From Roseibacillus sp. (GTDB taxonomy: Bacteria > Verrucomicrobiota > Verrucomicrobiia > Verrucomicrobiales > Akkermansiaceae): a stretch of DNA of 64,000 nt. The notes under the pieces are model-generated. The model had not been told where the DNA came from and did not search any database. It saw nothing but the letters and a program-made list of their open reading frames with translations. The position numbers were made by a program, and so were the translations under genes. Below are positions 1 to 64,000 of this stretch, in pieces; position 1 is the stretch's first letter; every line of letters starts with the position of its first letter. The stretch spans positions 1-64,000 of the forward strand of contig JAQWTV010000155.1 of NCBI GenBank assembly GCA_029242545.1, read 5' to 3'.

Positions 1-83
1 CGAAACCCAGAATAAGGCGCATAGGCGTGCTCGCGGGCATCCCTGGCAGCCTGAACCAAATCCTTGTCCGCTCCCTCACTCAT
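1..83 (-). CDS. cdd: Cytidine deaminase, N-terminal fragment
   Basis: Reading the minus strand from an ATG at 83 gives 27 residues before the window edge, beginning MSEGADKDL and ending AYAPYSGF. The stretch AAxxAxxxAYAPYSxF is the hallmark N-terminus of homotetrameric cytidine deaminases, which hydrolyse cytidine and deoxycytidine to (deoxy)uridine in pyrimidine salvage. The zinc-binding HAE and PCxxC motifs would lie outside the window and cannot be checked. No clear Shine-Dalgarno sequence precedes the start. The assignment rests on a short but distinctive motif. Confidence 0.8.
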   Translation of the reverse strand, partial: MSEGADKDLVQAARDAREHAYAPYSGF

Positions 84-607
84 GGCTCTGTGCCTAGCGC
101 GGGTGATTCTCGCCTCTGAGTGATCCGCCCAAGGCTCGTCGGAACCATAGAGGAGGTCATAAGCTTCACGGTCATAAAGGTAGCTTAAATACTAGGCGAT
201 GTGTAGCTAAATCGCCCTGTAGAGACTAAAATCTCCGCTTTTATCCTGAGCGTTTTTTCCGCTTGAACAGTAATTTTACTGAGGATTTTAGTCATCTATC
301 CTCCAATTTCCCACACTCCACATGAAGTTTGGCCGCTTCCTTGAGGTCACTTTTCTCGAAGCTTCCGGAGACCTCTGGGCGACCCCTTTGGTCTGTGCCA
401 ACGCGCCGCCACTCTCGGAGCCTTCCCGCTATTAGAGACAGACGGCCTCCTGGCTCGGGCCGTGGCGGCGGTCCCTCCGCATCTTGCTCCTAAGGAAACG
501 CCGTTTACAGGAACAGCCTTTGCTCGCGCCCGCTGACCATCCGGTCAGTATTCCAGATTGGATTTGCAGCCTTGCGGCGGCCTCAACTCCGGGTAACGTC
601 ATATTGC
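84..607. other. Intergenic region without a convincing gene
   Basis: Between the divergent cytidine deaminase and dienelactone-hydrolase-like genes I see no credible coding sequence. A 37-codon frame from the ATG at 322 has no recognisable features. The region holds a short inverted repeat (GGCGAT at 195-200 with ATCGCC at 211-216) and a nested hairpin cluster at 224-293, listed separately. It must contain the promoters of both flanking genes, but I could not fix -35/-10 boxes with confidence. Confidence 0.5.
224..293. repeat. Nested inverted-repeat cluster (multibranch hairpin)
   Basis: A perfect 10-bp inverted repeat (GACTAAAATC at 224-233, GATTTTAGTC at 284-293) encloses two further hairpins. 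One is AGCG/CGCT (249-252 with 260-263, loop of seven). The other is the near-perfect palindrome CAGTAA-TT-TTACTG at 268-281. As RNA this would fold into a closing stem with two internal arms. It may be a structured leader or small RNA, a cruciform regulatory site, or a small repeat element. I recognise no known riboswitch or RNA family in it. Confidence 0.45.
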
Positions 608-1528
608 ATGTCCCCTCCCTTTCTCCTGAAAACTCTCATCACGGCCACGGCTATTGTCGCCCTCGCCGGGCTGGCAGCAGCATTGGAAGATGACCCGGTC
701 GCTCCTCCAGCAAAGAGCGAAGATGCCCCGCTCAAACCCACCCTAGATGTTGGGCCTGGTTATACCTCTGAAGAAGTAACCTTCACCGCTGGGGCAATCG
801 CAGCCAAAGCCTACCTCGCACTTCCGGCGAACAAGACAGCCGGGCCCTACCCCGGCATTCTGGTCTGTCCAGAATGGTGGGGGCATAACGATTACGTCCG
901 TATGAGGGCGGAGATGCTCGCCCAACTAGGCTACGCCGCGTTGGCAATGGACGTTTATGGAAACGGGCAGAAAGCGCACGACCCAAAAACCGCGGTAAAG
1001 CTCGATGGGGCTCTCAAGGCAAACCAACGCGAAATGAACGCCAGAGTGCTCGCCCACCTCAAGTTTCTCAGAGAGCGACCAGAGGTAGATGGGGCTAAGA
1101 TCGCCGCCGTAGGATACGGAAGCGGAGGGGACGTCTGTCTTCAGATGGCTAGGAACGGAATGCGTGGGCTTGGGGCGGTGATCGCGTTTCATCCCTTATT
1201 TAATGTAGTGCCCTCGCAGCCCCCTATCCGGAAGGCAACCGCAAAGGTAATGGTCTGCAACGCCCTCGAGGACCCTTACGTCCATCTCAGAAAGGGCAAG
1301 GTAGAGGCATTTCGCAACGAAATGGCGAGCGTACAAACGGACCTTGTGATCGTTCCCTTCCCCGATGCGATGCAGAGCTTCACCGTTCCAAACGCCGACA
1401 TAGTTGGGGAAAAGTTCCGGATTCCCCAGGCTTACAGCCCTGAGGCAGACAAGCGAGCCTGGGGCCTTCTCCGGGGATTCTTGAAGGACCTCTGGGGGCC
1501 CGCCAGCCCGTCCGACGAAGAACCCTGA
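608..1528 (+). CDS. Secreted dienelactone-hydrolase-like protein, probable pseudoenzyme
   Basis: A 306-residue alpha/beta-hydrolase of the dienelactone hydrolase family. The ATG at 608 is preferred over the frame's earlier ATG (572) because it starts a clean signal peptide (hydrophobic to about residue 25). Conserved landmarks are present: CPEWWG around residue 90 with the family's Glu89, AMDVYGNG, the AAVGYGSGG strand-turn at 167-174, and Asp222 in NALEDPYV. Two of the three catalytic residues are not. The nucleophile normally sits as Cys in GYCxGG, but position 171 is Gly with a Ser one residue later. The usual AxHSF histidine is Gln256 (AMQSF). It may therefore bind rather than hydrolyse, unless Ser172 has taken over. 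It lies 28 nt upstream of, and probably in one transcription unit with, the two UGA-containing thioredoxin genes. Confidence 0.75.
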   Translation: MSPPFLLKTLITATAIVALAGLAAALEDDPVAPPAKSEDAPLKPTLDVGPGYTSEEVTFTAGAIAAKAYLALPANKTAGPYPGILVCPEWWGHNDYVRMRAEMLAQLGYAALAMDVYGNGQKAHDPKTAVKLDGALKANQREMNARVLAHLKFLRERPEVDGAKIAAVGYGSGGDVCLQMARNGMRGLGAVIAFHPLFNVVPSQPPIRKATAKVMVCNALEDPYVHLRKGKVEAFRNEMASVQTDLVIVPFPDAMQSFTVPNADIVGEKFRIPQAYSPEADKRAWGLLRGFLKDLWGPASPSDEEP

Positions 1529-1556
1529 GAGTCACACTGCTCCCCCTCCCCCTTCC

Positions 1557-2156
1557 ATGGCCTTGAATCCCCAGCCTTTTCATTCCGTCCGTCGGTGGCG
1601 CCTTCTCCTCGTGGGCTTGACAAGCCTCGTGATGCTTGTCTCCTGCAAAGAGACAGGGCCGCCCATCAACACGAGCCCTCCCAAGGGACTGCAGGAGCGC
1701 CCTCCGGAGCCTGACCCTGAAGTCGTCGCCGCTCTCAAGGCACAGGCGTTCGGCAGCAAGCTTCTTGGCCTGACAAATTACCTCGTGCGGGGCGATTACG
1801 TTCGAGCCGATCTGCCCAAGGCGCCCCGGTATTATCTCCTCAATTTTAGTGGAAGCACTTGAGGCCCCTGCCGAGTACACGCTCCAGAGTTACTGGAGAA
1901 ATATCAAAGACAAATCGCGACAAACCCTGAGGTGGCATTGGTCCACGTTAGTTGCGATGAAGTCGAAGCGGATGCCCTTACATGGGCTCGGCAAGAGGGG
2001 TTTACATGGCCTACTATTCTCTTCTCTGACCTTGAGCGGGCAGGGCTTGCCCAGTATGACGCTTGGCCCGGCGAGGTGCGGCTCGTAGACAGTGCGGGCA
2101 GCGTTCTCACCAAAGACGAGGGCGAGGCCTTTGCGACTATTCCCCTAAAAGATTGA
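1557..2156 (+). CDS. Selenocysteine-containing thioredoxin-like lipoprotein (in-frame UGA)
   Basis: Proposed 199-residue protein read through the TGA at 1860-1862. Residues 1-29 are a signal sequence with a lipobox (LVSC, Cys30), so it should be anchored to a membrane. After a linker comes a thioredoxin/TlpA-like fold: the beta strand YYLLNF, the active site S-T-U102-G-P-C105-R, a helix (APELLEKYQ), the strand VALVHVS and the WPT segment. The TGA stands exactly at the first redox cysteine. The same frame runs on for 97 codons of clear thioredoxin sequence before the TGA stop at 2154. Translation starting downstream would lack the first strand and the U/C position. A SECIS-like hairpin follows at 1882-1898. 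The next gene is a paralogue with the same UGA. The cis-Pro site looks altered (PGEVRLV rather than GVPxxxL). Likely role: thiol-disulfide or peroxide chemistry in the envelope. An ordinary annotation would give a truncated 101-residue protein. Confidence 0.85.
1860..1898 (+). promoter_or_regulatory. UGA(Sec) codon with bacterial SECIS-like hairpin, first copy
   Basis: The UGA at 1860-1862 is followed by a perfect 6-bp stem, CUCCAG (1882-1887) with CUGGAG (1893-1898), closing a five-base loop AGUUA (1888-1892). The loop starts 26 nt after the UGA and has G as its second base. Both fit the known bacterial SECIS pattern (small loop, G among its first two bases, roughly 16-37 nt from UGA), where SelB binds to deliver Sec-tRNA. 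The element lies inside the reading frame and encodes A-P-E-L-L-E. Folding energy was not computed. Confidence 0.7.
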
Positions 2157-2214
2157 CATTTTTTCTCCTCCGACGACGCTTCTATCTAGCGTAACCTTCG
2201 TTTCCCCGATTGTG

Positions 2215-2937
2215 ATGAACCCAAAAATATTACTATTCGCTGCCTCTCTGGCTCTTCTCGGCCAAGGTCCCCTCGCCGCCCGGACGTGGACCAGTGGCGA
2301 TGGCTCCAAGACCTTTGAAGGCGAACTGCGCGCCCTGAGTGAGAGAGCGAAAACGGTCACCGTTCTCATGGAGGGCGGTAAGCTAAGGACTTTCAAAATC
2401 AGCCTCCTCTCGGAAGAGGACCGGAATTTCCTTAGGAAAGAAGGTCACAAAATCATTCTAGCTGCGAGCGCCGGGAAAGGAGCCGACAATACCCTGCAGG
2501 AACAGAAAATAGGCAAGAATCTGGCGAAGGAAGGAATCCTTTCCAAGCTTGAGGGAGAGAGCTTTGTCGGGCACAAGCTCACCAAGACCCCCGACTACTA
2601 CATCGTATATTTTTCGGCGAGTTGGTGACCCCCCTGCCGCACTTCTGCTCCACAGTTGGTGAAGCAATATCAAGCCGAGATCGCAGACAATCCTGGCGTC
2701 GAGATGATCCATGTCAGCCTCGACCGTGACAAGAAGGCCGCTGAGACTTGGGCAGCGAAAGAAGGGTTTCCCTGGCCGACCGTCATGATGGATAACCTCA
2801 AGAAGAGTGGATTTGAGGACTATATGCCTCGTGGTGTCCCTAATTACAAACTCCTCAGCAAGGACGGCAAGATCGTCGCAGAAGGAAAAGGGGAGGTATT
2901 CGCCAAGGCCGCCGAGCTCACCAAAGAGGAAACCTAA
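2215..2937 (+). CDS. Secreted selenothioredoxin with N-terminal SHD1-like domain (in-frame UGA)
   Basis: Proposed 240-residue protein read through the TGA at 2626-2628. I start at ATG 2215 rather than the adjacent GTG 2212. A signal peptide ends near residue 22 (PLAARTW). Residues about 23-77 (RTWTSGDGSKTFEGEL...LLSEEDRNFL) resemble the SHD1 (Sla1 homology 1) domain common in Planctomycetes and Verrucomicrobia. The rest is a TlpA/thioredoxin fold: strand YYIVYFSASW, active site U138-P-P-C141, helix APQLVKQYQ, strand MIHVSLDRD, EGFPWPT, and the cis-Pro segment RGVPNYKLL. The gene follows its paralogue by 58 nt. Both carry TGA at the same redox cysteine codon, and a SECIS-like hairpin sits at the same distance. 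Two independent nonsense mutations at one homologous codon, with both downstream frames kept open, are improbable. The SHD1 call is from pattern recognition only. Confidence 0.85.
2626..2666 (+). promoter_or_regulatory. UGA(Sec) codon with bacterial SECIS-like hairpin, second copy
   Basis: The UGA at 2626-2628 is followed by the arms UGCUCCAC (2646-2653) and GUGAAGCA (2659-2666): seven base pairs with one C-A mismatch (2650/2662), loop AGUUG (2654-2658). The loop again begins 26 nt after the UGA, as in the upstream paralogue. The pair that closes the loop is C2653-G2659, where the first copy has G1887-C1893. This compensatory swap changes Glu to Gln and Leu to Val in the protein but keeps the stem. 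Confidence 0.7.
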
Positions 2938-3014
2938 CGCGGAGTCGATCGCGCTAGCCAGCCCTCTCCCTATCCGGTCCCACCCGCTTTTTTCGTGCCC
3001 TTCATCGCTAGCTC

Positions 3015-3305
3015 ATGAAACACATCATTCTATTCGCTCTTCTTCTCACCGTTCCCAGCCTCTCCTCCTGCACCCTTGCGGGAAGACTCATTCAAGCTCC
3101 TGTCCGATTGATACAGGCCGGCGTGCGCACGGTCACCGATGTCGACGAGCAGGTGCCGCCGGCCACGACTGAATCCTACCGAATTCACGGCCTCGCCCTG
3201 AAGCATTCCGGGGCAGCCCAATCCTCACGGAGCCTGCCGCAGAATCCGGCGGCCGCCCTCAGGGGCCAGATCCAAGCGAAGTCTCAGCGCCCCGGGGGGG
3301 AGTAA
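3015..3305 (+). CDS. Small lipoprotein of unknown function
   Basis: A 96-residue protein with a lipoprotein signal: MKHIILFALLL, then the lipobox LSSC with Cys19. The mature part has a basic/amphipathic stretch (LIQAPVRLIQAGVRTV) and a polar, Gln/Ser-rich tail with no recognisable domain. It lies 77 nt after the second selenothioredoxin on the same strand and may belong to that transcription unit. Its last 81 bases overlap the 3' end of tsaE on the other strand. Function unknown. Confidence 0.6.
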   Translation: MKHIILFALLLTVPSLSSCTLAGRLIQAPVRLIQAGVRTVTDVDEQVPPATTESYRIHGLALKHSGAAQSSRSLPQNPAAALRGQIQAKSQRPGGE

Positions 3306-3650
3306 TACGGCAAACTTGCTTGCCCACTCTACCACAACCACTCCCGCTGGGTCCTCCAGAAGGTCATCCCACCCGAGTGCAAGAATCTCCTGCTCGCCTT
3401 CTACCCGGTAGAAATCGAGATGATACAGGACCCGCTTCCCTGCAGCGTATTCATGGAGCAGGGTAAAGGTAGGGCTGGTAACCAGCCCATCATGACCCAT
3501 GCCAGCAGCGAGCCCCTTGACGAATTCCGTCTTTCCGGCCCCCAGATCGCCATCCAGCCCAATTACCTGCCCAGGCTCCACTTCTTGCGCCAGTTCATGA
3601 CCCAGAGCACGCATTTCGACGGGATTATCGCATTTTCGAGGAAAATCCAT
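3225..3650 (-). CDS. tsaE: tRNA threonylcarbamoyladenosine biosynthesis ATPase TsaE
   Basis: A 141-residue P-loop ATPase. TsaE works with TsaB, TsaC and TsaD to make the universal t6A37 modification on ANN-decoding tRNAs. Seen here: Walker A GDLGAGKTEF at about residues 34-43, the family motif VTSPTFTLLHEY, the HLDFYR segment, and the C-terminal VVEWASKF around the Walker B-like glutamate. The start MDFPRK (3650) is preferred because the frame's upstream extension is low-complexity and unlike the family. It is divergent from rplU and overlaps the 3' end of a small lipoprotein gene tail-to-tail. Confidence 0.92.
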   Translation of the reverse strand: MDFPRKCDNPVEMRALGHELAQEVEPGQVIGLDGDLGAGKTEFVKGLAAGMGHDGLVTSPTFTLLHEYAAGKRVLYHLDFYRVEGEQEILALGWDDLLEDPAGVVVVEWASKFAVLLPPGALRLRLDLAPEGGRRILRQAP

Positions 3651-3775
3651 ACCTTGGGACTCTGCCTCCGTCCTGCGGCTTTGGCAAAAATTTCTTGCTC
3701 CCCCGGTAAGCCTGTGGTGAATTCCCCGCCCGCTTCGCCTGTGGCGCGGCAACTCTATCCCGTCCCCTAAACACA

Positions 3776-4090
3776 ATGGCCTACGCAGTATTCAAGACCG
3801 GCGGCAAACAGTATCGCGTCCAAGAGGGCGACACCCTCGATATTGAAAAGCTTGAGGGCGAAGTCGATGGCGAAGTCCAGTTCGCTGAGGTCCTCCTCGT
3901 CAATGACGGTTCAGCCACCACGGTTGGAACTCCCCTCGTGGAAGGCGCGGCAGTCACCGCAAAGGTTCTCGATCAATTCCGCGGACCTAAGGGTGTCGCT
4001 TTCAAGTTCAAGCGCCGTAAGGGTCATCACAAAACCAAGGGATATCGGAGAGCTCTTACGAAAGTTGAAATTACCGGCATTGCAGGGTAA
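3776..4090 (+). CDS. rplU: 50S ribosomal protein L21
   Basis: 104 residues, the usual length. The N-terminus [19 protein letters not shown] and the C-terminal block [17 protein letters not shown] are diagnostic of bacterial L21, which binds 23S rRNA domain II near L20. It is followed 31 nt later by rpmA, the standard L21-L27 operon, which ends at a strong intrinsic terminator at 4412-4440. Confidence 0.98.
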
Positions 4091-4121
4091 CTATTTTTCA
4101 GAATTACACACTCAGGATCTC

Positions 4122-4376
4122 ATGGCTCATAAGAAAGGACAAGGATCGGTCAAAAACGGACGCGACTCACGCAGCAAGCGGCTCGGAGTTAAAAAGTTTG
4201 GAGGGGAGGCTGTCATTGCCGGCAACATCATTATCCGACAGCGCGGAACCAAGTGGCACCCCGGAGAGAACGTGGGCTTGGGACGCGACCATACGATTTT
4301 CGCCTTGGTTGATGGCAGTGTCTATTTCGACCGCGAAGGACGCCGCGTCAATGTCGCGGAACCTGCGGCGAGCTAG
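4122..4376 (+). CDS. rpmA: 50S ribosomal protein L27
   Basis: 84 residues. The start [16 protein letters not shown] gives the mature-type N-terminus that reaches into the peptidyl-transferase centre, with no cleavable extension of the kind found in Firmicutes L27. The core motifs [21 protein letters not shown] and [13 protein letters not shown] are intact. Second gene of the rplU-rpmA operon. Confidence 0.98.
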
Positions 4377-4411
4377 ACGACAATTCCAGAATCGTCCTAG
4401 CTATCATCACG

Positions 4412-4440
4412 GCGACTCCCTAGGGGGTCGCTTTTCTTTT
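4412..4440 (+). terminator. Intrinsic terminator after rplU-rpmA
   Basis: A nine-pair GC-rich stem runs from GCGACTCCC (4412-4420) to GGGGGTCGC (4423-4431), with one T-G wobble, and is followed by TTTTCTTTT (4432-4440). Position and shape are those of a Rho-independent terminator for the ribosomal protein operon. Confidence 0.9.
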
Positions 4441-4485
4441 GCTGCTTTCTCTGAAGCGCATGCGAGCCTCCAGTTGCCCTCTAAA

Positions 4486-4935
4486 ATGTTCAATCTCGTC
4501 CTCGTTGCACCTGAGATCCCGCACAATGCCGGTGCGGCGGGTCGACTATGCCTTGCTACGGGATCTACTCTCCACCTCGTCAAGCCACTTGGGTTTTCGC
4601 TAGACGACAAACAAGTCCGCAGAGCGGGCCTAGACTACTGGAAGGACGTCAAGGTGAAGGTCTGGAACTCTCTCGAGGAGCTTCTCGGGGAGGCCGCTCC
4701 AGAGCAGGTTTGGTTCCTCACAACCAAGGGAGCGACTGCCCATTGGGATATTAACTTCAATCGAGGAGACTACCTAGTATGCGGATGTGAAACCCGTGGA
4801 CTGCCTGAATCCCTTCTTTCCGATTTTCCAAATCGCCTTGTGCGGATTCCAATGGCGCAAGACGGAACCAGATCGCTGAACCTTGCGACCGCGGCAGCGG
4901 TAGCCCTCTACGAGGGCATGAGGCAGGTGCAATAA
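4486..4935 (+). CDS. trmL: tRNA (cytidine/uridine-2'-O-)-methyltransferase TrmL
   Basis: 149-residue SPOUT methyltransferase, close to the family length. It 2'-O-methylates the wobble base (C34/U34) of tRNA-Leu isoacceptors. Visible motifs: N-terminal VLVAPEIPHNAGAAGRLC (motif 1, with the N-x-G-x-x-x-R pattern), LVCGCETRGLP (knot loop) and the C-terminal RSLNLATAAAVALYEG that closes the trefoil knot. ATG 4486 fits the family N-terminus. It lies just after the rpmA terminator, so it probably has its own promoter. Confidence 0.93.
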   Translation: MFNLVLVAPEIPHNAGAAGRLCLATGSTLHLVKPLGFSLDDKQVRRAGLDYWKDVKVKVWNSLEELLGEAAPEQVWFLTTKGATAHWDINFNRGDYLVCGCETRGLPESLLSDFPNRLVRIPMAQDGTRSLNLATAAAVALYEGMRQVQ

Positions 4936-4947
4936 GTGCCCAGCCGA

Positions 4948-5214
4948 TTACTCGGAATCCGATTCTTCGTCCGATTCTTCGTCCGATTCTCCATCGGATT
5001 CTCCATCGGATTCTCCATCGGAGGTAGCTTGGATATCCTGTAGAGCCCCGATAAAGTCGCCGAGAATTTCGGCCGGAACCATTATCGTGTCCCTGTTCCC
5101 GGATACATCCTCCGTAATCTTCACTACTTTTCCTCGGGCGTTTTCCTTCAAATCGAGGAAAAACACTTTCCGGTCAGCAAGAATCTTTTCTGTGTGCAGT
5201 AAGTCGCTTTCCAC
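4948..5214 (-). CDS. PUR-alpha-like single-stranded nucleic-acid-binding protein with acidic tail
   Basis: An 88-residue protein. Residues about 8-62 match the PUR repeat found in the bacterial DUF3276/PUR family: EKILADRKVFFLDLKEN, then RGKVVKITED, then RDTIMVPAEILGDFIGAL. These proteins bind single-stranded DNA or RNA. The C-terminus is a tandem acidic tail of SDGE and SDEE units. One PUR repeat is usual in bacteria. It lies downstream of trpS on the same strand, 184 nt away. The target is unknown. Confidence 0.75.
   Translation of the reverse strand: MESDLLHTEKILADRKVFFLDLKENARGKVVKITEDVSGNRDTIMVPAEILGDFIGALQDIQATSDGESDGESDGESDEESDEESDSE
4960..5019. repeat. Five tandem 12-bp units encoding the acidic tail
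   Basis: Five head-to-tail 12-bp copies (CGATTCTTCGTC twice, then (C/G)GATTCTCCATC three times) encode the SDEE/SDGE tail of the PUR protein. The length is in frame and such arrays change copy number by slippage, so tail length may vary between strains. Confidence 0.85.
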
Positions 5215-5397
5215 CTGTCCTCTTTCTTTAATTAGTCCGGAGTATTTTCAGCTGAATCCCCCCACGGGTCAAACTCAAAAGACCAAGACCACTTGAGCGC
5301 TTAAATCCATGGAATTCCATTCCTTTACCAGTCTCTCTGCTCACCACCCTGCCCTGCCGCTCACCGCAGGCAGGACCTGACCTGCCTGCAAAAGATT

Positions 5398-6363
5398 TCA
5401 ATGCAAGCCAACCGCGCTGCGCACACGGTCGAGCACCGCTCTTGCCTGCTCCCGGGCCCGGCCTGCCCCTTCCTTGAGAACCTTGTCAACGTAGCCGGGG
5501 TTATCGAGGAGCTCCTGCCGCCGCTCCCGCATGGGAGCAAAAAAGTTCCAGTAGGATTCCCAGAGACGTTTCTTAAAATCACCATAGCCAATCCCCCCTG
5601 CCTTATGATCCGCAATCATCTCATCGTATTCCTCCGCAGTCGCGAACAACTTGAAAAGATCAAGTATGACTGAGCCCTCGACGGGCTTGGGGTCCTCCAC
5701 GGCCGCAGAATCGGTAACGATCCGCATCACCTTTTTTCGCAACGCTTTTTCTTCCCCGAAAATTGGCAGGGTATTGTTATAGCTCTTGCTCATCTTCTGC
5801 CCATCGAGTCCTGGCACTTTGGCGACGGCATCAGGAATGACCGCTTCCGGATGAACTAGAGTTTCCTCCCCATAGTTCTCGTTGATTTTAGTAACAAGAT
5901 CCCTGGTAACCTCAAGGTGCTGCTTTTGATCCTCCCCAACCGGAACCCGGTCTGAGTCGAAGAGCAGGATATCCGCTGCCATCAAAACCGGATACGCAAA
6001 CAAAGCGTGGCTCGCGGCAACTCCCTGCGATACCTTGTCCTTATAGGAATGACAGCGTTGCAGCAGTCCCATGGGGCAGACTGTGGAGAGGATCCACGCC
6101 AGCTCGCAGACTTCGGGGATGTCACTTTGCCTCCAGAAGACCGCTTTCTCAGGATCAAGCCCACAGGCCAGGAAATCCAGCGCCACTCCCCCAACATTGG
6201 CACGCAGCTCGCCAGAATCATGCGTGGTGGTCATGGCGTGGTAGTCCGCGATGAAATAGAACGCCTCTCCCTCCTCCTGCAACTGAACAGCAGGTCTCAT
6301 GGCTCCAAAGTAGTTGCCAACGTGCAAGGTTCCGCTTGGCTGCAGGCCCGTTAATGTCCGCAT
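5398..6363 (-). CDS. trpS: Tryptophanyl-tRNA synthetase
   Basis: 321-residue class Ic synthetase, normal for bacterial TrpRS. It attaches tryptophan to tRNA-Trp. Class I signatures are clear: the HIGH equivalent TGLQPSGTLHVGNY near the N-terminus and the KMSKS loop in GQKMSKSYNN. The start MRTLTGLQPSG (6363) matches the family; longer starts in the frame would add an unrelated extension. The downstream neighbour on the same strand is the PUR protein, and the SDR gene is divergent. Confidence 0.97.
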   Translation of the reverse strand: MRTLTGLQPSGTLHVGNYFGAMRPAVQLQEEGEAFYFIADYHAMTTTHDSGELRANVGGVALDFLACGLDPEKAVFWRQSDIPEVCELAWILSTVCPMGLLQRCHSYKDKVSQGVAASHALFAYPVLMAADILLFDSDRVPVGEDQKQHLEVTRDLVTKINENYGEETLVHPEAVIPDAVAKVPGLDGQKMSKSYNNTLPIFGEEKALRKKVMRIVTDSAAVEDPKPVEGSVILDLFKLFATAEEYDEMIADHKAGGIGYGDFKKRLWESYWNFFAPMRERRQELLDNPGYVDKVLKEGAGRAREQARAVLDRVRSAVGLH

Positions 6364-6504
6364 GCGGGCATGTTTACGCCTCCCCATGCAGGAAGCAAGA
6401 AGCGACGGAGCTCCTTTACGCCTCCCCATCTTGAACAGCCTGCCATTGCCGAATGGTGTTCTTACGACTGGACTCGCCGATCCCTGATCTGCTCTTCTCT
6501 CCTT

Positions 6505-7221
6505 ATGGATTCTCTCAATGGAAAGGTCGCGGTTGTCACCGGTGCCTCGAGCGGGATAGGCCACGCCATCACTGAGAGCCTTCTGGAGAAGGGGGCCCGG
6601 GTCTTCGGGCTTTGTCGCCAGATCGGCAAAATCCCAGAGGCCGCGATTCCAATCTCATGCGACCTCCGGCAGCCTGCCCGCATTGCCCACGCTTTCGAAA
6701 TTCTGCAACAAGCGGTCCCCTCCATCGACATTCTGGTCAACAACGCAGGGATTGCCTATCTCTCGAGCCTCCTTGAAGGCAAGGTGGCCGATTGGGATGA
6801 AATGTGGGAGGTCAACGTGCGGGGGCTTGCGGTGTGCAGCCAGGAGGCTCTCAAGGTGATGGCCCCTGAAGGAGGGCGTATCGTCAACGTGTCCTCTCTC
6901 AGCGGGCACCGGGTTCCGCCGACCGGGGGGTTTTACGCCCCCACCAAATTCGCCGTCAAGGGCCTCACGGAATCAATGCGGTCCGAATTGAAAGCGGCCG
7001 GCCTCCCTCACCAGGTGGGCTCGGTCTCTCCCGGGTTCGTGGATACGCCCTTGGTAAACGACTATTTTCGTGGGCGGGAAGGCGACCTGGCCGCCCTTCG
7101 CAAAAACACCAGAATGCTTGCGGCCAAGGACATCGCACGAGCTGTTCTCCACATTCTTGAGGCCCCTTCTCATGTAGAAATTGGAGACGTCATCCTCCGC
7201 TCTACCGACCAGACCGTCTAG
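6505..7221 (+). CDS. Short-chain dehydrogenase/reductase
   Basis: 238-residue classical SDR. The Rossmann motif TGASSGIG lies at about residues 12-19, NNAG is present, and the active site is Ser in VSSLSG with Tyr-x-x-x-Lys in FYAPTKFAV. The PG motif is SPGFVDTP. The fold is NAD(P)-dependent. Overall it resembles the DHRS11/YdfG-like group acting on 3-hydroxy acids or ketones, but the substrate cannot be told from sequence. ATG 6505 puts the Rossmann strand at the normal distance from the start. Its 3' end faces rseP. Confidence 0.88.
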   Translation: MDSLNGKVAVVTGASSGIGHAITESLLEKGARVFGLCRQIGKIPEAAIPISCDLRQPARIAHAFEILQQAVPSIDILVNNAGIAYLSSLLEGKVADWDEMWEVNVRGLAVCSQEALKVMAPEGGRIVNVSSLSGHRVPPTGGFYAPTKFAVKGLTESMRSELKAAGLPHQVGSVSPGFVDTPLVNDYFRGREGDLAALRKNTRMLAAKDIARAVLHILEAPSHVEIGDVILRSTDQTV

Positions 7222-7264
7222 GCAAGAGACTCTCGCTATTGCAGGCGCTCGTTGCCTCTGTTGG

Positions 7265-8713
7265 TCAGGGCGTTTCACTCGGCCACTCGTAGGCAGCTGG
7301 GCCCGATCCTCCGCCTCCTCCTACGCGGTCTGCAATATCCTTGCTGGTGATGAAGAGGAAAAGGGCAAGGAGGGCAAAGAAGAACGCGAACTGAACGAAG
7401 TTGAGTATGCGCATCAGGAATCGGCGCAACTCCGCGGTTACAGTGATGAGGCGCCCGATCAAGCTCTCCAGAGTCGCGAGCACGATGTGCCCGCCATCAA
7501 GGATCGGCAGCGGCAACATGTTAAGGATGGCAAGATTGACGTTGAAAAGGACCATGAAGAAGAGCAGGCGCCGCCAGCCGTCTTCAATGCTCAGCATATC
7601 GAACATCACTCCGCCGATGCCAACTGGCCCGGAAAGGTGCTGAATGCCTACATCGGATCTCGGAGAGACGATCTTTGCCAGAGTGACCCGCATCATCCTT
7701 ACACTGTCTCCAATTTGCTCCCAAGGGCCGGGGTTATAAATGGTCTTAGTGAACTCATCTCCTACTTCAAACCCTACGCCAATCATGGGCTTGGCCACCT
7801 CCACATTAGTGGGCGTCCTAGGGGTGATAGTGATGGGCCTCTCCTCTCCACCTCGCAAAACGACTAGGCCAATCGCCTCATCTTCCGATCCATTGACGAT
7901 TTCGGTAAATCGCTGCCGGCTGCGGAGGGACTCACCATTAGCAGCAATGATCTGGTCGCCAGGCTGCATGCCAGCCTGATCGGCAGGGCCTCCCTCCGAG
8001 ATGAAATTAACCAGGATCTTGTTCTCTACCCAGATTCCGACCGTTCTCATCGCCTTCCTTTCCCACCACCGAGTCTCGGGAATATTGAATTCCGTTGTGA
8101 CGGAAAGCTCCGCGCCAGCTCGCTGGACAAGAAAATCCAGCTTGTCTCCCTCGCTCAGCATGATGCTCTCGCGAACCGAATCAAAGGAAGCCGATCCAAG
8201 AAAGCCTCGCACAGGCTTCCCGTTGATTTCCAGGATCTCGTCCCCGACCTTAAGCTTGCCGTAAGCCCCTCCATCTTCGGCGACATATCCAATCACGGTC
8301 GACTCCACGGTGTCCTTGGGTTTGCCTACCCCCATCACCACGAAGGCCGAGACGATCGCGAGAAGGAAGCTGAACAGTGGGCCCGCGAAGGCCACGATGA
8401 TCTTGTCGAGAGGCTTTACCGGGGGGAGAGGCTCCTCCTCTTCCTCCGGCTCTCCAGGCTCCCGGTTCTTCCCCTCCACGGCCTCCATGGGCGCCATTTG
8501 AGGAAGCGCCACAAAGCCCCCGGCGGGAATCCAACCCAGGCCATATTGCACCCCATTAATCTCTTTCTTCCAGATGGGTTTCCCGAACCAGATCTGGAAG
8601 CGGTCCACGCGAAGCCCCCTCCACTTTGCAGCAAGGAAATGGCCTAGCTCGTGGATAAAAATGATGACGTTGAAGAGCGCCACCACGATGAGAATATTAA
8701 GAAGAAAGGTCAT
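7265..8713 (-). CDS. rseP: Site-2 (RseP-type) intramembrane zinc metalloprotease
   Basis: 482-residue M50 protease that cleaves membrane-bound anti-sigma factors and signal-peptide remnants within the inner membrane. The first transmembrane segment carries the zinc-binding HELGH (His21, Glu22, His25). Two PDZ-like domains lie at about 120-190 and 215-290 (VGDEILEINGKPV and PGDQIIAANGE). The third zinc ligand and last helices are in PLPILDGGH near 410. The start MTFLLNILIV (8713) begins directly at the first helix. An acidic Glu/Pro-rich insert (about residues 82-100) is unusual. The stress-response partners are not in this window. Confidence 0.93.
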   Translation of the reverse strand: MTFLLNILIVVALFNVIIFIHELGHFLAAKWRGLRVDRFQIWFGKPIWKKEINGVQYGLGWIPAGGFVALPQMAPMEAVEGKNREPGEPEEEEEPLPPVKPLDKIIVAFAGPLFSFLLAIVSAFVVMGVGKPKDTVESTVIGYVAEDGGAYGKLKVGDEILEINGKPVRGFLGSASFDSVRESIMLSEGDKLDFLVQRAGAELSVTTEFNIPETRWWERKAMRTVGIWVENKILVNFISEGGPADQAGMQPGDQIIAANGESLRSRQRFTEIVNGSEDEAIGLVVLRGGEERPITITPRTPTNVEVAKPMIGVGFEVGDEFTKTIYNPGPWEQIGDSVRMMRVTLAKIVSPRSDVGIQHLSGPVGIGGVMFDMLSIEDGWRRLLFFMVLFNVNLAILNMLPLPILDGGHIVLATLESLIGRLITVTAELRRFLMRILNFVQFAFFFALLALFLFITSKDIADRVGGGGGSGPAAYEWPSETP

Positions 8714-8910
8714 TGTTGAATGGAGCTGGAAACTAACGCTGTAATCCCTGCGCGCAAGGGGCCATTGGTAGCTCGGCGCCCTCCTGGGGTCTCTCAGGTA
8801 GCGAGCCATAGCTCGCCATGAAAGCTCGCCAAGCCGCGGCATCCTGCCACAGGGACCTTCCAGAATGAAGCATTAACCCGCGGGGCGCTCGCTCTGGGAG
8901 CGCGGAGCCT

Positions 8911-9372
8911 TCAGGCGGTAACCTGCTCGTTGGACTCCGCATCGGCGCGAACTCTGCGCAGTAGGCTGATGAGAACACTGCGCTCCCTCTCTGACCACTT
9001 TTGGAACACCCTTTCCAAGGCCTCTCCGCGGAGCTGCGAAAAACGTTCGACGATCTCCTCTGCCTCCTCGGTGACAGAGACCCAGACGACTCGCTTGTCG
9101 TCAAGGTCTCTCCTGGTCTCAACCAACCCACGACGATGAAGTCGCTTCACGGCGGAAGTCATTGAGCCGCTCGTGAGACCAACCTGTCTGGCCAGTCCAT
9201 TGACCGGACGCGCGCCCTTGCGGGCTAAGCGCTCGAGGATCGCAATATCACTTTCACAGAGTCCGTCAGGAAGAATCTCTCGATCGATTTCGCTAAGGGA
9301 CTGTTCCGCTCTAACGATTGCTCGCCTCAGGCGGAACATTTCGCGCCAGTCCTTTTCGTTGAAAAATGCCAT
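8911..9372 (-). CDS. MarR-family transcriptional regulator
   Basis: 153-residue winged-helix regulator. The wHTH is at about residues 35-100: CESDIAILERLARKG, then a recognition helix in VGLTSGSMTSAVKRLHRRGLVE, then the wing RRDLDDKRVVWVSVT. Long N- and C-terminal helices would form the dimer interface. The start at 9372 is supported by GGAG (9382-9385), nine bases upstream. No adjacent divergent efflux operon is obvious; the next gene (9811 onward) is 440 bp away. Ligand and targets are unknown. Confidence 0.9.
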   Translation of the reverse strand: MAFFNEKDWREMFRLRRAIVRAEQSLSEIDREILPDGLCESDIAILERLARKGARPVNGLARQVGLTSGSMTSAVKRLHRRGLVETRRDLDDKRVVWVSVTEEAEEIVERFSQLRGEALERVFQKWSERERSVLISLLRRVRADAESNEQVTA

Positions 9373-9810
9373 TATTCGTATCTCCTTTTTAACGCAGCCC
9401 TTATTCGATTTTCTATGGCCTTGGGTTTGCGGGCCCGGATAGCCCTGCAAGGTTCAGCCTTCCTTGACGCGCGCACCAGAGGGCCCATTGGCTGTTCTCT
9501 TGCTGCTTAAAACGTGTCGCGCCCAGTCGCATAATTCTGTTTGCCCGAGTCCTTCGAAACAGCTGCCATACTATTCGGGGCAAGGCGTCCGTTACCCGAC
9601 ATTGGAAAGCGCATTCCATGCCGGAGAACAGGATGTCTTCCGGAAGTGGGAGATGCGGTAGCTGCATGGACGGGCAGGTTAGGCTCGCCTCTAAAATACT
9701 GACAAGCTTTGAGAGCAAAAAGTTGAGAGCCAGATCATCGGAAAAGCTAAACCTAACACCTTTGCAGGAAATTTAATGGTCCGAATCTCCCGAGCGAATC
9801 CCTCGTACTT
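9373..9810. other. Intergenic region without a convincing gene
   Basis: This 438-bp divergent spacer lies between the MarR gene and the spermidine-synthase-like gene. Open frames on both strands (9464-9661 plus; 9413-9718 minus) have no signal, domain or ribosome-binding site and are probably chance. The spacer should hold both promoters and possibly MarR operators, but I could not identify a clear palindromic operator. Confidence 0.5.
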
Positions 9811-10578
9811 TTGTATCGAATTCCGTGCCGTGATGGTGAGACTGCTGACCGTCGCCAAGTGAAGCCTGCTGTCACCCTAGCCGAAACCTGCGCGCCTAAT
9901 GGCGCCCCCTTTACCCTCGTTGAGCACGACGGGGAGTACTCCCTTCATTCGGGAGGGGTCCAACTTGAAAGTAGTTTTGCCCACAATGGAGCAGCAGAGC
10001 TCGGGCGTCTTTCAGCGCAGCCCTTCCGAAGCGCCCGACAACCCCGGATCCTCGTGGCAGGCCTTGGATTGGGCTATGTCCTGAGCGGGTTGCGCAACGC
10101 TCTTCCCCAAAAAAGGGCTGTTTTTCAGGTGGCAGAGCCAATTCCCGAGCTTCCCGGATGGCACCGCGAGCATCTTAGCTCTCTCCATGAGGGGCAGCTC
10201 GAAGACTCCAGGCTAATCGTTCGGAAGGAGACCCTCAACGAGGCGTTGCGCAAGGATAAGGAGGGCTGGCAGGCCCTGGTCATTGATGCTGACAGTGCCC
10301 TTCCCCAGGCTGGCGTCACCAGCCGGGGAGGTGTTCCCCACTCCTCCTTCTTGCACCGGGCCCATTCTTCGCTAAAGGAAGGGGGCCTTCTCGCCATATC
10401 TTGTAGTTCCGAACATCACGCCTTTGAACGAAAGATACGGAGAGCAGGCTTTGACGTAGTCCACGAGATCGTCCCGACCTCTCAGAAAGGAAAGCAGAAA
10501 CAAAGATCTACAATCTGGCTGGCCCGAAAGGGCGCTTACGAACAATCCCGCTCCTATCGTGGAGCTCAAAATAAATAG
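9811..10578 (+). CDS. Spermidine-synthase-like methyltransferase-fold protein
   Basis: About 255 residues in the spermidine/polyamine-synthase-like Rossmann family. The nucleotide-binding glycine motif is ILVAGLGLGYVLSGL (about residues 84-98), followed by a mid-domain acidic strand (ALVIDADS) and a C-terminal strand LLAISCSSEH. The catalytic Asp context of true aminopropyltransferases is not evident, so polyamine synthesis should not be assumed. The start is uncertain: a TTG at 9811 gives the longest form, a GTG at 9859 is possible, and there is no ATG early in the frame. It ends 8 nt before the HlyD-like gene and probably leads a three-gene operon. Confidence 0.65.
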   Translation: MYRIPCRDGETADRRQVKPAVTLAETCAPNGAPFTLVEHDGEYSLHSGGVQLESSFAHNGAAELGRLSAQPFRSARQPRILVAGLGLGYVLSGLRNALPQKRAVFQVAEPIPELPGWHREHLSSLHEGQLEDSRLIVRKETLNEALRKDKEGWQALVIDADSALPQAGVTSRGGVPHSSFLHRAHSSLKEGGLLAISCSSEHHAFERKIRRAGFDVVHEIVPTSQKGKQKQRSTIWLARKGAYEQSRSYRGAQNK

Positions 10579-10586
10579 ACCAAACT

Positions 10587-12011
10587 ATGAAACCGTCCCT
10601 ACTCCTCCTCACCCTGTTCCTCGCCCTGCCTGCTGCTTATGCCGGTGAATTCAAGGTCGAGAAAAAGCCTTTCAAGTCCACCGTTGGATTTGAGGGCAGT
10701 TTCCTTCCTCAAGAAGCCTTGGTGATGAAGATCGATCCAAAGGTCTGGGCCGACTTCACCATCAAGGAGCTGGTCGCCCAAGGAGGGGCAGTAAAAAAAG
10801 GCGCCGCTGTTGTGGTTCTCGATACGGAGGGAATTGATCGGCAGTTGGCGGACGACACCGATGCGACTATGGCGAGGAAAATGGCCTTGAAAACCGGCGA
10901 GCTCGAGCTGGCGAATCTCGAAAAAACGACTCCGTGGCGGCTTGAAGCTGCCGAGCTTGGCTACAAGCGGGCTAGAGATGATCATCAATATTTCGTGGAA
11001 GTCAGTCGCCCATTGCAGGAGGAGTCTGCCAAGCGAAGCCTCCAGAGCACTGAACGCTATCTCGAGTCCGCTACCGAGGAGCTCAAGCAGCTTCTCAAAA
11101 TGTATAAGGAAGACGACCTCACCGAGGAGACCGAGGAAATCATCCTCAAGCGGCAGCGATATTCGGTAGAAGCGGCTGAATTCCGCCTGAAATCCGCCAA
11201 GCTTTCGACCAAGCGAGCCCTTGAGGTGACCATCCCTCGCTCCGCAGTGGATCAGGAGCAGGCACTCAAGGATGCTGAAGTTGCCTGGAAAACGGCCCGA
11301 GAGGCCCTCCCAGCCGCCCTCCAGCAAAAGCGTCTTGATGTCAAGAAGCTGCAGGTGGCGGATCAGCGCGCTGATGCCAACTCACAGGATTTGAAGGCGG
11401 ATCGGGGCCAGATGGAAATTCAAGCTCCCTCAGATGGCACCATTTATCATGGCGAGATCTCCAATGGTCGCTGGAATCCGGTCTCCGCCGCCAAGTTCAT
11501 GAAAGTCGGGGGCAAAATCCCAGCGCGGGTAGCATTGGCCTCCCTTATTCCCTCTGGGGCGAAGCTGCACCTCGATGCCTTTGTGGACGAGACTGCGGCA
11601 GCAAAGCTGAAAAAGGGGCAGAAAGGCTACGTCGCCTCAGTTTCATCTCCTAGATCACGCCTCTCAGTCGAGCTAGCGGAGGTAGCCAGCCACCCAGCAG
11701 TTGATGGAAAATATCACATTCGGCTGACTCTTTCGGCAGATGGCTCTCCAAAAGGGCTCAACTTGGTCCCTGGGATGAAAGGAAAAGGAAAGATCACCAC
11801 CGGCGATCAAGGGGAAAGCCTTGCGGTGCCTGTCCAGGCCCTGAAAGAGGAGGCAGACGGAACCTACACCGTAAGGGTTAAGAGCGCGGAAGGGCAAGAG
11901 TCCGCCACTCCGGTCACCGTGGGAGCCGAATCGAATGGGATGATTGTTGTTCTCTCCGGCTTGGAAGAAGGACAGATCGTGATTACACCCGACGAGCCCG
12001 CCTCCAAATAA
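10587..12011 (+). CDS. Periplasmic adaptor (HlyD/MFP-like) protein
   Basis: 474 residues with a cleavable signal peptide (LALPAAYAG). The mature protein follows the membrane-fusion-protein plan: a biotinyl/lipoyl-like half-motif (IKELVAQGGAVKKGAAVVVLDTEG), a long charged coiled-coil hairpin (about residues 80-265), a second lipoyl half (MEIQAPSDGTIYHGE), then beta-barrel and membrane-proximal domains (LVPGMKGKGKITTG; AVPVQALKEEADG). Such adaptors link inner-membrane transporters to outer-membrane channels, but no RND or ABC transporter gene is next to it. It sits between the spermidine-synthase-like and squalene-cyclase-repeat genes, 8 and 29 nt away. Confidence 0.8.
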   Translation: MKPSLLLLTLFLALPAAYAGEFKVEKKPFKSTVGFEGSFLPQEALVMKIDPKVWADFTIKELVAQGGAVKKGAAVVVLDTEGIDRQLADDTDATMARKMALKTGELELANLEKTTPWRLEAAELGYKRARDDHQYFVEVSRPLQEESAKRSLQSTERYLESATEELKQLLKMYKEDDLTEETEEIILKRQRYSVEAAEFRLKSAKLSTKRALEVTIPRSAVDQEQALKDAEVAWKTAREALPAALQQKRLDVKKLQVADQRADANSQDLKADRGQMEIQAPSDGTIYHGEISNGRWNPVSAAKFMKVGGKIPARVALASLIPSGAKLHLDAFVDETAAAKLKKGQKGYVASVSSPRSRLSVELAEVASHPAVDGKYHIRLTLSADGSPKGLNLVPGMKGKGKITTGDQGESLAVPVQALKEEADGTYTVRVKSAEGQESATPVTVGAESNGMIVVLSGLEEGQIVITPDEPASK

Positions 12012-12040
12012 GCCGTCCAACCCCTAATCCTCTAAACACC

Positions 12041-13249
12041 ATGCGAATCTGTGCTGTCATAGCAATCGCCGCAGGGGCGTCGTTCTCCCTGATTCAGTGC
12101 GTCACGGCTGAATCTGAGGCTTCAAACGAGAAGCCCTGGCTCTCGGATCTGCCCCCGCTGCCTGAAATCGAGCCCGTTACTAAAACCCAGATCGCCCAAT
12201 CGATTAAGCGCGGGGTAGATTTCTTGATATCAAGCCAAAACAAGAACGGCTCATGGGGCTCCGCCACAATGACGAAGGGGCTTAACATCACTGCTCCTAT
12301 TCCCGGTGCCCACCACGCTTTCCGAGCTGGATCGACCGGTCTCGCCCTCGAAGGGATCCTCCGGTCTGGCGATCGACGGCCTGAAACTGTGGCCGCAATT
12401 GAAAAGGCCGAGGCTTGGTTCCTCAAGGAGCTCCCGAGGCTCCGCAGGGGCACCGTTGACACCATGTATAACGTTTGGGGCCACTCATACGGCATTAAGG
12501 CTCTTGCGGAGCTCTACAATTACCGAGATGGGGACGACGCAAAGCAATCAGCGCTAAAAAATTTGGCTCAGACACAAGTCCAAAGACTAAAGCGCTATGA
12601 GGATGTAAACGGGGGATGGGGTTACTATGACTTCGATGAAGCGAGCCAGAAACCCACGGGCCTCCCAACCAGTTTTACGACAGCTACTGTCATGATGGCC
12701 TTATGGAAGGGGAAAGAAGTCATGGGCCTTGAGCTTCCGCCCAAGGAGGTAACCCGGGGAATTGAATTTCTAAAACGCCAACAAACCCCGGATTTCGCCT
12801 ACGTGTATTCAAATAGCCATCGCTACCGACCTCGCTATAGCATCAACCGTCCTGGTGGTTCATTGTGCCGCTCGACTGCGTGCAACGTAGCCAGGAGAGT
12901 TTGGGGCGATCCCGCGCCGACAGATGAGATTGTCAAAGTGTGGCTCGACCGGCTGATCCTTCGCAACGGGTGGGTGGATATTGCCCGGAAAAGGCCTAGG
13001 CCTCACTCAACCCATTTCGCCAATTCGGGCTACTTTTACTTCTACGGTCACTACTATGCGATGGACTGTGTAGCACTTCTGCCAGAAACCGACAGGTTGG
13101 TTTATTATCAGAACTATGGGAAGATCATGCTTTCCAAACAGGAAAAGAACGGATGCTGGTGGGACTACCCACTCTACAAATACCATTACGCTTACGGAAC
13201 GGGCTACGCCCTCTGTGTCCTGGCAGAATGCCGGAAGGGAGCCCAATAA
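12041..13249 (+). CDS. Secreted prenyltransferase/squalene-oxidase-repeat (alpha-toroid) protein
   Basis: 402 residues with an N-terminal signal-like segment (AVIAIAAGASFSLIQCV). The body is an alpha/alpha toroid with QW-type repeats: SQNKNGSWG (about 70), VNGGWGYYDF (about 190) and QEKNGCWWDYP (about 370). These are typical of squalene-hopene cyclases and prenyltransferase beta subunits. A DxDD-like DGDD occurs near residue 167 but not in the usual cyclase context, and the protein is much shorter than a hopene cyclase. It appears to be the small secreted PVC-type version, whose function is unknown. Last gene of the 9811-13249 run. Confidence 0.72.
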   Translation: MRICAVIAIAAGASFSLIQCVTAESEASNEKPWLSDLPPLPEIEPVTKTQIAQSIKRGVDFLISSQNKNGSWGSATMTKGLNITAPIPGAHHAFRAGSTGLALEGILRSGDRRPETVAAIEKAEAWFLKELPRLRRGTVDTMYNVWGHSYGIKALAELYNYRDGDDAKQSALKNLAQTQVQRLKRYEDVNGGWGYYDFDEASQKPTGLPTSFTTATVMMALWKGKEVMGLELPPKEVTRGIEFLKRQQTPDFAYVYSNSHRYRPRYSINRPGGSLCRSTACNVARRVWGDPAPTDEIVKVWLDRLILRNGWVDIARKRPRPHSTHFANSGYFYFYGHYYAMDCVALLPETDRLVYYQNYGKIMLSKQEKNGCWWDYPLYKYHYAYGTGYALCVLAECRKGAQ

Positions 13250-13702
13250 TTTGCGGCTGGAGGGCTTTGTCTGGAAGGGCCTTAAATCTTGATCTCAAGC
13301 AATCTGGTGGGCCGCTTCTGCTCCCTTGCAACTAAAAGGACGTTTTCCATTGTCGGGGCGCTCTAGTTGCCCCTATTTTCATCGCTCAACGGTTATGTAT
13401 CTAGGCATACTTTGATTGAATCTATTGCGCGGGACAGAGGTGCGACCTCGGAGCCTGGAACCTAATCCCCCAGCCTAGATGGGCCGCGCATTGCTATAGC
13501 ATTTCTGGGCCTGCCAGCGGGCCGTTAATCCCCGGTCCCGTTTCAATTTGCCCCTGAATATTCCCGTGTTCGCCATTAACGGTGGCGGTCCGATCACCCA
13601 GACGAAGAACGTGTCTAGCCCTTCAGGACTGCTATATCGGGAGCCCGCAGATTAAAATTCTTCGCTCTCTGGCTGACTCCGGCAAAACAGTTCCCGGTGC
13701 AA

Positions 13703-13750
13703 GAATCAAAGGCTAGAAGACCAGCCGGTTCCTATGTTCGCCTTTGATTC
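13703..13750. repeat. 11-bp perfect inverted repeat, 26-nt loop
   Basis: GAATCAAAGGC (13703-13713) pairs perfectly with GCCTTTGATTC (13740-13750). The loop can form an inner GACC/GGTT hairpin around AGCC (13719-13730, including one G-U pair). There is no trailing T-run on either strand, so it is not a standard terminator. It may be part of a structured RNA or a protein-binding dyad. Confidence 0.6.
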
Positions 13751-13884
13751 CCCAGCCCGGACCACCAGGGCGCGCTAGAGCAATCCTCCCCCTTGGGAAA
13801 ATCCAGTAGTCAGAGGAAGCGGTTCCAAGGCATAGAGCCTCGCCCCCCCATGGTCTAATCGCGGTGGATGCCCCCCGTGCTGGT

Positions 13885-13962
13885 TTATCGGTAGGCCGGC
13901 TGGGCCAGGACTGGCCCGACTACCCCGATCAGCAAGGAGACCGCCCCTAACTTTATCTCCAT
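13885..13962 (-). other. Orphan signal-peptide-like 25-codon frame overlapping a strong hairpin
   Basis: From an ATG at 13962 the minus strand reads MEIKLGAVSLLIGVV, then GPVLAQPAYR and a stop: a textbook export signal with an AQ-A cleavage site and almost nothing after it. The same DNA forms a long hairpin (ATCGG-TAG at 13887-13894, GGGCCAG-GA-CTGGCCC at 13902-13917, CTA and CCGAT at 13920-13929). It is either the 5' stub of a decayed exported protein or chance coding across a structured element. Confidence 0.35.
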
Positions 13963-13973
13963 TATTCTACCAG

Positions 13974-14225
13974 CTAACCTCGGTTGTTGTCCTCAGCTGG
14001 GATTTTATCGATGTCGATCGACCCCCCGAAAGGCCGAGTAATACAAGGGTCCCCTCGCATCTCGTTGCTTCGACCCCTTTCGTCGTCAACAATCCAAACC
14101 AACGGGTCGGTTTATAGTCTTGCTGGTTGGAATATTCGGGAATGCTTGCTTTTAATCTCCCCTTCCTATTCGTTCTTGGTGGTCGGTTTGGTGCCTATTA
14201 TGGCTGATTCAAGTGTCTTGATGTC
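13974..14225 (-). pseudogene. Possible decayed coding sequence (single frame, two internal stops)
   Basis: One minus-strand frame running down to the TAG at 13974-13976 stays protein-like for about 80 codons but is interrupted by TAG (14166-14168) and TAA (14112-14114). Legible segments are EGEIKSKHSRIFQPARL, TDPLVWIVDDERGRSNE and GSIDIDKIPAEDNN. The pattern S-x-I-x-x-P-A ... V-DDE is faintly like the C-terminal half of PVC type II pseudopilin-like proteins, but this is weak. There is no start or ribosome site. It could also be a chance reading. Confidence 0.25.
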
Positions 14226-14401
14226 AAGGGGAGTGGTTTTGAGATGGGCCGCGGAGAGCGGAAACCCGCTGGTTTGAGTATCGACCTGATGATCGATCTC
14301 GGTTCCATCGAAGCGATAAGGCAACTGATCTCTTATCCAATCGTAGACTTCGCCCTCGCTTCCATAGCATGTTTCTGCTTTCCAAGAGGAATCTCAACAT
14401 C

Positions 14402-14977
14402 ATGGCCGAAAACATCCGCGAGCAATTAAGGCAGCTTCTCCTGGAAAAGTCTGTCCGGACGGGCGAATTCACTCTCGCTTCGGGAAAACAAAGTGATCTC
14501 TACGTAGACTGCAGGGTGACCAGTTTTGACGCCCGCGGTGCCCGCCTGATTGGCGAAGCCGGCTGGGCGTGCGTGCAAAAGAAATTAACTGGAGCGAGCC
14601 TCTCTGCGGCGGCTATCGGCGGGATGACCCTGGGAGCGGATCCGATTTCCCTCGCAATTGGCATGGAGTCCGCAAGACAGCAGCCTAATAGTTTCCTGCA
14701 GGTCTTCACGGTGAGAAAGGAGGCTAAGGAGTATGGCGCTGGGCGCCGCATCGAAGGGAATTTCTCGTCAGGAGATCCTGTGGTGGTGGTGGACGATGTC
14801 ATCACCACCGGGGGCTCGACACTTCGCGCAATCGACGCCATCGAGGCAGAAGGAGGTAAAATCCTCTTTGCGTTCGTCCTCGTCGATCGAGAAGAAGGAG
14901 GCAGACAGGCCCTCGAAGAGCGGGGGGTGGTGGTCGTTTCGCTCTTCACTCGCACTGAACTGCTAGCAGGATCCTGA
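14402..14977 (+). CDS. pyrE: Orotate phosphoribosyltransferase
   Basis: 191 residues, typical PyrE length. It joins orotate to PRPP to make OMP in de novo pyrimidine synthesis. The PRPP-binding loop VVVVDDVITTGGST lies at about residues 124-137, and the substrate segment TLASGKQSDLYVDCR near the N-terminus is characteristic. The start MAENIREQL (14402) fits the family; an upstream in-frame ATG (14369) would add an atypical leader. It stands alone, followed by an epimerase-fusion gene 86 nt later. Confidence 0.95.
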   Translation: MAENIREQLRQLLLEKSVRTGEFTLASGKQSDLYVDCRVTSFDARGARLIGEAGWACVQKKLTGASLSAAAIGGMTLGADPISLAIGMESARQQPNSFLQVFTVRKEAKEYGAGRRIEGNFSSGDPVVVVDDVITTGGSTLRAIDAIEAEGGKILFAFVLVDREEGGRQALEERGVVVVSLFTRTELLAGS

Positions 14978-15063
14978 AACGACCCGGCTCAGTGACGGGC
15001 CTTCTCTGAGCATTCGCGTTTGAAGCCGAATGGAAACGGGGCATAGTAACCTTGAAAACTTCT

Positions 15064-16533
15064 ATGAAGGTGTTTGTCACAGGCGCCACGGGCTTCATTG
15101 GGCGCGCGCTCGTGCTTGCGCTGCGACAGAAGGGTCACTCGGTAGTCGCGTGGGTCCGGTCGGAAGCGCGGGCCCGGGCTCTGCTCGGGCATGACGTCGA
15201 GCTCCTTCTTATTGAAGACGGCGACCAGGCCCTGCCCGAGGCCTTGAGTTCCTGTCAGGGAGTAGTAAATCTCGCCGGCGAGTCTATTTTTGGGAAACGG
15301 TGGAGCAAGACCAGGCGCAAGGCCATCATCGACAGCAGGGTCTCATTGACCTCCAGGCTGGCAAACGCAGTCGGAAGGGCGAAATGCCCGCCTGAGGTAT
15401 TTGTTTCCGGCAGCGCAGTCGGTTTTTATGGCGACCGGGGTAACGAGGAGCTCAATGAAGACTCCGAACCCGGCGGGGACTTTCTCGCTCTGCTGTGCCG
15501 CGAATGGGAACAAGCTGCCCTCGACGCTTCCTCTGCCAACACCCGGGTAGTATGCCTGCGAACCGGAATCGTCCTTGGTCAGGGAGGAGGCGCCCTCGAC
15601 GCCATGCTTCGCGCTTTCAAGGTGGGTCTCGGGGGCCCTCTGGGAAGCGGTCGCCAGTTTGTTCCGTGGATACACTTGGAGGACTGCATCTCTCTCATTC
15701 TCTTCGCATTGAGTGACCATGAGCTTGCGGGCCCAATGAATGTCGTGGGGCCCGATCCGGTAACCCAAAGAGTCCTCGCGCGCACTCTGGGAAAGGTTCT
15801 TCGGCGTCCCAGTATGCTTCCCGCGCCCCGGCTTGCCCTTCGGGCTATCATGGGAGAGGCCGCCTCAGCCCTTCTTTCGGGACAGCGGTGCTACCCGAGG
15901 AAAGCACAGGCCTCCGAGGCGCCCTTTCGTTTTGAGTCGATCGAGAGCGCCCTAGAAGACCTGATCAGCCCCCAAGACGTAGATATCACGCCCGTAGACT
16001 CAGACTCGCCCTCTCCATTAGGAGATCCGGCTTATCTTGGCGCCCGGCCTCCAAGATACTTTTTGCAGGCACGCGCAGTGGTTGGCGCGCCCTTGGGAGA
16101 GGTCTTTTCCTTTTTTTCCAAGCCGGCAAACCTAGCAATCCTGACGCCTCCCAAGGTCGGCTTTACCATCCACCACATCGAAGGCCCCATGGGGCAAGGG
16201 GCCAGAATTGAATATCGTCTCCGGATTGCTGACGTCCCCCTCAGATGGCGCTCCCGCATTGAGCGTTGGGATCATGAGAAGGTCTTCGTGGATTCACAGG
16301 AGCGCGGCCCCTACCGCTTGTGGTGGCATGAACACCACTTCAAGGCGAAGGGGGAACAAACCATCGTGGAAGACCGGGTTTATTATTCGCCCCCCCTCGG
16401 GCTCCTTGGCCGCCTCGCCAATCGCATGTTCATCGCCGGGCAGCTTCGGGAGACGTTTCATTACCGCGCTGCTGCAATTCGCCTTCGATTCGGACATGTG
16501 CCTCAAGGCAAAGATCATGAAGCAGGATCATAG
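15064..16533 (+). CDS. NAD-dependent epimerase (TIGR01777/YfcH) fused to an SRPBCC ligand-binding domain
   Basis: 489 residues. Residues 1 to about 300 are an extended-SDR epimerase of the YfcH type: MKVFVTGATGFIGRAL (Rossmann), VVNLAGESIFGKRWS, FVSGSAVGFYGDRG (Ser and Tyr-containing active-site region), PWIHLEDCISLI, and the C-terminal DUF1731-like segment with ALLSGQRCYPRKA. Residues about 330-480 are an SRPBCC/START-like hydrophobic-ligand domain (YFLQARAVVGAPLGEVFSFFSKPANLAILTPP ... WWHEHHF). Fusing the two suggests a small hydrophobic substrate or coupled binding. ATG 15064 is preferred to the in-frame TTG 15052. Its last 17 bases overlap the photolyase gene. Confidence 0.85.
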   Translation: MKVFVTGATGFIGRALVLALRQKGHSVVAWVRSEARARALLGHDVELLLIEDGDQALPEALSSCQGVVNLAGESIFGKRWSKTRRKAIIDSRVSLTSRLANAVGRAKCPPEVFVSGSAVGFYGDRGNEELNEDSEPGGDFLALLCREWEQAALDASSANTRVVCLRTGIVLGQGGGALDAMLRAFKVGLGGPLGSGRQFVPWIHLEDCISLILFALSDHELAGPMNVVGPDPVTQRVLARTLGKVLRRPSMLPAPRLALRAIMGEAASALLSGQRCYPRKAQASEAPFRFESIESALEDLISPQDVDITPVDSDSPSPLGDPAYLGARPPRYFLQARAVVGAPLGEVFSFFSKPANLAILTPPKVGFTIHHIEGPMGQGARIEYRLRIADVPLRWRSRIERWDHEKVFVDSQERGPYRLWWHEHHFKAKGEQTIVEDRVYYSPPLGLLGRLANRMFIAGQLRETFHYRAAAIRLRFGHVPQGKDHEAGS

Positions 16534-17953
16534 AACGCTGGTATGGTTCAGGGGGAAGGACCTCAGGGTCTCCGACCATGAACCCCTCATCGAGGCCCTT
16601 AAAGTTGGAGAGGTTATTCCTCTTTTTGTTGTTGATCCCTACTTCTTTCACCCTCTCCGCGCGCGGAAGTTACCCCACCGGATGCAGTTTCTTCTCGAGA
16701 GCATCTCGGAGCTTTCCGACAATCTGGCGTCACTGGGAAGTCAGCTCATTTGCGTATCTGGATCAAGTGTCGTGATGGTTCCTGAACTGGCTCAACGGTG
16801 GGGTGTAACACAAGTCGTCGCTCATCGTTGGACCGAGCCTTTCGGACGAGTTCGTGACGCAAGAATTGCGGACGAGCTCTCCGTGCCTTTGAAGCTTTAT
16901 GAGGGCGAGACCCTACATCCACCCGGATCACTCCGGACGGGTAAGGGCTCCCCTTATTCCGTTTTCACACCATTTTCACGGGCCCTGCGAAGGCAGGCGC
17001 AGATCTCTGTGGCGATTCCTCCGCCGGATTCTATAGAACCAGTTCCCAAGATCGCGCTGTCCGATCACGAGAAAATCCCAGCGCTCGAGACGCTCGGCAT
17101 TCAGCGGAATCCATCTTTGCAGAAAGGCGGTGAAACTGCAGGACAAAATCGGTTAAAGCTCTTCCTTGAAAAGCATGCCACCGGCTACGCCAAGGGCCGG
17201 GACCAATTGGGAGAATCCGCAACCAGCCGTTTATCCGCCGACATAAAGTTTGGCACTCTTTCCGTCCGAACCATATGGGAGAAAGTCCAGGAAGTGAAAT
17301 CCGACCTCTGCGCCGAGTCCATCGAAACCTTCCAAACCGAGCTAATCTGGAGAGACTTCGCCCATTCCACACTTTGGGACCGCCCCGAGGTTCTGAAGCA
17401 GCCCTTCCGCCCTGCCTGGGTCGGTTTCCCTTGGCGCAATGACCCGGCAGATTGGAAAGCTTGGACTGACGGCCGAACCGGGTACCCGGTCATCGATGCC
17501 GCAGCTCGGGAGCTGCGGGAGACAGGCTTCGTCCATAACCGTGCCCGAATGATTACCGCGAGTTTTCTCTGCAAACACCTCCTTATCGATTACCGCCGTG
17601 GAGAGTCCCATTTTTTAAAGTACCTTACCGACGGAGACTGGGCTCAAAACAATGCTGGATGGCAATGGTCCGCGGGAAGCGGCTGTGATGCCCAGCCCTA
17701 CTTCCGGGTCTTCAACCCATTTTCGCAGGGAGAAAAGTTTGACCCAGACGGCAACTATGTCAGGCGTTGGATACCCGAGCTTAAGCTCCTGCCGAACCGA
17801 TATATTTATCGCCCGTGGGATGCTGCTCCGGAGGTCCTCGCTAAGGCCAAGATCACCCTTGGCGCGGACTACCCCTTGCCCATCGTGGATCACGCGACCG
17901 CCCGCGAACGCTTTCTGCGCGTAGCCAAGGCCTATTTGAAGCCGACTGGGTGA
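16517..17953 (+). CDS. phrB: Deoxyribodipyrimidine photolyase (class I type)
   Basis: 478-residue cryptochrome/photolyase family protein that repairs UV-induced cyclobutane dimers with light. The N-terminal antenna domain begins HRTLVWFRGKDLRVSDHEPL. The C-terminal FAD domain carries DGRTGYPVIDAAARELRE, FVHNRARMITASFLCKHLL, DWRxGE-like DYRRGESHFL, and GDWAQNNAGWQWSAGSGCDAQPYFRVFNP. These residues surround FAD and the lesion. The N-x-x-G-W-Q-W-x-x-G-x-G core is intact, so it is probably an active photolyase. The start at 16517 overlaps the upstream gene by 17 nt, suggesting translational coupling. Confidence 0.93.
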   Translation: MKQDHRTLVWFRGKDLRVSDHEPLIEALKVGEVIPLFVVDPYFFHPLRARKLPHRMQFLLESISELSDNLASLGSQLICVSGSSVVMVPELAQRWGVTQVVAHRWTEPFGRVRDARIADELSVPLKLYEGETLHPPGSLRTGKGSPYSVFTPFSRALRRQAQISVAIPPPDSIEPVPKIALSDHEKIPALETLGIQRNPSLQKGGETAGQNRLKLFLEKHATGYAKGRDQLGESATSRLSADIKFGTLSVRTIWEKVQEVKSDLCAESIETFQTELIWRDFAHSTLWDRPEVLKQPFRPAWVGFPWRNDPADWKAWTDGRTGYPVIDAAARELRETGFVHNRARMITASFLCKHLLIDYRRGESHFLKYLTDGDWAQNNAGWQWSAGSGCDAQPYFRVFNPFSQGEKFDPDGNYVRRWIPELKLLPNRYIYRPWDAAPEVLAKAKITLGADYPLPIVDHATARERFLRVAKAYLKPTG

Positions 17954-18136
17954 CCCCCCATTTCGGTAGCGAAAGAGTCCACGGTGCTCCCAGAGGGCTT
18001 TAGGTGTTCACTCCTTTACGGCCCTCGACAAGATTCTAAATTATTGGTTGTCAGTGGTTTATATGGTTTTTGGTCCACGCCTTCAGGTGTTCCTTTGGGC
18101 ACCACAATCACCATAACAGAGAGACCACCCGCTGAC

Positions 18137-18152
18137 TGTTCCACGTGGAACG
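18137..18152. promoter_or_regulatory. parS: parS-like ParB-binding site upstream of mnmG
   Basis: TGTTCCACGTGGAACG (18137-18152) matches 15 of 16 positions of the widely conserved chromosomal ParB site (TGTTYCACGTGRAACA). It is a 14-bp perfect palindrome centred on CACGTG. It lies in the 306-bp spacer between photolyase and mnmG, which has no other gene and should also carry the mnmG promoter. parS sites cluster near the replication origin and load ParB for chromosome segregation. A second copy is at 19011-19026. Confidence 0.75.
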
Positions 18153-18259
18153 GATCCCTTGAAGCAAAGTGGTTAGGCTGCGCTAAGGTAATCACCCCTC
18201 CACAACCCCTTGAACTCCCAGCCCTATCGATTAACCTTCCTGCCACCTCGAACCAAACC

Positions 18260-20137
18260 ATGTTCGTCTACCCAAAAGAATACGACGTTCTCGTGATCGG
18301 CGCGGGCCACGCTGGAGTGGAAGCCGCTCTTGCAGCAGCCCGGCTGGGCTGCCAGGTAGCCATCCTTACGCAGAACCTCGATACAATGGGACAGATGAGC
18401 TGTAACCCTGCCATTGGCGGACTGGGGAAAGGCCATATGGTTCGAGAAATAGACGCTCTGGGAGGCGCGATGGCCCTGAACACCGACGCTACCGCAATTC
18501 AGTGGCGCCTCCTCAACAGTTCCAAGGGCCCAAGCGTTCGCGCTCCCCGGGCACAATGCGACAAGAAGGCCTATCAGTTCCGAATCAAGCACGCTTTGGA
18601 ATCCGCCGAGAGGCTTGACATCCATCAAGGAAACGCCGCTCGCCTTCTTATTGAAGGCTCCGCAATTAAGGGGGTGCAGACCAGCTTGCACTTCGAACTT
18701 CGGGCCCGCACCGTGGTCTTAAGCGCCGGAACCTTCATGCGGGGCCTCATGCATGTAGGCAAGCGTAACGAGAAGGGTGGGCGCATGGGGGACACCATCT
18801 CCACAATCAGCGACTCACTCCTGGAGCTAGGCTTCGCCGTCGAACGTTTTAAGACGGGCACTCCTTGCCGGATTAACGCCCGATCTATTGATTTCACTAA
18901 ATGCGAGAGACAGAATGGCGACGAGCCACCCCCTCTGTTTAGTTACCTTGCAGACACAATCAAAGGGGGCCCTGATGACATTTTCACCTTAAATACTTGG
19001 GATGATAAAGCATTCCACGTGGAACAATTGCCCTGTTGGATCACCTGGACCAATCCGGGAACACACGATGAAATACGGGCAAACTTGGACCAAAGCCCGA
19101 TGTATTCGGGCCAAATTGAAGGAACGGGGCCTCGCTACTGTCCCTCCATCGAAGATAAAGTCGTCCGATTTGAGGAAAAAACTCGTCATCAGATCTTCCT
19201 AGAGCCGGAGGGGAGGCATACGCGCGAATACTACGTCAACGGCGTCTCAACCTCCCTGCCCTACGAAGTCCAGCTATCCTTTATCCGCACCATAGCCGGA
19301 CTGGAGCGCGCAGACATTATCCGCCCCGGATACGCAGTCGAATACGATTATTGCCCACCCACCCAATTATCCCCCACTCTAGAAACAAAGCTCGTTGAGG
19401 GCCTGTACTTTGCCGGGCAGATCAATGGCACTTCGGGTTATGAAGAAGCAGCCGGCCAGGGCCTTCTGGCTGGAGCTAATGCCGCCCTCAAGGCCCGAGG
19501 CTCAAGCCCTCTTATCTTATCGAGAGACCAGGCCTACCTTGGGGTGATGGTTGATGATCTTGTCACAAAGGGCTGTACAGAGCCCTACCGGATGTTTACC
19601 AGCAGGGCGGAATATCGCCTTTTGCTGCGCCAAGACAACGCCGACCAGCGACTTGGGCCCATAGCGGCCTCAGTTGGTCTCAACTGCTCGCTTCGAGAGC
19701 AAAGAACCTCCTCCAAGCTCGAGCTCCTCCAAAATGCCTCAGCATTCGTAAGGAAAACCCCTCACGAGGGCCTTAAGCTGGACCACTGGTTCCGCCGCGA
19801 GGAGAACACCTGGAATGACCTCCCGCCCGAAATTCTACAGAACTTCCCCGTGGAACTCTGGCCCCTGATTGAAACCGACTTTAAGTATGAGGGCCACATT
19901 CTTCGGCAGCGCCAGCAGGTGGATCGCATGCGACGCCAAGAAACACGACCCCTTCCGCATTCCTTGGACTACCGCTCACTCGAGGGCCTGAAGCGGGAAG
20001 CGCGCCAGCGCCTTAGCGAAATCCGGCCTCACACCCTTGGACAGGCGGCGAGAATCAGCGGAATTACTCCGGCCGACATCGCGATTCTCTCAATCTGGCT
20101 GGAAAAAACAGACCGGGAGACAGACCGGAAGGGTTGA
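18260..20137 (+). CDS. mnmG: tRNA uridine-5-carboxymethylaminomethyl modification enzyme MnmG (GidA)
   Basis: 625 residues, normal for MnmG, which with the GTPase MnmE builds the cmnm5 group at U34 of several tRNAs. The FAD-binding motif [21 protein letters not shown] starts at about residue 10. Also present are the GidA signatures [17 protein letters not shown] and [37 protein letters not shown], and the C-terminal MnmE-binding domain. The start [14 protein letters not shown] (18260) fits the family; the frame is open further upstream but that part is not MnmG-like. mnmG often lies near oriC with rsmG-parA-parB; those genes do not follow here, though parS-like sites are present. Confidence 0.97.
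19011..19026. promoter_or_regulatory. parS: Second parS-like site, inside mnmG
   Basis: CATTCCACGTGGAACA (19011-19026) contains the 12-bp perfect palindrome TTCCACGTGGAA and differs from the ParB consensus only at the first two bases. It lies within the mnmG coding sequence (encoding a FHVEQ segment), 874 bp from the first site. Coding-sequence parS copies are common in other bacteria. Confidence 0.6.
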
Positions 20138-20241
20138 GGCCCCCCGAACGACTAAGTGCCCCCGGTAAGCTACAGCTCGCAGGCAGCCAGGAATCTTTTC
20201 CCAGAACTTTTGGGTATCGCGATTTTGGAGGCCGCCGGTTT

Positions 20242-20265
20242 TTAATACTATAGACCTAGTATTAA
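20242..20265. repeat. Perfect 9-bp AT-rich dyad between convergent mnmG and ribD
   Basis: TTAATACTA (20242-20250) and TAGTATTAA (20257-20265) flank the 6-bp centre TAGACC. The 9-6-9 layout resembles a recombinase or dimeric-regulator site rather than a terminator: it is AT-rich and lies between two 3' ends. The arms do not contain the TTATGTTAA-like half-site of dif, so I do not call it dif. It may be a bidirectional weak terminator. Confidence 0.5.
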
Positions 20266-20292
20266 TGGCGAGCGCTTACCCCAAAGAGATGA

Positions 20293-21357
20293 TTAGGAAC
20301 CCGCGGGGCCTTCGCCTCTGTCAATCATCGCCCGCACCCGGACGTCATCACCAATGCGCCTAAATGAACTGCTTTCCATTTTGATTCGCCCCCTAAGATC
20401 GACCGCTCCCTCTCCCCCCACAGCGGGAACACCTCCTCCGGTAATCAGCGGAGCAAGATAGAAAACCACCTCATCAGCCCACCCCTCATCAAGAAGCTGT
20501 CCCACCATGGTCCCTCCAGCCTCAACCATAATACTGAGAACGCCGTGGTCTGAAACCAGGTCCCGTAGGACAGACTCGATTCTTTTCGACTTATATATAA
20601 GGGTTTTATCTCTAACATCGTCGGTAAGAATTTGGGAGCCCTTCGGCACCCCGAGATCTCTTGACGTCAAGACAACTCTCAGCGGTTGCCTCTTTTCTGC
20701 TCCTTGCGCGGCGCCCCTAATGGTGAGCCTGGGATTGTCGCATCGAACCGTTTTACCGGTAGTAAGTATCGCGTCGACTTCCCCTCGGAGCCCGTGAACC
20801 TCCGCGCGTGAACCCTCACCACTTAACCACTGCCCTTCCGATTGTGGCCTAGTCACCTTGCCGTCCAAGCCAAAGGCGCTTTTGATAATCACCCAAGGGA
20901 GCCCACTTCGTTGAACCTTGGTAAAGGCCCTGATAATGGCTTCGCAGCCGGGCTCCTCTATGCCCTCGGTGTAATCAATCCCGGCCTCAAGCAAGAGGGG
21001 GCCGGCCCTCCCTTCGTGGCTTGGGTTTGGATCTCCAGCCCCTACCACTACCCTGCTGACCCCGGCCCGTATCAGTGCCGCGGTGCACGACCCTGTCCGA
21101 CCGTGAGTAGAACAAGGCTCAAGAGTCACGTAGATGGTGGCCCCCTGGGTCACCTCTTCTCCGTGACGCCTGACCCCGTCTCTTATTGCTTCCACCTCCG
21201 CGTGGGGCTGGCCGGAGCCTTTGTGCCAACCCCTTCCCACCTCGGCCCCATCTTTCACGAGGACAGCCCCAACCGGGGGATTTGGGCTGGTTCGTCCCAG
21301 TCCCCGCCTGGCCAATGATAGCGCCCGGCGCATATATTCACCATCGTTCACAGCCAA
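20293..21357 (-). CDS. ribD: Bifunctional riboflavin biosynthesis deaminase/reductase RibD
   Basis: 354 residues. The N-terminal zinc deaminase domain carries HAEVEAI (His-Ala-Glu) and EPCSTHGRTGSC (PC...C), which together bind Zn and deaminate the GTP-derived pyrimidine. The C-terminal domain (about residue 145 onward, LPWVIIKSAFGLDGKV; VEAGGTMVGQLLDEGWADEVVFYLAPLITGG) is the NADPH-dependent reductase. Both catalytic halves look complete. No ribE, ribBA or ribH gene is adjacent, and no FMN riboswitch was seen upstream. Confidence 0.95.
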   Translation of the reverse strand: MAVNDGEYMRRALSLARRGLGRTSPNPPVGAVLVKDGAEVGRGWHKGSGQPHAEVEAIRDGVRRHGEEVTQGATIYVTLEPCSTHGRTGSCTAALIRAGVSRVVVGAGDPNPSHEGRAGPLLLEAGIDYTEGIEEPGCEAIIRAFTKVQRSGLPWVIIKSAFGLDGKVTRPQSEGQWLSGEGSRAEVHGLRGEVDAILTTGKTVRCDNPRLTIRGAAQGAEKRQPLRVVLTSRDLGVPKGSQILTDDVRDKTLIYKSKRIESVLRDLVSDHGVLSIMVEAGGTMVGQLLDEGWADEVVFYLAPLITGGGVPAVGGEGAVDLRGRIKMESSSFRRIGDDVRVRAMIDRGEGPAGS

Positions 21358-21697
21358 CGATTAGCTCCATCGCCGCCTTCGAGCAAGAGCCGTGCAAAAC
21401 ATGGTAAGATCATGAGCGAACAATGGGAACGGATTGAGGATGACCGCGAACAGTAACAATCTCTGACTAAAGGCCGACGTCTGCCCTACTTTATTCGCGT
21501 CTTATTATTCCTGTGGAACTACTGCAATGGAAGTGGGGAACAGTGTTCAGGGGGAGTTATTCGCCCCTTTAAGAAGAAGAATTATAGAATTAAAAAAGAA
21601 TACTTCTCTTCATCCATCTGAATAACAATTCCCAGAACGCCAAAACCATAACCCAAATTTACGTGCAGAAAACCCCAAGCCGGTATAACAAAAAAGA
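21358..21697. other. Divergent intergenic spacer
   Basis: 340 bp between ribD (minus) and the DUF6580-like gene (plus). It is AT-richer than its surroundings around 21570-21690 and should contain both promoters. I see no RNA motif, no conserved FMN (RFN) element for ribD, no DnaA-box cluster and no coding frame. Weak hairpins (for example AGGGG/CCCCT around 21550-21576) have no T-tract. Confidence 0.5.
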
Positions 21698-22270
21698 GTG
21701 AAGCGCCTTCTGCCCGCCATCGCCCTAATCGTTTTGCTGTTTTCTTTTAGTTGGGCTGCTCCGGGGCTTAGAGGCCTCCTTCCAGGTTTCAGCCCCCTGC
21801 CTCCTCTCTTCTTTTGCATTGCAGCCTGCATGGCACCTCGATGGATCTGGCTGCCAGCAGTGGCATGGACCCTGTCCTACTTTGCGATCAATAGGACCCA
21901 GGGCTACGAAGTGGGCCTCCACTTTTTTGTCGTCATCGCTGGTCTGGCCGTGACGTTTGGAATTGGGGCCATGTTGAGAAAAAAGCCATGGCCCCACCTT
22001 ATTGGAGGGTCTCTTGGAGCAGCCTTGGCCTTCTACGCGGTCACCAACACAGGGAGCTGGTTTCTATCGGAACAATATGCGAAAACTTGGGCGGGATGGG
22101 TTCAGTGTCAAACCATCGGCATTCCGGGGTATCCGCCCTCGTGGATGTTTTTAAAGGGCCAAATTACCGCAAGCGCCCTGTTTACCACGATTTTTCTCGC
22201 GGGCCAGCGGCGTTTTGTGCGGTCAGAACAAAAGCTTCTTGAGCCAACCACGGCCCACCGAGCTTGTTGA
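21698..22270 (+). CDS. DUF6580-like integral membrane protein
   Basis: 190 residues with about five hydrophobic segments (LLPAIALIVLLFSF; PPLFFCIAACMAP; WIWLPAVAWTLSYF; FFVVIAGLAVTFGIGAM; HLIGGSLGAALAFYAV). The signature NTGSWFLSEQYAKTWAGWVQC followed by G-x-PGYPPSW and a final helix resembles the DUF6580 putative transport family. The start is probably GTG 21698, which directly begins the first hydrophobic segment. It lies 71 nt upstream of the pyruvate dehydrogenase E1 alpha gene on the same strand and could be co-transcribed; no function in that pathway is known. Confidence 0.65.
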   Translation: MKRLLPAIALIVLLFSFSWAAPGLRGLLPGFSPLPPLFFCIAACMAPRWIWLPAVAWTLSYFAINRTQGYEVGLHFFVVIAGLAVTFGIGAMLRKKPWPHLIGGSLGAALAFYAVTNTGSWFLSEQYAKTWAGWVQCQTIGIPGYPPSWMFLKGQITASALFTTIFLAGQRRFVRSEQKLLEPTTAHRAC

Positions 22271-22341
22271 GTCGATGGCGCGATACCTTAGCTCTTGCCC
22301 GCAATGCGCCTGAGGGGTATGCACGCCCAGTAGCAACCACC

Positions 22342-23430
22342 ATGCAAGACCCCTCTGCAGAGCCACCATTTGCTGCGATGGATTTTTCCAGCTCGCCGGT
22401 AAACCGAGGCCTCAGCCCCCAGGACAAAATTGACTTTTATCGAACCATGGTTCGGATCCGGCGGTTTGAGCACCTCGCACTCGGACAATACCAGAAAGAT
22501 AAAATGGGTGGCTTTCTCCACCTTTACATCGGCCAGGAATCCGTCGCAGTAGGAGCGGTCTCACTCATGGGAGAACACGACCACGTGATCACGGCTTACC
22601 GCGATCACGGCCACGCCCTTGCGGTAGGAATGAGCATGGACGAATGTATGGCAGAGCTCTTCGGCAAGGTAACCGGGTGCTCCAAGGGCAAGGGAGGCTC
22701 CATGCACTTCTTCGCTCCTGACAAGAATTTCTGGGGAGGCCATGGAATAGTCGCAGGACAGACCCCTCTTGGTCTAGGCCTCGGCTACGCCCTGAAGTAT
22801 CAAGGGTTGCCTGGGTGTGCGCTTTGTTTTCTCGGGGATGGAGCCATTAATCAGGGCGTCTTTCACGAGTCCCTCAACATCGCGTCGCTCTTTGAAATAC
22901 CCGTTGTCTACATCATTGAGAACAATGGCTACTCGATGGGAACTTCTCAGACCCGATCCAGCGCTTACCGGGATTGTCTCGCGCAGCGGGCAGAGGCATA
23001 CAACATGGCCTGGGACCTGGTGAACGGGGAAGACCTTTATGAGGTCAGAGCAAAGACACACATTGCGATGGAAAGAGCTCGCAAGGAACACCGCCCAAGC
23101 CTTCTTGAGATCCAAACGTATCGCTACTATGGACACTCCGTAGCAGATGCGAATGCAGACAAATACCGCACCCCAGAAGAAATAGGGCGCTACAAGACCT
23201 ACCACGACCCAATTCGACTGTGGGAACGACGCCTTATCGAGGAGGGCCACCTCACCGCTGAGGAGGCCAAAGCGCTAGAAAAAGAGGCAACAAAGGAGAC
23301 TGCGAAAGCAATTAAGTTTGCCGAGAGTTCGCTGCCGCCAACCGCGGATGATATCCTGCATGACGTTTACTGGGAGGTAGATGAGGACACTGAAGCCGGC
23401 AACACCGGGCGCCATTTCTTCAACGACTAA
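22342..23430 (+). CDS. pdhA: Pyruvate dehydrogenase E1 component, alpha subunit
   Basis: 362 residues. With the beta subunit it forms the thiamin-diphosphate-dependent E1 that decarboxylates pyruvate and acetylates the E2 lipoyl groups. The ThDP/Mg motif is GDGAINQGVFHESLNIA...ENN. Also typical are YRDHGHALAVG, KGGSMHFF and the phosphorylation-loop-like RYYGHSVADANADKYR. ATG 22342 is chosen; ATG 22378 is also plausible, and an open TTG further upstream is less likely. pdhB follows after 14 nt. A long acidic tail (EVDEDTEAGNTGR) is present. Confidence 0.93.
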   Translation: MQDPSAEPPFAAMDFSSSPVNRGLSPQDKIDFYRTMVRIRRFEHLALGQYQKDKMGGFLHLYIGQESVAVGAVSLMGEHDHVITAYRDHGHALAVGMSMDECMAELFGKVTGCSKGKGGSMHFFAPDKNFWGGHGIVAGQTPLGLGLGYALKYQGLPGCALCFLGDGAINQGVFHESLNIASLFEIPVVYIIENNGYSMGTSQTRSSAYRDCLAQRAEAYNMAWDLVNGEDLYEVRAKTHIAMERARKEHRPSLLEIQTYRYYGHSVADANADKYRTPEEIGRYKTYHDPIRLWERRLIEEGHLTAEEAKALEKEATKETAKAIKFAESSLPPTADDILHDVYWEVDEDTEAGNTGRHFFND

Positions 23431-23444
23431 ACGGAGGCCTGATA

Positions 23445-24428
23445 ATGAGAGAACTACTCTACAGACACGCGCTTCGCGAAGCTCTTGATGAAGAGCTGGC
23501 CCACGACGAGAACGTCGTCCTCCTAGGAGAGGAAGTGGCTGAATACAATGGGGCCTACAAGGTGACGGAAGGCCTCTGGGACAAGTGGGGAAGCAAAAGG
23601 GTGGTGGATACTCCTATTTCGGAAGCGGGCTTCATCGGAATGGGGGTGGGGGCGTCCATGCTCGGCGTGCGCCCAGTCATGGAGCTAATGTTCTGGTCGT
23701 TTCACTCGGTGGCTTTTGATCAGCTCGTTAATAACGCGGGGTGTGTTCGCTACATGGCAGGTGGCAAAATTAACGTTCCCATTGTGGTCCGGGGCCCAGC
23801 CAACGGGGGCACCAATGTTGGTGCGACTCATTCGCATTGTCCGGAAGGGTTGTTTGCGGCCTTTCCCGGGCTCAAAGTTTGTGCGCCAGCCACCCCTGCT
23901 GACGCGAAAGGCCTGATGAAATCTGCAATCCGCGATAATGATCCAGTTTTCATCATGGAGAACACCAAGCTTTATGGGAACATGGGTGAAGTTCCTGATG
24001 TCGGAGAGGGAGACTTTTTAATTCCATTGGGTAAGGCCGAGGTCAAGCGGGAGGGAAGCGACATCAGCCTGATTGCGCACGGTCGCTCCGTCCTACACTG
24101 TCTGGAGGCGGCGGAAACGCTCAAGAAGGACCACAATATATCTGCTGAGGTCCTCGACCTCCGTTCAATCCGACCTCTCGATCAGGAGGCCATCATTGAG
24201 TCTGTTGTGAAAACAAACCGGGCGGTTCTTGTTGATGAGTCCAAGCCATTTAATGGGGTCTCGTCCCAGATTGCCACCCTGATCCAGGAGCATGCTTTTG
24301 ACCACCTTGACGCCCCCGTGAAGCGGGTATGCAGCATCGATGCGCCTGCGATCTATTCGCATCATGTCGAGGATGAGCAGCTTCCGAATGCCCGCCGAGT
24401 GGTGGAACAGGTGCTTTCTATAGCTTGA
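23445..24428 (+). CDS. pdhB: Pyruvate dehydrogenase E1 component, beta subunit
   Basis: 327 residues of the transketolase-like beta subunit. The N-terminus is MRELLYRHALREALDEELAHDENVVLLGEEVAEYNGAYKVTEGL, with the conserved E-E that contacts ThDP. Downstream are DTPISEAGFIGMGVGA, RGPANGGTNVGATHS and the C-terminal transketolase domain (VLDLRSIRPLDQEAI). A clear ribosome-binding site GGAGG lies at 23433-23437, seven bases before the ATG. It forms a tight pair with pdhA. The E2 gene comes next, but only after an intervening lipoprotein gene and a terminator. Confidence 0.95.
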   Translation: MRELLYRHALREALDEELAHDENVVLLGEEVAEYNGAYKVTEGLWDKWGSKRVVDTPISEAGFIGMGVGASMLGVRPVMELMFWSFHSVAFDQLVNNAGCVRYMAGGKINVPIVVRGPANGGTNVGATHSHCPEGLFAAFPGLKVCAPATPADAKGLMKSAIRDNDPVFIMENTKLYGNMGEVPDVGEGDFLIPLGKAEVKREGSDISLIAHGRSVLHCLEAAETLKKDHNISAEVLDLRSIRPLDQEAIIESVVKTNRAVLVDESKPFNGVSSQIATLIQEHAFDHLDAPVKRVCSIDAPAIYSHHVEDEQLPNARRVVEQVLSIA

Positions 24429-24544
24429 TTTCAAGGGCGAAGTTACTTCAAAGCCCACGAGAACAAACCCAAACACCCCGGGGCGCGAGGTCGGGGAGAT
24501 TCTGTTTGCACTATCGGCGAAGAGCCCTAGCATCCGGGCTTCCT

Positions 24545-24922
24545 ATGAAAACCTTGGCGTTCATCCCGGCGATCCTGTTTTTAGCACTGAGTTTCTCATC
24601 CTGTGGCTTGAGCTGCAATGGGTGCTCTTCGAAGAAGTATGTCGAAATTGAGGAAGTGGAATGGATTGAGGAAGAGGTGATAGCAGAGCCGGGGCCCAAG
24701 GGTGGGACTGGCGAAACAGTCAAGGTGCGCCGCCCTGTTGTGAAAACTGTGCGGAAAGCTGCCAGCTGCGCTCCCTGCGGGTCATGGTATTGCACAGATC
24801 CGGACTGCGGAGGGACTGTGAGCAGTCAAGTCCTGAGAAGGGCCACCGGCCAGGGCTCGAGTGGAGAGCCGCATATCGGCTTGATCCCAACAATGAAAGA
24901 GCTCGCTCCGGAGGAGAACTAA
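24545..24922 (+). CDS. Cysteine-rich lipoprotein with CxxC motifs
   Basis: 125 residues. The signal sequence MKTLAFIPAILFLALSF leads to the lipobox FSSC (Cys20). The mature protein begins CGLSCNGC, has an acidic Val/Glu-rich stretch (VEIEEVEWIEEEVIAE), and then SCAPCGSWYCTDPDC, making CxxC motifs CNGC and CAPC plus further cysteines. It may bind a metal or shuttle disulfides; no known family was recognised. It lies between pdhB and the E2 gene but ends at its own strong terminator, so E2 probably has a separate promoter. Confidence 0.7.
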   Translation: MKTLAFIPAILFLALSFSSCGLSCNGCSSKKYVEIEEVEWIEEEVIAEPGPKGGTGETVKVRRPVVKTVRKAASCAPCGSWYCTDPDCGGTVSSQVLRRATGQGSSGEPHIGLIPTMKELAPEEN

Positions 24923-24947
24923 GCCCCGGAAAGGAACTATTTTCCTG

Positions 24948-24981
24948 CGGGCTCTCCTTCACCGGGGAGCCCGTTTATTTT
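24948..24981 (+). terminator. Intrinsic terminator after the Cys-rich lipoprotein
   Basis: CGGGCTCTCC (24948-24957) pairs with GGGGAGCCCG (24964-24973) in ten pairs including one T-G wobble, loop TTCACC, followed by TTTATTTT. This is a strong Rho-independent terminator separating the E1 gene pair and the lipoprotein from the E2 gene. Confidence 0.9.
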
Positions 24982-25101
24982 AAGCCGCGCCCAAATCCCG
25001 GGTTACACTAGCACGAAGGTTGATCACCTTATCTTAAAACTATCACCCCCGCTCTTGACCGGAGCTAAGCTTTAAGTCCAACTTTCCCCACGCATCGACC
25101 C

Positions 25102-26460
25102 ATGGCAACGCACATTGAAATGCCCAAGCTTTCGGACACCATGACCGAGGGGACCGTGGTTCGCTGGCTCAAGAGTGTCGGCGATCAGGTGGAAATCGGT
25201 GATGAAATCGCCGAAATTGAGACGGATAAGGCCACCATGGCTATGGAGGCCTTTGATGAGGGGATTCTGTCAGAAATCTTGATTGAAGAAGGAGCTAAAG
25301 CCGAAATTGGGGCGACCCTTGCAGTCCTCAGGGACGAAGGGGAGGGAGATCCTGCTCCAGCTGCACCAGTGGAAGAACCCGAGCCGGTTCCCGTGCAGCC
25401 TGCTGCGCCCACGGTTGATGAGCCTGCGCCTTCTCCTGCCGAACCAGAGCCCGTAGCAGTAGACCCTGCACCTGCGCCTTCCGCTGCCCCACCTGTAACC
25501 GAGGATGCTCCTCAAGCGCCTACAACTTCTGACCGTATCAAAGCTTCTCCTTTGGCGCGGAAGCTGGCCGTGGCCCATGGGGTTGACCTCTCTGTTCTGA
25601 GCGGGAGTGGCCCAGGAGGCCGAATCATTAAGAAAGATGTAGAAGCAGCCGCGGCCGGTAAACCCGTGGCGATGGTTTCCGAAAGCGAGCCAGCAGCCCC
25701 AGCCCCCCCTGCAGCAGCTCCAGCTCCTCCTGCAGCAGCAGCTCCGGCTCCAGCGCCTTCACTTGGGGTGGGGGACCATCGAGTCGAATTGTCCAGCCTT
25801 CGCCGCATCATAGCGGAGCGCCTGCTGACCTCCAAGACGACGATTCCTCATTTCTACCTTCATGCGGAAGCAGATGCCGCGCCCCTGATGGAAATCAGGC
25901 GTCAGATCAACCTCCAGGCAGAGGCCACCCATGGGAACAAGTATACCGTGAATGACCTCGTCCTAAAGGCGGTTATCGGGGCCCTGCAGGCTGTTCCCAG
26001 CGTCAACGCGACTTTTCGAGGAGATCACATTCATCAGTTTGGAGAGATAGGCGTGTCCGTTGCAGTTGCAGTCGAAGATGGTCTGGTCACTCCGGTAGTG
26101 AAGAATGCTGCGGCCAAGTCGTTACTTCAAATATCCAAAGAGGTCAAAGACCTCGCCATCCGGGCCCGTGATGGAAAGCTTCTCCCGAACGAATTTGACG
26201 GAGGAACCATCACGGTTTCAAACCTCGGCTCCTATGGGGTGGAGTCGTTTGATGCGATTATCAACCCGCCACAGGCTGCGATTATATCGGTGGGAAGCAT
26301 TGTAGAGAAGGCGGTCGTTGCAGACGGAGAAATCGTTCCCGGCCTGCGGATCAACCTCGGACTCTCTTGTGATCACCGAGTGGTCGATGGAGCAGTCGGT
26401 GCCGAATTTCTCTCGCAGGTGAAAAAGCTGATTGAAAAGCCCGCGCTAATGCTGGTCTAA
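25102..26460 (+). CDS. pdhC: Pyruvate dehydrogenase E2, dihydrolipoyl acetyltransferase
   Basis: 452 residues. The lipoyl domain is at 1 to about 78, with the lipoylated Lys in EIETDKATMAMEAFDEG. A Pro/Ala/Glu linker follows. The E1/E3-binding domain is at about 148-185 (KASPLARKLAVAHG...GSGPGGRIIKKDVE). After a second Ala/Pro linker comes the acetyltransferase core from about 225, ending in the active site CDHRVVDGA. It has a single lipoyl domain, like many non-proteobacterial E2s. The E3 gene lies 23 kb away at 49439. A terminator upstream argues for an independent promoter. Confidence 0.94.
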   Translation: MATHIEMPKLSDTMTEGTVVRWLKSVGDQVEIGDEIAEIETDKATMAMEAFDEGILSEILIEEGAKAEIGATLAVLRDEGEGDPAPAAPVEEPEPVPVQPAAPTVDEPAPSPAEPEPVAVDPAPAPSAAPPVTEDAPQAPTTSDRIKASPLARKLAVAHGVDLSVLSGSGPGGRIIKKDVEAAAAGKPVAMVSESEPAAPAPPAAAPAPPAAAAPAPAPSLGVGDHRVELSSLRRIIAERLLTSKTTIPHFYLHAEADAAPLMEIRRQINLQAEATHGNKYTVNDLVLKAVIGALQAVPSVNATFRGDHIHQFGEIGVSVAVAVEDGLVTPVVKNAAAKSLLQISKEVKDLAIRARDGKLLPNEFDGGTITVSNLGSYGVESFDAIINPPQAAIISVGSIVEKAVVADGEIVPGLRINLGLSCDHRVVDGAVGAEFLSQVKKLIEKPALMLV

Positions 26461-26546
26461 CCCTCAGGATCACATCTGCCCTGAAAGCTGGCAGGAGGGG
26501 CCAGCAACTCCCGGGGCAGCCCGCGTCACAGGACCAAAGACCCTCG

Positions 26547-27707
26547 ATGTTTCGTAACCTCGTCGCATTAGCATTGATGGCCCTGCCGCTTGCAGCAGAG
26601 CGCTCCCAAATCTGGTCTGCCCAAGAAATGTGTGCCGAGGCACATTCAATAGTGATCGGGGAGCGGGTTGGAGCGAGCAAGGTCAGAGTCGAAGAATGGC
26701 TGATGGAGCCGCCTGATGGGGAAAAAGCGAGCCACGTCATCGAGATTATGGGCCTGGAGAAAAACCAGAAGGTGGTCGTTGTTCCGGGATTAGCCCAGAA
26801 AGCGCAAGGCCCTGTCACCTGGCGTCTCAAATCGCAACGCCTCATGTGCTTTCTGGTTGAAAAAGGGGGCCGGTGGCAGGCGATGGCGCAGGGGGAAACG
26901 GGTAGCTCGGGACTGGTGTGGATTGAGGAGGGCCAATGCTACGTCTATCAGCAAATCAAGGACCAAGACGATCCCGGTCGCACTGCCTACAGCCTGGTAG
27001 CCTCAAGGTTTTGTCAAACAGAAGCGCAGTTGCTTGCGCGAGTCCGGCAAGGCCTGGGTGATCGCAAGAAATGGGAAGAAGTTCTGGCAATAGAGAGCCC
27101 CGAGGAACAGGCCATCGTTCTATGCTCATACCTGCTGCGTCGGACCTCTCCCGAAAGTGAATATGGAACCTATCGCAAACGAGTGCGGACACTCCTTTCC
27201 AGCCTAGGGGAGCATGCCGTCGGAGAGCTGGTGATTCTTTTGCGAAATGCAACAGAAGGAGACAAGTTTGACGAGGCAGTTCTTATTCTCAAGGATCTCG
27301 GGCCACTAGCCAAGCCCGCGGTCCTTGATATTGTCCGGCTTCTTCAAAATCCTGGCTCTGTGGATGCGGCAATCGCGATTGAGGCCCTTGGAAGAATCGG
27401 GGATGCCACGGTGGCCCCCCACCTCCTTCCCTTCCTAACAGATACCTTAGCAGTGCGCGCGGAGGTGGCAGGAGCGATGGCGCAATTTGGCTACCGGGAC
27501 TCCATTAAGCTCCTCGAAAAAGCGCTTCCAGATTCAGATGCTGTGAATGCAGAGGACGCCCATCATATTTATGCTATGTTGCAGGCTCTACACGAACTGG
27601 GTTCCGAGGAAGCTCCGCGCCTCACCGCTAATTATCTGCGTGTTCCAGCGATGGGACATATGCACAACCTGCTAGAGCCTTTCCTGCAGGGGCCCGCCGA
27701 AGAATAG
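26547..27707 (+). CDS. Secreted HEAT-repeat protein
   Basis: 386 residues with a short signal peptide (LVALALMALPLAAERS). The N-terminal half is a mixed beta region containing IVIGERVGASKVRVEEW and LMCFLVEKGGRW. The C-terminal half (about residues 220-380) has HEAT/PBS-type helical repeats: LGEHAVGELVILLRNA, LGPLAKPAVLDIVRLLQN, IEALGRIGDATVAPHLLPFL and VRAEVAGAMAQFGYRDSIKLLEKAL. Such repeats usually bind protein partners. It follows the E2 gene by 86 nt, but a functional link is not evident. Confidence 0.75.
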   Translation: MFRNLVALALMALPLAAERSQIWSAQEMCAEAHSIVIGERVGASKVRVEEWLMEPPDGEKASHVIEIMGLEKNQKVVVVPGLAQKAQGPVTWRLKSQRLMCFLVEKGGRWQAMAQGETGSSGLVWIEEGQCYVYQQIKDQDDPGRTAYSLVASRFCQTEAQLLARVRQGLGDRKKWEEVLAIESPEEQAIVLCSYLLRRTSPESEYGTYRKRVRTLLSSLGEHAVGELVILLRNATEGDKFDEAVLILKDLGPLAKPAVLDIVRLLQNPGSVDAAIAIEALGRIGDATVAPHLLPFLTDTLAVRAEVAGAMAQFGYRDSIKLLEKALPDSDAVNAEDAHHIYAMLQALHELGSEEAPRLTANYLRVPAMGHMHNLLEPFLQGPAEE

Positions 27708-27755
27708 AGGCGAGGCAGTTGCTACGACACTGGGCCGAGTTTGAACCCGGCTCTT

Positions 27756-28901
27756 CTAGTAAAGCCGGAGTCCACCCGCCTGAGCGGAGGCGCCTCCTGG
27801 GGTGAGACTGCCAGGTCCGCTGCCGCCATGGCCAAGCTGCATCCTTCCGAGCCAGTTGATGCCCTTGCAGATGCTGGCCATTAGAGGAATCCCGATGACT
27901 GGCACCAGACATGCGGCAATGGCAATACCGCTGCTTAGTCGAGGTGCCTGGCTGAGGTTGGGGTGGGAAGCCATAACTCGGTTCCATTCTTTTGGAAGGC
28001 CCCCAATCGCAACGAACAGCCAGTAAATATTGAAGCCAGGGATGAATAAGAAGCCGATGGCTTTTCCCGGAGAAATTTGGACATTGCCGGGCTGTATCAA
28101 ACTCCATGCGCGATGCAGGTAGATAAGGCCAAGGACTTGCGCCCATAACAGCAGTGGCCAGGCGGCAAAGCTCAATGGAGCCACATCTAAAAGGAAGGCA
28201 AGGATTGCGACTACCGGGGCGCCTGCAATCAGGCCAAGCCACAGCCCAAAGCTAGCCTTCGTGGGGCTGGGGCTTGGGAACGGCTCCCCGGAGGCGACTG
28301 AACCCGTGGAAGCTTGGCCAGGAGCGAGGGCTTGTCCCAACCCTCCAGCTGGAACGGCGCGTTGGGCGATTCCCGGCATGGTGGAAGGAATCATGCCGGG
28401 CGCTACCTGCCGCGCAGGCGCTGGCTGAGCCTGAGGCGATTGCTGTGCGGAAGCCTGAACGGGAGCAGTGGCCACGGCAGGCTGAACAGGTTGAACGAGT
28501 TGTGCGGGCTGCAGGGGCTGCAGGGGCTGCAGGGGCTGGACGGGCTGTGCTTGCAGAGGCGAGGCCTGCAGCGGCTGTGCTTGTAATGGAGCCGCCTGAA
28601 GGGGAGCTGCTTGGGCCAGTGGCCGGGAAGAGGTCGTCGGAGCGCCGGTGAGAAGTTGAGGGCGGGTAGCCTGAGCGGCTGGGGCCGGCTGGGCGGAAGG
28701 AGCACTCTCTACTGGGGCAAACAACCCTTCGACGTTTGTGGCAGGGATCCACTGATCCTGAAGCGCTGCTGTCCAGATCATGGTCTCCCGGGTAATCGAG
28801 CCGCTTGTGACGAAACCCTCCAGCTGTTCTGCGCTGTAGGGGCCATACCGCTCACCGTTTACTACGCTGATGAAGTACCACTGTTGCTCCGGCTCGGACA
28901 T
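27756..28901 (-). CDS. GYF_2 (DUF4339)-domain membrane protein with Gln/Pro-rich linker
   Basis: 381 residues. Residues about 7-60 are a GYF_2 domain (QWYFISVVNGERYGPYSAEQLEGFV ... W), a proline-peptide-binding module common at the N-terminus of PVC membrane proteins. Residues about 65-210 are a low-complexity linker of LQAxPLQ and PLQPLQP repeats. The C-terminal part has about four hydrophobic segments (FGLWLGLIAGAPVVAILAFLL; WPLLLWAQVLGLIYL; FLFIPGFNIYWLFVAIG; GIAIAACLVPVIGIPL) and ends in a Gly-rich tail. The start MSEPEQQWYF (28901) places GYF at the N-terminus. Its role is unknown; the DNA of the linker is a 12-bp repeat array. Confidence 0.75.
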   Translation of the reverse strand: MSEPEQQWYFISVVNGERYGPYSAEQLEGFVTSGSITRETMIWTAALQDQWIPATNVEGLFAPVESAPSAQPAPAAQATRPQLLTGAPTTSSRPLAQAAPLQAAPLQAQPLQASPLQAQPVQPLQPLQPLQPAQLVQPVQPAVATAPVQASAQQSPQAQPAPARQVAPGMIPSTMPGIAQRAVPAGGLGQALAPGQASTGSVASGEPFPSPSPTKASFGLWLGLIAGAPVVAILAFLLDVAPLSFAAWPLLLWAQVLGLIYLHRAWSLIQPGNVQISPGKAIGFLFIPGFNIYWLFVAIGGLPKEWNRVMASHPNLSQAPRLSSGIAIAACLVPVIGIPLMASICKGINWLGRMQLGHGGSGPGSLTPGGASAQAGGLRLY

Positions 28902-29013
28902 CTTGCGCTGATTAGTAGGCCGGACTGGCAAAAGTCGCAAGTAGCCAGTGCGGGGCACCCGCCGAGACGCCGACATTCAATAGGTCTAAGCAGCCAATAA
29001 AACTAAACCAACC

Positions 29014-30126
29014 TCAGCGAGGGAGGGGAGGGAGAAGGGGGTTCGCCTCGTTGATTTGCCTGGGAAGGAATTCGGAGGGGATGAAGAGAGGGCTAGCCTC
29101 TTGGACGTTGCGCTGCTCAGCAAGGGTTCTGGGCCATGCCTGATGGTCGATAAGCTCCCCTCCATACCGCATCTCAACAACCTGCCCGAAATGCGCCCGC
29201 TCTCCAAGGAGGTGCAGGTCTCGCTCGTCACCAGGCGGAATGATATAGGTATATTGGAGCAACTCCTCGCCAGTGTCGCCCCAGTCAAGAGGAGGAGTGG
29301 TCCACTTGTGACTCAGATTGCTGTCTGAAGTGGCCTGATAGACCTTGCCGTTGCGCTTGTCGTAGAATGTGACCTGGATGGAAAGCTTGTTCTTGTCTAC
29401 TCCCTGCCCCGGGGCGGCAAGGATGGGAATGGTGAGGACTACCCGCTTGCTGCCATTCTCCCCTCTGTCACTGTAGTGACGAATGCGGCCGAGTCTCATT
29501 TTCCCTTCCATGCCCATTGCCTGCTCGAACCCGAGGCTCAGTTTTCGGGAAGCTAGTTCATAAAGAGCTCCTGCTCTGACAGGCCCAAGGTTAAAAACCT
29601 TCTGGTAATAATCCGCGGCTTTGTCGTAGTGCCCGACTGCACTAAAGACCTCCGCAAACTGGTAAAGTACGTTAGGCTCCGCGGGCGCAATAACTTCAGC
29701 GGATTCCAGCTTGAGAACCGCCGCGCCGATATTGTCCCTCACGCGCGCCTCACGCGCTTCGACGACAAGCCTTTCAACCTCTGGGTTGGCGATAAAAGGA
29801 GCTTTCAGGGTCGGAGAGGCGTTCAGTGGTCCGGCTTCGCTGCTCACCATTTCTTCCGCGGTGGTGAGCGCTGCCGGGAGAGGGGAGGGCTCAGCCGCAG
29901 GATCGGCTGTCGACTGCGGTATTGCGTCGAGGAGTTTGCCAGCAGGCTGCTGGTAAGGGAGATATTCCGTAACCACTCGCTCAACCACCACTGGCGGGTC
30001 CTGAGATTTAGCGCGAAGCGCCAGTGCAAGCCCGACGGCCACTATCTCAATAAAAGCGATGACAGCTAGCACCCAGCACGCTACGCGAAAAGTGCTCAGG
30101 CTGGAACTTGTAGATGGAGAGCTCAA
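29014..30126 (-). CDS. Single-pass membrane protein with TPR-like segment
   Basis: 370 residues. An N-terminal transmembrane helix (VACWVLAVIAFIEIVAVGLALAL, about 14-37) is followed by a Pro/Ala-rich linker. A TPR-like helical pair comes next (IGAAVLKLESAEVIAPAEPNVLYQFAEVFSAVGHYDKAADYYQKVFNLGP, about 132-182, split by turns), then a C-terminal beta domain. The tetratricopeptide pattern suggests a scaffold facing the periplasm. It lies 112 nt upstream of the GYF protein on the same strand and may share a transcription unit. No family name assigned. Confidence 0.65.
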   Translation of the reverse strand: MSSPSTSSSLSTFRVACWVLAVIAFIEIVAVGLALALRAKSQDPPVVVERVVTEYLPYQQPAGKLLDAIPQSTADPAAEPSPLPAALTTAEEMVSSEAGPLNASPTLKAPFIANPEVERLVVEAREARVRDNIGAAVLKLESAEVIAPAEPNVLYQFAEVFSAVGHYDKAADYYQKVFNLGPVRAGALYELASRKLSLGFEQAMGMEGKMRLGRIRHYSDRGENGSKRVVLTIPILAAPGQGVDKNKLSIQVTFYDKRNGKVYQATSDSNLSHKWTTPPLDWGDTGEELLQYTYIIPPGDERDLHLLGERAHFGQVVEMRYGGELIDHQAWPRTLAEQRNVQEASPLFIPSEFLPRQINEANPLLPPLPR

Positions 30127-30290
30127 AGACAGGAGACCCGAACCCTACCGTCAGCCCTCATGGGAGTCAATGACCCCAGTCGGATGCACGCTCAGGCGAA
30201 TAACTAGGCCTCCCTGAGTGGCGAGAGGAATTCGTGGCTCCGTATTGAGATGTTTGCAAGCCGTGCAGATCCGCAGTATCAACCATCAAA

Positions 30291-31562
30291 GTGCCACCCC
30301 GTCTTTTACCAGCCCCGGAACTCCGCCCGGTTGACATTGCTCTTGCTCCGGCCGAGGCCGCTGCGGCTCTCCGCCATTTGCCGGGCTTGGCTTTTTACGA
30401 TAGCTCAGGAAACCTCGCCCGCTCTCAGGCGTTATCCATCATAGCGGCTTGTCCTACCGGAGAGCTAGAGGGGAGCATGGAAGACGTTGGGGAGCTCAGA
30501 GAGCAGATCCAAGAGCGTATAGTAAGAAGCCCGGATTGCGGGTTTCCTCTCGGGGCGGCTTGCGGGTGGATTGGCTATGATGGAGATTTCAGCTTTGGGT
30601 TCTATGATGACCTGCTTGTCTACAATCATGCCACGGGGCAGTGGTTCGAAGTTGGCTCCCTCTGCGAACATCTACAACCTGCTCCACTGCCTGAGCTTGA
30701 AATTGCGGGTCCCTGGCGCAGCAACTTGAGCCGAAGGCAGTTCGTCGATCGGGTTCGCCGTGCCCAAGCCTACATCGCCAACGGCGATATCTACCAGATG
30801 AACCTGTCTCAGCAGTTCAGCGCGGACTTCCCAAAAACAGAATCTCTGTTTCCGCTTTACGACCGTTTGCGAAGCGTTTCTCCGGCGCCCATGGCCGCTT
30901 ATATGGTCCGTGGAGACCGCGAGATTCTCTCTTCTTCTCCAGAGACCTTCTTGAACATGCACGGGCGCTCTATCGAAACACGGCCAATCAAGGGAACTCG
31001 TCCCCGCTTTGCGGATCCCGAGCTGGACAGCAGGTCTGCATTTGAGCTCCAGACGTGCGAAAAGGAGATAGCAGAACTCGTTATGATCACCGACCTTGAG
31101 CGTAACGATCTGGGCCGGGTATGTGAGTTTGGCACAATTGCGGTTACTGAAATGCTTAAGCATGAGCGCCTTGAACAGGTGCATCATCTGGTCTCGACTG
31201 TGACCGGGCAGCTTCGGGAGGAGGCAGACCAGCTAGAAGCGCTGCAGGCCTGCTACCCTGGCGGAAGTATTACGGGCGCTCCCAAGAGGAGGGCCATGGA
31301 GATCATCGAGGAACTCGAAACTGTGCCCCGGGGGCTTTATACCGGGGCGATAGGCTACCTAGGGTTTAATGGGGAAAGTCAGTTCAATATTGCGATTCGA
31401 ACCCTGGAGAGGCGGGGCTCCCGATTGTCCTTCGGAGTGGGTGCGGGTATTGTGGCCGATTCGGACCCCGAGATGGAATTTGAGGAGACCCTGCAGAAGG
31501 CAGAGGGAATCCGACTGGCTCTTGGGGAGAGGTGGTCCCAGCTGGCAGAGCGCCGGGGCTAG
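30291..31562 (+). CDS. pabB: Aminodeoxychorismate synthase component I
   Basis: 423-residue chorismate-binding enzyme. It converts chorismate to 4-amino-4-deoxychorismate on the route to p-aminobenzoate and folate, using ammonia from PabA. The decisive motif is TRPIKGTRPR: PIKGT marks PabB, where anthranilate synthase TrpE has PIAGT. Other conserved blocks are QMNLSQQF, ELVMITDLERNDLGRVC, CYPGGSITGAPKRRAMEII and LSFGVGAGIVADSDPEMEFEET. GTG 30291 is the best start. No pabA or pabC is adjacent. Its stop overlaps the stop of mlaD tail-to-tail by 4 bp. Confidence 0.92.
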   Translation: MPPRLLPAPELRPVDIALAPAEAAAALRHLPGLAFYDSSGNLARSQALSIIAACPTGELEGSMEDVGELREQIQERIVRSPDCGFPLGAACGWIGYDGDFSFGFYDDLLVYNHATGQWFEVGSLCEHLQPAPLPELEIAGPWRSNLSRRQFVDRVRRAQAYIANGDIYQMNLSQQFSADFPKTESLFPLYDRLRSVSPAPMAAYMVRGDREILSSSPETFLNMHGRSIETRPIKGTRPRFADPELDSRSAFELQTCEKEIAELVMITDLERNDLGRVCEFGTIAVTEMLKHERLEQVHHLVSTVTGQLREEADQLEALQACYPGGSITGAPKRRAMEIIEELETVPRGLYTGAIGYLGFNGESQFNIAIRTLERRGSRLSFGVGAGIVADSDPEMEFEETLQKAEGIRLALGERWSQLAERRG

Positions 31563-32593
31563 CGGCGGCGGCCGCGGAAACGGTTGCGGGGGTCGCTCGC
31601 CTCAGGCGTTTCGTCATCCTTGTATCTGAGGATCCCGTAATGACGGAGGTTGCGCATGAAGGTCTTGGCGTCTCCTTTCATGTCCCGGTCATAGGCGAGA
31701 GAGCCGAGCAGACCTTCACTTCCGGTAACGCTGCTGAGGGCCCCCCGGGCCTCGCTGGCCACCTCCGATATGGAATCGACAGCTTGAGGAACTTTCCGGA
31801 GCGTCGGACCGAGTTTGCTAATTTCGGAAGAGGCTTGATTGAAGGTTCCCTCAGCGGCCTTTGCCGCGTTGTCGAAACTGGCGACGGCGTCCTGAGCGCC
31901 TGCGATCAGAGGCTTGATTTCCACGCTTGCCTCTCGAATTGCATCAGTAGCTCCATCAAGGTTTTCGAGAGAGCGGCTGAATTTGGCGATATTATCCTCG
32001 GTGATTAACCCAGAGTTAATCCTCTCAAGGCTCTCGGCAAGTTGCCCTGATACGGCGCGAAGGTCGTCGAGGGCGGTATCAACTTTGGAGAGTGTTGTTT
32101 TGCCACGCGAGATAAGAGCTACAGCGTCGGAAGCAATCTGTTCCGCATCAGTCTGGAGCGCATCAAGCCCTCCGGCTTCTGCTCCGACGATGAAATCGCC
32201 ATCCTTGATATAGGTTCCGGATTTTTGCTCCGGCGCTGCTGGAGGTGAGATTGTGATCGCTTTATCCCCGAGAATACTCAGGGAGGAAATCTGAAATACA
32301 GAATTACGGTCGATCTTTGGGGTGCTCTTTCGAATGACCATATCGACCTCGATTTTTCCTTCTTCCGTCAGGGAGGGCTCTTCCACGACCTGCCCGACCT
32401 GAGCGCCTGACAGGCGGACTTGGCTTCCTTTGATCAGTCCGGAGGCATCGCTAAAGGTGACAGTAATGGTGTAGACACCGCGAAATCGGTCCGCAAAGCG
32501 GCCAAATTGCATGATAAGCACTCCAAGCAGAGCAAGCCCCACGAAAAGGAAAAACCCTACTAGGGTTTCGATTCGCTTCGGGGAATTAGCCAT
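31559..32593 (-). CDS. mlaD: MlaD/MCE-family periplasmic lipid-transport protein
   Basis: 344 residues. An N-terminal anchor (ETLVGFFLFVGLALLGVLIMQFG) is followed by the MCE domain (YTITVTFSDASGLIKGSQVRLSGAQVGQV ... DKAITISP, about 40-115). A long helical region follows (about 130-300), rich in Ala/Ser/Asp as in PVC and mycobacterial MCE proteins. It works with an ABC ATPase and permease to move phospholipids between membranes. It follows mlaF by 18 nt on the same strand. The mlaE permease gene, normally adjacent, is not in this window. Confidence 0.88.
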   Translation of the reverse strand: MANSPKRIETLVGFFLFVGLALLGVLIMQFGRFADRFRGVYTITVTFSDASGLIKGSQVRLSGAQVGQVVEEPSLTEEGKIEVDMVIRKSTPKIDRNSVFQISSLSILGDKAITISPPAAPEQKSGTYIKDGDFIVGAEAGGLDALQTDAEQIASDAVALISRGKTTLSKVDTALDDLRAVSGQLAESLERINSGLITEDNIAKFSRSLENLDGATDAIREASVEIKPLIAGAQDAVASFDNAAKAAEGTFNQASSEISKLGPTLRKVPQAVDSISEVASEARGALSSVTGSEGLLGSLAYDRDMKGDAKTFMRNLRHYGILRYKDDETPEASDPRNRFRGRRR

Positions 32594-32611
32594 ACCTATA
32601 TGTTCCTCTGA

Positions 32612-33409
32612 CTAACCGCTGGTGTCAATGCAGGGAGCGTCCTGTTCACTGGCCTGCCGATCTGAGGGGGTTCCCCGGACAAACTCGACGATCTCCGGGT
32701 CTTTGGAGGCCCCTAACTCTTCAGCTGTTCCGTGCCACGAAATGACGCCCTCCTTCATGAAAGCGACGCGATCGGCAATCCTGAACACACTCCGGAGCTC
32801 ATGGGTAATCACAATGTTCGTGATATTATGGTCTGCCTGAAGATCCTTGATGAGATGATCAATGGAGGCCGAAGTGATCGGGTCCAGCCCGGCATGCGGT
32901 TCGTCATAAAGAACGCAAACGGGCTTTTCCACTACCGCGCGGGCAAGGGCCACTCTCTTGCGCATTCCCCCTGAGAGATCGGCGGGCATTTTTTTTTCCT
33001 GCCCGGGCATGCGCACTATTTCCAATGCCCGGCTCACACGGAGGTCAATTTCCTTGCGGTCGCGCAGCCCCGCCTCGCGCAGAGGGAAGGCAATATTTTG
33101 GCCGACGGAGAGAGAGTCAAAGAGTGCCCCCCCTTGAAACATCATGCTAACCTTACGCCGAACGGGTCCGAGGGCCCGCTCGGGAAGATCGGTAATATCC
33201 TCCCCTTCAATGAGAACAGAGCCCTTCCATGGGCGCATGAGGCCGCAGAGGTGCTTGATCAGGACGCTCTTTCCTCCTCCTGACCCACCAAGCAGGCAGA
33301 GGGTCTCTCCCCGGTAAACCTTCAGGTTAACTCCGCGCAGGACCTGCTGCCTTCCAAACCGCTGATGAAGATCTCGCACTTGGATAAAGAGCTCTCGTTC
33401 TTGGGGCAT
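32612..33409 (-). CDS. mlaF: ABC transporter ATP-binding protein, Mla/MCE type
   Basis: 265 residues with complete ABC ATPase motifs: Walker A GGSGGGKS at about residue 42, Q-loop MMFQGGALFDSL, signature LSGGMRKRVALARAV, Walker B VLYDEPHAGLDP, and the switch His in ITHEL. SLSVGQNIAFPLRE is characteristic of MlaF-like proteins. His replaces the usual Thr in DEPTAGLDP. The start MPQERELFIQV (33409) is chosen; the frame is open further upstream without homology. It is the first gene before mlaD and powers lipid transport. Confidence 0.92.
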   Translation of the reverse strand: MPQERELFIQVRDLHQRFGRQQVLRGVNLKVYRGETLCLLGGSGGGKSVLIKHLCGLMRPWKGSVLIEGEDITDLPERALGPVRRKVSMMFQGGALFDSLSVGQNIAFPLREAGLRDRKEIDLRVSRALEIVRMPGQEKKMPADLSGGMRKRVALARAVVEKPVCVLYDEPHAGLDPITSASIDHLIKDLQADHNITNIVITHELRSVFRIADRVAFMKEGVISWHGTAEELGASKDPEIVEFVRGTPSDRQASEQDAPCIDTSG

Positions 33410-33446
33410 GATAAAGCGTGGTGGGATGGGAACGTAATGAGAGCTT

Positions 33447-34049
33447 CTATTTGGGCCTCTTGATTTCGTATTGGTTGCTGGTCCGGCAGTACCAGTCCGG
33501 GGCGGCCATCCGCCCAACGGGCAGAAAGGCCTCTGGCTTGAGATGCAGGGTTTCCGGGTCGAGTATCCCGTCCCGGATGTGTGCGTAGTGAACAGTGCCG
33601 ACAACCATACGGTTGGAGCCGATCTCTAGAGTAGCCCACTCTCTGCATTCAAATGAAACCGGAGCTTCTGCAATACGGGGAGCCCTTACCGAGACGGATT
33701 CGGTGGCCGTCAGACCAGTGATCGCGAGCTCAGATTCTCCGTGAGGAAGGCTGGCAGAGGTTGCGACCATTTTTTCGGCGAGTGCTTCATCGGCAATATT
33801 GACGACAAACTCCCTGTTATCCCTAATGTTACGGGCGGTATCCTTGGGGAGTCCGGGCTCCTTGTTCCCAGGCGCAAAGGCAACGATTGGGGGGTTGGAG
33901 CCAAAGCAGTTAAAAAAGGAGAAGGGCGCGGCATTAACCGCGCCCCCCTGATCCAAAGTTGTTATCCAGGCAATCGGGCGAGGGGTAACCAGACTCGCCA
34001 GCACCTTGTAGCATTCGGCAGGCCGCAGGGTGCTGAGGTCTAATTCCAT
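33447..34049 (-). CDS. Flavin reductase-like FMN-binding protein
   Basis: 200 residues of the flavin-reductase/FMN-binding split-barrel family: VTPRPIAWITTLDQGGAVNAAPFSFFNCFGSNPPIVAFAP and RNIRDNREFVVNIADEALAEKM are the hallmark blocks, with HYAHIRDG later. It could supply reduced flavin to a monooxygenase or act as a short-chain oxidoreductase; the sequence does not choose. It lies 37 nt upstream of mlaF and may be co-transcribed, although it has no known part in lipid transport. Confidence 0.85.
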   Translation of the reverse strand: MELDLSTLRPAECYKVLASLVTPRPIAWITTLDQGGAVNAAPFSFFNCFGSNPPIVAFAPGNKEPGLPKDTARNIRDNREFVVNIADEALAEKMVATSASLPHGESELAITGLTATESVSVRAPRIAEAPVSFECREWATLEIGSNRMVVGTVHYAHIRDGILDPETLHLKPEAFLPVGRMAAPDWYCRTSNQYEIKRPK

Positions 34050-34063
34050 CTCTCGACGACGGC

Positions 34064-35548
34064 TTACTTGGGAAACTCGTTAATGGTGTAGTAGGCGTTC
34101 TGGTGCCAGAGCTCGCCTCCGGACTTACTGCGAACTCCCGCGGACTTGAGGTGATGGCAGTGCCCGGCCTGTCGATTGGCAACTTTCAGGCGCACGGACT
34201 TCTTGTCGGCCCCTACGGTTACCGACTCAATGGCCTGAGCGGTTTTGTCCACCTCCGGGCTGCCATAACCACTCTGGTAAACATAAGTCCAAGAGTTCAT
34301 GGAGTAACTAGCCTTGTCTCCTGCGGTCTTCGGGTCGATCTCCTCGGTAAAAGTCAGCTCGAAACCGTCTTTGGTGATTCTCATCTCGTGAATTTCAAAA
34401 GGAACCTTACCGTTCCAGCGAGTCCGCTCAAAACTGAATGGAAGCCCTCCCCGGGCGCCCCAACCGCGATTTGTAGTCCCAACGAAGAGGGAGCCATCAG
34501 CGGCGAGTCTCAGGGGAACAATGCCCGAGCGGTATCCACCAAGGAAAGGGAATGCGGCGCCTTGGTAGACGCCATTAATTTTTTCCAGGAATACCCTCTG
34601 GACCTGAGAGTGGGTCTGCTCCCCAACGAGGACCTGCCCAGCAAAGGGGCCGAAGGCGCCCTTGGTGTCGTCTGGGATGATTCCGGTGGGCGACTGCCCA
34701 AGCTTGCCGTGGGGAAGCCAGACTGCGGTTGGCACAAGCTGGGGAATCCGCTTGCGCTCTGTTTCGATCCGCGAACCGCTCTTAGGCTCTGCAGGCTTGG
34801 GCCCCATGTTGGGGGCCTGTTCCCAGAATTTGTTGCCATTCGGATTTCCTACAAATCCACCGGGCTTGAGGTGCTTCAGTGAGGAAGACCCATTCCAAGT
34901 GCCCTGATTGTCACAGTAGAAGACATCCCCTTCCATATTGAAGCCGATGCCTCCTGGGGACCGAATCCCGGAGCAGGTGGGAATGGATTTACCGTCTGGG
35001 GTGATACGGAAACACCAGCCGCGCCATGGGGAGTTGGCATTGAATGATCCGGTCAGGCAGAGGACCACCCAGACGTTGCCATCCTTGTCCGGGGGAGTCC
35101 CGAAGGCATACTCGTGGTAGTCTCCGTTAATTCCCCAGGGGGCAGCAACAGTGACGAACTGGTCGGCTCGGCCGTCGCCGTCGCTGTCTCGCATCCGCGA
35201 AACATCGGGGCGCTGGGTGAAGGTGAACCAGCCGTCCTTGTGGGACATTCCGAGAGGTTCGTGCAGTCCGCTGGCAAATTTGCTCCAGGTCACCTTGCTC
35301 AAGTCCTCCCCGAAGGCGCCATCGCAGATCCAGACGTCACCGCGGCGGGTTGCGAGGGCGACGCGCTTGTCATCGATGATGGAAATAGAGGCTCCCTCCA
35401 TTACCTCTCCTTCTGGCAGAGGAATCTCCTCGCGCTGGTAGAAGTCTTCCATGGTGGGAGCTGCCGCGGCAAGGGCTGTCGCAGCGAGCATGGAAGAGAT
35501 GCAGGCGCGGGTAGCGCTGAACGTGAATAAGGCGGGTGGTGTTTTCAT
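34064..35548 (-). CDS. Secreted PQQ-dependent sugar dehydrogenase-like (beta-propeller) protein
   Basis: 494 residues with a signal peptide (SMLAATALAAAAPT). The body is a beta-propeller resembling the PVC membrane-bound dehydrogenase/PQQ-sugar-dehydrogenase group: DDKRVALATRRGDVWI, LHEPLGMSHKDGWFTFTQRPDVSRMRDSDGDGRAD (a calcium-like DxDGDGxAD loop), YHEYAFGTPPDKDGNVW, SPGGIGFNMEGDVFYCDNQGTWN and GQVLVGEQTHSQVQR. No haem CxxCH motif is present. The start at 35548 gives the clean signal peptide. It lies between the flavin reductase and the cupredoxin gene and probably takes part in extracellular polymer or sugar oxidation. Confidence 0.75.
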   Translation of the reverse strand: MKTPPALFTFSATRACISSMLAATALAAAAPTMEDFYQREEIPLPEGEVMEGASISIIDDKRVALATRRGDVWICDGAFGEDLSKVTWSKFASGLHEPLGMSHKDGWFTFTQRPDVSRMRDSDGDGRADQFVTVAAPWGINGDYHEYAFGTPPDKDGNVWVVLCLTGSFNANSPWRGWCFRITPDGKSIPTCSGIRSPGGIGFNMEGDVFYCDNQGTWNGSSSLKHLKPGGFVGNPNGNKFWEQAPNMGPKPAEPKSGSRIETERKRIPQLVPTAVWLPHGKLGQSPTGIIPDDTKGAFGPFAGQVLVGEQTHSQVQRVFLEKINGVYQGAAFPFLGGYRSGIVPLRLAADGSLFVGTTNRGWGARGGLPFSFERTRWNGKVPFEIHEMRITKDGFELTFTEEIDPKTAGDKASYSMNSWTYVYQSGYGSPEVDKTAQAIESVTVGADKKSVRLKVANRQAGHCHHLKSAGVRSKSGGELWHQNAYYTINEFPK

Positions 35549-35589
35549 AAAAATTGTTTCGTTTGTAAGGTTATTCCAGAAGTTGCTGC

Positions 35590-37170
35590 TTACTGGGCCC
35601 ATTTGTATGTCAGCTCGATTGTGGCGGTGCCGTTCTTGAATTTGACAGGAAGCCGCAGCTCGTTGGCCTCGATCGTGGCCTTGCTGCTTGTGGAAATCAT
35701 AAGGTCGCCATTAACGACGAATCCACCGGGAGCAACGGTGATGTTCCCTGAGGCAGCCCGGAAATAGAGGTTGGCTGGCGCATTCTTGGCCGAAAGCTGC
35801 AGAGAGCGGGTGAGGTGGCCATATTCCCCTCCGGCCACCGGAGCGGGGGTATCCTTGATCGCGACTTCGCCCATTTCATAGTGGAATCTGGGCTGCTGCT
35901 TTTTGTTCAGATGGTAACCGCGGAAACGGAATTCGGAGGACCGAGTCTCGGCTTTTGGCCAGGCCGCACCAGCTGAATCCAAGGAGGCAAATGCGGCCCC
36001 GGCGGGGAGCTTGATTACCGCATCGCCAGCGGGGGGCTGGAACCCTTGTCCCCGGCCGTTCCAGTGGCGGGCACCGTCCATGAAGTCTCCCTGCCAGATC
36101 TGAGCGACGCGCATATTGTTGGCGTCGAAGGTGAGGTTGACACCTTCGGAGTAGCCGACCCCGATGGCTCGGGATCCGGCGTCTGCGATGAAGTTACGGT
36201 AGATGGCGGCTTCTCCGTCCGCGGCGGCGATGAGCATTCCGCTCGGGCCGCTACCTCCTCCGGAAGCGGCGCCCGGGGAAAGAGGCTGCTTCTTCACTCC
36301 CGGTCCGGCCCATTCTACAAAGAGGCTCTGCTCTCCACCCCCTTCGAAGTAGCGGACCTCAATTTTTCTCTTACCGGCTTTGAGGCGAACCTGCCCCTTG
36401 GTGGCTTTGGCTGGGTGCACTCCGTCGTTGTTCACCACCCTGGTGTTGTCGATATAGAGGCTCGAACCATCATCGGATGTAACCGTGAAGGTGTAGATGC
36501 CATCTTTTGGGCATTCAATGTCCCCGGTGAAGACGAAGCCGAACTCGTTGTCCCGGTCTTTTGGGCTGAGCTCAAAAAGGCCGCTGGCAAGAGTCCCGGT
36601 CTTTTTTGGTTCCATCTTGGAAAAGTCGGGGAGCTTGTCCCACTTGCCGTGATAGAACTTGTAAGTCAGGTTGGTCACCGGGTTGGCTCGCTTGGAGACC
36701 GCCATCATTCCGTTCATTAGCTCGAAGTGGCCCGGGAACGTGCAGATGTAGGGGTAGTTCCCTTCTTTCTTTGGTGCCCTGAACCAGATCACGGACTCTT
36801 TCTTGGGTTGGACCATCCCAGTGCTATGGAGAATGCGGGGGTGCCCCTTGGGCTCCCAGTTCTGCTCGACTCCTTTTTCCCCAAGTTTGAGCACGGCATC
36901 GATGACCTCTTTTCCCTTGTCGCCACCTTTCGACTTTCCGGGGGTGCACAGGATGAGGTTATGCGGGAGGTCGTCCGGGTTCTTGAAGGTGAGCTTTACC
37001 TTTGCGTTTGGTTTTACGCTGAACGAGCGGACATCATACTTCATCGCCGCCTGCAGGGTTGAAATGGTGATCTCCTGATCGACCTTTTCAAAGCCCTTTG
37101 GGGGAGCCTGCGCGTGAAGTGAGAGAGTGGCGCCACAAAGCGCGGCAAATGTAAGAAGCCTGGATTTCAT
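35590..37170 (-). CDS. Secreted azurin-like cupredoxin fused to a PA14 domain
   Basis: 526 residues. Signal peptide (AALCGATLSLHAQ), then a cupredoxin domain at about 30-165 with type I copper ligands visible: His in DDLPHNLIL, and Cys, His and Met in YICTFPGHFELM. Residues about 180-310 form a PA14-like carbohydrate-binding domain (SGLFELSPKDRDNEFGFVFTG, YTFTVTSDDGSSLYIDNTRVVNN, KRKIEVRYFEGGGEQSLFVEWAGPG). The remainder is a beta-rich module of unknown kind. It would pass electrons to or from a partner such as the adjacent PQQ-type dehydrogenase. This cupredoxin-PA14 layout is typical of PVC secreted proteins. Confidence 0.82.
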   Translation of the reverse strand: MKSRLLTFAALCGATLSLHAQAPPKGFEKVDQEITISTLQAAMKYDVRSFSVKPNAKVKLTFKNPDDLPHNLILCTPGKSKGGDKGKEVIDAVLKLGEKGVEQNWEPKGHPRILHSTGMVQPKKESVIWFRAPKKEGNYPYICTFPGHFELMNGMMAVSKRANPVTNLTYKFYHGKWDKLPDFSKMEPKKTGTLASGLFELSPKDRDNEFGFVFTGDIECPKDGIYTFTVTSDDGSSLYIDNTRVVNNDGVHPAKATKGQVRLKAGKRKIEVRYFEGGGEQSLFVEWAGPGVKKQPLSPGAASGGGSGPSGMLIAAADGEAAIYRNFIADAGSRAIGVGYSEGVNLTFDANNMRVAQIWQGDFMDGARHWNGRGQGFQPPAGDAVIKLPAGAAFASLDSAGAAWPKAETRSSEFRFRGYHLNKKQQPRFHYEMGEVAIKDTPAPVAGGEYGHLTRSLQLSAKNAPANLYFRAASGNITVAPGGFVVNGDLMISTSSKATIEANELRLPVKFKNGTATIELTYKWAQ

Positions 37171-37316
37171 TGGATGCGGTGTTTTTGAGATTTCGGTCAT
37201 TGGGGACGGAAAGTCGAGAATAGCAGTGGGATGGCCTGCGATGCCCAGCGGTAGAGTATTACGACGGCTTGGAGAGGATCTGGCAAGAAAGTCAGAGGAA
37301 ATTCTGCGAGGGCGGA

Positions 37317-38732
37317 TCAGTCCTTTGTCCAAGGGGCGCGGGCGTTAGAACCAATTTCCTCGTCTAGAGCTGCCATCCGCTTTTTAAGGCTCTCAACGAT
37401 TTCGGAGTTCTGAGCGGCCAAGTTATTCTGCTCCCCCATGTCCTCTTCCAAGTCAAAGAGGAATACCTGGCCTCCATTCTTGGAGCTGTTTTTGCCTTGG
37501 CCCCTGCGGCCTCCAGGGCCTTTTACGAGGAGCTTCCACCTGCCCTGCCGGATTCCCTGCAGCTCCCCCCTCGAGGTGTAATGAAGGAATTCGTTGCGGG
37601 GAGATTTCTTAACCTTGTTCATCCAGAGGGCGGAGACATCGAGCCCATCGATTTTCTTTCCCGCAGGCAGAGAGGTTCCGGTGATTGCTGCGATGGTCGG
37701 CAGGATATCAATCGTTCCGGTGAGCTCAGAACAGACCGTTCCGGCAGGGATGCCTGGCCCCCGCATGACACAGGGGACTCGCTGACCACCTTCGAAGGTC
37801 GACCCCTTCCCGTCCCTGAGAGGCCCTGCGGAACCGCCATGATGCCGGAAGGGAAGCCATGGACCATTGTCTGTGGTGTAGATCACGTAGGTCTTCTCGG
37901 TCAGCTTCAATTTGTCGAGGGTGTCCAACAGGCGCCCGACCTCGGTATCGATATGCTCGATAGTATTGATATAGGCGTTCTTGGGGTCGGGGTCGCGCAC
38001 GTCGTCTGGAACGTAGAGCGGAATATGCGGCATGGAGTGGGGCAGATAGACAAAGAAAGGATTCTCCTTGTTGGCTTGCACGAAGTCTATGGCCTTCTGG
38101 GTGCATCGACGTGTGATGGTGCGCTGGTCTACCGGCAACTCGACAATCTTTTCGTCCTGGAAAAGCGGAGTCTTCCACTTGGTCAGGGTAGACTTGGGGT
38201 CGTCCCAGAGAAGGTCCATGCCCTGCCAGCCTCCGCGGGGCTTTCCCTTGTTGTCGGGATGATTCATGTCGTTGGAGTAGGGAATGCCAAAGTAGGTATC
38301 GAAGCCGTTGGAGGTCGGAAGCACTTCCCGCTGATGGCCAAGATGCCACTTGCCGAAGCAGGCGGTGGCGTAATCCTGCGCCTTGAGGTGATCGGCGATG
38401 GTATGCTCTTCCGGGTTCAGGCCTTTCTGGGAGGAAGGGAAGAGCACGTGCTGGTGCATTCCCACCCGCTTGGGGTAGCACCCTGTCAGGAGAGCAGCCC
38501 GGGAGGGGGTGCATACCGGCGAGGCAACCATGAAGCTGGTGAACTTCCGGCCCTCCTTGGCGATTCGATCGATGTTAGGGGTTCTGATAGTGGTAGAACC
38601 AAAGCAGCTCAGGTCTCCGTAGCCCTGATCGTCGGTGAAGATAATGATGAAATTCGGCTTGGCGGCGGCGGCGGCATTTGAGGCCAGCGTAAGGGCGGCG
38701 AGGAGAAGGAGTGGCATCTGGCGGAGAGACAT
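37317..38732 (-). CDS. Secreted type I sulfatase
   Basis: 471 residues with signal peptide (LLLLAALTLASNAAAAAK). The formylglycine motif is intact: Cys74-Thr-Pro-Ser-Arg78 followed by AALLTG, so it needs sulfatase maturation. Metal-binding residues lie in IIIFTDDQGYGDLSCFG (DD) and in TTDNGPW (DN). GKWHLGH and PHIPLYVP complete the family pattern. It hydrolyses sulfate esters, probably on algal or animal polysaccharides. No formylglycine-generating enzyme or anaerobic maturase gene is adjacent. It ends 147 nt upstream of the cupredoxin gene on the same strand. Confidence 0.93.
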   Translation of the reverse strand: MSLRQMPLLLLAALTLASNAAAAAKPNFIIIFTDDQGYGDLSCFGSTTIRTPNIDRIAKEGRKFTSFMVASPVCTPSRAALLTGCYPKRVGMHQHVLFPSSQKGLNPEEHTIADHLKAQDYATACFGKWHLGHQREVLPTSNGFDTYFGIPYSNDMNHPDNKGKPRGGWQGMDLLWDDPKSTLTKWKTPLFQDEKIVELPVDQRTITRRCTQKAIDFVQANKENPFFVYLPHSMPHIPLYVPDDVRDPDPKNAYINTIEHIDTEVGRLLDTLDKLKLTEKTYVIYTTDNGPWLPFRHHGGSAGPLRDGKGSTFEGGQRVPCVMRGPGIPAGTVCSELTGTIDILPTIAAITGTSLPAGKKIDGLDVSALWMNKVKKSPRNEFLHYTSRGELQGIRQGRWKLLVKGPGGRRGQGKNSSKNGGQVFLFDLEEDMGEQNNLAAQNSEIVESLKKRMAALDEEIGSNARAPWTKD

Positions 38733-38911
38733 CGTTTCAGGGGAGTAGTTTAGATTTGGGGGCCGAAAATGCATGGCCTGCCGGTCCCAGCGGCGAGGGA
38801 GCCTCCCAGATTTGATGATGATCTGCGCTGAGCGCAAGATCCGATTGAGGAATGCGGTAGAGTTGCTGGCGGCCAGAAGGCCTCAGGCCCTCTCTGCCCA
38901 GGAGGGCCGGA

Positions 38912-38987
38912 TGGTGCGGAGTGACGGACTCGAACCGCCGACCCACTCGGTGTAAACGAGTTGCTCTACCAACTGAGCTAACCCCGC
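38912..38987 (-). tRNA. tRNA-Val (anticodon TAC)
   Basis: The minus strand folds into a canonical 76-nt tRNA: acceptor GCGGGGT/ACTCCGC (one G-U pair), D-arm GCTCAGTTGGTAGAGC, anticodon arm ACTCG-TTTACAC-CGAGT with anticodon TAC, T-arm GGCGG-TTCGAGT-CCGTC, and an encoded 3' CCA. It reads GUA and, through wobble, other valine codons. It lies between the sulfatase and PH-domain genes. Confidence 0.98.
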
Positions 38988-39075
38988 ATAATAAATTTCG
39001 GCGGCGGGAGGATGCCTGTTCTGGAGACCAGTGCAAGTCCTTCCGACAGAATTCCCCCTGCTTTCCGGCACGGCC

Positions 39076-39597
39076 CTAGCCCAGCTCGTCTCCGAACTCG
39101 CTATCTCCTGCCTCATCAAAGTCCACCTCGCGCACACGCTTCTTGTCACGAAGGGACTCTACTTCCCGACGTAGGATCTCACCGACTTCTCTCGGGTCCT
39201 TGATGGCGTTGAGGGTAGTTTTTGGGTGGCTGCGGTCGGAGGTCTCCAGAATGACATGTCCCAATCCGAAGAGGCGGTAGAGGATGGGCTGCTGGATCTG
39301 GGTGTCCTTCACGCGGTAAAGCTCGATTTCATCTACAGAGCGGTTGAGCACGCCTTGGAATATTTTGAGGCGTTCGGTGCTAATCTCGAAGCGGTGGCAT
39401 CGCACGGTCAGCCATTTCCAAGAAGCCCAGAGAGCCGGGATGAGGGCTCCCAGCATGATATAGTTCTGGATCTCCGGGAACCTCGGCCCAACCACGAAAA
39501 AAATCATAGCGACCACCGCGCTGGCGACGAAGGCAGGAAGATTCACAAGCTGGGAAGGACCTCCTCGCCAAGCTGCTTTTTCAGGCTCCTCACTCAT
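39076..39597 (-). CDS. Membrane protein with bacterial PH domain
   Basis: 173 residues. Two hydrophobic segments (LPAFVASAVVAMIFFVVG; NYIMLGALIPALWASWKWL) precede a bPH2/DUF304-type domain (about 66-140: HRFEISTERLKIFQGVLNRSVDEIELYRVKDTQIQQPILYRLFGLGHVILETSD). This YxxxxxRL...D...RVxDIxxxxSxLxRLFGxG-like pattern is typical of the family. The C-terminus is charged (DEAGDSEFGDELG). Function in bacteria is largely unknown. Confidence 0.85.
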   Translation of the reverse strand: MSEEPEKAAWRGGPSQLVNLPAFVASAVVAMIFFVVGPRFPEIQNYIMLGALIPALWASWKWLTVRCHRFEISTERLKIFQGVLNRSVDEIELYRVKDTQIQQPILYRLFGLGHVILETSDRSHPKTTLNAIKDPREVGEILRREVESLRDKKRVREVDFDEAGDSEFGDELG

Positions 39598-39723
39598 GAC
39601 ACTATCCTTTCAAGTCGCGCTCGATTTTCAAGGCCTTTGACACATCGCCTCTTTGTGGTAGTCGAGCGCGCTAGTAGGCGGCTTGTCTCACTGCTGGTTT
39701 CCTGATAAACCTGAGGCTGCGCT

Positions 39724-40350
39724 ATGTTGTCTGACGAGTTGATCATTCTCGTGATGTTTGTTGCCAGCGCGTTGGCGACCTGGGGGGCTTGGCTGGCTCC
39801 GCGCGACAGGGCTTCGCGCCACCTTATGGCCCTGGGGGCTAGCATGAGTCTCGCGTTTCCGATTGGCGGACACCTGTTGAGCTTTCATATCTATACCTTT
39901 GGTGAGCTCGGCATTCTCCTTTATTGTGGCGGGGCTGCAGGCTGGTATCTTTTCGCGCTCGCGTTCCTGCGCTCGCGCTTGGTGCGACGACGGCAAGAGG
40001 GGCGCGGCCCCATGAGCGAAGAAATTACGGAGAGACCAGAGAGGAAAGGGGTCGCTACGACTCTAGGAATCGCAGTCCTGTGGACCCTCGCCTCTACAGG
40101 GCCGATCGCACTAGTTATCGGGGGACTGGCGCCTCGACAGAAAGGAGTAATGGACTGGGTCATGTTCTTTGGAGGAGCCCTCTTACTCGCCATCCCTCTC
40201 TCCTTCAGCTTCATCCCCCTTGGCGTCCTCGTCTTTTCTTTCGGCTTCTTGATGGACAGCCTTGCTAGCCGCCAGCGCGCCAAGGCCGAACTCATCATCA
40301 GGTCTCTGGAAGCCGGCGGAGACGGCCCGCAAGAAGGCTTGTCGAAATAA
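39724..40350 (+). CDS. Integral membrane protein of unknown function
   Basis: 208 residues with about five hydrophobic segments (ELIILVMFVASALATWGAWL; LMALGASMSLAFPIGGHLLSF; LGILLYCGGAAGWYLFALAFL; ATTLGIAVLWTLASTGPIALVIGGL; VMFFGGALLLAIPLSFSFIPLGVLVFSF) and short charged linkers. No family was recognised. It is divergent from the PH-domain gene and ends 19 nt before the 3' end of alaS. Confidence 0.6.
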   Translation: MLSDELIILVMFVASALATWGAWLAPRDRASRHLMALGASMSLAFPIGGHLLSFHIYTFGELGILLYCGGAAGWYLFALAFLRSRLVRRRQEGRGPMSEEITERPERKGVATTLGIAVLWTLASTGPIALVIGGLAPRQKGVMDWVMFFGGALLLAIPLSFSFIPLGVLVFSFGFLMDSLASRQRAKAELIIRSLEAGGDGPQEGLSK

Positions 40351-40369
40351 AGCTTATTCTTGAGTTGGC

Positions 40370-43120
40370 CTATTGGAATTCTGCGCGAGCAGCCGCGAGC
40401 AGATTTTCCTTCCCGGAGCGATCCGCTCCTGCCCCGCGTGCCATGTCGGGCTTGCCTCCGCCCTTGCCGCCCACCACAGGCGCGAGGGCCTTGATCAGAT
40501 CTCCAGCCCGTTTCCCAATATTCTGTGCTTCCGTTCCGCAGAGAGCCCCAAGGTGAAGTTTGTCACCATCGTCGACGACAAGGACCGCGGAGCCGGTGAA
40601 CCCGGCCTTTTTCAGGCCATTGAGCAGCTCCTGGAGAAGGGCTGCGGGCCCCTCGAGGGATTCGACGATTGCGGGGGGATGGGTATCGCCTTCCAAGAGG
40701 GTCGCGAGAAAAGTGTCAGCCTGTCGGGCAGCGTTTGCGGTTTGGGCTTTTTTGAGGAGCTTTTCGGCCTCGACTGCAGCGGCCTTGATGGACGCCGCAT
40801 CGGCCCCGTCGGGGGGGCTGAGCTGCTCGACGCCGAGGGCCGAGAGGGCCTCGTTGGCAGCGCTTAGCTTGGCGAGTGCAGCCTGCTTCTCTTCGGATTC
40901 CTGTTCTGCAAGCTCAGCGAGGTAGGCCTCGGCAGCGGCTCCACAGACCGCTTCGATCCGACGAGTTCCGGCGGCGATGGCTTCCTCACGGCGAATCTTG
41001 AAGAGCCCGATTTCCGCGGTGTTACGGACGTGAGCGCCTCCACACAGCTCCATCGAATAGCCGTTAAGCGCCTGGGGCTCGCCCCCGATCTGAACTACCC
41101 GTACTTTGTTTCCGTACTTGTCCCCGAAGAACTGCATAATGTCCTCACGGCCCTGAACTTCGTCGAAGGGAACCTCCTGCCAACTGACGGCCTCGCCGGC
41201 CTCGATGCGGGCATTAACCCGCTCTTCAAGGGCCGCGATTTGTTCCGCGCTTACGGCGCTGGAAGTGAAGTCAAAACGCAGGCGATCCTCAGCCACCAGC
41301 GACCCCTGCTGGGTTGCTTCTGGAGAAACAATCTCATGCAGGGCCCAGTGTAGAAGGTGGGTGGCGGTATGGTGGGCTTCGATTGGACGGCGCCTCGTGC
41401 CGTGAATGGAAAGGGTGATCTTGTCGCCAGCTTTCAGGGTGGCGGATTGCTCCGCGTGAACGCCGTGGGCCCGGGCTGAGCCAATCTGCTGGAGCGCGAC
41501 GACCGGGATTTCAGAGTCTCCGGCCATGAGCGCTCCGGTGTCTTCAACCTGCCCTCCCATTTCTGCATAGAAGGGAGAGCGATCAGTCAGGAGCCAACAA
41601 AGGTCGCCGTCGATGTGGACCTCCAGAATAGTCGCCTCGCAGCTGTCTTGCTCAAAGCCGATGAACTCGGTGTAAACTTCGGTGGAAATGTCGAGCGCGG
41701 AAACAATTTCCGATTTCTGGGCCTTACGGGCGATTTGCCTCGCCTGCTCCATGAGCTCCTCGAAGCGTGACATTTCCAGGGGGATTCCCCGCTCGCGGCA
41801 GAGGAGCTGGGTGAGGTCTACCGGAAATCCAAAGGTGTCATACAGCTTGAACGCAGCCTCTGCCGGGAAGGCCGCACCGGCAAGCTTGCTGGCTTCCTCT
41901 TCGAAGAGGTTCAGGCCGCGGTCGAGGGTCTCGTTAAAGCTGCGCTCCTCGCGCTGGATGGTCTCTACAATGACGTTCTCCCGGGCCTTGAGCTCTGGAA
42001 AGGCATCTCCCATCTGCTCTACGAGAGAGTTAACAAGGGCAGTCAGAACAAACTTATCTCCGGTGAAGCCCAGAGATCGGCCGTATCGCACCGCGCGTCG
42101 GAGGATGCGCCGAAGGACGTAGTTGCGCCCGGTATTACCGGGAAGAATACCATCTGCGATGGAGAAGCTGAGGGTGCGAAGATGGTCGGCGATGACCCGG
42201 AAGGCCACCGCAGTCTTGACAGTCTCTTCCGGTGCTTCCTGGTCAGGTCCGGGGTAAACGTCCTGATAGGTTTTCCCGCTGAGCTCTTCAAGGGTGTCGA
42301 AGATCGGGCGAAAAACATCAGTATTGTAGTTGGAGGCTTTCTGCGAGAAATCCGTGAAGCCTTTCGTGTTCTGGATGATCGAGCAGGCGCGCTCGAAGCC
42401 CATGCCGGTATCCACATGTCTGGAGGGAAGGTCCCGGAAGCTTCCATCGGCCTCGGCATTGAATTGAATGAAGACGAGGTTCCAGATCTCGATGCACTGA
42501 TCGCTATCCTTGTTTACTAGGAGGCCCCCGGTGTCTCCCTCCGGGGTAAGGTCCACATGCAGTTCCGAGCATGGACCGCAGGGGCCGGTCTCCCCCATCA
42601 TCCAGAAGTTATCGGCCTTGTTTCCATCCACGATATGGACGCCGGGGTCGCAGCCTGCCTTTTCGAATAAGGCTTTCCAGTAGTCATAGGCCTCCTGATC
42701 AAAGTCGGCCGGATCGCCCGGTCCGGGCCGATAGACGGTGGCGTAAAGGCGCTCGGGAGGAAAGCCCCACCGCTCAACCATGAGCTCCCAAGCCCAGGTG
42801 ATGGCATCCCTCTTGAAATAATCGCCGAAGGACCAGTTCCCCAGCATCTCGAAAAAGGTGTGGTGGTAAGAGTCCTGCCCAACATCCTCCAAGTCGTTGT
42901 GCTTACCTCCCGCCCGGATGCATTTCTGAGTGTCGGCAGCGCGTGGAGGAGAGTAGGGGGCTTTTTCCGTGCCGAGAAAATAGGGGACGAACTGATTCAT
43001 TCCCGCATTGGTGAAGAGCAACCCAGGGGACTGAGGGAGGAGCGAGGCGGAAGGCACCACGGAGTGCTCCTTCTCTTCGAAGAAGCTCAGGAAGCTCTGG
43101 CGAATTTCCGCAGCGGTCAT
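40370..43120 (-). CDS. alaS: Alanyl-tRNA synthetase
   Basis: 916 residues, slightly longer than E. coli AlaRS (876). Class II catalytic core at the N-terminus (MTAAEIRQSFLSFFEEKEHSVVPSASLLP; TNAGMNQFVPYFLG; HHTFFEMLGNWSFGDYFK). A tRNA-recognition region follows, then the editing domain with the metal site HHTATHLLHWAL and CGGAH, and a C-terminal DHHA1 domain (VLVVDDGDKLHLGAL). Charges tRNA-Ala and removes mis-attached Ser/Gly. The start MTAAEIRQSF at 43120 is the standard family start; the frame is open to 43225 without homology. Confidence 0.97.
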   Translation of the reverse strand: MTAAEIRQSFLSFFEEKEHSVVPSASLLPQSPGLLFTNAGMNQFVPYFLGTEKAPYSPPRAADTQKCIRAGGKHNDLEDVGQDSYHHTFFEMLGNWSFGDYFKRDAITWAWELMVERWGFPPERLYATVYRPGPGDPADFDQEAYDYWKALFEKAGCDPGVHIVDGNKADNFWMMGETGPCGPCSELHVDLTPEGDTGGLLVNKDSDQCIEIWNLVFIQFNAEADGSFRDLPSRHVDTGMGFERACSIIQNTKGFTDFSQKASNYNTDVFRPIFDTLEELSGKTYQDVYPGPDQEAPEETVKTAVAFRVIADHLRTLSFSIADGILPGNTGRNYVLRRILRRAVRYGRSLGFTGDKFVLTALVNSLVEQMGDAFPELKARENVIVETIQREERSFNETLDRGLNLFEEEASKLAGAAFPAEAAFKLYDTFGFPVDLTQLLCRERGIPLEMSRFEELMEQARQIARKAQKSEIVSALDISTEVYTEFIGFEQDSCEATILEVHIDGDLCWLLTDRSPFYAEMGGQVEDTGALMAGDSEIPVVALQQIGSARAHGVHAEQSATLKAGDKITLSIHGTRRRPIEAHHTATHLLHWALHEIVSPEATQQGSLVAEDRLRFDFTSSAVSAEQIAALEERVNARIEAGEAVSWQEVPFDEVQGREDIMQFFGDKYGNKVRVVQIGGEPQALNGYSMELCGGAHVRNTAEIGLFKIRREEAIAAGTRRIEAVCGAAAEAYLAELAEQESEEKQAALAKLSAANEALSALGVEQLSPPDGADAASIKAAAVEAEKLLKKAQTANAARQADTFLATLLEGDTHPPAIVESLEGPAALLQELLNGLKKAGFTGSAVLVVDDGDKLHLGALCGTEAQNIGKRAGDLIKALAPVVGGKGGGKPDMARGAGADRSGKENLLAAARAEFQ

Positions 43121-43330
43121 GGGGCGGTGATTTGGAGCGGCATTCGTAGCTGATGGCAAGGACGGAGATGGCAAGAGGCAGAAGTTTTCACAATAACTCG
43201 ACTGGGGAAGCTCACCTCCCGGCATTCGGCTAAAGGGGGCTGAGTTGCTAGACAGGCGGGGTTGACGGGGGTCAGCCCCCTCGGTAATTTAAGGACAAGG
43301 CAAGCTCCTAATTTACCAACTCTTCTCGAA

Positions 43331-45376
43331 ATGAAAACTCATCCCTATGGAGGCGTCCTGTTAGTCGTCGCCATTCTCTCAATGGTCATGCCGGTATCGG
43401 TGGCTTCAGTGGCCCGGAACTGGAACGAACAGAATCTGGCTGCGGTGCGCCTGTCGTTTCCCGACCCCCCTGTTCATGCTCGCAATTTGTTTCATGTTTC
43501 AGTGGCAATGTATGACGCGTGGGCGGCCTACGATCCGGAAGCGACCGGCTATCTTTTTCGCGAGAATGCAATCTCAACCGGAGATGTGGAAGCTGCTCGT
43601 CGGGAGGCAATCAGTCATGCCGCTTACCGGGTTTTGAGACACCGCTACATAGCCGTCCGCCATCCGAATACGCCCTTGGCTAATGCCCTCCAGGTTCAAA
43701 CTGAGCTTCGCGACCTCATGATTTCTCTTGGATACAATCCGAATGACCTGAGCACGGTGGGGAACAGCCCCTCCGCGGTGGGCAACCGGGCAGGCGTAAC
43801 CATCATCGACTGGACGGGCAACGACAATTCCAACGAGGCCGGTGGTTACACCGATAGCAGTTATACTCCTGTCAACGACCCCCTTGTTCTTGAGTTCTCA
43901 GGCACCACCTTGAATGATCCTAATCGGTGGCAACCACTTGAATTTGTCGAGGCGTTCTCCCAGACCGGACAGCCGCTCGCGTTTAACACCCAGTCGTTTC
44001 TGGGTTCGCATTGGCGGGACGTATGGCCCTTTGCCTTGAGCCGGCAGCCAGGGGAGGCTCTGTATTTCGATCCTGGCTCTCCTCCCCAGCTGGAGGGTGA
44101 TGGAGATGAGGAATTCAAGGCAGGAAACCTCGAGGTTATCCGTTTCAGTAGCCTTCTGGATCCTGCTGTCGCTCCGGTCAGGGACTTTTCACCCGGCGCG
44201 GCAGGGAACAACCCCCTAGGAACGAATGATGGAAGCGGGCACCTCCTCAACCCGACCACAGGGGCCAGCTATGCCCCAAATCTTATCAATGAGGCCGACT
44301 TTGGCAGGGTCGTTGCGGAATACTGGGCAGATGGCCCTGAGTCAGAAACTCCTCCGGGGCACTGGAATGTTATCGCAAACGAGATGATGGATCACCCCTC
44401 TTTCGAGAGGCGCTTCGCGGGCTCTGGTCCTGAGCTCAATGAGCTGGAGTGGGAGGCCAAGATGTATTTTCTCCTCAATGCATCGTTGCATGATGCGGCT
44501 GTCGCTGCGTGGACCTGCAAGCGTGAGTACGACTACGTTCGCCCGATCAGCGCTATCCGCTACATGGTGGGTCAGGGACAGTCCAGTAACCCGGCGTTTC
44601 CGTTGTATAGCGAGGAGGGCATTACCCTTGAGCCCGGACTTGTGGAAGTTGTGTCCCGAACCACTGCTAATGGCGCGGGAAGGCACGCTAATCTTGGTCC
44701 AAGCGCGATCGGCAAGATCGCTATTTATTCGTGGCAGGGGGAGCCGGCCAACCCCGCAACCCAGATTGGGGGAGTAGGCTGGATTCTTGCAGAAGACTGG
44801 GTCCCTTATCAGCGCGACACCTTTGTCACTCCTGCGTTCGCGGCCTATCTTTCAGGGCATAGCACTTTCAGCCGCGCGGCTGCAGAGGTGCTTACCCGTA
44901 TTACGGGAAGTGAGTTTTTTCCAGGCGGCCTTGCCGTTCATGAAGTCGACGACTTGGAATTTGAAGGGGGACCCACGGCCCCGGTTCAATTGCAATGGGC
45001 CACCTATTATGATGCCGCGGATCAGGCTGGTCTTTCCCGCCTTTATGGCGGCATTCATGTGCCGGCAGACGACGGCCCGGGCCGCACGGTCGGATCCAAG
45101 TGCGGGATTGCGGCGTGGGAGCTTGGGATCAAGTATTTTGATGGAAGTATCCTTCAGGAGCGCCCGAGTTTGACCGTGACCCGCCTTGCAGAGGACGAGG
45201 TCCGACTGGACTGGACGCAGCGGCGAGGCCTTTTTTACAAAGTGCTAAGAACGAGTGATTTGGAGAGTTTTAGCAATGAAACTTCCTTTGAACGCGCCAC
45301 AGAGGACCGGGGCACATATACGATCAGCCCGCTGGGGTCGCCTCAGGAATTTTATCAGATCGAGCAGGCGGAGTAG
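43331..45376 (+). CDS. Secreted vanadium-haloperoxidase/PAP2-like protein
   Basis: 681 residues with a signal peptide (VVAILSMVMPVSVASVA). The C-terminal half carries the vanadium-chloroperoxidase/PAP2 signature: Lys-Arg in CKREYDYVRPISAIR, SGHSTFSRAAAEVL, and GGIHVPADDGPGRTVG with the His-Arg cluster. The N-terminal half (WNEQNLAAVRLSFPDPPVHARNLFHVSVAMYDAWAAY) is typical of bacterial VCPO-like proteins. A short C-terminal beta module (about 615-681, TRLAEDEVRLDWTQRRGLFYKVLRTSDL) resembles verrucomicrobial sorting or adhesion tails. Whether it halogenates or dephosphorylates is unclear. The start at 43331 gives the clean signal. Confidence 0.82.
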   Translation: MKTHPYGGVLLVVAILSMVMPVSVASVARNWNEQNLAAVRLSFPDPPVHARNLFHVSVAMYDAWAAYDPEATGYLFRENAISTGDVEAARREAISHAAYRVLRHRYIAVRHPNTPLANALQVQTELRDLMISLGYNPNDLSTVGNSPSAVGNRAGVTIIDWTGNDNSNEAGGYTDSSYTPVNDPLVLEFSGTTLNDPNRWQPLEFVEAFSQTGQPLAFNTQSFLGSHWRDVWPFALSRQPGEALYFDPGSPPQLEGDGDEEFKAGNLEVIRFSSLLDPAVAPVRDFSPGAAGNNPLGTNDGSGHLLNPTTGASYAPNLINEADFGRVVAEYWADGPESETPPGHWNVIANEMMDHPSFERRFAGSGPELNELEWEAKMYFLLNASLHDAAVAAWTCKREYDYVRPISAIRYMVGQGQSSNPAFPLYSEEGITLEPGLVEVVSRTTANGAGRHANLGPSAIGKIAIYSWQGEPANPATQIGGVGWILAEDWVPYQRDTFVTPAFAAYLSGHSTFSRAAAEVLTRITGSEFFPGGLAVHEVDDLEFEGGPTAPVQLQWATYYDAADQAGLSRLYGGIHVPADDGPGRTVGSKCGIAAWELGIKYFDGSILQERPSLTVTRLAEDEVRLDWTQRRGLFYKVLRTSDLESFSNETSFERATEDRGTYTISPLGSPQEFYQIEQAE

Positions 45377-45378
45377 GG

Positions 45379-45891
45379 ATGAGATTCCGTCGCCTGATCC
45401 TCATGCGCCACGCGGAGAGCCCTTGGGAAGGAGTGGAAGCTTCTGATCATGAAAGGCCCCTTGGTGTCATGGGCCGCGAACAAGGCCCCCGGGTTGGAGC
45501 GGCTCTCGTCCAGAAAGGGTGGCTTCCCCAAATTGTGTTGAGCAGTGATGCGCAGCGGACCCGAGAAACATTTGCCGGGTTGAGTGAAGCCTTTGTGACG
45601 AAGGTCGAGGTTCGGCTCCTCTCCTCCTTTTACCAATTCGGCCAGTCCGCAGCAGAGGAAGAAATGCTGCTGTTGCCGGAGACCGTGAGCTGTGCTCTAC
45701 TGCTGGGTCATAATCCGGGGTGGGAAAACCTCGTGGAGAAGCTGACCGGAAAAGCCGTGGCGATGGAGCCGGCAACCGCAGTGGTCGTCGCGCAGGAATT
45801 GGAAACCTGGGGGGATGCGGCTTCGGCAGAGCGGTGGGAACTGGAGGAAGTGATTACGGCGAGGCAGCTGCCTGCTGGGGACCAGATCTAG
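45379..45891 (+). CDS. sixA: SixA-type phosphohistidine phosphatase
   Basis: 170 residues of the histidine phosphatase (RHG) superfamily. The catalytic RH(A/G) is LMRHAESPW at the N-terminus (His11). The second catalytic His lies in LLLGHNPGWENLV. The small size and the GHNPG motif match SixA, which removes phosphate from His-phosphotransfer domains. It starts 2 nt after the haloperoxidase-like gene and may be translated from the same message. Its stop overlaps the opposite-strand lipoprotein stop by 4 bp. Confidence 0.85.
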   Translation: MRFRRLILMRHAESPWEGVEASDHERPLGVMGREQGPRVGAALVQKGWLPQIVLSSDAQRTRETFAGLSEAFVTKVEVRLLSSFYQFGQSAAEEEMLLLPETVSCALLLGHNPGWENLVEKLTGKAVAMEPATAVVVAQELETWGDAASAERWELEEVITARQLPAGDQI

Positions 45892-46235
45892 TAGACACCG
45901 GCGTTGTAAAGCTGACCGTTAAGGTCCTCTTTCCCAAGGATTCCATGCCTGCGTTCCAGGGCACTACCATTCTTCCGGTCAAATTCCCGAACAGGAACCT
46001 TTCCAGCTCCTTCACTTGTTTTCATGGTGGCAGGCTCAAGGATTCGCCGCCATTGGAAGTAGTAGTATTTGTCGTCCCACTTAGCGAGGGCGACGTGGTC
46101 CTGTGGCTGCAGGCCGCCTGCCCTGTCGTGGATGAGCTCAAAGGTCACCTCCGGGTACGGGCTGGGGGAGCGCTTGTTAAAGATAAAACAACCGGGCAGG
46201 GAAAGAAGCGCTAGCATGATGAGCAATTGCCTCAT
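45888..46235 (-). CDS. Small lipoprotein of unknown function
   Basis: 115 residues: signal MRQLLIMLALLSLPGC with Cys16 in the lipobox, then a short mature protein (FELIHDRAGGLQPQDHVALAKWDDKYYYFQWRRIL) with a tyrosine/tryptophan-rich core. The frame is open to 46514, but the lipoprotein start at 46235 is clearly preferable. No family recognised. Confidence 0.6.
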   Translation of the reverse strand: MRQLLIMLALLSLPGCFIFNKRSPSPYPEVTFELIHDRAGGLQPQDHVALAKWDDKYYYFQWRRILEPATMKTSEGAGKVPVREFDRKNGSALERRHGILGKEDLNGQLYNAGVY

Positions 46236-46341
46236 CGGGGGAAGTCTAATCAGCTGCTCCCCGACCGGTCGAGGGGAATTCAACATTGCGGGCTCGCGGC
46301 CTGAATGATGGGATGGATCGTCCCGCGTCCCGGGAAGGTTA

Positions 46342-46806
46342 ATGCATCTTCGCTTTACAGAAGAGGAACTTAGCGTCCTCATTGATATGATCAGCCTTGC
46401 GGCTGAGGTTGGATCTCTTAATCGGAAGCCCGGAGCCAAGGAAAATTTTGCCAAGTTTGAAGAATTGGAGAATACAATTCTTGAGAAGGCAACACATCTA
46501 GGTTTTAGCGACATTATTGAATTCGATGAGGCTCATCAGCGCTACCGGGTCACCACTGACTATCTGACCCGCTCTTTTGTTCAGGAAGCCATCGACGAGA
46601 TGCGCAATGAAATCTTCTGGGAGGAGCTCACCCTTCGGCTCGCTGAGCGAGACGTCATACGCAAGATAGGACTGCCGACATGGAACTCTCTGGACGAGGA
46701 AAAGCGGAAAGAGCACACCAAGCCGATAGAAAAAAGCTACTGGGAAGAATTCACCAAGAGAGGAATCGACACACTCCACTTGATAGCGAGGTTCGAGACG
46801 GGCTGA
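46342..46806 (+). CDS. Conserved hypothetical protein (helical, charged)
   Basis: 154 residues, rich in Glu/Arg and helix formers, no signal or membrane segment: MHLRFTEEELSVLIDMISLAAEVGS ... RSFVQEAIDEMRNEIFWEELTLRLAERD. It is probably cytoplasmic. It ends 48 nt before the next gene on the same strand, and the two look like an operon. I do not recognise a family. Confidence 0.6.
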   Translation: MHLRFTEEELSVLIDMISLAAEVGSLNRKPGAKENFAKFEELENTILEKATHLGFSDIIEFDEAHQRYRVTTDYLTRSFVQEAIDEMRNEIFWEELTLRLAERDVIRKIGLPTWNSLDEEKRKEHTKPIEKSYWEEFTKRGIDTLHLIARFETG

Positions 46807-46854
46807 CGAGCCTGCTTGTATTTGCTCTCCCGGTGGACCCTCCGAGCTAACTCC

Positions 46855-47877
46855 ATGTCTTCCCTCATCCAGAAGCGCAAGCAGCACTATCCGGTGTCGG
46901 GCTTCCTTCTTCAGTATCTTCAGCACTTCGGGCGCCGTTGGGAGATCCCTTTGGTCTACGACGATCTGCTACGATTTTCTGAGGCGGTGTCCTACGAGGA
47001 TCCAGATGGAGAAGAAACACTCTGGCTCACCGTGTCCTATCCGCAGGAGGCGATGAAGGACCTGCGCACCAGGCTTACAGAGATCTATGCCGTTCTTAAG
47101 ATTGGCGGGGATCTTTCGCTGGCAGAGCATCTGAGCGTGGAGCGCATTGACTTTGGGGAGTTTGGCAATTCCCGCCCTTTCCGGATCCGGATTACTAATC
47201 AGTTCAATGGCAATTCGGACTATTATTATGTCAAGATTGCGGATGCTAACCGGATCTACGGGCTGGAGCTCGAACACATCCTTTCCCCGAACCGGATAAA
47301 CTACCTGATCAATGGAAACACCCTGATTGAAGAGCATATTGCAGGCGTTCCGGGAAACATCTTCATCAAGGACTATTTGAAGTCCCCAGAGCTCAACAAG
47401 GTTCGGGTTGCCAAAGAGTTCGTAAAGTTCGGGGAGCGTTGTTTTCTGCGTTTGCTCGGGGACATGCGCAGCGTGAATTACGTGGTTGATATCACGCCTG
47501 ACTTTGAGGAGGTCCAGTATCGGGTGAGACCGATTGACTTTGACCAGCAGAGCTATGAAGGGTTGCTGGAAGTGTATCGTTCCCACTGTTTCCCGGATAA
47601 TATGCCCGTGGATGAACTAGTTCGGGAGCACCTCAACCCAACTACAATTCTTCAATACCGGAGTGAAGAGCGAAGCCAAATGGCCCGTCGTTATCGGGCC
47701 TCCCGTGTCCGACTCAAGGGAGTGCTTAAGATGATGAGCAAGGACACAATTGCTCCTCATGATCAGCTTGTGAGCCTGAGGGCGGCCCTTTGCCAGAGAT
47801 ACGGCACCTCGGCTTTTGAGGCATGTGATTCCATGGGGCGCCTGACGGCGACCCACTTGCAATTCATGTTGGAGTAA
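46855..47877 (+). CDS. Hypothetical protein, possible kinase-like fold
   Basis: 340 residues, soluble. A middle region (SDYYYVKIADANRIYGLELEHILSPNRINYLINGNTLIEEHIAGVPGNIFIKDYL ... FGERCFLRLLGDMRSVNYVVDITPDFEEVQYRVRPIDFDQQSYEG) loosely recalls aminoglycoside-phosphotransferase-like kinases (an E-H-I-A-G-V-P-G-x-x-F segment and a late IDFDQ). The HxDxxxxN motif is not evident, so this is only a suggestion. ATG 46855 is preferred over an upstream in-frame TTG (46816). It pairs with the preceding gene. Confidence 0.55.
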   Translation: MSSLIQKRKQHYPVSGFLLQYLQHFGRRWEIPLVYDDLLRFSEAVSYEDPDGEETLWLTVSYPQEAMKDLRTRLTEIYAVLKIGGDLSLAEHLSVERIDFGEFGNSRPFRIRITNQFNGNSDYYYVKIADANRIYGLELEHILSPNRINYLINGNTLIEEHIAGVPGNIFIKDYLKSPELNKVRVAKEFVKFGERCFLRLLGDMRSVNYVVDITPDFEEVQYRVRPIDFDQQSYEGLLEVYRSHCFPDNMPVDELVREHLNPTTILQYRSEERSQMARRYRASRVRLKGVLKMMSKDTIAPHDQLVSLRAALCQRYGTSAFEACDSMGRLTATHLQFMLE

Positions 47878-47881
47878 GGAG

Positions 47882-49171
47882 TCAAAGAGACTTCAGGACC
47901 TCCTCCGGGATTTTGGGAAGAAGCGCGCTGACCATCGCATCTCGCTGATTGTCCACGATTAACTTTGCTAGTTCTCGTCCTTGGGCAACTTGCCCGGGCG
48001 TTAGTTTGGAGATTTCCCCATCAAGGAGGAGCTGGAGATGAGCGAGGGCTGGGCGCTGCTTGGCCTCCGCGTCGATTTTCAACCGGAGGTCCTCTCGTAG
48101 CTTCATCCGCCTGATTCGAAAATACTGAATGGACGAGACTCCCTTCATGGCCTCGGGGTCCGCCTCTTTTGCCGCGGTCCAGTCGCGGAGGTATTGCTGC
48201 TTCTGGCCTTTGAGGTCCCGAAGCATCTTCACCACGTTGTCGGGAATTCCCGGGGGCGCAAGATGCCCCCACGCAGCAAGCCAATATGCCCTGAAAGTAG
48301 AGAATTTTTCGGAAAGAAGCTTTGCCGGACGAGTTGCGTTGTCGGCCTGTATCATGCCGACCAAATGATGAAAAAGAGCGGCGTGCAGGACATCGGCAAG
48401 CTGGAGTGCTTCGGCGGAAGCCTCCTGCAGGCTGGCGGGATCGACTACGGGAATTTCTTGAGCAAACGCGTCCTCGCCTCGCAGGGGCACTACTCTCTCG
48501 AGTCTGAGGGCGCGCTTACCCTTATCTTCTGGATATCCCTGCCCTGCCAGCAATCCGGTCTTCCGATCCAGACGGATCCAGCTGCCATCATCAAGAATGA
48601 GCTCAATGGTCTCCTTCAGCTCCCGTATTTCTTCCACCCGGGAAGGGGGAGCTCCGGAGAACGCGGGGGACAGGCCGGGGGTAGCTGAGAAAAGAAATGC
48701 AGAGATCGTATCCGCCCCAAGCTGGATGCAAGGGGCCAGACCCGGGCTACGCGTAAATTGTTTCTTCTGGTTGCCGGATGAGACCAGTTTCTGGTGCTGG
48801 CGCACCAGTTCTGTCAGCCCCCTGACCCTGAATGCGGAATCACCGAATTTTGCATAAGTGCCGCCTTCTTTTCCGTCCTTCTGCGGGACCCACCACACGG
48901 CTCCGCCTTTACCAGAATCAGACTGTAACTTTACGAGGCAGGCTCCCGTCTCGCGATTCTCAATGATAAGGCCCTGGAGGGGCTCGTCTGAAGTGGGAGA
49001 GATGGCCGTATACTCCGCCCTGAAACTGCCTAACGCTGCGTATTTCTGGCCAAGCGCGATCCCCCACTCTTCCACAGACTGTCCCGCAAGTGGACTTGGG
49101 CAGGTCGCAAGGAGGCAGGCCCAGAAGATGATCAGAAACTTCGAGGCGTCAGGCGGAGAGTTATGGGCCAT
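47882..49171 (-). CDS. Secreted LolA-like/hypothetical protein
   Basis: 429 residues. The signal sequence at the start (FLIIFWACLLATCPSPLAGQ) favours ATG 49171 over the upstream ATG 49201 or GTG 49204. Residues about 35-240 look like a LolA/LppX-type beta sheet domain (WGIALGQKYAALGSFRAEYTAIS; DDGSWIRLDRKTGLLAGQGYPED). The C-terminal half is helical and charged (KLREDLRLKIDAEAKQRPALAHLQLLLDGEISKLTPGQVAQGRELAKLI). Function unknown; it may carry lipid or lipoprotein cargo. Confidence 0.55.
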   Translation of the reverse strand: MAHNSPPDASKFLIIFWACLLATCPSPLAGQSVEEWGIALGQKYAALGSFRAEYTAISPTSDEPLQGLIIENRETGACLVKLQSDSGKGGAVWWVPQKDGKEGGTYAKFGDSAFRVRGLTELVRQHQKLVSSGNQKKQFTRSPGLAPCIQLGADTISAFLFSATPGLSPAFSGAPPSRVEEIRELKETIELILDDGSWIRLDRKTGLLAGQGYPEDKGKRALRLERVVPLRGEDAFAQEIPVVDPASLQEASAEALQLADVLHAALFHHLVGMIQADNATRPAKLLSEKFSTFRAYWLAAWGHLAPPGIPDNVVKMLRDLKGQKQQYLRDWTAAKEADPEAMKGVSSIQYFRIRRMKLREDLRLKIDAEAKQRPALAHLQLLLDGEISKLTPGQVAQGRELAKLIVDNQRDAMVSALLPKIPEEVLKSL

Positions 49172-49438
49172 TGGCGTGATGGATTGAAGGGCTCTCCCCA
49201 TCACGGAAGATCTTCCCCTTTTTTCAAGGCATTTCTGCCCCTCCCCCTCCCGGCTTGTTCATCTGGGCTCCCGTGAGGAGGCAGTGGAGAAGGCGGGATT
49301 GAGGAGCTCGAGCAGAAGAGATGAAAAGGTCCTCCAAGGCTTCTCCCTCCCTGCCCGGTCTTGACATTCAGCAGGGCTTGAGCAGCTTCAAGGCATGGCT
49401 ACCCTGTGGGGGGTGGCACTTGAACTCGACGTTGTTAC

Positions 49439-50821
49439 ATGTCCTACGATCTCGTTGTGATTGGTGGCGGACCGGGCGGCTATGTTGCCGCTATCCGGGC
49501 CGGGCAGTTGGGGAAAAAAGTCGCCTGTGTAGAGGTGGAGCGAGCGGGAGGGACATGCTTGAACTGGGGATGTATTCCCACCAAGGCATTGCTTAAAAAC
49601 GCGCACCTTTTCCACACTCTCAAGCATCAGGCAAAGGGGTTTGGTATTACCTTCGACAATTTATCCTACGACTGGGACGCCGTAATTGGGCGCTCTCGAA
49701 ATGTTTCCGACAGGCTCGCTGGGGGTGTTGAGTTTCTCTTTAAGAAAAACAAGGTGGACTACGTAAAGGGTTATGGCTCGGTAGTAGATAGCAACCACGT
49801 CGAGGTAAAGGCGAAGGACGGAAGCGTGCAGGTCCTGGAAACGGCTAACATTATCATTGCAACTGGCGGAAAGACTCGTGAATTCCCGGGGCTTCCTTTC
49901 AACGGCAGTAGCGTTATTGGCTCCCGCGAGGCCATGACCCTCCCTTCTCAGCCTTCGCGTATGGTAATTATCGGAGCTGGTGCGATCGGCGTAGAGTTCG
50001 CTTATATTTATAATGCATTTGGGACAGAGGTGACTCTGGTGGAAATGATGCCCCGGCTCGTTCCGGTTGAAGATGATGATATAGGGGACGCCCTCAGGAA
50101 GTCCTATTCGCGCCAAGGGATTAAATGTCTCACGGATACCAAGGTAATAGCTACCGAGGACGCTGGAGACTCTGTGAAGGTAACGGTAGAAAATTCCCGG
50201 GGCAGCGAGGTCATTGAGGCCGATGTCTGCCTCGTCGCGATTGGGGTCGTGCCGGTATTGCCTGGCGGCCAACTTCCGGAGTTTACGGACCGGGGCTGGA
50301 TCCAGATCGGAGACAGGTATGAAACTTCCATGGGAGGCGTATATGCTATCGGGGATATCGCGGGGCCGCCATGGTTGGCACACACCGCGATGTATGAAGC
50401 AACCCAGTGTGTTGACGGGATCTTCCTGCCGGAAGCAACCCCCAAGCGAGTGGGGACCTTTCCCGGGTGCACGTATTGCTATCCGGAGATTGCCTCCGTT
50501 GGTAAAACCGAGCGCGAGCTCAAGGAGGAGGGGATTGCTTACAAAGCGGGGAAGTTTCCTTACCAGGCGCTTGGAAAAGCTCAGGCGGCAGCGGAGACAG
50601 AGGGGTTCATCAAGCTACTGTTTGGAGAAGAGCACGGAGAGCTGTTGGGAGCACACATCATCGGCGCCAACGCAACGGACATTATTGCAGAAATGGGCCT
50701 CGGTCTGACACTCGAGGCGACGATTGAGGACTTTCATGCAACCATCCATGCCCATCCCACTCTTACCGAGGGCGTTCATGAAGCCTCGCTCGATGCAGAG
50801 GGCCATGCGATCCATTTCTAG
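49439..50821 (+). CDS. lpdA: Dihydrolipoamide dehydrogenase (E3)
   Basis: 460-residue flavoprotein disulfide reductase. N-terminal FAD motif MSYDLVVIGGGPGGYVAAIRAGQLG, redox-active disulfide GGTCLNWGCIPTK (Cys40/Cys45), NAD-binding motif MVIIGAGAIGVEFAYIYNAFG, FAD-contact ATPKRVGTFPGCTYCYPE, and the dimer-interface active-site base in ATIHAHPTLTEGVHE. It reoxidises the dihydrolipoyl groups of E2 with NAD+. It is not next to the E1/E2 genes but 23 kb away, so it may serve several 2-oxoacid complexes or the glycine cleavage system. Confidence 0.96.
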   Translation: MSYDLVVIGGGPGGYVAAIRAGQLGKKVACVEVERAGGTCLNWGCIPTKALLKNAHLFHTLKHQAKGFGITFDNLSYDWDAVIGRSRNVSDRLAGGVEFLFKKNKVDYVKGYGSVVDSNHVEVKAKDGSVQVLETANIIIATGGKTREFPGLPFNGSSVIGSREAMTLPSQPSRMVIIGAGAIGVEFAYIYNAFGTEVTLVEMMPRLVPVEDDDIGDALRKSYSRQGIKCLTDTKVIATEDAGDSVKVTVENSRGSEVIEADVCLVAIGVVPVLPGGQLPEFTDRGWIQIGDRYETSMGGVYAIGDIAGPPWLAHTAMYEATQCVDGIFLPEATPKRVGTFPGCTYCYPEIASVGKTERELKEEGIAYKAGKFPYQALGKAQAAAETEGFIKLLFGEEHGELLGAHIIGANATDIIAEMGLGLTLEATIEDFHATIHAHPTLTEGVHEASLDAEGHAIHF

Positions 50822-50915
50822 GAGTGAGGAGTCTGCTTTTTTCCTCTTGGTGAGATGACTTTCGGGTCCGGGTTGCGTAGGATCATGTCGATCCTGGAGT
50901 CTGGATCTGGTTCTC

Positions 50916-52526
50916 ATGACTGTTCCCGAAAGCCTCTCAGAGGATCCTGCGCCGATGCGGCTGGGAGACTATCTGCTTGGGGAATTGATTAAAGAGGACA
51001 GACATACTTGGACCTATCATGCTCGCCAAGGTTCCATGGATCGAGGAGTGGTGCTCGTCAGGCAGAAGGCTGCAGAAGTTGAGGAGCTAGGAGCGTCGTT
51101 TCTCAGAGACGTCAGAGCAAAGGCCGCGATTGAACATACCGGAATTGGATCTGTTTATGAGGCTGTGGAGAGCGGAGGAGGGCTCTACTGGACCCGCGAG
51201 CTTCTTGCAGGGCGTTCCTTTACTGAGCTCTGCGAACGGGGGCACAAGTATACCCCTCGGGATATTACGGGATTTGTGAAGCAGCTGGGAAGAGCAATGG
51301 CTCATTTAGAAGAGCGGGGCATCAAAGCGGCCCCCCTCGAGGCAGCCGATCTTGTCCTGGGGGAACATGGAGTTCTTCGCATCCAGAATCTTGCAGTTGC
51401 AGGCGAGCGGAGCCCGGATGAGACCGCTCGGGACCTTAGAGCGGCGGCAAGCCTCATGCATGATCTGCTGCAACCGGTGCTGACGGGGGCTGAGCTCTTT
51501 GGGGGCACCCGCTTGGGGCGGCTTTTTGGGTTGATGATGGGCGAGGATGAAGGGGTAAGAATGAGTTGGACACAGGTTGCAAATACGGCACAGGAGTTGG
51601 AGCAATCCCTGGCCTCTGAGGTGAGGGCGGCGGCGGAGGAGCTCTCGAAGGCCTCTCGCGGGCGCCGGATAAAGAGGTTTGGGTTCGCAGGAGCTGTGGG
51701 AGCGATTGTAACCGTCTTGGTGTATGCGCTGCTGTCAGGGCTTGATCGCGATGCGCCTTTTGCCAGGGATCTGTCTGGGATGGTTCCCATTCCGGGAGGC
51801 GCTTATCGAAATCACGAGGGAAAACCCACGACGCTTTCTTCCTTCATGATAGATGCCCATGAGGTCACGATCGCGGAGTATGTTGAGTTCCTTGACGCTC
51901 TGGAGGGAATGGGGGCGAGCGAGGGGAGGGCTTATGACCATGGAGGCCAGCCTCGGACGAAATTAGATCATCTTCCGGATGATTGGCGCATGGTGCTGAG
52001 CGCGGCACGCAGGGGGGCAACTTTTAATGAGCTCAAATATGATTTGAATCACCCGGTGACAGGCGTCGACTGGTGGGATGCCCACGCCTACGCCAATTGG
52101 AAGGGAGGTCAACTGCCGACCTTGAGAGAATGGCTGGCAGTGGTGGCTCTTGATGACAACGTTAGTCCCTATGTAGAGAGATGGGGCCCCGTCGATCAGC
52201 CCCCTCGAAGCCCGGGCAAGCTCAAGATCCACGGATTGGCCGGGAATGTAGCAGAGTGGACCCGGGATTCGGAGCGCAATCCGTCTTTTCCGATGAATGC
52301 AAAATCCCCGGTAGTATGTGGGGGCTCTTTTCTCGCTCCGGAGAGCGGGGCGTCTAGTCGAACATGGCTGCAGACGAGATCTCTTCGTCGCCGGGATTTG
52401 GGCTTTCGAATTGTTAAGAGGCAGAGCGCCGGGGAGGCTGAAGCAGAGGTGGAAAAATCGAGCAAGGGTGAAAATCAAGGCTCGGAAGGCGAGTTTCCCT
52501 TGCGGTCAGAGGACGATACGACGTAA
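50916..52526 (+). CDS. Membrane pseudokinase fused to an FGE-sulfatase-like domain
   Basis: 536 residues. Residues about 15-240 have a protein-kinase fold (LGDYLLGELIKEDRHTWTYHARQG ... VVLVRQK), but catalytic residues are missing. The VAVK lysine is Arg49. HRDLKPEN reads KAAPLEAAD, with Pro140 at the catalytic Asp. DFG reads QNL. One transmembrane helix follows (about 255-275). Residues about 285-500 are an FGE-sulfatase domain (MVPIPGGAYRNHEGKP; MIDAHEVTIAEYVEFLDAL; HPVTGVDWWDAHAYANWKGGQLPTLREW; VAEWTRDS; GGSF), without the Cys pair of true formylglycine-generating enzymes. So it likely senses or binds a ligand outside. It probably does not mature the sulfatase at 37317. Confidence 0.8.
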   Translation: MTVPESLSEDPAPMRLGDYLLGELIKEDRHTWTYHARQGSMDRGVVLVRQKAAEVEELGASFLRDVRAKAAIEHTGIGSVYEAVESGGGLYWTRELLAGRSFTELCERGHKYTPRDITGFVKQLGRAMAHLEERGIKAAPLEAADLVLGEHGVLRIQNLAVAGERSPDETARDLRAAASLMHDLLQPVLTGAELFGGTRLGRLFGLMMGEDEGVRMSWTQVANTAQELEQSLASEVRAAAEELSKASRGRRIKRFGFAGAVGAIVTVLVYALLSGLDRDAPFARDLSGMVPIPGGAYRNHEGKPTTLSSFMIDAHEVTIAEYVEFLDALEGMGASEGRAYDHGGQPRTKLDHLPDDWRMVLSAARRGATFNELKYDLNHPVTGVDWWDAHAYANWKGGQLPTLREWLAVVALDDNVSPYVERWGPVDQPPRSPGKLKIHGLAGNVAEWTRDSERNPSFPMNAKSPVVCGGSFLAPESGASSRTWLQTRSLRRRDLGFRIVKRQSAGEAEAEVEKSSKGENQGSEGEFPLRSEDDTT

Positions 52527-52558
52527 ACCCACAGCTCCAGTTTCTCAATCCTGACCTC

Positions 52559-53443
52559 ATGCGCTTCAATCTAAGGCTTCTCTCTCTGATCTGCTTGGTC
52601 ACGGCAATACTAAACCTGAACGACGCATGCGCCCAGGTCCAGGCAAGCCTGAGCATGTCGAAAAGGGAATACATCGCTCACGAACCCGTAGTGGCAACTG
52701 TGACGTTAACGAACAATTCAGGGCGCGACCTCCTCATTCATACCGAGGAACAGACGAATTTGAATTGGCTCGATTTTGAAATCAAAAACTCCCAAGGGAC
52801 TGCTCTTAGTCCGCTTGCGGCCATGAATTTCGGAGCTGTTAAAATCCCAGCGGGGCGCAGTATCGCAAAGAGTGTTGACCTTACGGGAGCTTTCCGAGTT
52901 ACCGAGCCGGGCAGATTTCGCTGCAAAGCAGTGATCAGGCTTCCTGGTAAGGGGGGGAATTTTGTCACCAATACGACGTATTTCAGCGTGACGCTTGGGA
53001 GGCAGGTTTACAGCCAGCGGATTGGGAATCCAGAGCTTGGCAACGTCCGCGAATACAGGCTCTCAATCCACAATTCTACCCGGAAAGCATCCCTCTATGT
53101 TCATCTTGTGGATATCCGGACCGGCCGCAACCTCCAGGCCTTTCGGATGGGCGACGTCATCACCAGCAAGTCACCAAAGGCAACTGTCGACAGAGAAAAT
53201 AATCTTCACGTGCTCTCTTTGGTGGCGCCTAATCTTTATGCGCATGGAACCGTTACTCCGGCGGGAACATATCTCGGCACGAAATACTACAAGCCTGCCG
53301 CAGGGCGGAAGCCCGCCTTGGCCACCTTTAACAACGGGGAGGTCATGATCTCGGGGGGCATCTCTTACGACCCTAAGGCGGAAGCTCAGAGCAGGGCGCG
53401 CCTTCGAAAATTGTCTGAGCGGCCTCGCATGACCTTCCGTTAA
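52559..53443 (+). CDS. Secreted beta-rich protein of unknown function
   Basis: 294 residues with signal (LLSLICLVTAILNLNDACAQ). It is Ig/CARDB-like at the start (YIAHEPVVATVTLTNNSGRDLLIHTEEQTNLNWLDFEIKNS) and then a further beta domain (VRVTEPGRFRCKAVIRLPG; FRMGDVITSKSPKATV). It begins 32 nt after the pseudokinase-FGE gene and may be co-transcribed. No family recognised. Confidence 0.55.
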   Translation: MRFNLRLLSLICLVTAILNLNDACAQVQASLSMSKREYIAHEPVVATVTLTNNSGRDLLIHTEEQTNLNWLDFEIKNSQGTALSPLAAMNFGAVKIPAGRSIAKSVDLTGAFRVTEPGRFRCKAVIRLPGKGGNFVTNTTYFSVTLGRQVYSQRIGNPELGNVREYRLSIHNSTRKASLYVHLVDIRTGRNLQAFRMGDVITSKSPKATVDRENNLHVLSLVAPNLYAHGTVTPAGTYLGTKYYKPAAGRKPALATFNNGEVMISGGISYDPKAEAQSRARLRKLSERPRMTFR

Positions 53444-53552
53444 CGGAATCTGGGCGCTTAGTGGGCCCGGCTTTTTCGAAAAATCTTCCCGCGTGCTCTG
53501 GCCTTGTCTAAAAAGAAATTGTAGCTGAAACGTTCTTTCCGCTCTGTTGTCC

Positions 53553-54170
53553 ATGCTTATTAACCATCCCCTGTTCCGGGCCGCTGCGCTGTCTGCCTTG
53601 ATCCTTCTGGTATGCTCTCCCGTAGTATGGGCGGGTTATTTCAGCCGTGTTGTGGTTGATCCAGGCCATGGAGGTGATGACCGAGGAGGGCGTTCGGGGA
53701 AGGTATACGAAAAGCACCTGGCCCTAGACACGGCAATGCGTCTGGAGCATTACCTGAAGGCGAAGGGCTACCTGGTGACCATGACCCGCAAGAGCGACAC
53801 CTTTATTTCTCTCGCCAAGCGTGCTGCGATCGGAAACAGGTTCAAGGGAGCGATCTTTGTGAGTCTTCACTACAACTACACTTGGCGCCGCTCTGTTTCA
53901 GGGCTGGAGACTTACTATTACAGCCAGGCGGGCAAGCCACTTGCCGAGGCTATTCAGGAGGGCATGTTGAAGCGAGTAGGAGGTCGTGACCGTGGAGTTA
54001 AATATGGACGATATTATGTCCTCAGGGCATCGCGAAATCCCGCGGTGCTGGTAGAGGGGGGATTTGTCAGCAATTCCAGAGAGAGGTCTCGTATGAAGAC
54101 GGGCGCCTACCGGGACGCGATCGCTCGAGGAATCGCGGACGGAATTATCAAATATCGCTTCCAACGTTAG
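53553..54170 (+). CDS. N-acetylmuramoyl-L-alanine amidase (Amidase_3)
   Basis: 205 residues with a signal sequence (ALSALILLVCSPVVWA). It is a zinc amidase that cuts the sugar-peptide bond of peptidoglycan. Motifs: VVDPGHGGDDRGG (first zinc His), Glu in EKHLALDTAMR, the second His in VSLHYN, and the catalytic Glu in AVLVEGGFVSN. ATG 53553 is preferred to the in-frame TTG at 53547. A run of envelope genes follows on the same strand. Confidence 0.88.
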   Translation: MLINHPLFRAAALSALILLVCSPVVWAGYFSRVVVDPGHGGDDRGGRSGKVYEKHLALDTAMRLEHYLKAKGYLVTMTRKSDTFISLAKRAAIGNRFKGAIFVSLHYNYTWRRSVSGLETYYYSQAGKPLAEAIQEGMLKRVGGRDRGVKYGRYYVLRASRNPAVLVEGGFVSNSRERSRMKTGAYRDAIARGIADGIIKYRFQR

Positions 54171-54232
54171 GACAGGGCGGATCCAGCTGGTCCGCGGAGC
54201 GCGATCAACCCATACGCAACAAACTCCGGGAA

Positions 54233-55720
54233 ATGGGCCTGATCAGTTGCCATCAAATGCGCGAGCTGGAAGAAAGTGCATTCCGGAAGGGCATATCCGC
54301 GGAGGGCCTGATGAATAAGGCCGGCATGCGCATCGGAGAGACCCTGGCAGACCTATATCCCAACCCTGGGACGGTCGTTGCTTATATTGGGAAAGGGAAC
54401 AACGGGGGCGATGCTCTTGTGGCTCTCAGGGTGCTTCGGGCCGCTGGATGGAAGATTGCGGTGCGGAGCGCCTTCAAGCTCCTTGAGTTTGGGGTTCTTC
54501 CCCGTCAGAAGCTTCGGGAACTCGGCGAGATAGAGGTTCAGCGTGATCCCTGGAGATTACAGATCGGCCAGAGTCCTCTGCTCCTTCTCGATGGCTTGTT
54601 GGGGATTGGGGCAAATGGTCCCTTGCGGGAACCGGTTGGCGCTCTTGCTGCGGAGATGAATGCTCTCCGGGACCGCGAGGGGGCAGAGGTTGTTTCCATT
54701 GATGTTCCCTCCGGAGTGAATGCTGATGATGGAGGGGTTGCCCAAGGAGCTGTCAGGGCAGATCTAACTGCAACTATTGGCGTTCCCAAAAAAGGGCTGG
54801 TAGCAGACTCTGCCCTGCCGAACGTTGGGCGAATAGAGGTGATCATCTTGGAGGAACTTCCTGATTTGAGCCCTGGAGACGATCTGACTACCGGGCCAAA
54901 GCTGCGAGGCCTGTTTCCCCCACGGAACTTTGGAACCCACAAGGGGGAGGCCGGACGAGTCGGGATCGTAGCAGGATCGCGCGGCATGCTGGGGGCGGGT
55001 AGCCTCGCGGCCCTGGGCGCGTTGAGGGGTGGTGCAGGCCTTGTGACTCTTTACGTTTTGGAAAAGGATTATCCGTTCATGATTTCAACGGCCATTCCTC
55101 CGGAAGTTATGGTAAAGGCTCTTTCCAGCTATGTTGATCTGAAGGAATGTTCTCATTCGGCTCTCGTGATTGGGCCAGGCCTGAATGGGATGGAGGGACA
55201 TGAAAGAACTGCATTGTTGAGCGTTCTGGAGAGCTCCGGGTGTCCTTTGGTCGTAGACGCGGAGGCGCTAAATCTCATTTCCGCTGCTGGAGTTTCCGGG
55301 AGGGTTAAGAGCCACATGGTCCTGACTCCGCATCCGGGGGAAATGGAAAGGATGTTTCCCCGGGCTAGGCAACTCGGCCGGGCAGAGTGTGCCCGGGAGT
55401 TTGTGGAATCCCACCCTTGTACACTTCTCTATAAGGGAGCGAGGACGATTGTGACATCCGCCGGTGAGGACCTTTATTACAATGTAACCGGGAATCCAGG
55501 AATGGCTTCGGGTGGGCAGGGCGATGTCCTCAGTGGCCTCCTGGGGGCCTTGTTGGCTGGGGGCATGGCGGGCTTGAATGCAGCCCGTTCGGCAGCATGG
55601 CTTGCGGGGCGGGCTTCCGAAATTGCGGTCAAAAAACACCAATCCCCGGAATCTCTCATCCCGAGCGACACCGCCCACGCGCTGGGGGCAGCATTTCGGG
55701 CACTACGCCACGGCCCCTGA
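54233..55720 (+). CDS. nnr: Bifunctional NAD(P)HX epimerase/dehydratase
   Basis: 495 residues, the fused NnrE-NnrD form. The N-terminal YjeF epimerase domain has IGKGNNGGDALVALRVL. The C-terminal ADP/ATP-dependent dehydratase (ribokinase-like) starts around 225, with GIVAGSRGMLGAGSLAALGALRGGAGLVT, VVDAEALNLI, TPHPGEM and the catalytic GNPGMASGGQGDVLSG. It repairs hydrated NADH/NADPH. Its neighbours do not suggest a specific extra role. Confidence 0.94.
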   Translation: MGLISCHQMRELEESAFRKGISAEGLMNKAGMRIGETLADLYPNPGTVVAYIGKGNNGGDALVALRVLRAAGWKIAVRSAFKLLEFGVLPRQKLRELGEIEVQRDPWRLQIGQSPLLLLDGLLGIGANGPLREPVGALAAEMNALRDREGAEVVSIDVPSGVNADDGGVAQGAVRADLTATIGVPKKGLVADSALPNVGRIEVIILEELPDLSPGDDLTTGPKLRGLFPPRNFGTHKGEAGRVGIVAGSRGMLGAGSLAALGALRGGAGLVTLYVLEKDYPFMISTAIPPEVMVKALSSYVDLKECSHSALVIGPGLNGMEGHERTALLSVLESSGCPLVVDAEALNLISAAGVSGRVKSHMVLTPHPGEMERMFPRARQLGRAECAREFVESHPCTLLYKGARTIVTSAGEDLYYNVTGNPGMASGGQGDVLSGLLGALLAGGMAGLNAARSAAWLAGRASEIAVKKHQSPESLIPSDTAHALGAAFRALRHGP

Positions 55721-55777
55721 ATTTCCGCTTTTCCCAGAACTAAAAGGGGGCATCCTCGAAACAAGAATTCAACGATC

Positions 55778-57307
55778 ATGAGTGTGGTATTGCGCCGATT
55801 GGCACTTCTTTTTGGGGTGTTCCTGATTGCCTTTCTGGCAGTAGCTGGCCTGCGGAAGCTGCCGGGTATGGCCGGGCTCTCGAACCTGCTGAAATTCGGA
55901 TCGAAGGATCCAAAGGAAAACTATGTTCCGGAAAGTTATACCCTCAGCAAAGAACCGGCGCTATCTCTCGGAGAGGTGGAATACCTTGCGGCCCTTGACG
56001 AGGAATTTGCCCGACTAACTGCCGCGGTAGTGCCTTCGGTAGTTTCTCTGCAAACCGAAGGGGTGAAGCGAAATTTCATGCAGGACTGGCTTGGCCGGGT
56101 TTGGGTCGACGAAGGATATCCCGTCCGCGGGATTGGCTCAGGGGTAGTGGTCTCAAGAGAGGGTCACGTAGTAACAAACGAACACGTGACCAACGGAAAA
56201 TCGAGAATCACTGTTACCATGCACGATGGGAAAACCTACCCTGCGGTTGTGATTGGTGAGGATCGGGCGCTGGATGTAGCGGTGATTCGAATCAAGGCGG
56301 ACCGGGAGTTTGAGCCCCTTAGCTTTGGGGATTCAGATCGGGTTCGCCAAGGGCAGCAGGCCCTTGCTATCGGCAACCCCTTTGGCCTCGGGGAAACCGT
56401 GACACGAGGAATTATCTCAGCTAAGGAGAGGACCATTTCTGATCGCCAGCGGGATCTCTTTCAGACGGATGCGGCGATCAACCCTGGAAACTCTGGAGGT
56501 CCGCTGGTGAACATTCTAGGCGAAATCATTGGGATCAATGTCGCTATTTACTCCCCTGACACTGAGGACGAGGGTTTCGTTGGGATCGGGTTTTCGATCC
56601 CCTCTAATGACGTACGTGAGGTCTTCGAACAGATCCTCGCCAAAGGCAGGGCCACCCGGGGGTGGCTGGGGGTTCGCTGCTATGACTGGAACCCTCTTAT
56701 CCGCGAAAAAGTGGGGTGGTATGAGAGTGGCGGGGTCTACATCCAGGATATTGTTCCTGGATCCCCTGCTGAGTCTTCAGGGTTATTGCCCGATGATGTG
56801 GTGGTGCGCTATAACGGCAAGGTGGTTGAGACTAGGGTTCAATTCTTTACCCAGATCCAGAGGACTCCGGTTGCTCGTGAGGTGGATATCATGGTCTGGA
56901 GAAATGGTGAGGAGTTAACCCTGAAAGCGACCGTTATTGACGCAGAAGAATCCGAAATCCTGACCCAGGTGCGAGGGTCTTCGGAGCGAAGTGTATCTGA
57001 TCAAGCGGTCATTAGGGAGATTGGCATTACTGTGCAGGGACTCACTCTGCTTCAGCGGACGCGTGGCGGGAGGGGGGTTCTGATCTCGGGAATCCATCCT
57101 GAGGGGCAGGCCGCGAGGAGAGGACTACGGGGAGGAGATATGATCTTAGAAATTAATAATATCCGGGTGGATCAGCCGGGTGAGTTTTATGACAAGCTGA
57201 TCTCCTCAGTGCTTTCTCAGCAAACCTCATTGACGGTGCAGCGGGGAAGGCAGGTCTATCGAGTGAGGCCCTTTGATCAGGTGCGCCTTCTGGAGAAGAA
57301 GGAATAG
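55778..57307 (+). CDS. HtrA/Deg-type serine protease with two PDZ domains
   Basis: 509 residues. An uncleaved N-terminal anchor or signal (LFGVFLIAFLAVAGL) precedes the trypsin-like protease: His136 in VVTNEHVTN, Asp166 in DRALDVAVIRI, Ser239 in NPGNSGGPL. PDZ1 lies at about 290-385 (IVPGSPAESSGLLPDDVVVRYNGK), PDZ2 at about 410-500 (GIHPEGQAARRGLRGGDMILEINNIRV). Degrades or chaperones misfolded envelope proteins, and could cut anti-sigma factors ahead of the RseP at 7265. Next gene is the M23 peptidase. Confidence 0.93.
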   Translation: MSVVLRRLALLFGVFLIAFLAVAGLRKLPGMAGLSNLLKFGSKDPKENYVPESYTLSKEPALSLGEVEYLAALDEEFARLTAAVVPSVVSLQTEGVKRNFMQDWLGRVWVDEGYPVRGIGSGVVVSREGHVVTNEHVTNGKSRITVTMHDGKTYPAVVIGEDRALDVAVIRIKADREFEPLSFGDSDRVRQGQQALAIGNPFGLGETVTRGIISAKERTISDRQRDLFQTDAAINPGNSGGPLVNILGEIIGINVAIYSPDTEDEGFVGIGFSIPSNDVREVFEQILAKGRATRGWLGVRCYDWNPLIREKVGWYESGGVYIQDIVPGSPAESSGLLPDDVVVRYNGKVVETRVQFFTQIQRTPVAREVDIMVWRNGEELTLKATVIDAEESEILTQVRGSSERSVSDQAVIREIGITVQGLTLLQRTRGGRGVLISGIHPEGQAARRGLRGGDMILEINNIRVDQPGEFYDKLISSVLSQQTSLTVQRGRQVYRVRPFDQVRLLEKKE

Positions 57308-57351
57308 GCTGGTTCGCCGCGTTTTGGCGGATAGGCTATGGAGCAAGTCGA

Positions 57352-58197
57352 ATGTGGGCTGGTGGCCGAGTCCCCGGATCGATGGTTGTTCAAGTTATGG
57401 GACGTGGTTTTCGCAGTGAGCTTGTGGTGGGGCTGTGCATCTTTGTACTCTTTCTGATAGGAGCTATTTTTTTCAACAGTCCCCGCCCGCGTGACCCGAT
57501 TCAGTCTCTTCGGTCCTGGCAGGACGCGGATGCTCCTCCGGGATACCCAGTGGGAGCGAGAGAAGGGGAGGGCGGACGGATTCCCAATTTTGATCGCCAG
57601 TTCACACTACACGATGCCTTCAGCCGCTTCCTTCTGCCTCCGGTGGCATTACTGGACCAACCGCTGGGCTCGGAAACAGGAGCGTTTACTTACAATGCGC
57701 AACCATTCTTCGAGCGGAACGAACGAGTACAAATGAACCACCTCGGGGAGGACCTTAACGGGATTGGAGGAGGGAATTCAGATCTTGGGGATCCCGTATA
57801 TGCGATTGGAAACGGCCATGTTCTTTTTACGAGTGACCGCGGGGGCAATTGGGGAAAGGTGATCATCCTCGGCCACCGCCTGTCAGATGGGCGGAAGGTG
57901 CACAGCCTTTATGGGCATCTGGACCAAATTGGGGTGGCTGTTGGTGGGACTGTTGCGCGTGGACAGAGGCTGGGGACGGTGGGAACTGGAAATGGCGCCT
58001 GGCCGGCCCATTTGCACTTCGAGATCTACGAGGGAGCGTGCATGGACCCTGGATCAGGATATGCCCTTAGCAAGGGGAACCGAATCCACCCCGGTGAGCT
58101 GATTAAGTCCTCCCGCCCTATTGGCGCGGAAGGGGTGGGAATAGCGCCGTTAGGGGTTTTCGAATCGGCGCAAAGAGTGTTTCAGCTCGTCGAATAG
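57352..58197 (+). CDS. Membrane-anchored M23 (LytM-like) peptidase
   Basis: 281 residues. A transmembrane helix (ELVVGLCIFVLFLIGAIFF, about 25-43) precedes a linker and the zinc peptidase domain: His/Asp in MNHLGEDLNG, then YAIGNGHVLFTSDRGGNWGKVIILGH, LYGHLDQIGVAVGG and the HxH motif PAHLHFEIYEG. All M23 zinc ligands seem present, so it may cut peptidoglycan crosslinks. The start could be 57352, 57382 or 57397; the membrane helix is included either way. It is the last of a same-strand run from 49.4 kb. Confidence 0.82.
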   Translation: MWAGGRVPGSMVVQVMGRGFRSELVVGLCIFVLFLIGAIFFNSPRPRDPIQSLRSWQDADAPPGYPVGAREGEGGRIPNFDRQFTLHDAFSRFLLPPVALLDQPLGSETGAFTYNAQPFFERNERVQMNHLGEDLNGIGGGNSDLGDPVYAIGNGHVLFTSDRGGNWGKVIILGHRLSDGRKVHSLYGHLDQIGVAVGGTVARGQRLGTVGTGNGAWPAHLHFEIYEGACMDPGSGYALSKGNRIHPGELIKSSRPIGAEGVGIAPLGVFESAQRVFQLVE

Positions 58198-58262
58198 AGC
58201 AGATTGATTGTCGCGGGAAGATCTGAGGGAAGAAGCGAGCCGGAAGGGCGCGACCGGGACTG

Positions 58263-59660
58263 TCAGGAGAGAAGCTCCTCAACCACCCGGCCATGAACAT
58301 CGGTGAGCCGGATATCGCGTCCACTGAAGCGGTAGGTAAGCTCTTTGTGATTGATCCCCAGCAGGTGGAGAATCGTGGCGTGAAGATCATGGACCTCCAG
58401 AGGGTTTTCTTCTGCCTTGTAACCCCACTGGTCAGTTCCTCCGTATACCGTGCCGGGTTTAACCCCGGCTCCCGCCATCCAGAGAGAGAAGCCGAACTCA
58501 TTATGATCCCGGCCATTGCCTCCCTGGGCGAAAGGAGTCCGACCAAACTCTCCTGACCAGAGGACAAGAGTATCATCTAGCATGCCTCTGGCCTTGAGAT
58601 CCTTGAGAAGGCCTGCGATGGGCTTGTCCACGGAACGAGCGTTGTTACCGTGGTTCTTCTGCAGGCCCCCATGCGCATCCCAGCGGTCTTCTCCGATGTT
58701 AGGAATTGTGAGCTCAACAAATCTTACGCCGCGTTCGATCAGTCTGCGGGCAATCAGACACTCCCGGGCATAGGTTTGAGTTCCTTTGTAGCTATCTTCA
58801 ATTCCGTAGAGCTCCTTGGTTGAAGCGGACTCCTGACTGAAATCCATGAGCTCCGGGATCGCCAGCTGCATTCTGGCAGCCAGCTCATAATTCATGATTG
58901 CAGATTCCAGCTCGGCATTCCCTCGGGAGGAGCGGGCATTCAGGTTTCCGATCAGGCGCCGCTTGAGGAGCTGGCTTCTGGCGTCTCTCTCGTTGGGGCT
59001 CACGTTTGCGACAGGTGTCCCGTTGGCGTTGAGAAGGCTCCCGCGGTGGGTAGCGGTGAGAAAGCCATTAGAGAAGCAGTCGAGCCCACCAGAGGGGATT
59101 CGCCCCCCGTTTATGACGACATATCCAGGAAGATTATCGCTTTCCTTACCAAGCCCGTAAGAAGCCCAGGCGCCCATACTTGGCCGCCCTTGCAATCCCG
59201 TTCCGCTATGAAAAAAGTAGTTTGCGGAGGTATGCTCCGGGAAGTTTGAGGTCATTGAGCGAACGACGCAGAGGTCGTCTGCCATCCCCGCAATGTGCGG
59301 GAAAAGATCGCTTACCCACATTCCGCTTTCGCCGCGCTGCTTGAACGACCACGGAGATTTCATCACTTTTCCAATATTTTCGAACTGGGTTTTTTCCAGC
59401 TTGCCGATCGCCTTTCGAGGATCCTGCCCGTGATACTTTTCAAGCATCGGCTTGTAGTCGAAGGAATCCACATGCGACACGCCCCCTTCCATGAAAAGGA
59501 AGATGATATTCCGGGCGCGCCCCGGGAAATGACTATCGGGGATCAGGGGCGATGCCGCCTTGGCCTTATCCATGAGCCCCGCCATGGCAAGGGCGCCAAA
59601 CCCCATGGAGGTTCTCTGCAGAACCTCACGGCGGGAGAGGGAAATCAGGCTCGAACTCAT
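58263..59660 (-). CDS. Tat-exported DUF1501 protein
   Basis: 465 residues. N-terminal Tat signal (SRREVLQRTSMGFGALAMAGL). The body is of the DUF1501 (sulfatase-like fold) family: NIIFLFMEGGVSHVDSFDYKPML, MWVSDLFPHIAGMADDLCVVRSM, GRTPFAQGGNGRDHNEFGFSLWMAGAGVKPG. This partner is encoded next to a DUF1549/1553 protein throughout the PVC phyla. It overlaps the upstream gene by 4 bp (ATGA), so translation is coupled. Biochemical activity is not known. Confidence 0.9.
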   Translation of the reverse strand: MSSSLISLSRREVLQRTSMGFGALAMAGLMDKAKAASPLIPDSHFPGRARNIIFLFMEGGVSHVDSFDYKPMLEKYHGQDPRKAIGKLEKTQFENIGKVMKSPWSFKQRGESGMWVSDLFPHIAGMADDLCVVRSMTSNFPEHTSANYFFHSGTGLQGRPSMGAWASYGLGKESDNLPGYVVINGGRIPSGGLDCFSNGFLTATHRGSLLNANGTPVANVSPNERDARSQLLKRRLIGNLNARSSRGNAELESAIMNYELAARMQLAIPELMDFSQESASTKELYGIEDSYKGTQTYARECLIARRLIERGVRFVELTIPNIGEDRWDAHGGLQKNHGNNARSVDKPIAGLLKDLKARGMLDDTLVLWSGEFGRTPFAQGGNGRDHNEFGFSLWMAGAGVKPGTVYGGTDQWGYKAEENPLEVHDLHATILHLLGINHKELTYRFSGRDIRLTDVHGRVVEELLS

Positions 59661-62395
59661 GGGAGGTAGATAAAGTCGTTCATGGAAAACAGGCTATGGC
59701 AAAGGTCCTGCCAAAGCCCTTCGGAATTGGGGTTGTCACCGTGCAGCTCCATGAGCCCGGGAAGAGATTCCATCAGGATTGCAATCTCGTGCCTTCCGGC
59801 CCGCCGGGTGAAGGCATTTTCAAACATGTGGTTCAGCCGCTCCTCGGGAGTTGCGGAAGGCATTTCCTTCAGGACCTTCTGAGCCCATATCTTCGCCTGT
59901 TCGTAGATAAGCTTGTCGTTCATCAGGGCCAACGATTGCGCGGGGACATTGGTGATATCTCTTTTTCCCTTGGTGCTGAACGGAGCAGGGAAGTCAAAGG
60001 CCAGCATCAGCGTAGGGAGGAAGTTTCGTCGGACAGATGTGTAAAGCGATCTGCGACCTCCTCCGTCAAGCGGGCCTCCTCCGGGGCGGCCCCTCCCCAC
60101 CACGAATTCATCGAGATAAGTTGGGACGGGTTTTCCGCCAATTTTGGGCTCGAGGCGTCCAGAAACGGCCAGCACAGAATCGCGAATGGCCTCGGCTTCC
60201 AGGCGCCGGACAGGCATCCTGTGAAGCAGAACGTTGTTTGGATCCCTCTGGTCAAATGATGGGTCGGCACTGATGCTGGACTGGCCGTAGGCCTTGGTGA
60301 GTAGCAGCCTCGTCAGGAAAGACTTGATCGACCATTGATGGGTTTCCACAAACTCCGTCGCAAGGTAGTCGAGTAGTTCGGGATGAGAGGGTCTTTCGCC
60401 CAGCCACCCAAAATTGTCCACCGTTCTAACGAGGCCAAGGCCGAATAGCTGGTGCCAGATCCGATTTACCATGACCCGCGCGGTCAAGGGGTTCTTCGGG
60501 CTTGTGACTTGTCGTGCCAGTTCGAGCCGCCCAGAGGTTTTACTGTCTATAGGGCTCAGGCCAAATGCTCTGGGGAGACCTCTGGTTGCGGGTTCCAGCG
60601 GCTTGGCAGGGTCTCCACGGTCCATGTTATACTCGTTGACTCCGTTGCCATCCAGCCACGCCACGGCCAGACCAGATTCCCATTTGACCCCTTTTCGGAT
60701 GGCATCCAGCTCTTTGAGGTAGGATGGGGCAATCTGAGAGGCGGTTAGCTTTGGTTGCTCAACGATCCAGCGTGCGGCATGAAGATTCTCCTTCTCGACC
60801 ACTCCGTCGGCGAGGTCCTTCCATGCAGCCGAGAGATCCAGACGGGTCAGGTTGAGTTGCTTCTGCTCAACGGCTGGAGGTTTGTCTGCCTCGACGACCA
60901 TGAGAACCTCGAGAGGGCTTCCGCCCTCCGCCCCAAACTCGATGTGAGTCCGGAGGCCCGTGTATCGGGAGAGGTCGTGGCTGACCCATCGTGGCTGATC
61001 CCCATCAATTTTCGGGCGCTGAATCAGCCTACCATGGAGGGGCCCGGTGATCATGATATGCTGCCCGACTCCGGCGTAGACAAAGGCGTTTCCGCGGATC
61101 AGATAGTGGAGGCGCCCCGTTTTCAGCTCAAATGCAGGGGTTCGGATCATTTTGCCAGACCGCGAATGACTATTGAAGGACCCCGCGTCATTTGCGCTGT
61201 CGGTTATCTTGAGCCCATTCCAGAAAGGATCCCGGCGGGCAGCGCCATAGCCAGCGATCCGTAATCCAGGCTCATCGGGATTAGACCCGAGGACGAGAGA
61301 ACCTTCGGCAGAGACTCCGTTCCCAAAAGAGGGCCCATCCGTAATCCATGGAGTGATACCGGGGCGGGTGTAGTCGGCAACGACCCGGATATTCTGGCCC
61401 TCTTCGGGCTTGATAGTGAGGGGCCCCGGGACCCGGTATGTGGGCTTCTTGCTTAGCTCCGCAAAATGGGGCGCGGCTTCGCGGGCGAAGTTCTTAAGAG
61501 CCTGAGTCGCCGTTTTTGCACGGAGGGCCTCAAGCTTTCGGGCTTGAGTCTTATTCACCTCGATGGATTGGTAGCGCACTTGTCGATAGCTCGAGCTCGC
61601 TACGAATCCGGACAGCGCATAGTAGTCCTTCTGATAGATCGCGTCGAACATGTGGTCATGACATCGGGCGCATGCCACGGTCAGCCCGAGGAAGGTTTTA
61701 CTGAGAACGTCGATCTTGTTGTCTGTGCGGTCACACTCGTCCTGGCGGATATCGACCGGGGAGTGGACCTCCTCTCCGAGGAATGGCCAGCCGGTTCCAA
61801 GGATGGATTCGTTTGCCTTTGTTTCGGGGTCGAGGCGGGGCGAAGCAAGGAGGTCGCCAGCAAGGTGCTCTGCGACAAAGTCGTTGTAGGGAACGTCGCC
61901 GTTAAAGGCCCGCACCAGGTAGTCTCGATACCGCCACGCGTTGGCGATTCCAAAATCGCTCTCATGTCCGCGGGATTCTGCGTAACGAACAAGGTCCATC
62001 CAGTGGCGCGCCCAGCGTTCGCCGTAGTGGGGCGAAGCAAGCAAAGCGAGAACAGCATCCCTCCGTCGGTCCTTGCTGTCTCTGGAGAGGAACTCTTCCG
62101 TTGCGCCGGCAGTGGGGGGTAATCCCGTGATGGCGAAATTGGCTCGGCGAAACCAGTGTCGGTCACTGGCTGGCGGGGCGGGGGTCATCGCGCTCTCTTC
62201 AAGGGCGGCGAGTATGAATGTATCGATTTCATCTGCGGGCCACTCTTTGTTGGCTACCGCGGGGACTGGGGCCTTGGTTGGGGACTCCCAGATCCACGGG
62301 AGGCGGTCCTTATATTCCTCAAAGGAAAATTCGCCGCGCACCGACTCCGGGAGGAGAATGGCGATTAGCAGGGATACTAGGCAGAGACTTCGCAT
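59657..62395 (-). CDS. Secreted PSCyt2/PSD1 (DUF1549-DUF1553) protein
   Basis: 912 residues with a signal peptide (LVSLLIAILLPESVRG). The DUF1549 (PSCyt2) region occurs early with ADEIDTFILAALE and WARHWMDLVRYAESRGHESD. Further in, it has CARCHDHMFDAIYQKDYYALSG, a CxxCH-like motif typical of this family. DUF1553 (PSD1) forms the C-terminal part: PLTARVMVNRIWHQLFGLGLVRTVDNFG and SLALMNDKLIYEQAKIWA. A LamG-like insert may lie between. The PSCyt1 haem domain found in some homologues is absent. It is coupled to the DUF1501 gene. It is probably involved in complex carbohydrate breakdown, but the reaction is unproven. Confidence 0.9.
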   Translation of the reverse strand: MRSLCLVSLLIAILLPESVRGEFSFEEYKDRLPWIWESPTKAPVPAVANKEWPADEIDTFILAALEESAMTPAPPASDRHWFRRANFAITGLPPTAGATEEFLSRDSKDRRRDAVLALLASPHYGERWARHWMDLVRYAESRGHESDFGIANAWRYRDYLVRAFNGDVPYNDFVAEHLAGDLLASPRLDPETKANESILGTGWPFLGEEVHSPVDIRQDECDRTDNKIDVLSKTFLGLTVACARCHDHMFDAIYQKDYYALSGFVASSSYRQVRYQSIEVNKTQARKLEALRAKTATQALKNFAREAAPHFAELSKKPTYRVPGPLTIKPEEGQNIRVVADYTRPGITPWITDGPSFGNGVSAEGSLVLGSNPDEPGLRIAGYGAARRDPFWNGLKITDSANDAGSFNSHSRSGKMIRTPAFELKTGRLHYLIRGNAFVYAGVGQHIMITGPLHGRLIQRPKIDGDQPRWVSHDLSRYTGLRTHIEFGAEGGSPLEVLMVVEADKPPAVEQKQLNLTRLDLSAAWKDLADGVVEKENLHAARWIVEQPKLTASQIAPSYLKELDAIRKGVKWESGLAVAWLDGNGVNEYNMDRGDPAKPLEPATRGLPRAFGLSPIDSKTSGRLELARQVTSPKNPLTARVMVNRIWHQLFGLGLVRTVDNFGWLGERPSHPELLDYLATEFVETHQWSIKSFLTRLLLTKAYGQSSISADPSFDQRDPNNVLLHRMPVRRLEAEAIRDSVLAVSGRLEPKIGGKPVPTYLDEFVVGRGRPGGGPLDGGGRRSLYTSVRRNFLPTLMLAFDFPAPFSTKGKRDITNVPAQSLALMNDKLIYEQAKIWAQKVLKEMPSATPEERLNHMFENAFTRRAGRHEIAILMESLPGLMELHGDNPNSEGLWQDLCHSLFSMNDFIYLP

Positions 62396-62569
62396 TAGAG
62401 GGTTTGTTCCCCGTAGTATCCCCCGTGCAGCGGGGACTTACAACGGGAAGTTTTCTCCTTCCTGTCGCGTCTTGGGGCGACTTCAGCAGAAAAAGGAAAA
62501 GATCCCATCTGGCGGCCTGACGGGGCTGGATTTCTGTCTGCGGGCCCGGGATTGCCAGACCCTCGCGGC

Positions 62570-63949
62570 CTAGATGAACTTGCCGGGGTTGAGGATTCCG
62601 CGCGGGTCCATGGCCAATTTCAGGGCGGAGTGAGCTGAAACAGCCTCTTCGCCAACGGCATCGGCGAACCAACGCTTCTTAGCGAGTCCGATCCCGTGCT
62701 CTCCGGTGATCACGCCGCCGCTCTCGATGATCCAATGAAAGAGTTCGTCCAGAGCTTGGTCCGCTTTTGCCTGAACCTCCGGATCCTCATAGTCTTTAAC
62801 CATCAGGTTGGTGTGAATGTTGCCGTCTCCCGCGTGTCCGAAACACGCGATCGCGATGCCGGTGCGATCCTGCATGTCGCGGGCGAACTCCACGAGCTCC
62901 AGCAGTTTCGAACGGGGTACCACAATATCCTCATTGAGTTTTGTCAGTCCGGTATTGCGAAGCGAGTAGGAGAAATCGCGCCGTAGTTGCCATACCTTTT
63001 CGCATGCCTCCTCGTCGGAGTGGTGCTCAATGACAAGCGCCCCCAGCTCCTGCAGGAGACTGGCAAGCTCTTGCCGTTCACTTTCAACCGCTTGGGCTCG
63101 GCCATCAATCTCAACGATGAGATGCGCATCTCCGGCGGGGAGAGCATGGGGGCCGAGATATTCACGAGCGGCTTGGAGAGTGAAGCCGTCGGTGATCTCA
63201 AGCGCGGAGGGGAGATGACCAGAGTTGAGTATTTGCTGGACCGCGTGGGCTGCATGCCGGAATTCTGGAAAAGTGGCTGTTAGCATTGCGCGGGCCTGAG
63301 GATGCGGAATGAGGCGGAGAGTGGCCTGACTGACGACGCCAAGCATACCCTCAGAGCCCACGAAAAGTCCTACAAGGTCGAAGCCGGTTTTGTTCTTGTG
63401 ACATCTTGAGCCGCAGCGGAGGACGTTTCCATTGGCGAGGACGACTTCCAGGCCGAGGACATAGGGGCGCGTGACCCCATACTTAAGGCAGCGCGGACCG
63501 CCTGCATTAGTGGCGATGTTGCCTCCCAGCGAGCATTCCTTCAGGGAGGCTGGGTCGGGAGGGTAGTACCACCCGATCTTTCGCGCAGAGTTCTGCAAGT
63601 CAGCGGTAATCACTCCCGGTTGCACAACAGCCAGGCCATCACCTGGGTTGAGCTCGAGAATCGTGTTCATGCGAGCGAGCGACAGGGCAATTCCTCCCTG
63701 CTGGGGTACGCAGCCCCCGACATAACCGACTCCGGCGCCACGCGTGGTTACGGGAATGCGCCGCTCGTGAGCAAATTGCATGACGCCCACGATGTCCGCA
63801 GTGGATTCCGCAAATACCACCACCTCTGGGGGAGAGGATGCATGCCACCGGTCGGAGGCGTGAGTGGTAAGGACGTCCGCCGCGGCAGAAACCTTCGCGG
63901 CACCAAGTAACTGGACGAGCGCATCGTGCACGGAGACAATAATGGCCAT
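62570..63949 (-). CDS. glcD: FAD-linked oxidase, glycolate oxidase GlcD type
   Basis: 459 residues. FAD-binding type 4 domain: VVVFAESTADIVGVMQFAHERRIPVTTRGAGVGYVGG, CSLGGNIATNAGGPRCLKYGVTRPYVLGLEVVLANG, FVGSEGMLGVVSQATLRL. The FAD-oxidase C-terminal domain includes CFGHAGDGNIHTNLM and the ending GIGLAKKRWF...ALDPRGILNPGKF-type block. ATG 63949 is set by a strong AGGAGG (63955-63960), five bases away; the frame also reads from GTG 63967. It oxidises a 2-hydroxy acid (glycolate or D-lactate). GlcE/GlcF partners are not in view. Confidence 0.9.
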   Translation of the reverse strand: MAIIVSVHDALVQLLGAAKVSAAADVLTTHASDRWHASSPPEVVVFAESTADIVGVMQFAHERRIPVTTRGAGVGYVGGCVPQQGGIALSLARMNTILELNPGDGLAVVQPGVITADLQNSARKIGWYYPPDPASLKECSLGGNIATNAGGPRCLKYGVTRPYVLGLEVVLANGNVLRCGSRCHKNKTGFDLVGLFVGSEGMLGVVSQATLRLIPHPQARAMLTATFPEFRHAAHAVQQILNSGHLPSALEITDGFTLQAAREYLGPHALPAGDAHLIVEIDGRAQAVESERQELASLLQELGALVIEHHSDEEACEKVWQLRRDFSYSLRNTGLTKLNEDIVVPRSKLLELVEFARDMQDRTGIAIACFGHAGDGNIHTNLMVKDYEDPEVQAKADQALDELFHWIIESGGVITGEHGIGLAKKRWFADAVGEEAVSAHSALKLAMDPRGILNPGKFI

Positions 63950-64000
63950 TCCAGCCTCCTGGGCCACAGGTTTTTTTCACAGCACTTGACCTTCCTGAGG

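Follow-up and report, generated by a model that had tools for sequence, protein, structure and literature searches.

Two adjacent genes carry an in-frame TGA at the redox-active position

The window, the whole stretch of 64,000 nucleotides that was analysed, is the start of contig C127 in a 3.99 Mb Roseibacillus sp. assembly (175 contigs, 93% complete). Two neighbouring genes on its forward strand are each crossed by a single in-frame TGA. Trx1 (1557-2156) begins at an ATG at 1557, runs for 101 codons to the TGA at 1860-1862 and continues for 97 codons to its stop at 2154-2156; sequence, profiles, alignment and a predicted model indicate an exported lipoprotein thioredoxin of 199 residues with a UGPC active site and selenocysteine (Sec) at residue 102. 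Its lipobox cysteine, C30 in LVSC, is encoded at 1644-1646, and an LxSC-type lipobox is retained in most aligned Trx1 homologues. Trx2 (2215-2937) has 137 codons before the TGA at 2626-2628 and 102 after it, up to a TAA stop ending at 2937, and would encode an exported protein of 240 residues with a signal peptide, an SHD1-like domain (about residues 23-87) and a thioredoxin domain with a UPPC motif and Sec at residue 138. The ATG at 2215 is a better choice of start than the GTG immediately upstream at 2212.

In both genes the in-frame UGA is followed by a coding frame open to a normal stop, as in bacterial selenoproteins, and occupies the first position of the thioredoxin CxxC site, giving a UxxC motif in each. 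An earlier note on this DNA had reported both TGAs and the 97 and 102 codons of homologous thioredoxin sequence that follow them, and the sequence agrees. The note had also predicted that standard calling would truncate both proteins, and a standard-code gene caller indeed ended each gene at the TGA.

Upstream of the pair, at 608-1528 on the same strand, lies a gene assigned by profile and alignment to an exported, dienelactone-hydrolase-like protein, which is found 5' of the pair across the genus. Its motif is GYGSGG (in some genomes GYGTGG or GYGAGG), with glycine at the position of the nucleophile cysteine in the motif of the family, in keeping with the earlier description of this neighbour as a catalytically dead hydrolase. 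It is possibly, but not necessarily, part of one unit with the thioredoxin pair.

A search of genome contigs with one protein recovered close relatives alone, in MAGs titled Roseibacillus sp. and Akkermansiaceae bacterium, and a search of viral contigs found no relatives. From these titles we take the genome to be that of a member of the Verrucomicrobiota, and a marine one, as such MAGs are of marine origin. The end of a second contig of the assembly (L080, G000:C126:26000-32680) carries a diverged version of window positions 1-4881, rplU and rpmA included, with 82% identity across the thioredoxin genes and 93-97% in the flanks, and both versions retain the TGAs. Duplication of the pair was considered and rejected for this second copy, because the downstream ribosomal-protein genes are repeated too; the overlapping contigs are two strain variants of a single locus in one bin.

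The TGA is conserved and was inherited from a single ancestor

Across all homologous loci read, the homologous codon was TGA in 85, TGC in nine and TGT in three, and never any other codon; these loci overlap, and the set used for the hairpin analysis holds 61 distinct segments. Sec is paired with Cys at the UGA among these homologues (85 TGA codons against 12 for Cys), a pattern by which selenoproteins are recognised and one that supplies Cys-containing homologues of the kind proposed earlier as a check. In 58 related genomes one TGA was found at this same codon, genus-wide and also in members of the family and order that have tRNA-Sec, where differing stops or indels in related strains would have pointed to decay. 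Both genes stand in tandem in 14 of 15 genus genomes, and G009 has three. The recurrence of the TGA in independently assembled genomes also rules out a read error for TGC or TGT.

Selection adds to this picture, as dN/dS 3' of the TGA was 0.05-0.27, below the value 5' of it in each comparison for which both could be computed, showing that the post-TGA sequence is under strong purifying selection. Together with the sequence and the codon counts, these values underlie the prediction of Sec102 and Sec138. They also bear on the reading that Trx1 and Trx2 are pseudogenes or split genes, in which each TGA is a plain nonsense codon and the sequence 3' of it is dead or restarted. The behaviour of a standard-code gene caller fits such a reading, and internal ATG, GTG and TTG frames do exist 3' of the TGA. 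However, conservation of the TGA at one codon throughout the genus and beyond already refutes it, and stronger purifying selection 3' than 5' of the TGA and the absence of frameshifts both speak against it, as does the covariation of the hairpin described below. We give this reading practically no chance.

A phylogenetic tree placed all genus Trx1 and Trx2 proteins among Sec proteins, showing that the pair arose by duplication of a gene that already contained Sec and that the two TGAs represent a single inherited event. The argument first made for the pair, that independent nonsense mutations at the same codon of both copies would be unlikely, falls with this result, since the TGAs share one Sec ancestor, but the conclusion that they encode Sec stands.

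A covarying SECIS hairpin follows each TGA

Each TGA is followed at a fixed distance by a hairpin, with 19 nt, a 6-bp stem and an AGUUR loop, so that the distance from TGA to loop is 25 nt. The Trx1 hairpin (1882-1898, forward strand) has a perfect stem (1882-1887/1893-1898) around the loop AGUUA (1888-1892). The Trx2 hairpin (2648-2664, forward strand) has five pairs and one C-A mismatch in its stem (2648-2653/2659-2664) around AGUUG (2654-2658), and is not the lowest-energy fold within its 48-nt context. Published constraints for the bSECIS element (PMC13188914) are an upper stem of 4-16 bp, a loop of 3-9 nt whose first two positions include a G, and a distance of 16-37 nt from the UGA; both hairpins fall within them. 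An Rfam scan of window positions 1-8000 gave no match with an Rfam set that holds no matching bSECIS model.

Covariation supplied the bacterial SECIS evidence that had been called for at the outset. In 31 divergent sequences 93% of cells were paired, with double-sided changes at 6/6 pairs, and compensatory changes at all six pairs were seen across the Verrucomicrobiales. None of 500 shuffles and no slid register was as good as the real hairpin. When synonymous codons were resampled with the protein kept, 146.5 +/- 6 paired cells were expected against 256/282 observed, and the AGTTR loop was expected 4.2 times against 45/47 observed.

Cys homologues lacked the hairpin, with one exception (L044; L093, G051:C139) in which a SECIS-like stem survives but the loop motif has changed. 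This Cys protein groups with a Sec protein in the tree (support 100/98), the position expected for a Sec-to-Cys reversal, and its stem is probably a relic hairpin from such an event.

Searching this genome with a covariance model of the TGA and hairpin returned only the four known sites as well-scoring matches, so any further selenoproteins besides SelD would use different SECIS sequences. Weak matches elsewhere (E at least 0.6) were dismissed as chance, those examined being without coding context.

The genome encodes selenocysteine machinery

Targeted searches showed that the genome encodes SelA (410 bits), a full-length SelB and SelD (L106:4233-5282, G000:C5). SelB is 660 aa long and has, besides its GTPase and beta-barrel domains, a C-terminal pair of winged-helix domains recognised by Pfam. 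SelD is a selenoprotein in its own right (SSCAGUASKLG), and the TGA in its gene is likewise followed by a hairpin. The search for selenocysteine machinery that the earlier note had proposed thus succeeded for the three proteins and in part for tRNA-Sec, of which this assembly holds the first 33 nt only, at the end of contig C68, with the anticodon beyond the contig end. This piece is identical to the first part of the complete gene in the sister genome G007, and complete tRNA-Sec genes with anticodon TCA are present in seven other genus genomes. Initial tRNA-Sec matches had all been sub-threshold and were discarded; ARAGORN showed tRNA-Ser, tRNA-Leu and other tRNAs.

Location at or near contig ends recurred for tRNA-Sec in several assemblies (L055 (G007:C36) 1-1591, G000:C68:1-74 and G021:C175:2-92), and in G007 an ORF resembling phage lysozyme follows its 3' side. 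The tRNA-Sec gene possibly serves as a site of integration; if so, this would account for the broken contigs. In one genome of the order tRNA-Sec occurs twice, the two genes being separated by about 0.7 kb (G109:C73:119883-119977 and 120585-120679).

Across the order, the TGA and hairpin model found sites in 71 of 289 genomes and 21 of 50 genera. In this order-wide search, run at E 1e-7, tRNA-Sec was counted only for spans of at least 88 nt, and matches of 83-86 nt were taken as tRNA-Ser and left out. On this count tRNA-Sec was present in 56/71 hairpin-positive genomes vs 22/218 of the remainder (Fisher p about 1e-27, which overstates independence because the genomes are related), and was not detected in 15 hairpin-positive genomes, some of them more than 90% complete. 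This pattern of predicted sites and tRNA genes indicates that Sec use is common in the Verrucomicrobiales, a point unmentioned in the reviews covered.

These results also address whether general recoding, or else a suppressor tRNA, might insert a different amino acid such as Trp or Cys at the UGAs. UGA suppressors exist, and the codon does stand where Cys is expected. However, TGA terminates 15 of the 43 stop-free frames of at least 250 codons within the window, and Trx1 itself, which means that general recoding is absent, as had been argued from the many other genes that end in UGA. SelA, SelB and SelD are present, and the hairpin is tied both to the TGA form of the gene and to tRNA-Sec, all of which speaks against readthrough with another amino acid, and we consider such decoding extremely improbable. 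With high confidence, on the evidence of sequence, covariation and gene content, Trx1 and Trx2 are predicted to be Sec-decoded, exported thioredoxin-fold proteins, in which SelB and Sec-tRNA-Sec would recode the UGA with the help of the hairpin, its loop 25 nt 3' of the UGA.

Domain structure and probable function

Pfam scores were computed with the TGA read as Cys. Trx2 scored 47.0 bits against a gathering cut-off of 27 for Thioredoxin_8 (PF13905), which Trx1 missed by 0.6 bits (26.4), so that Trx2 alone passes this family threshold; Trx1 scored 26.2 bits against 26 for AhpC-TSA, and the AhpC-TSA and Redoxin profiles match too. The NCBIfam models stayed under their cut-offs, with ResA at 36.9 against 170 bits and DsbE at 32.4 against 123. 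Both predicted models have a thioredoxin fold, with ResA, StoA and tryparedoxin as the best solved matches, and tryparedoxins are also among the best solved-structure matches by sequence profile.

In the predicted model of Trx2, a small beta-strand domain lies between the signal peptide and the thioredoxin domain. SHD1 (PF03983) matched the N-terminal part in 10/21 homologues (best E 4.4e-6) and gave no match with the window protein alone. The earlier description of the pair as one lipoprotein and one SHD1-like fusion is therefore plausible, backed by the lipobox and signal peptide and, for SHD1, by the homologues and not by the window protein itself. By alignment, the cis-Pro that precedes the last strands of thioredoxins is kept in Trx2 and is Gly in genus-type Trx1 (Gly172, codon 2070-2072, forward strand). 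In other thioredoxins, changing this cis-Pro affects substrate and metal binding.

The products would be exported oxidoreductases of the Thioredoxin_8 group (tryparedoxin/ResA-like), Trx1 as a lipoprotein and Trx2 with its N-terminal SHD1-like domain. By analogy with thioredoxin chemistry, Sec would provide the attacking selenolate of UxxC, and the downstream Cys would resolve the mixed selenenyl-sulfide. The targets would most likely be disulfides or oxidised substrates reduced in the cell envelope, and the membrane protein DsbD, which is encoded elsewhere in the genome, would re-reduce both proteins. Export and the presence of DsbD suggest such a reductive role in the envelope, which we consider somewhat favoured.

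Both could also be selenoproteins whose main work is something other than disulfide reduction, such as reducing peroxides or methionine sulfoxide, handling metals or forming disulfides. The AhpC-TSA and Redoxin matches and the missing cis-Pro of genus Trx1 lean that way, but among known folds those of the reductases ResA, StoA and tryparedoxin come nearest, and DsbD is present, although neither fold nor DsbD settles direction or substrate. This alternative is possible but doubtful. We speculate that the pair could form a dedicated envelope Sec redox relay, in which anchored Sec-Trx1, its substrate or metal binding altered by loss of cis-Pro, would exchange electrons with a substrate-binding SHD1-Sec-Trx2, and that the pair and SelD might be among the main reasons why the Sec machinery is kept in these marine bacteria; this scenario is unlikely as a whole.

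Implications and comparison with known systems

Since calling with the standard code would end both proteins ahead of the active-site residue, a widespread bacterial lineage probably has exported redox enzymes that are wrongly annotated. These genes also offer a clean, testable SECIS, with fixed spacing, an AGUUR loop and dozens of natural variants, and a family tree of Sec and Cys forms with an apparent Sec-to-Cys reversal that retains a relic hairpin.

The closest known relatives are the 'thiol-disulfide isomerase-like' UxxC selenoproteins of pfam13905, described in 2005 from four Sargasso Sea sequences (PMC1088965); UxxC Thioredoxin_8 selenoproteins appear again in later catalogues (PMC9312934, PMC13188914). 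The likeness lies in UxxC in both genes, in the marine origin and in a Thioredoxin_8 score above the cut-off for Trx2 and 0.6 bits under it for Trx1. The comparison with this group, whose catalogued reference protein is MAK15852.1, covers Pfam family, motif and marine origin. In the open-access texts, where absence is weak evidence, we found no assignment of UxxC Thioredoxin_8 proteins to Verrucomicrobiota or Verrucomicrobia, and no tandem pair, SHD1 fusion or lipoprotein form. The earlier note knew of Sec-containing thioredoxin-like proteins but did not recognise the tandem pair with its lipoprotein and SHD1-like fusion; UxxC Thioredoxin_8 selenoproteins are already catalogued (PMC9312934, PMC1088965), and it is the tandem, fused and clade-wide arrangement that is undescribed as far as we found.

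Trx1 and Trx2 resemble the extracytoplasmic thioredoxins ResA, StoA and TlpA in fold, export and CxxC position, but those proteins have Cys where these have Sec, and none of their NCBIfam models passes its cut-off. They resemble tryparedoxin and nucleoredoxin in their best sequence matches among solved structures and in a WCPPCR-type motif; that group is eukaryotic, cytosolic and Cys-containing. Finally, they share Sec at the N-terminal redox position with the UxxC thioredoxins of PF00085, but, whereas those are cytosolic-type proteins, these fall in a different Pfam family and are predicted to be exported.
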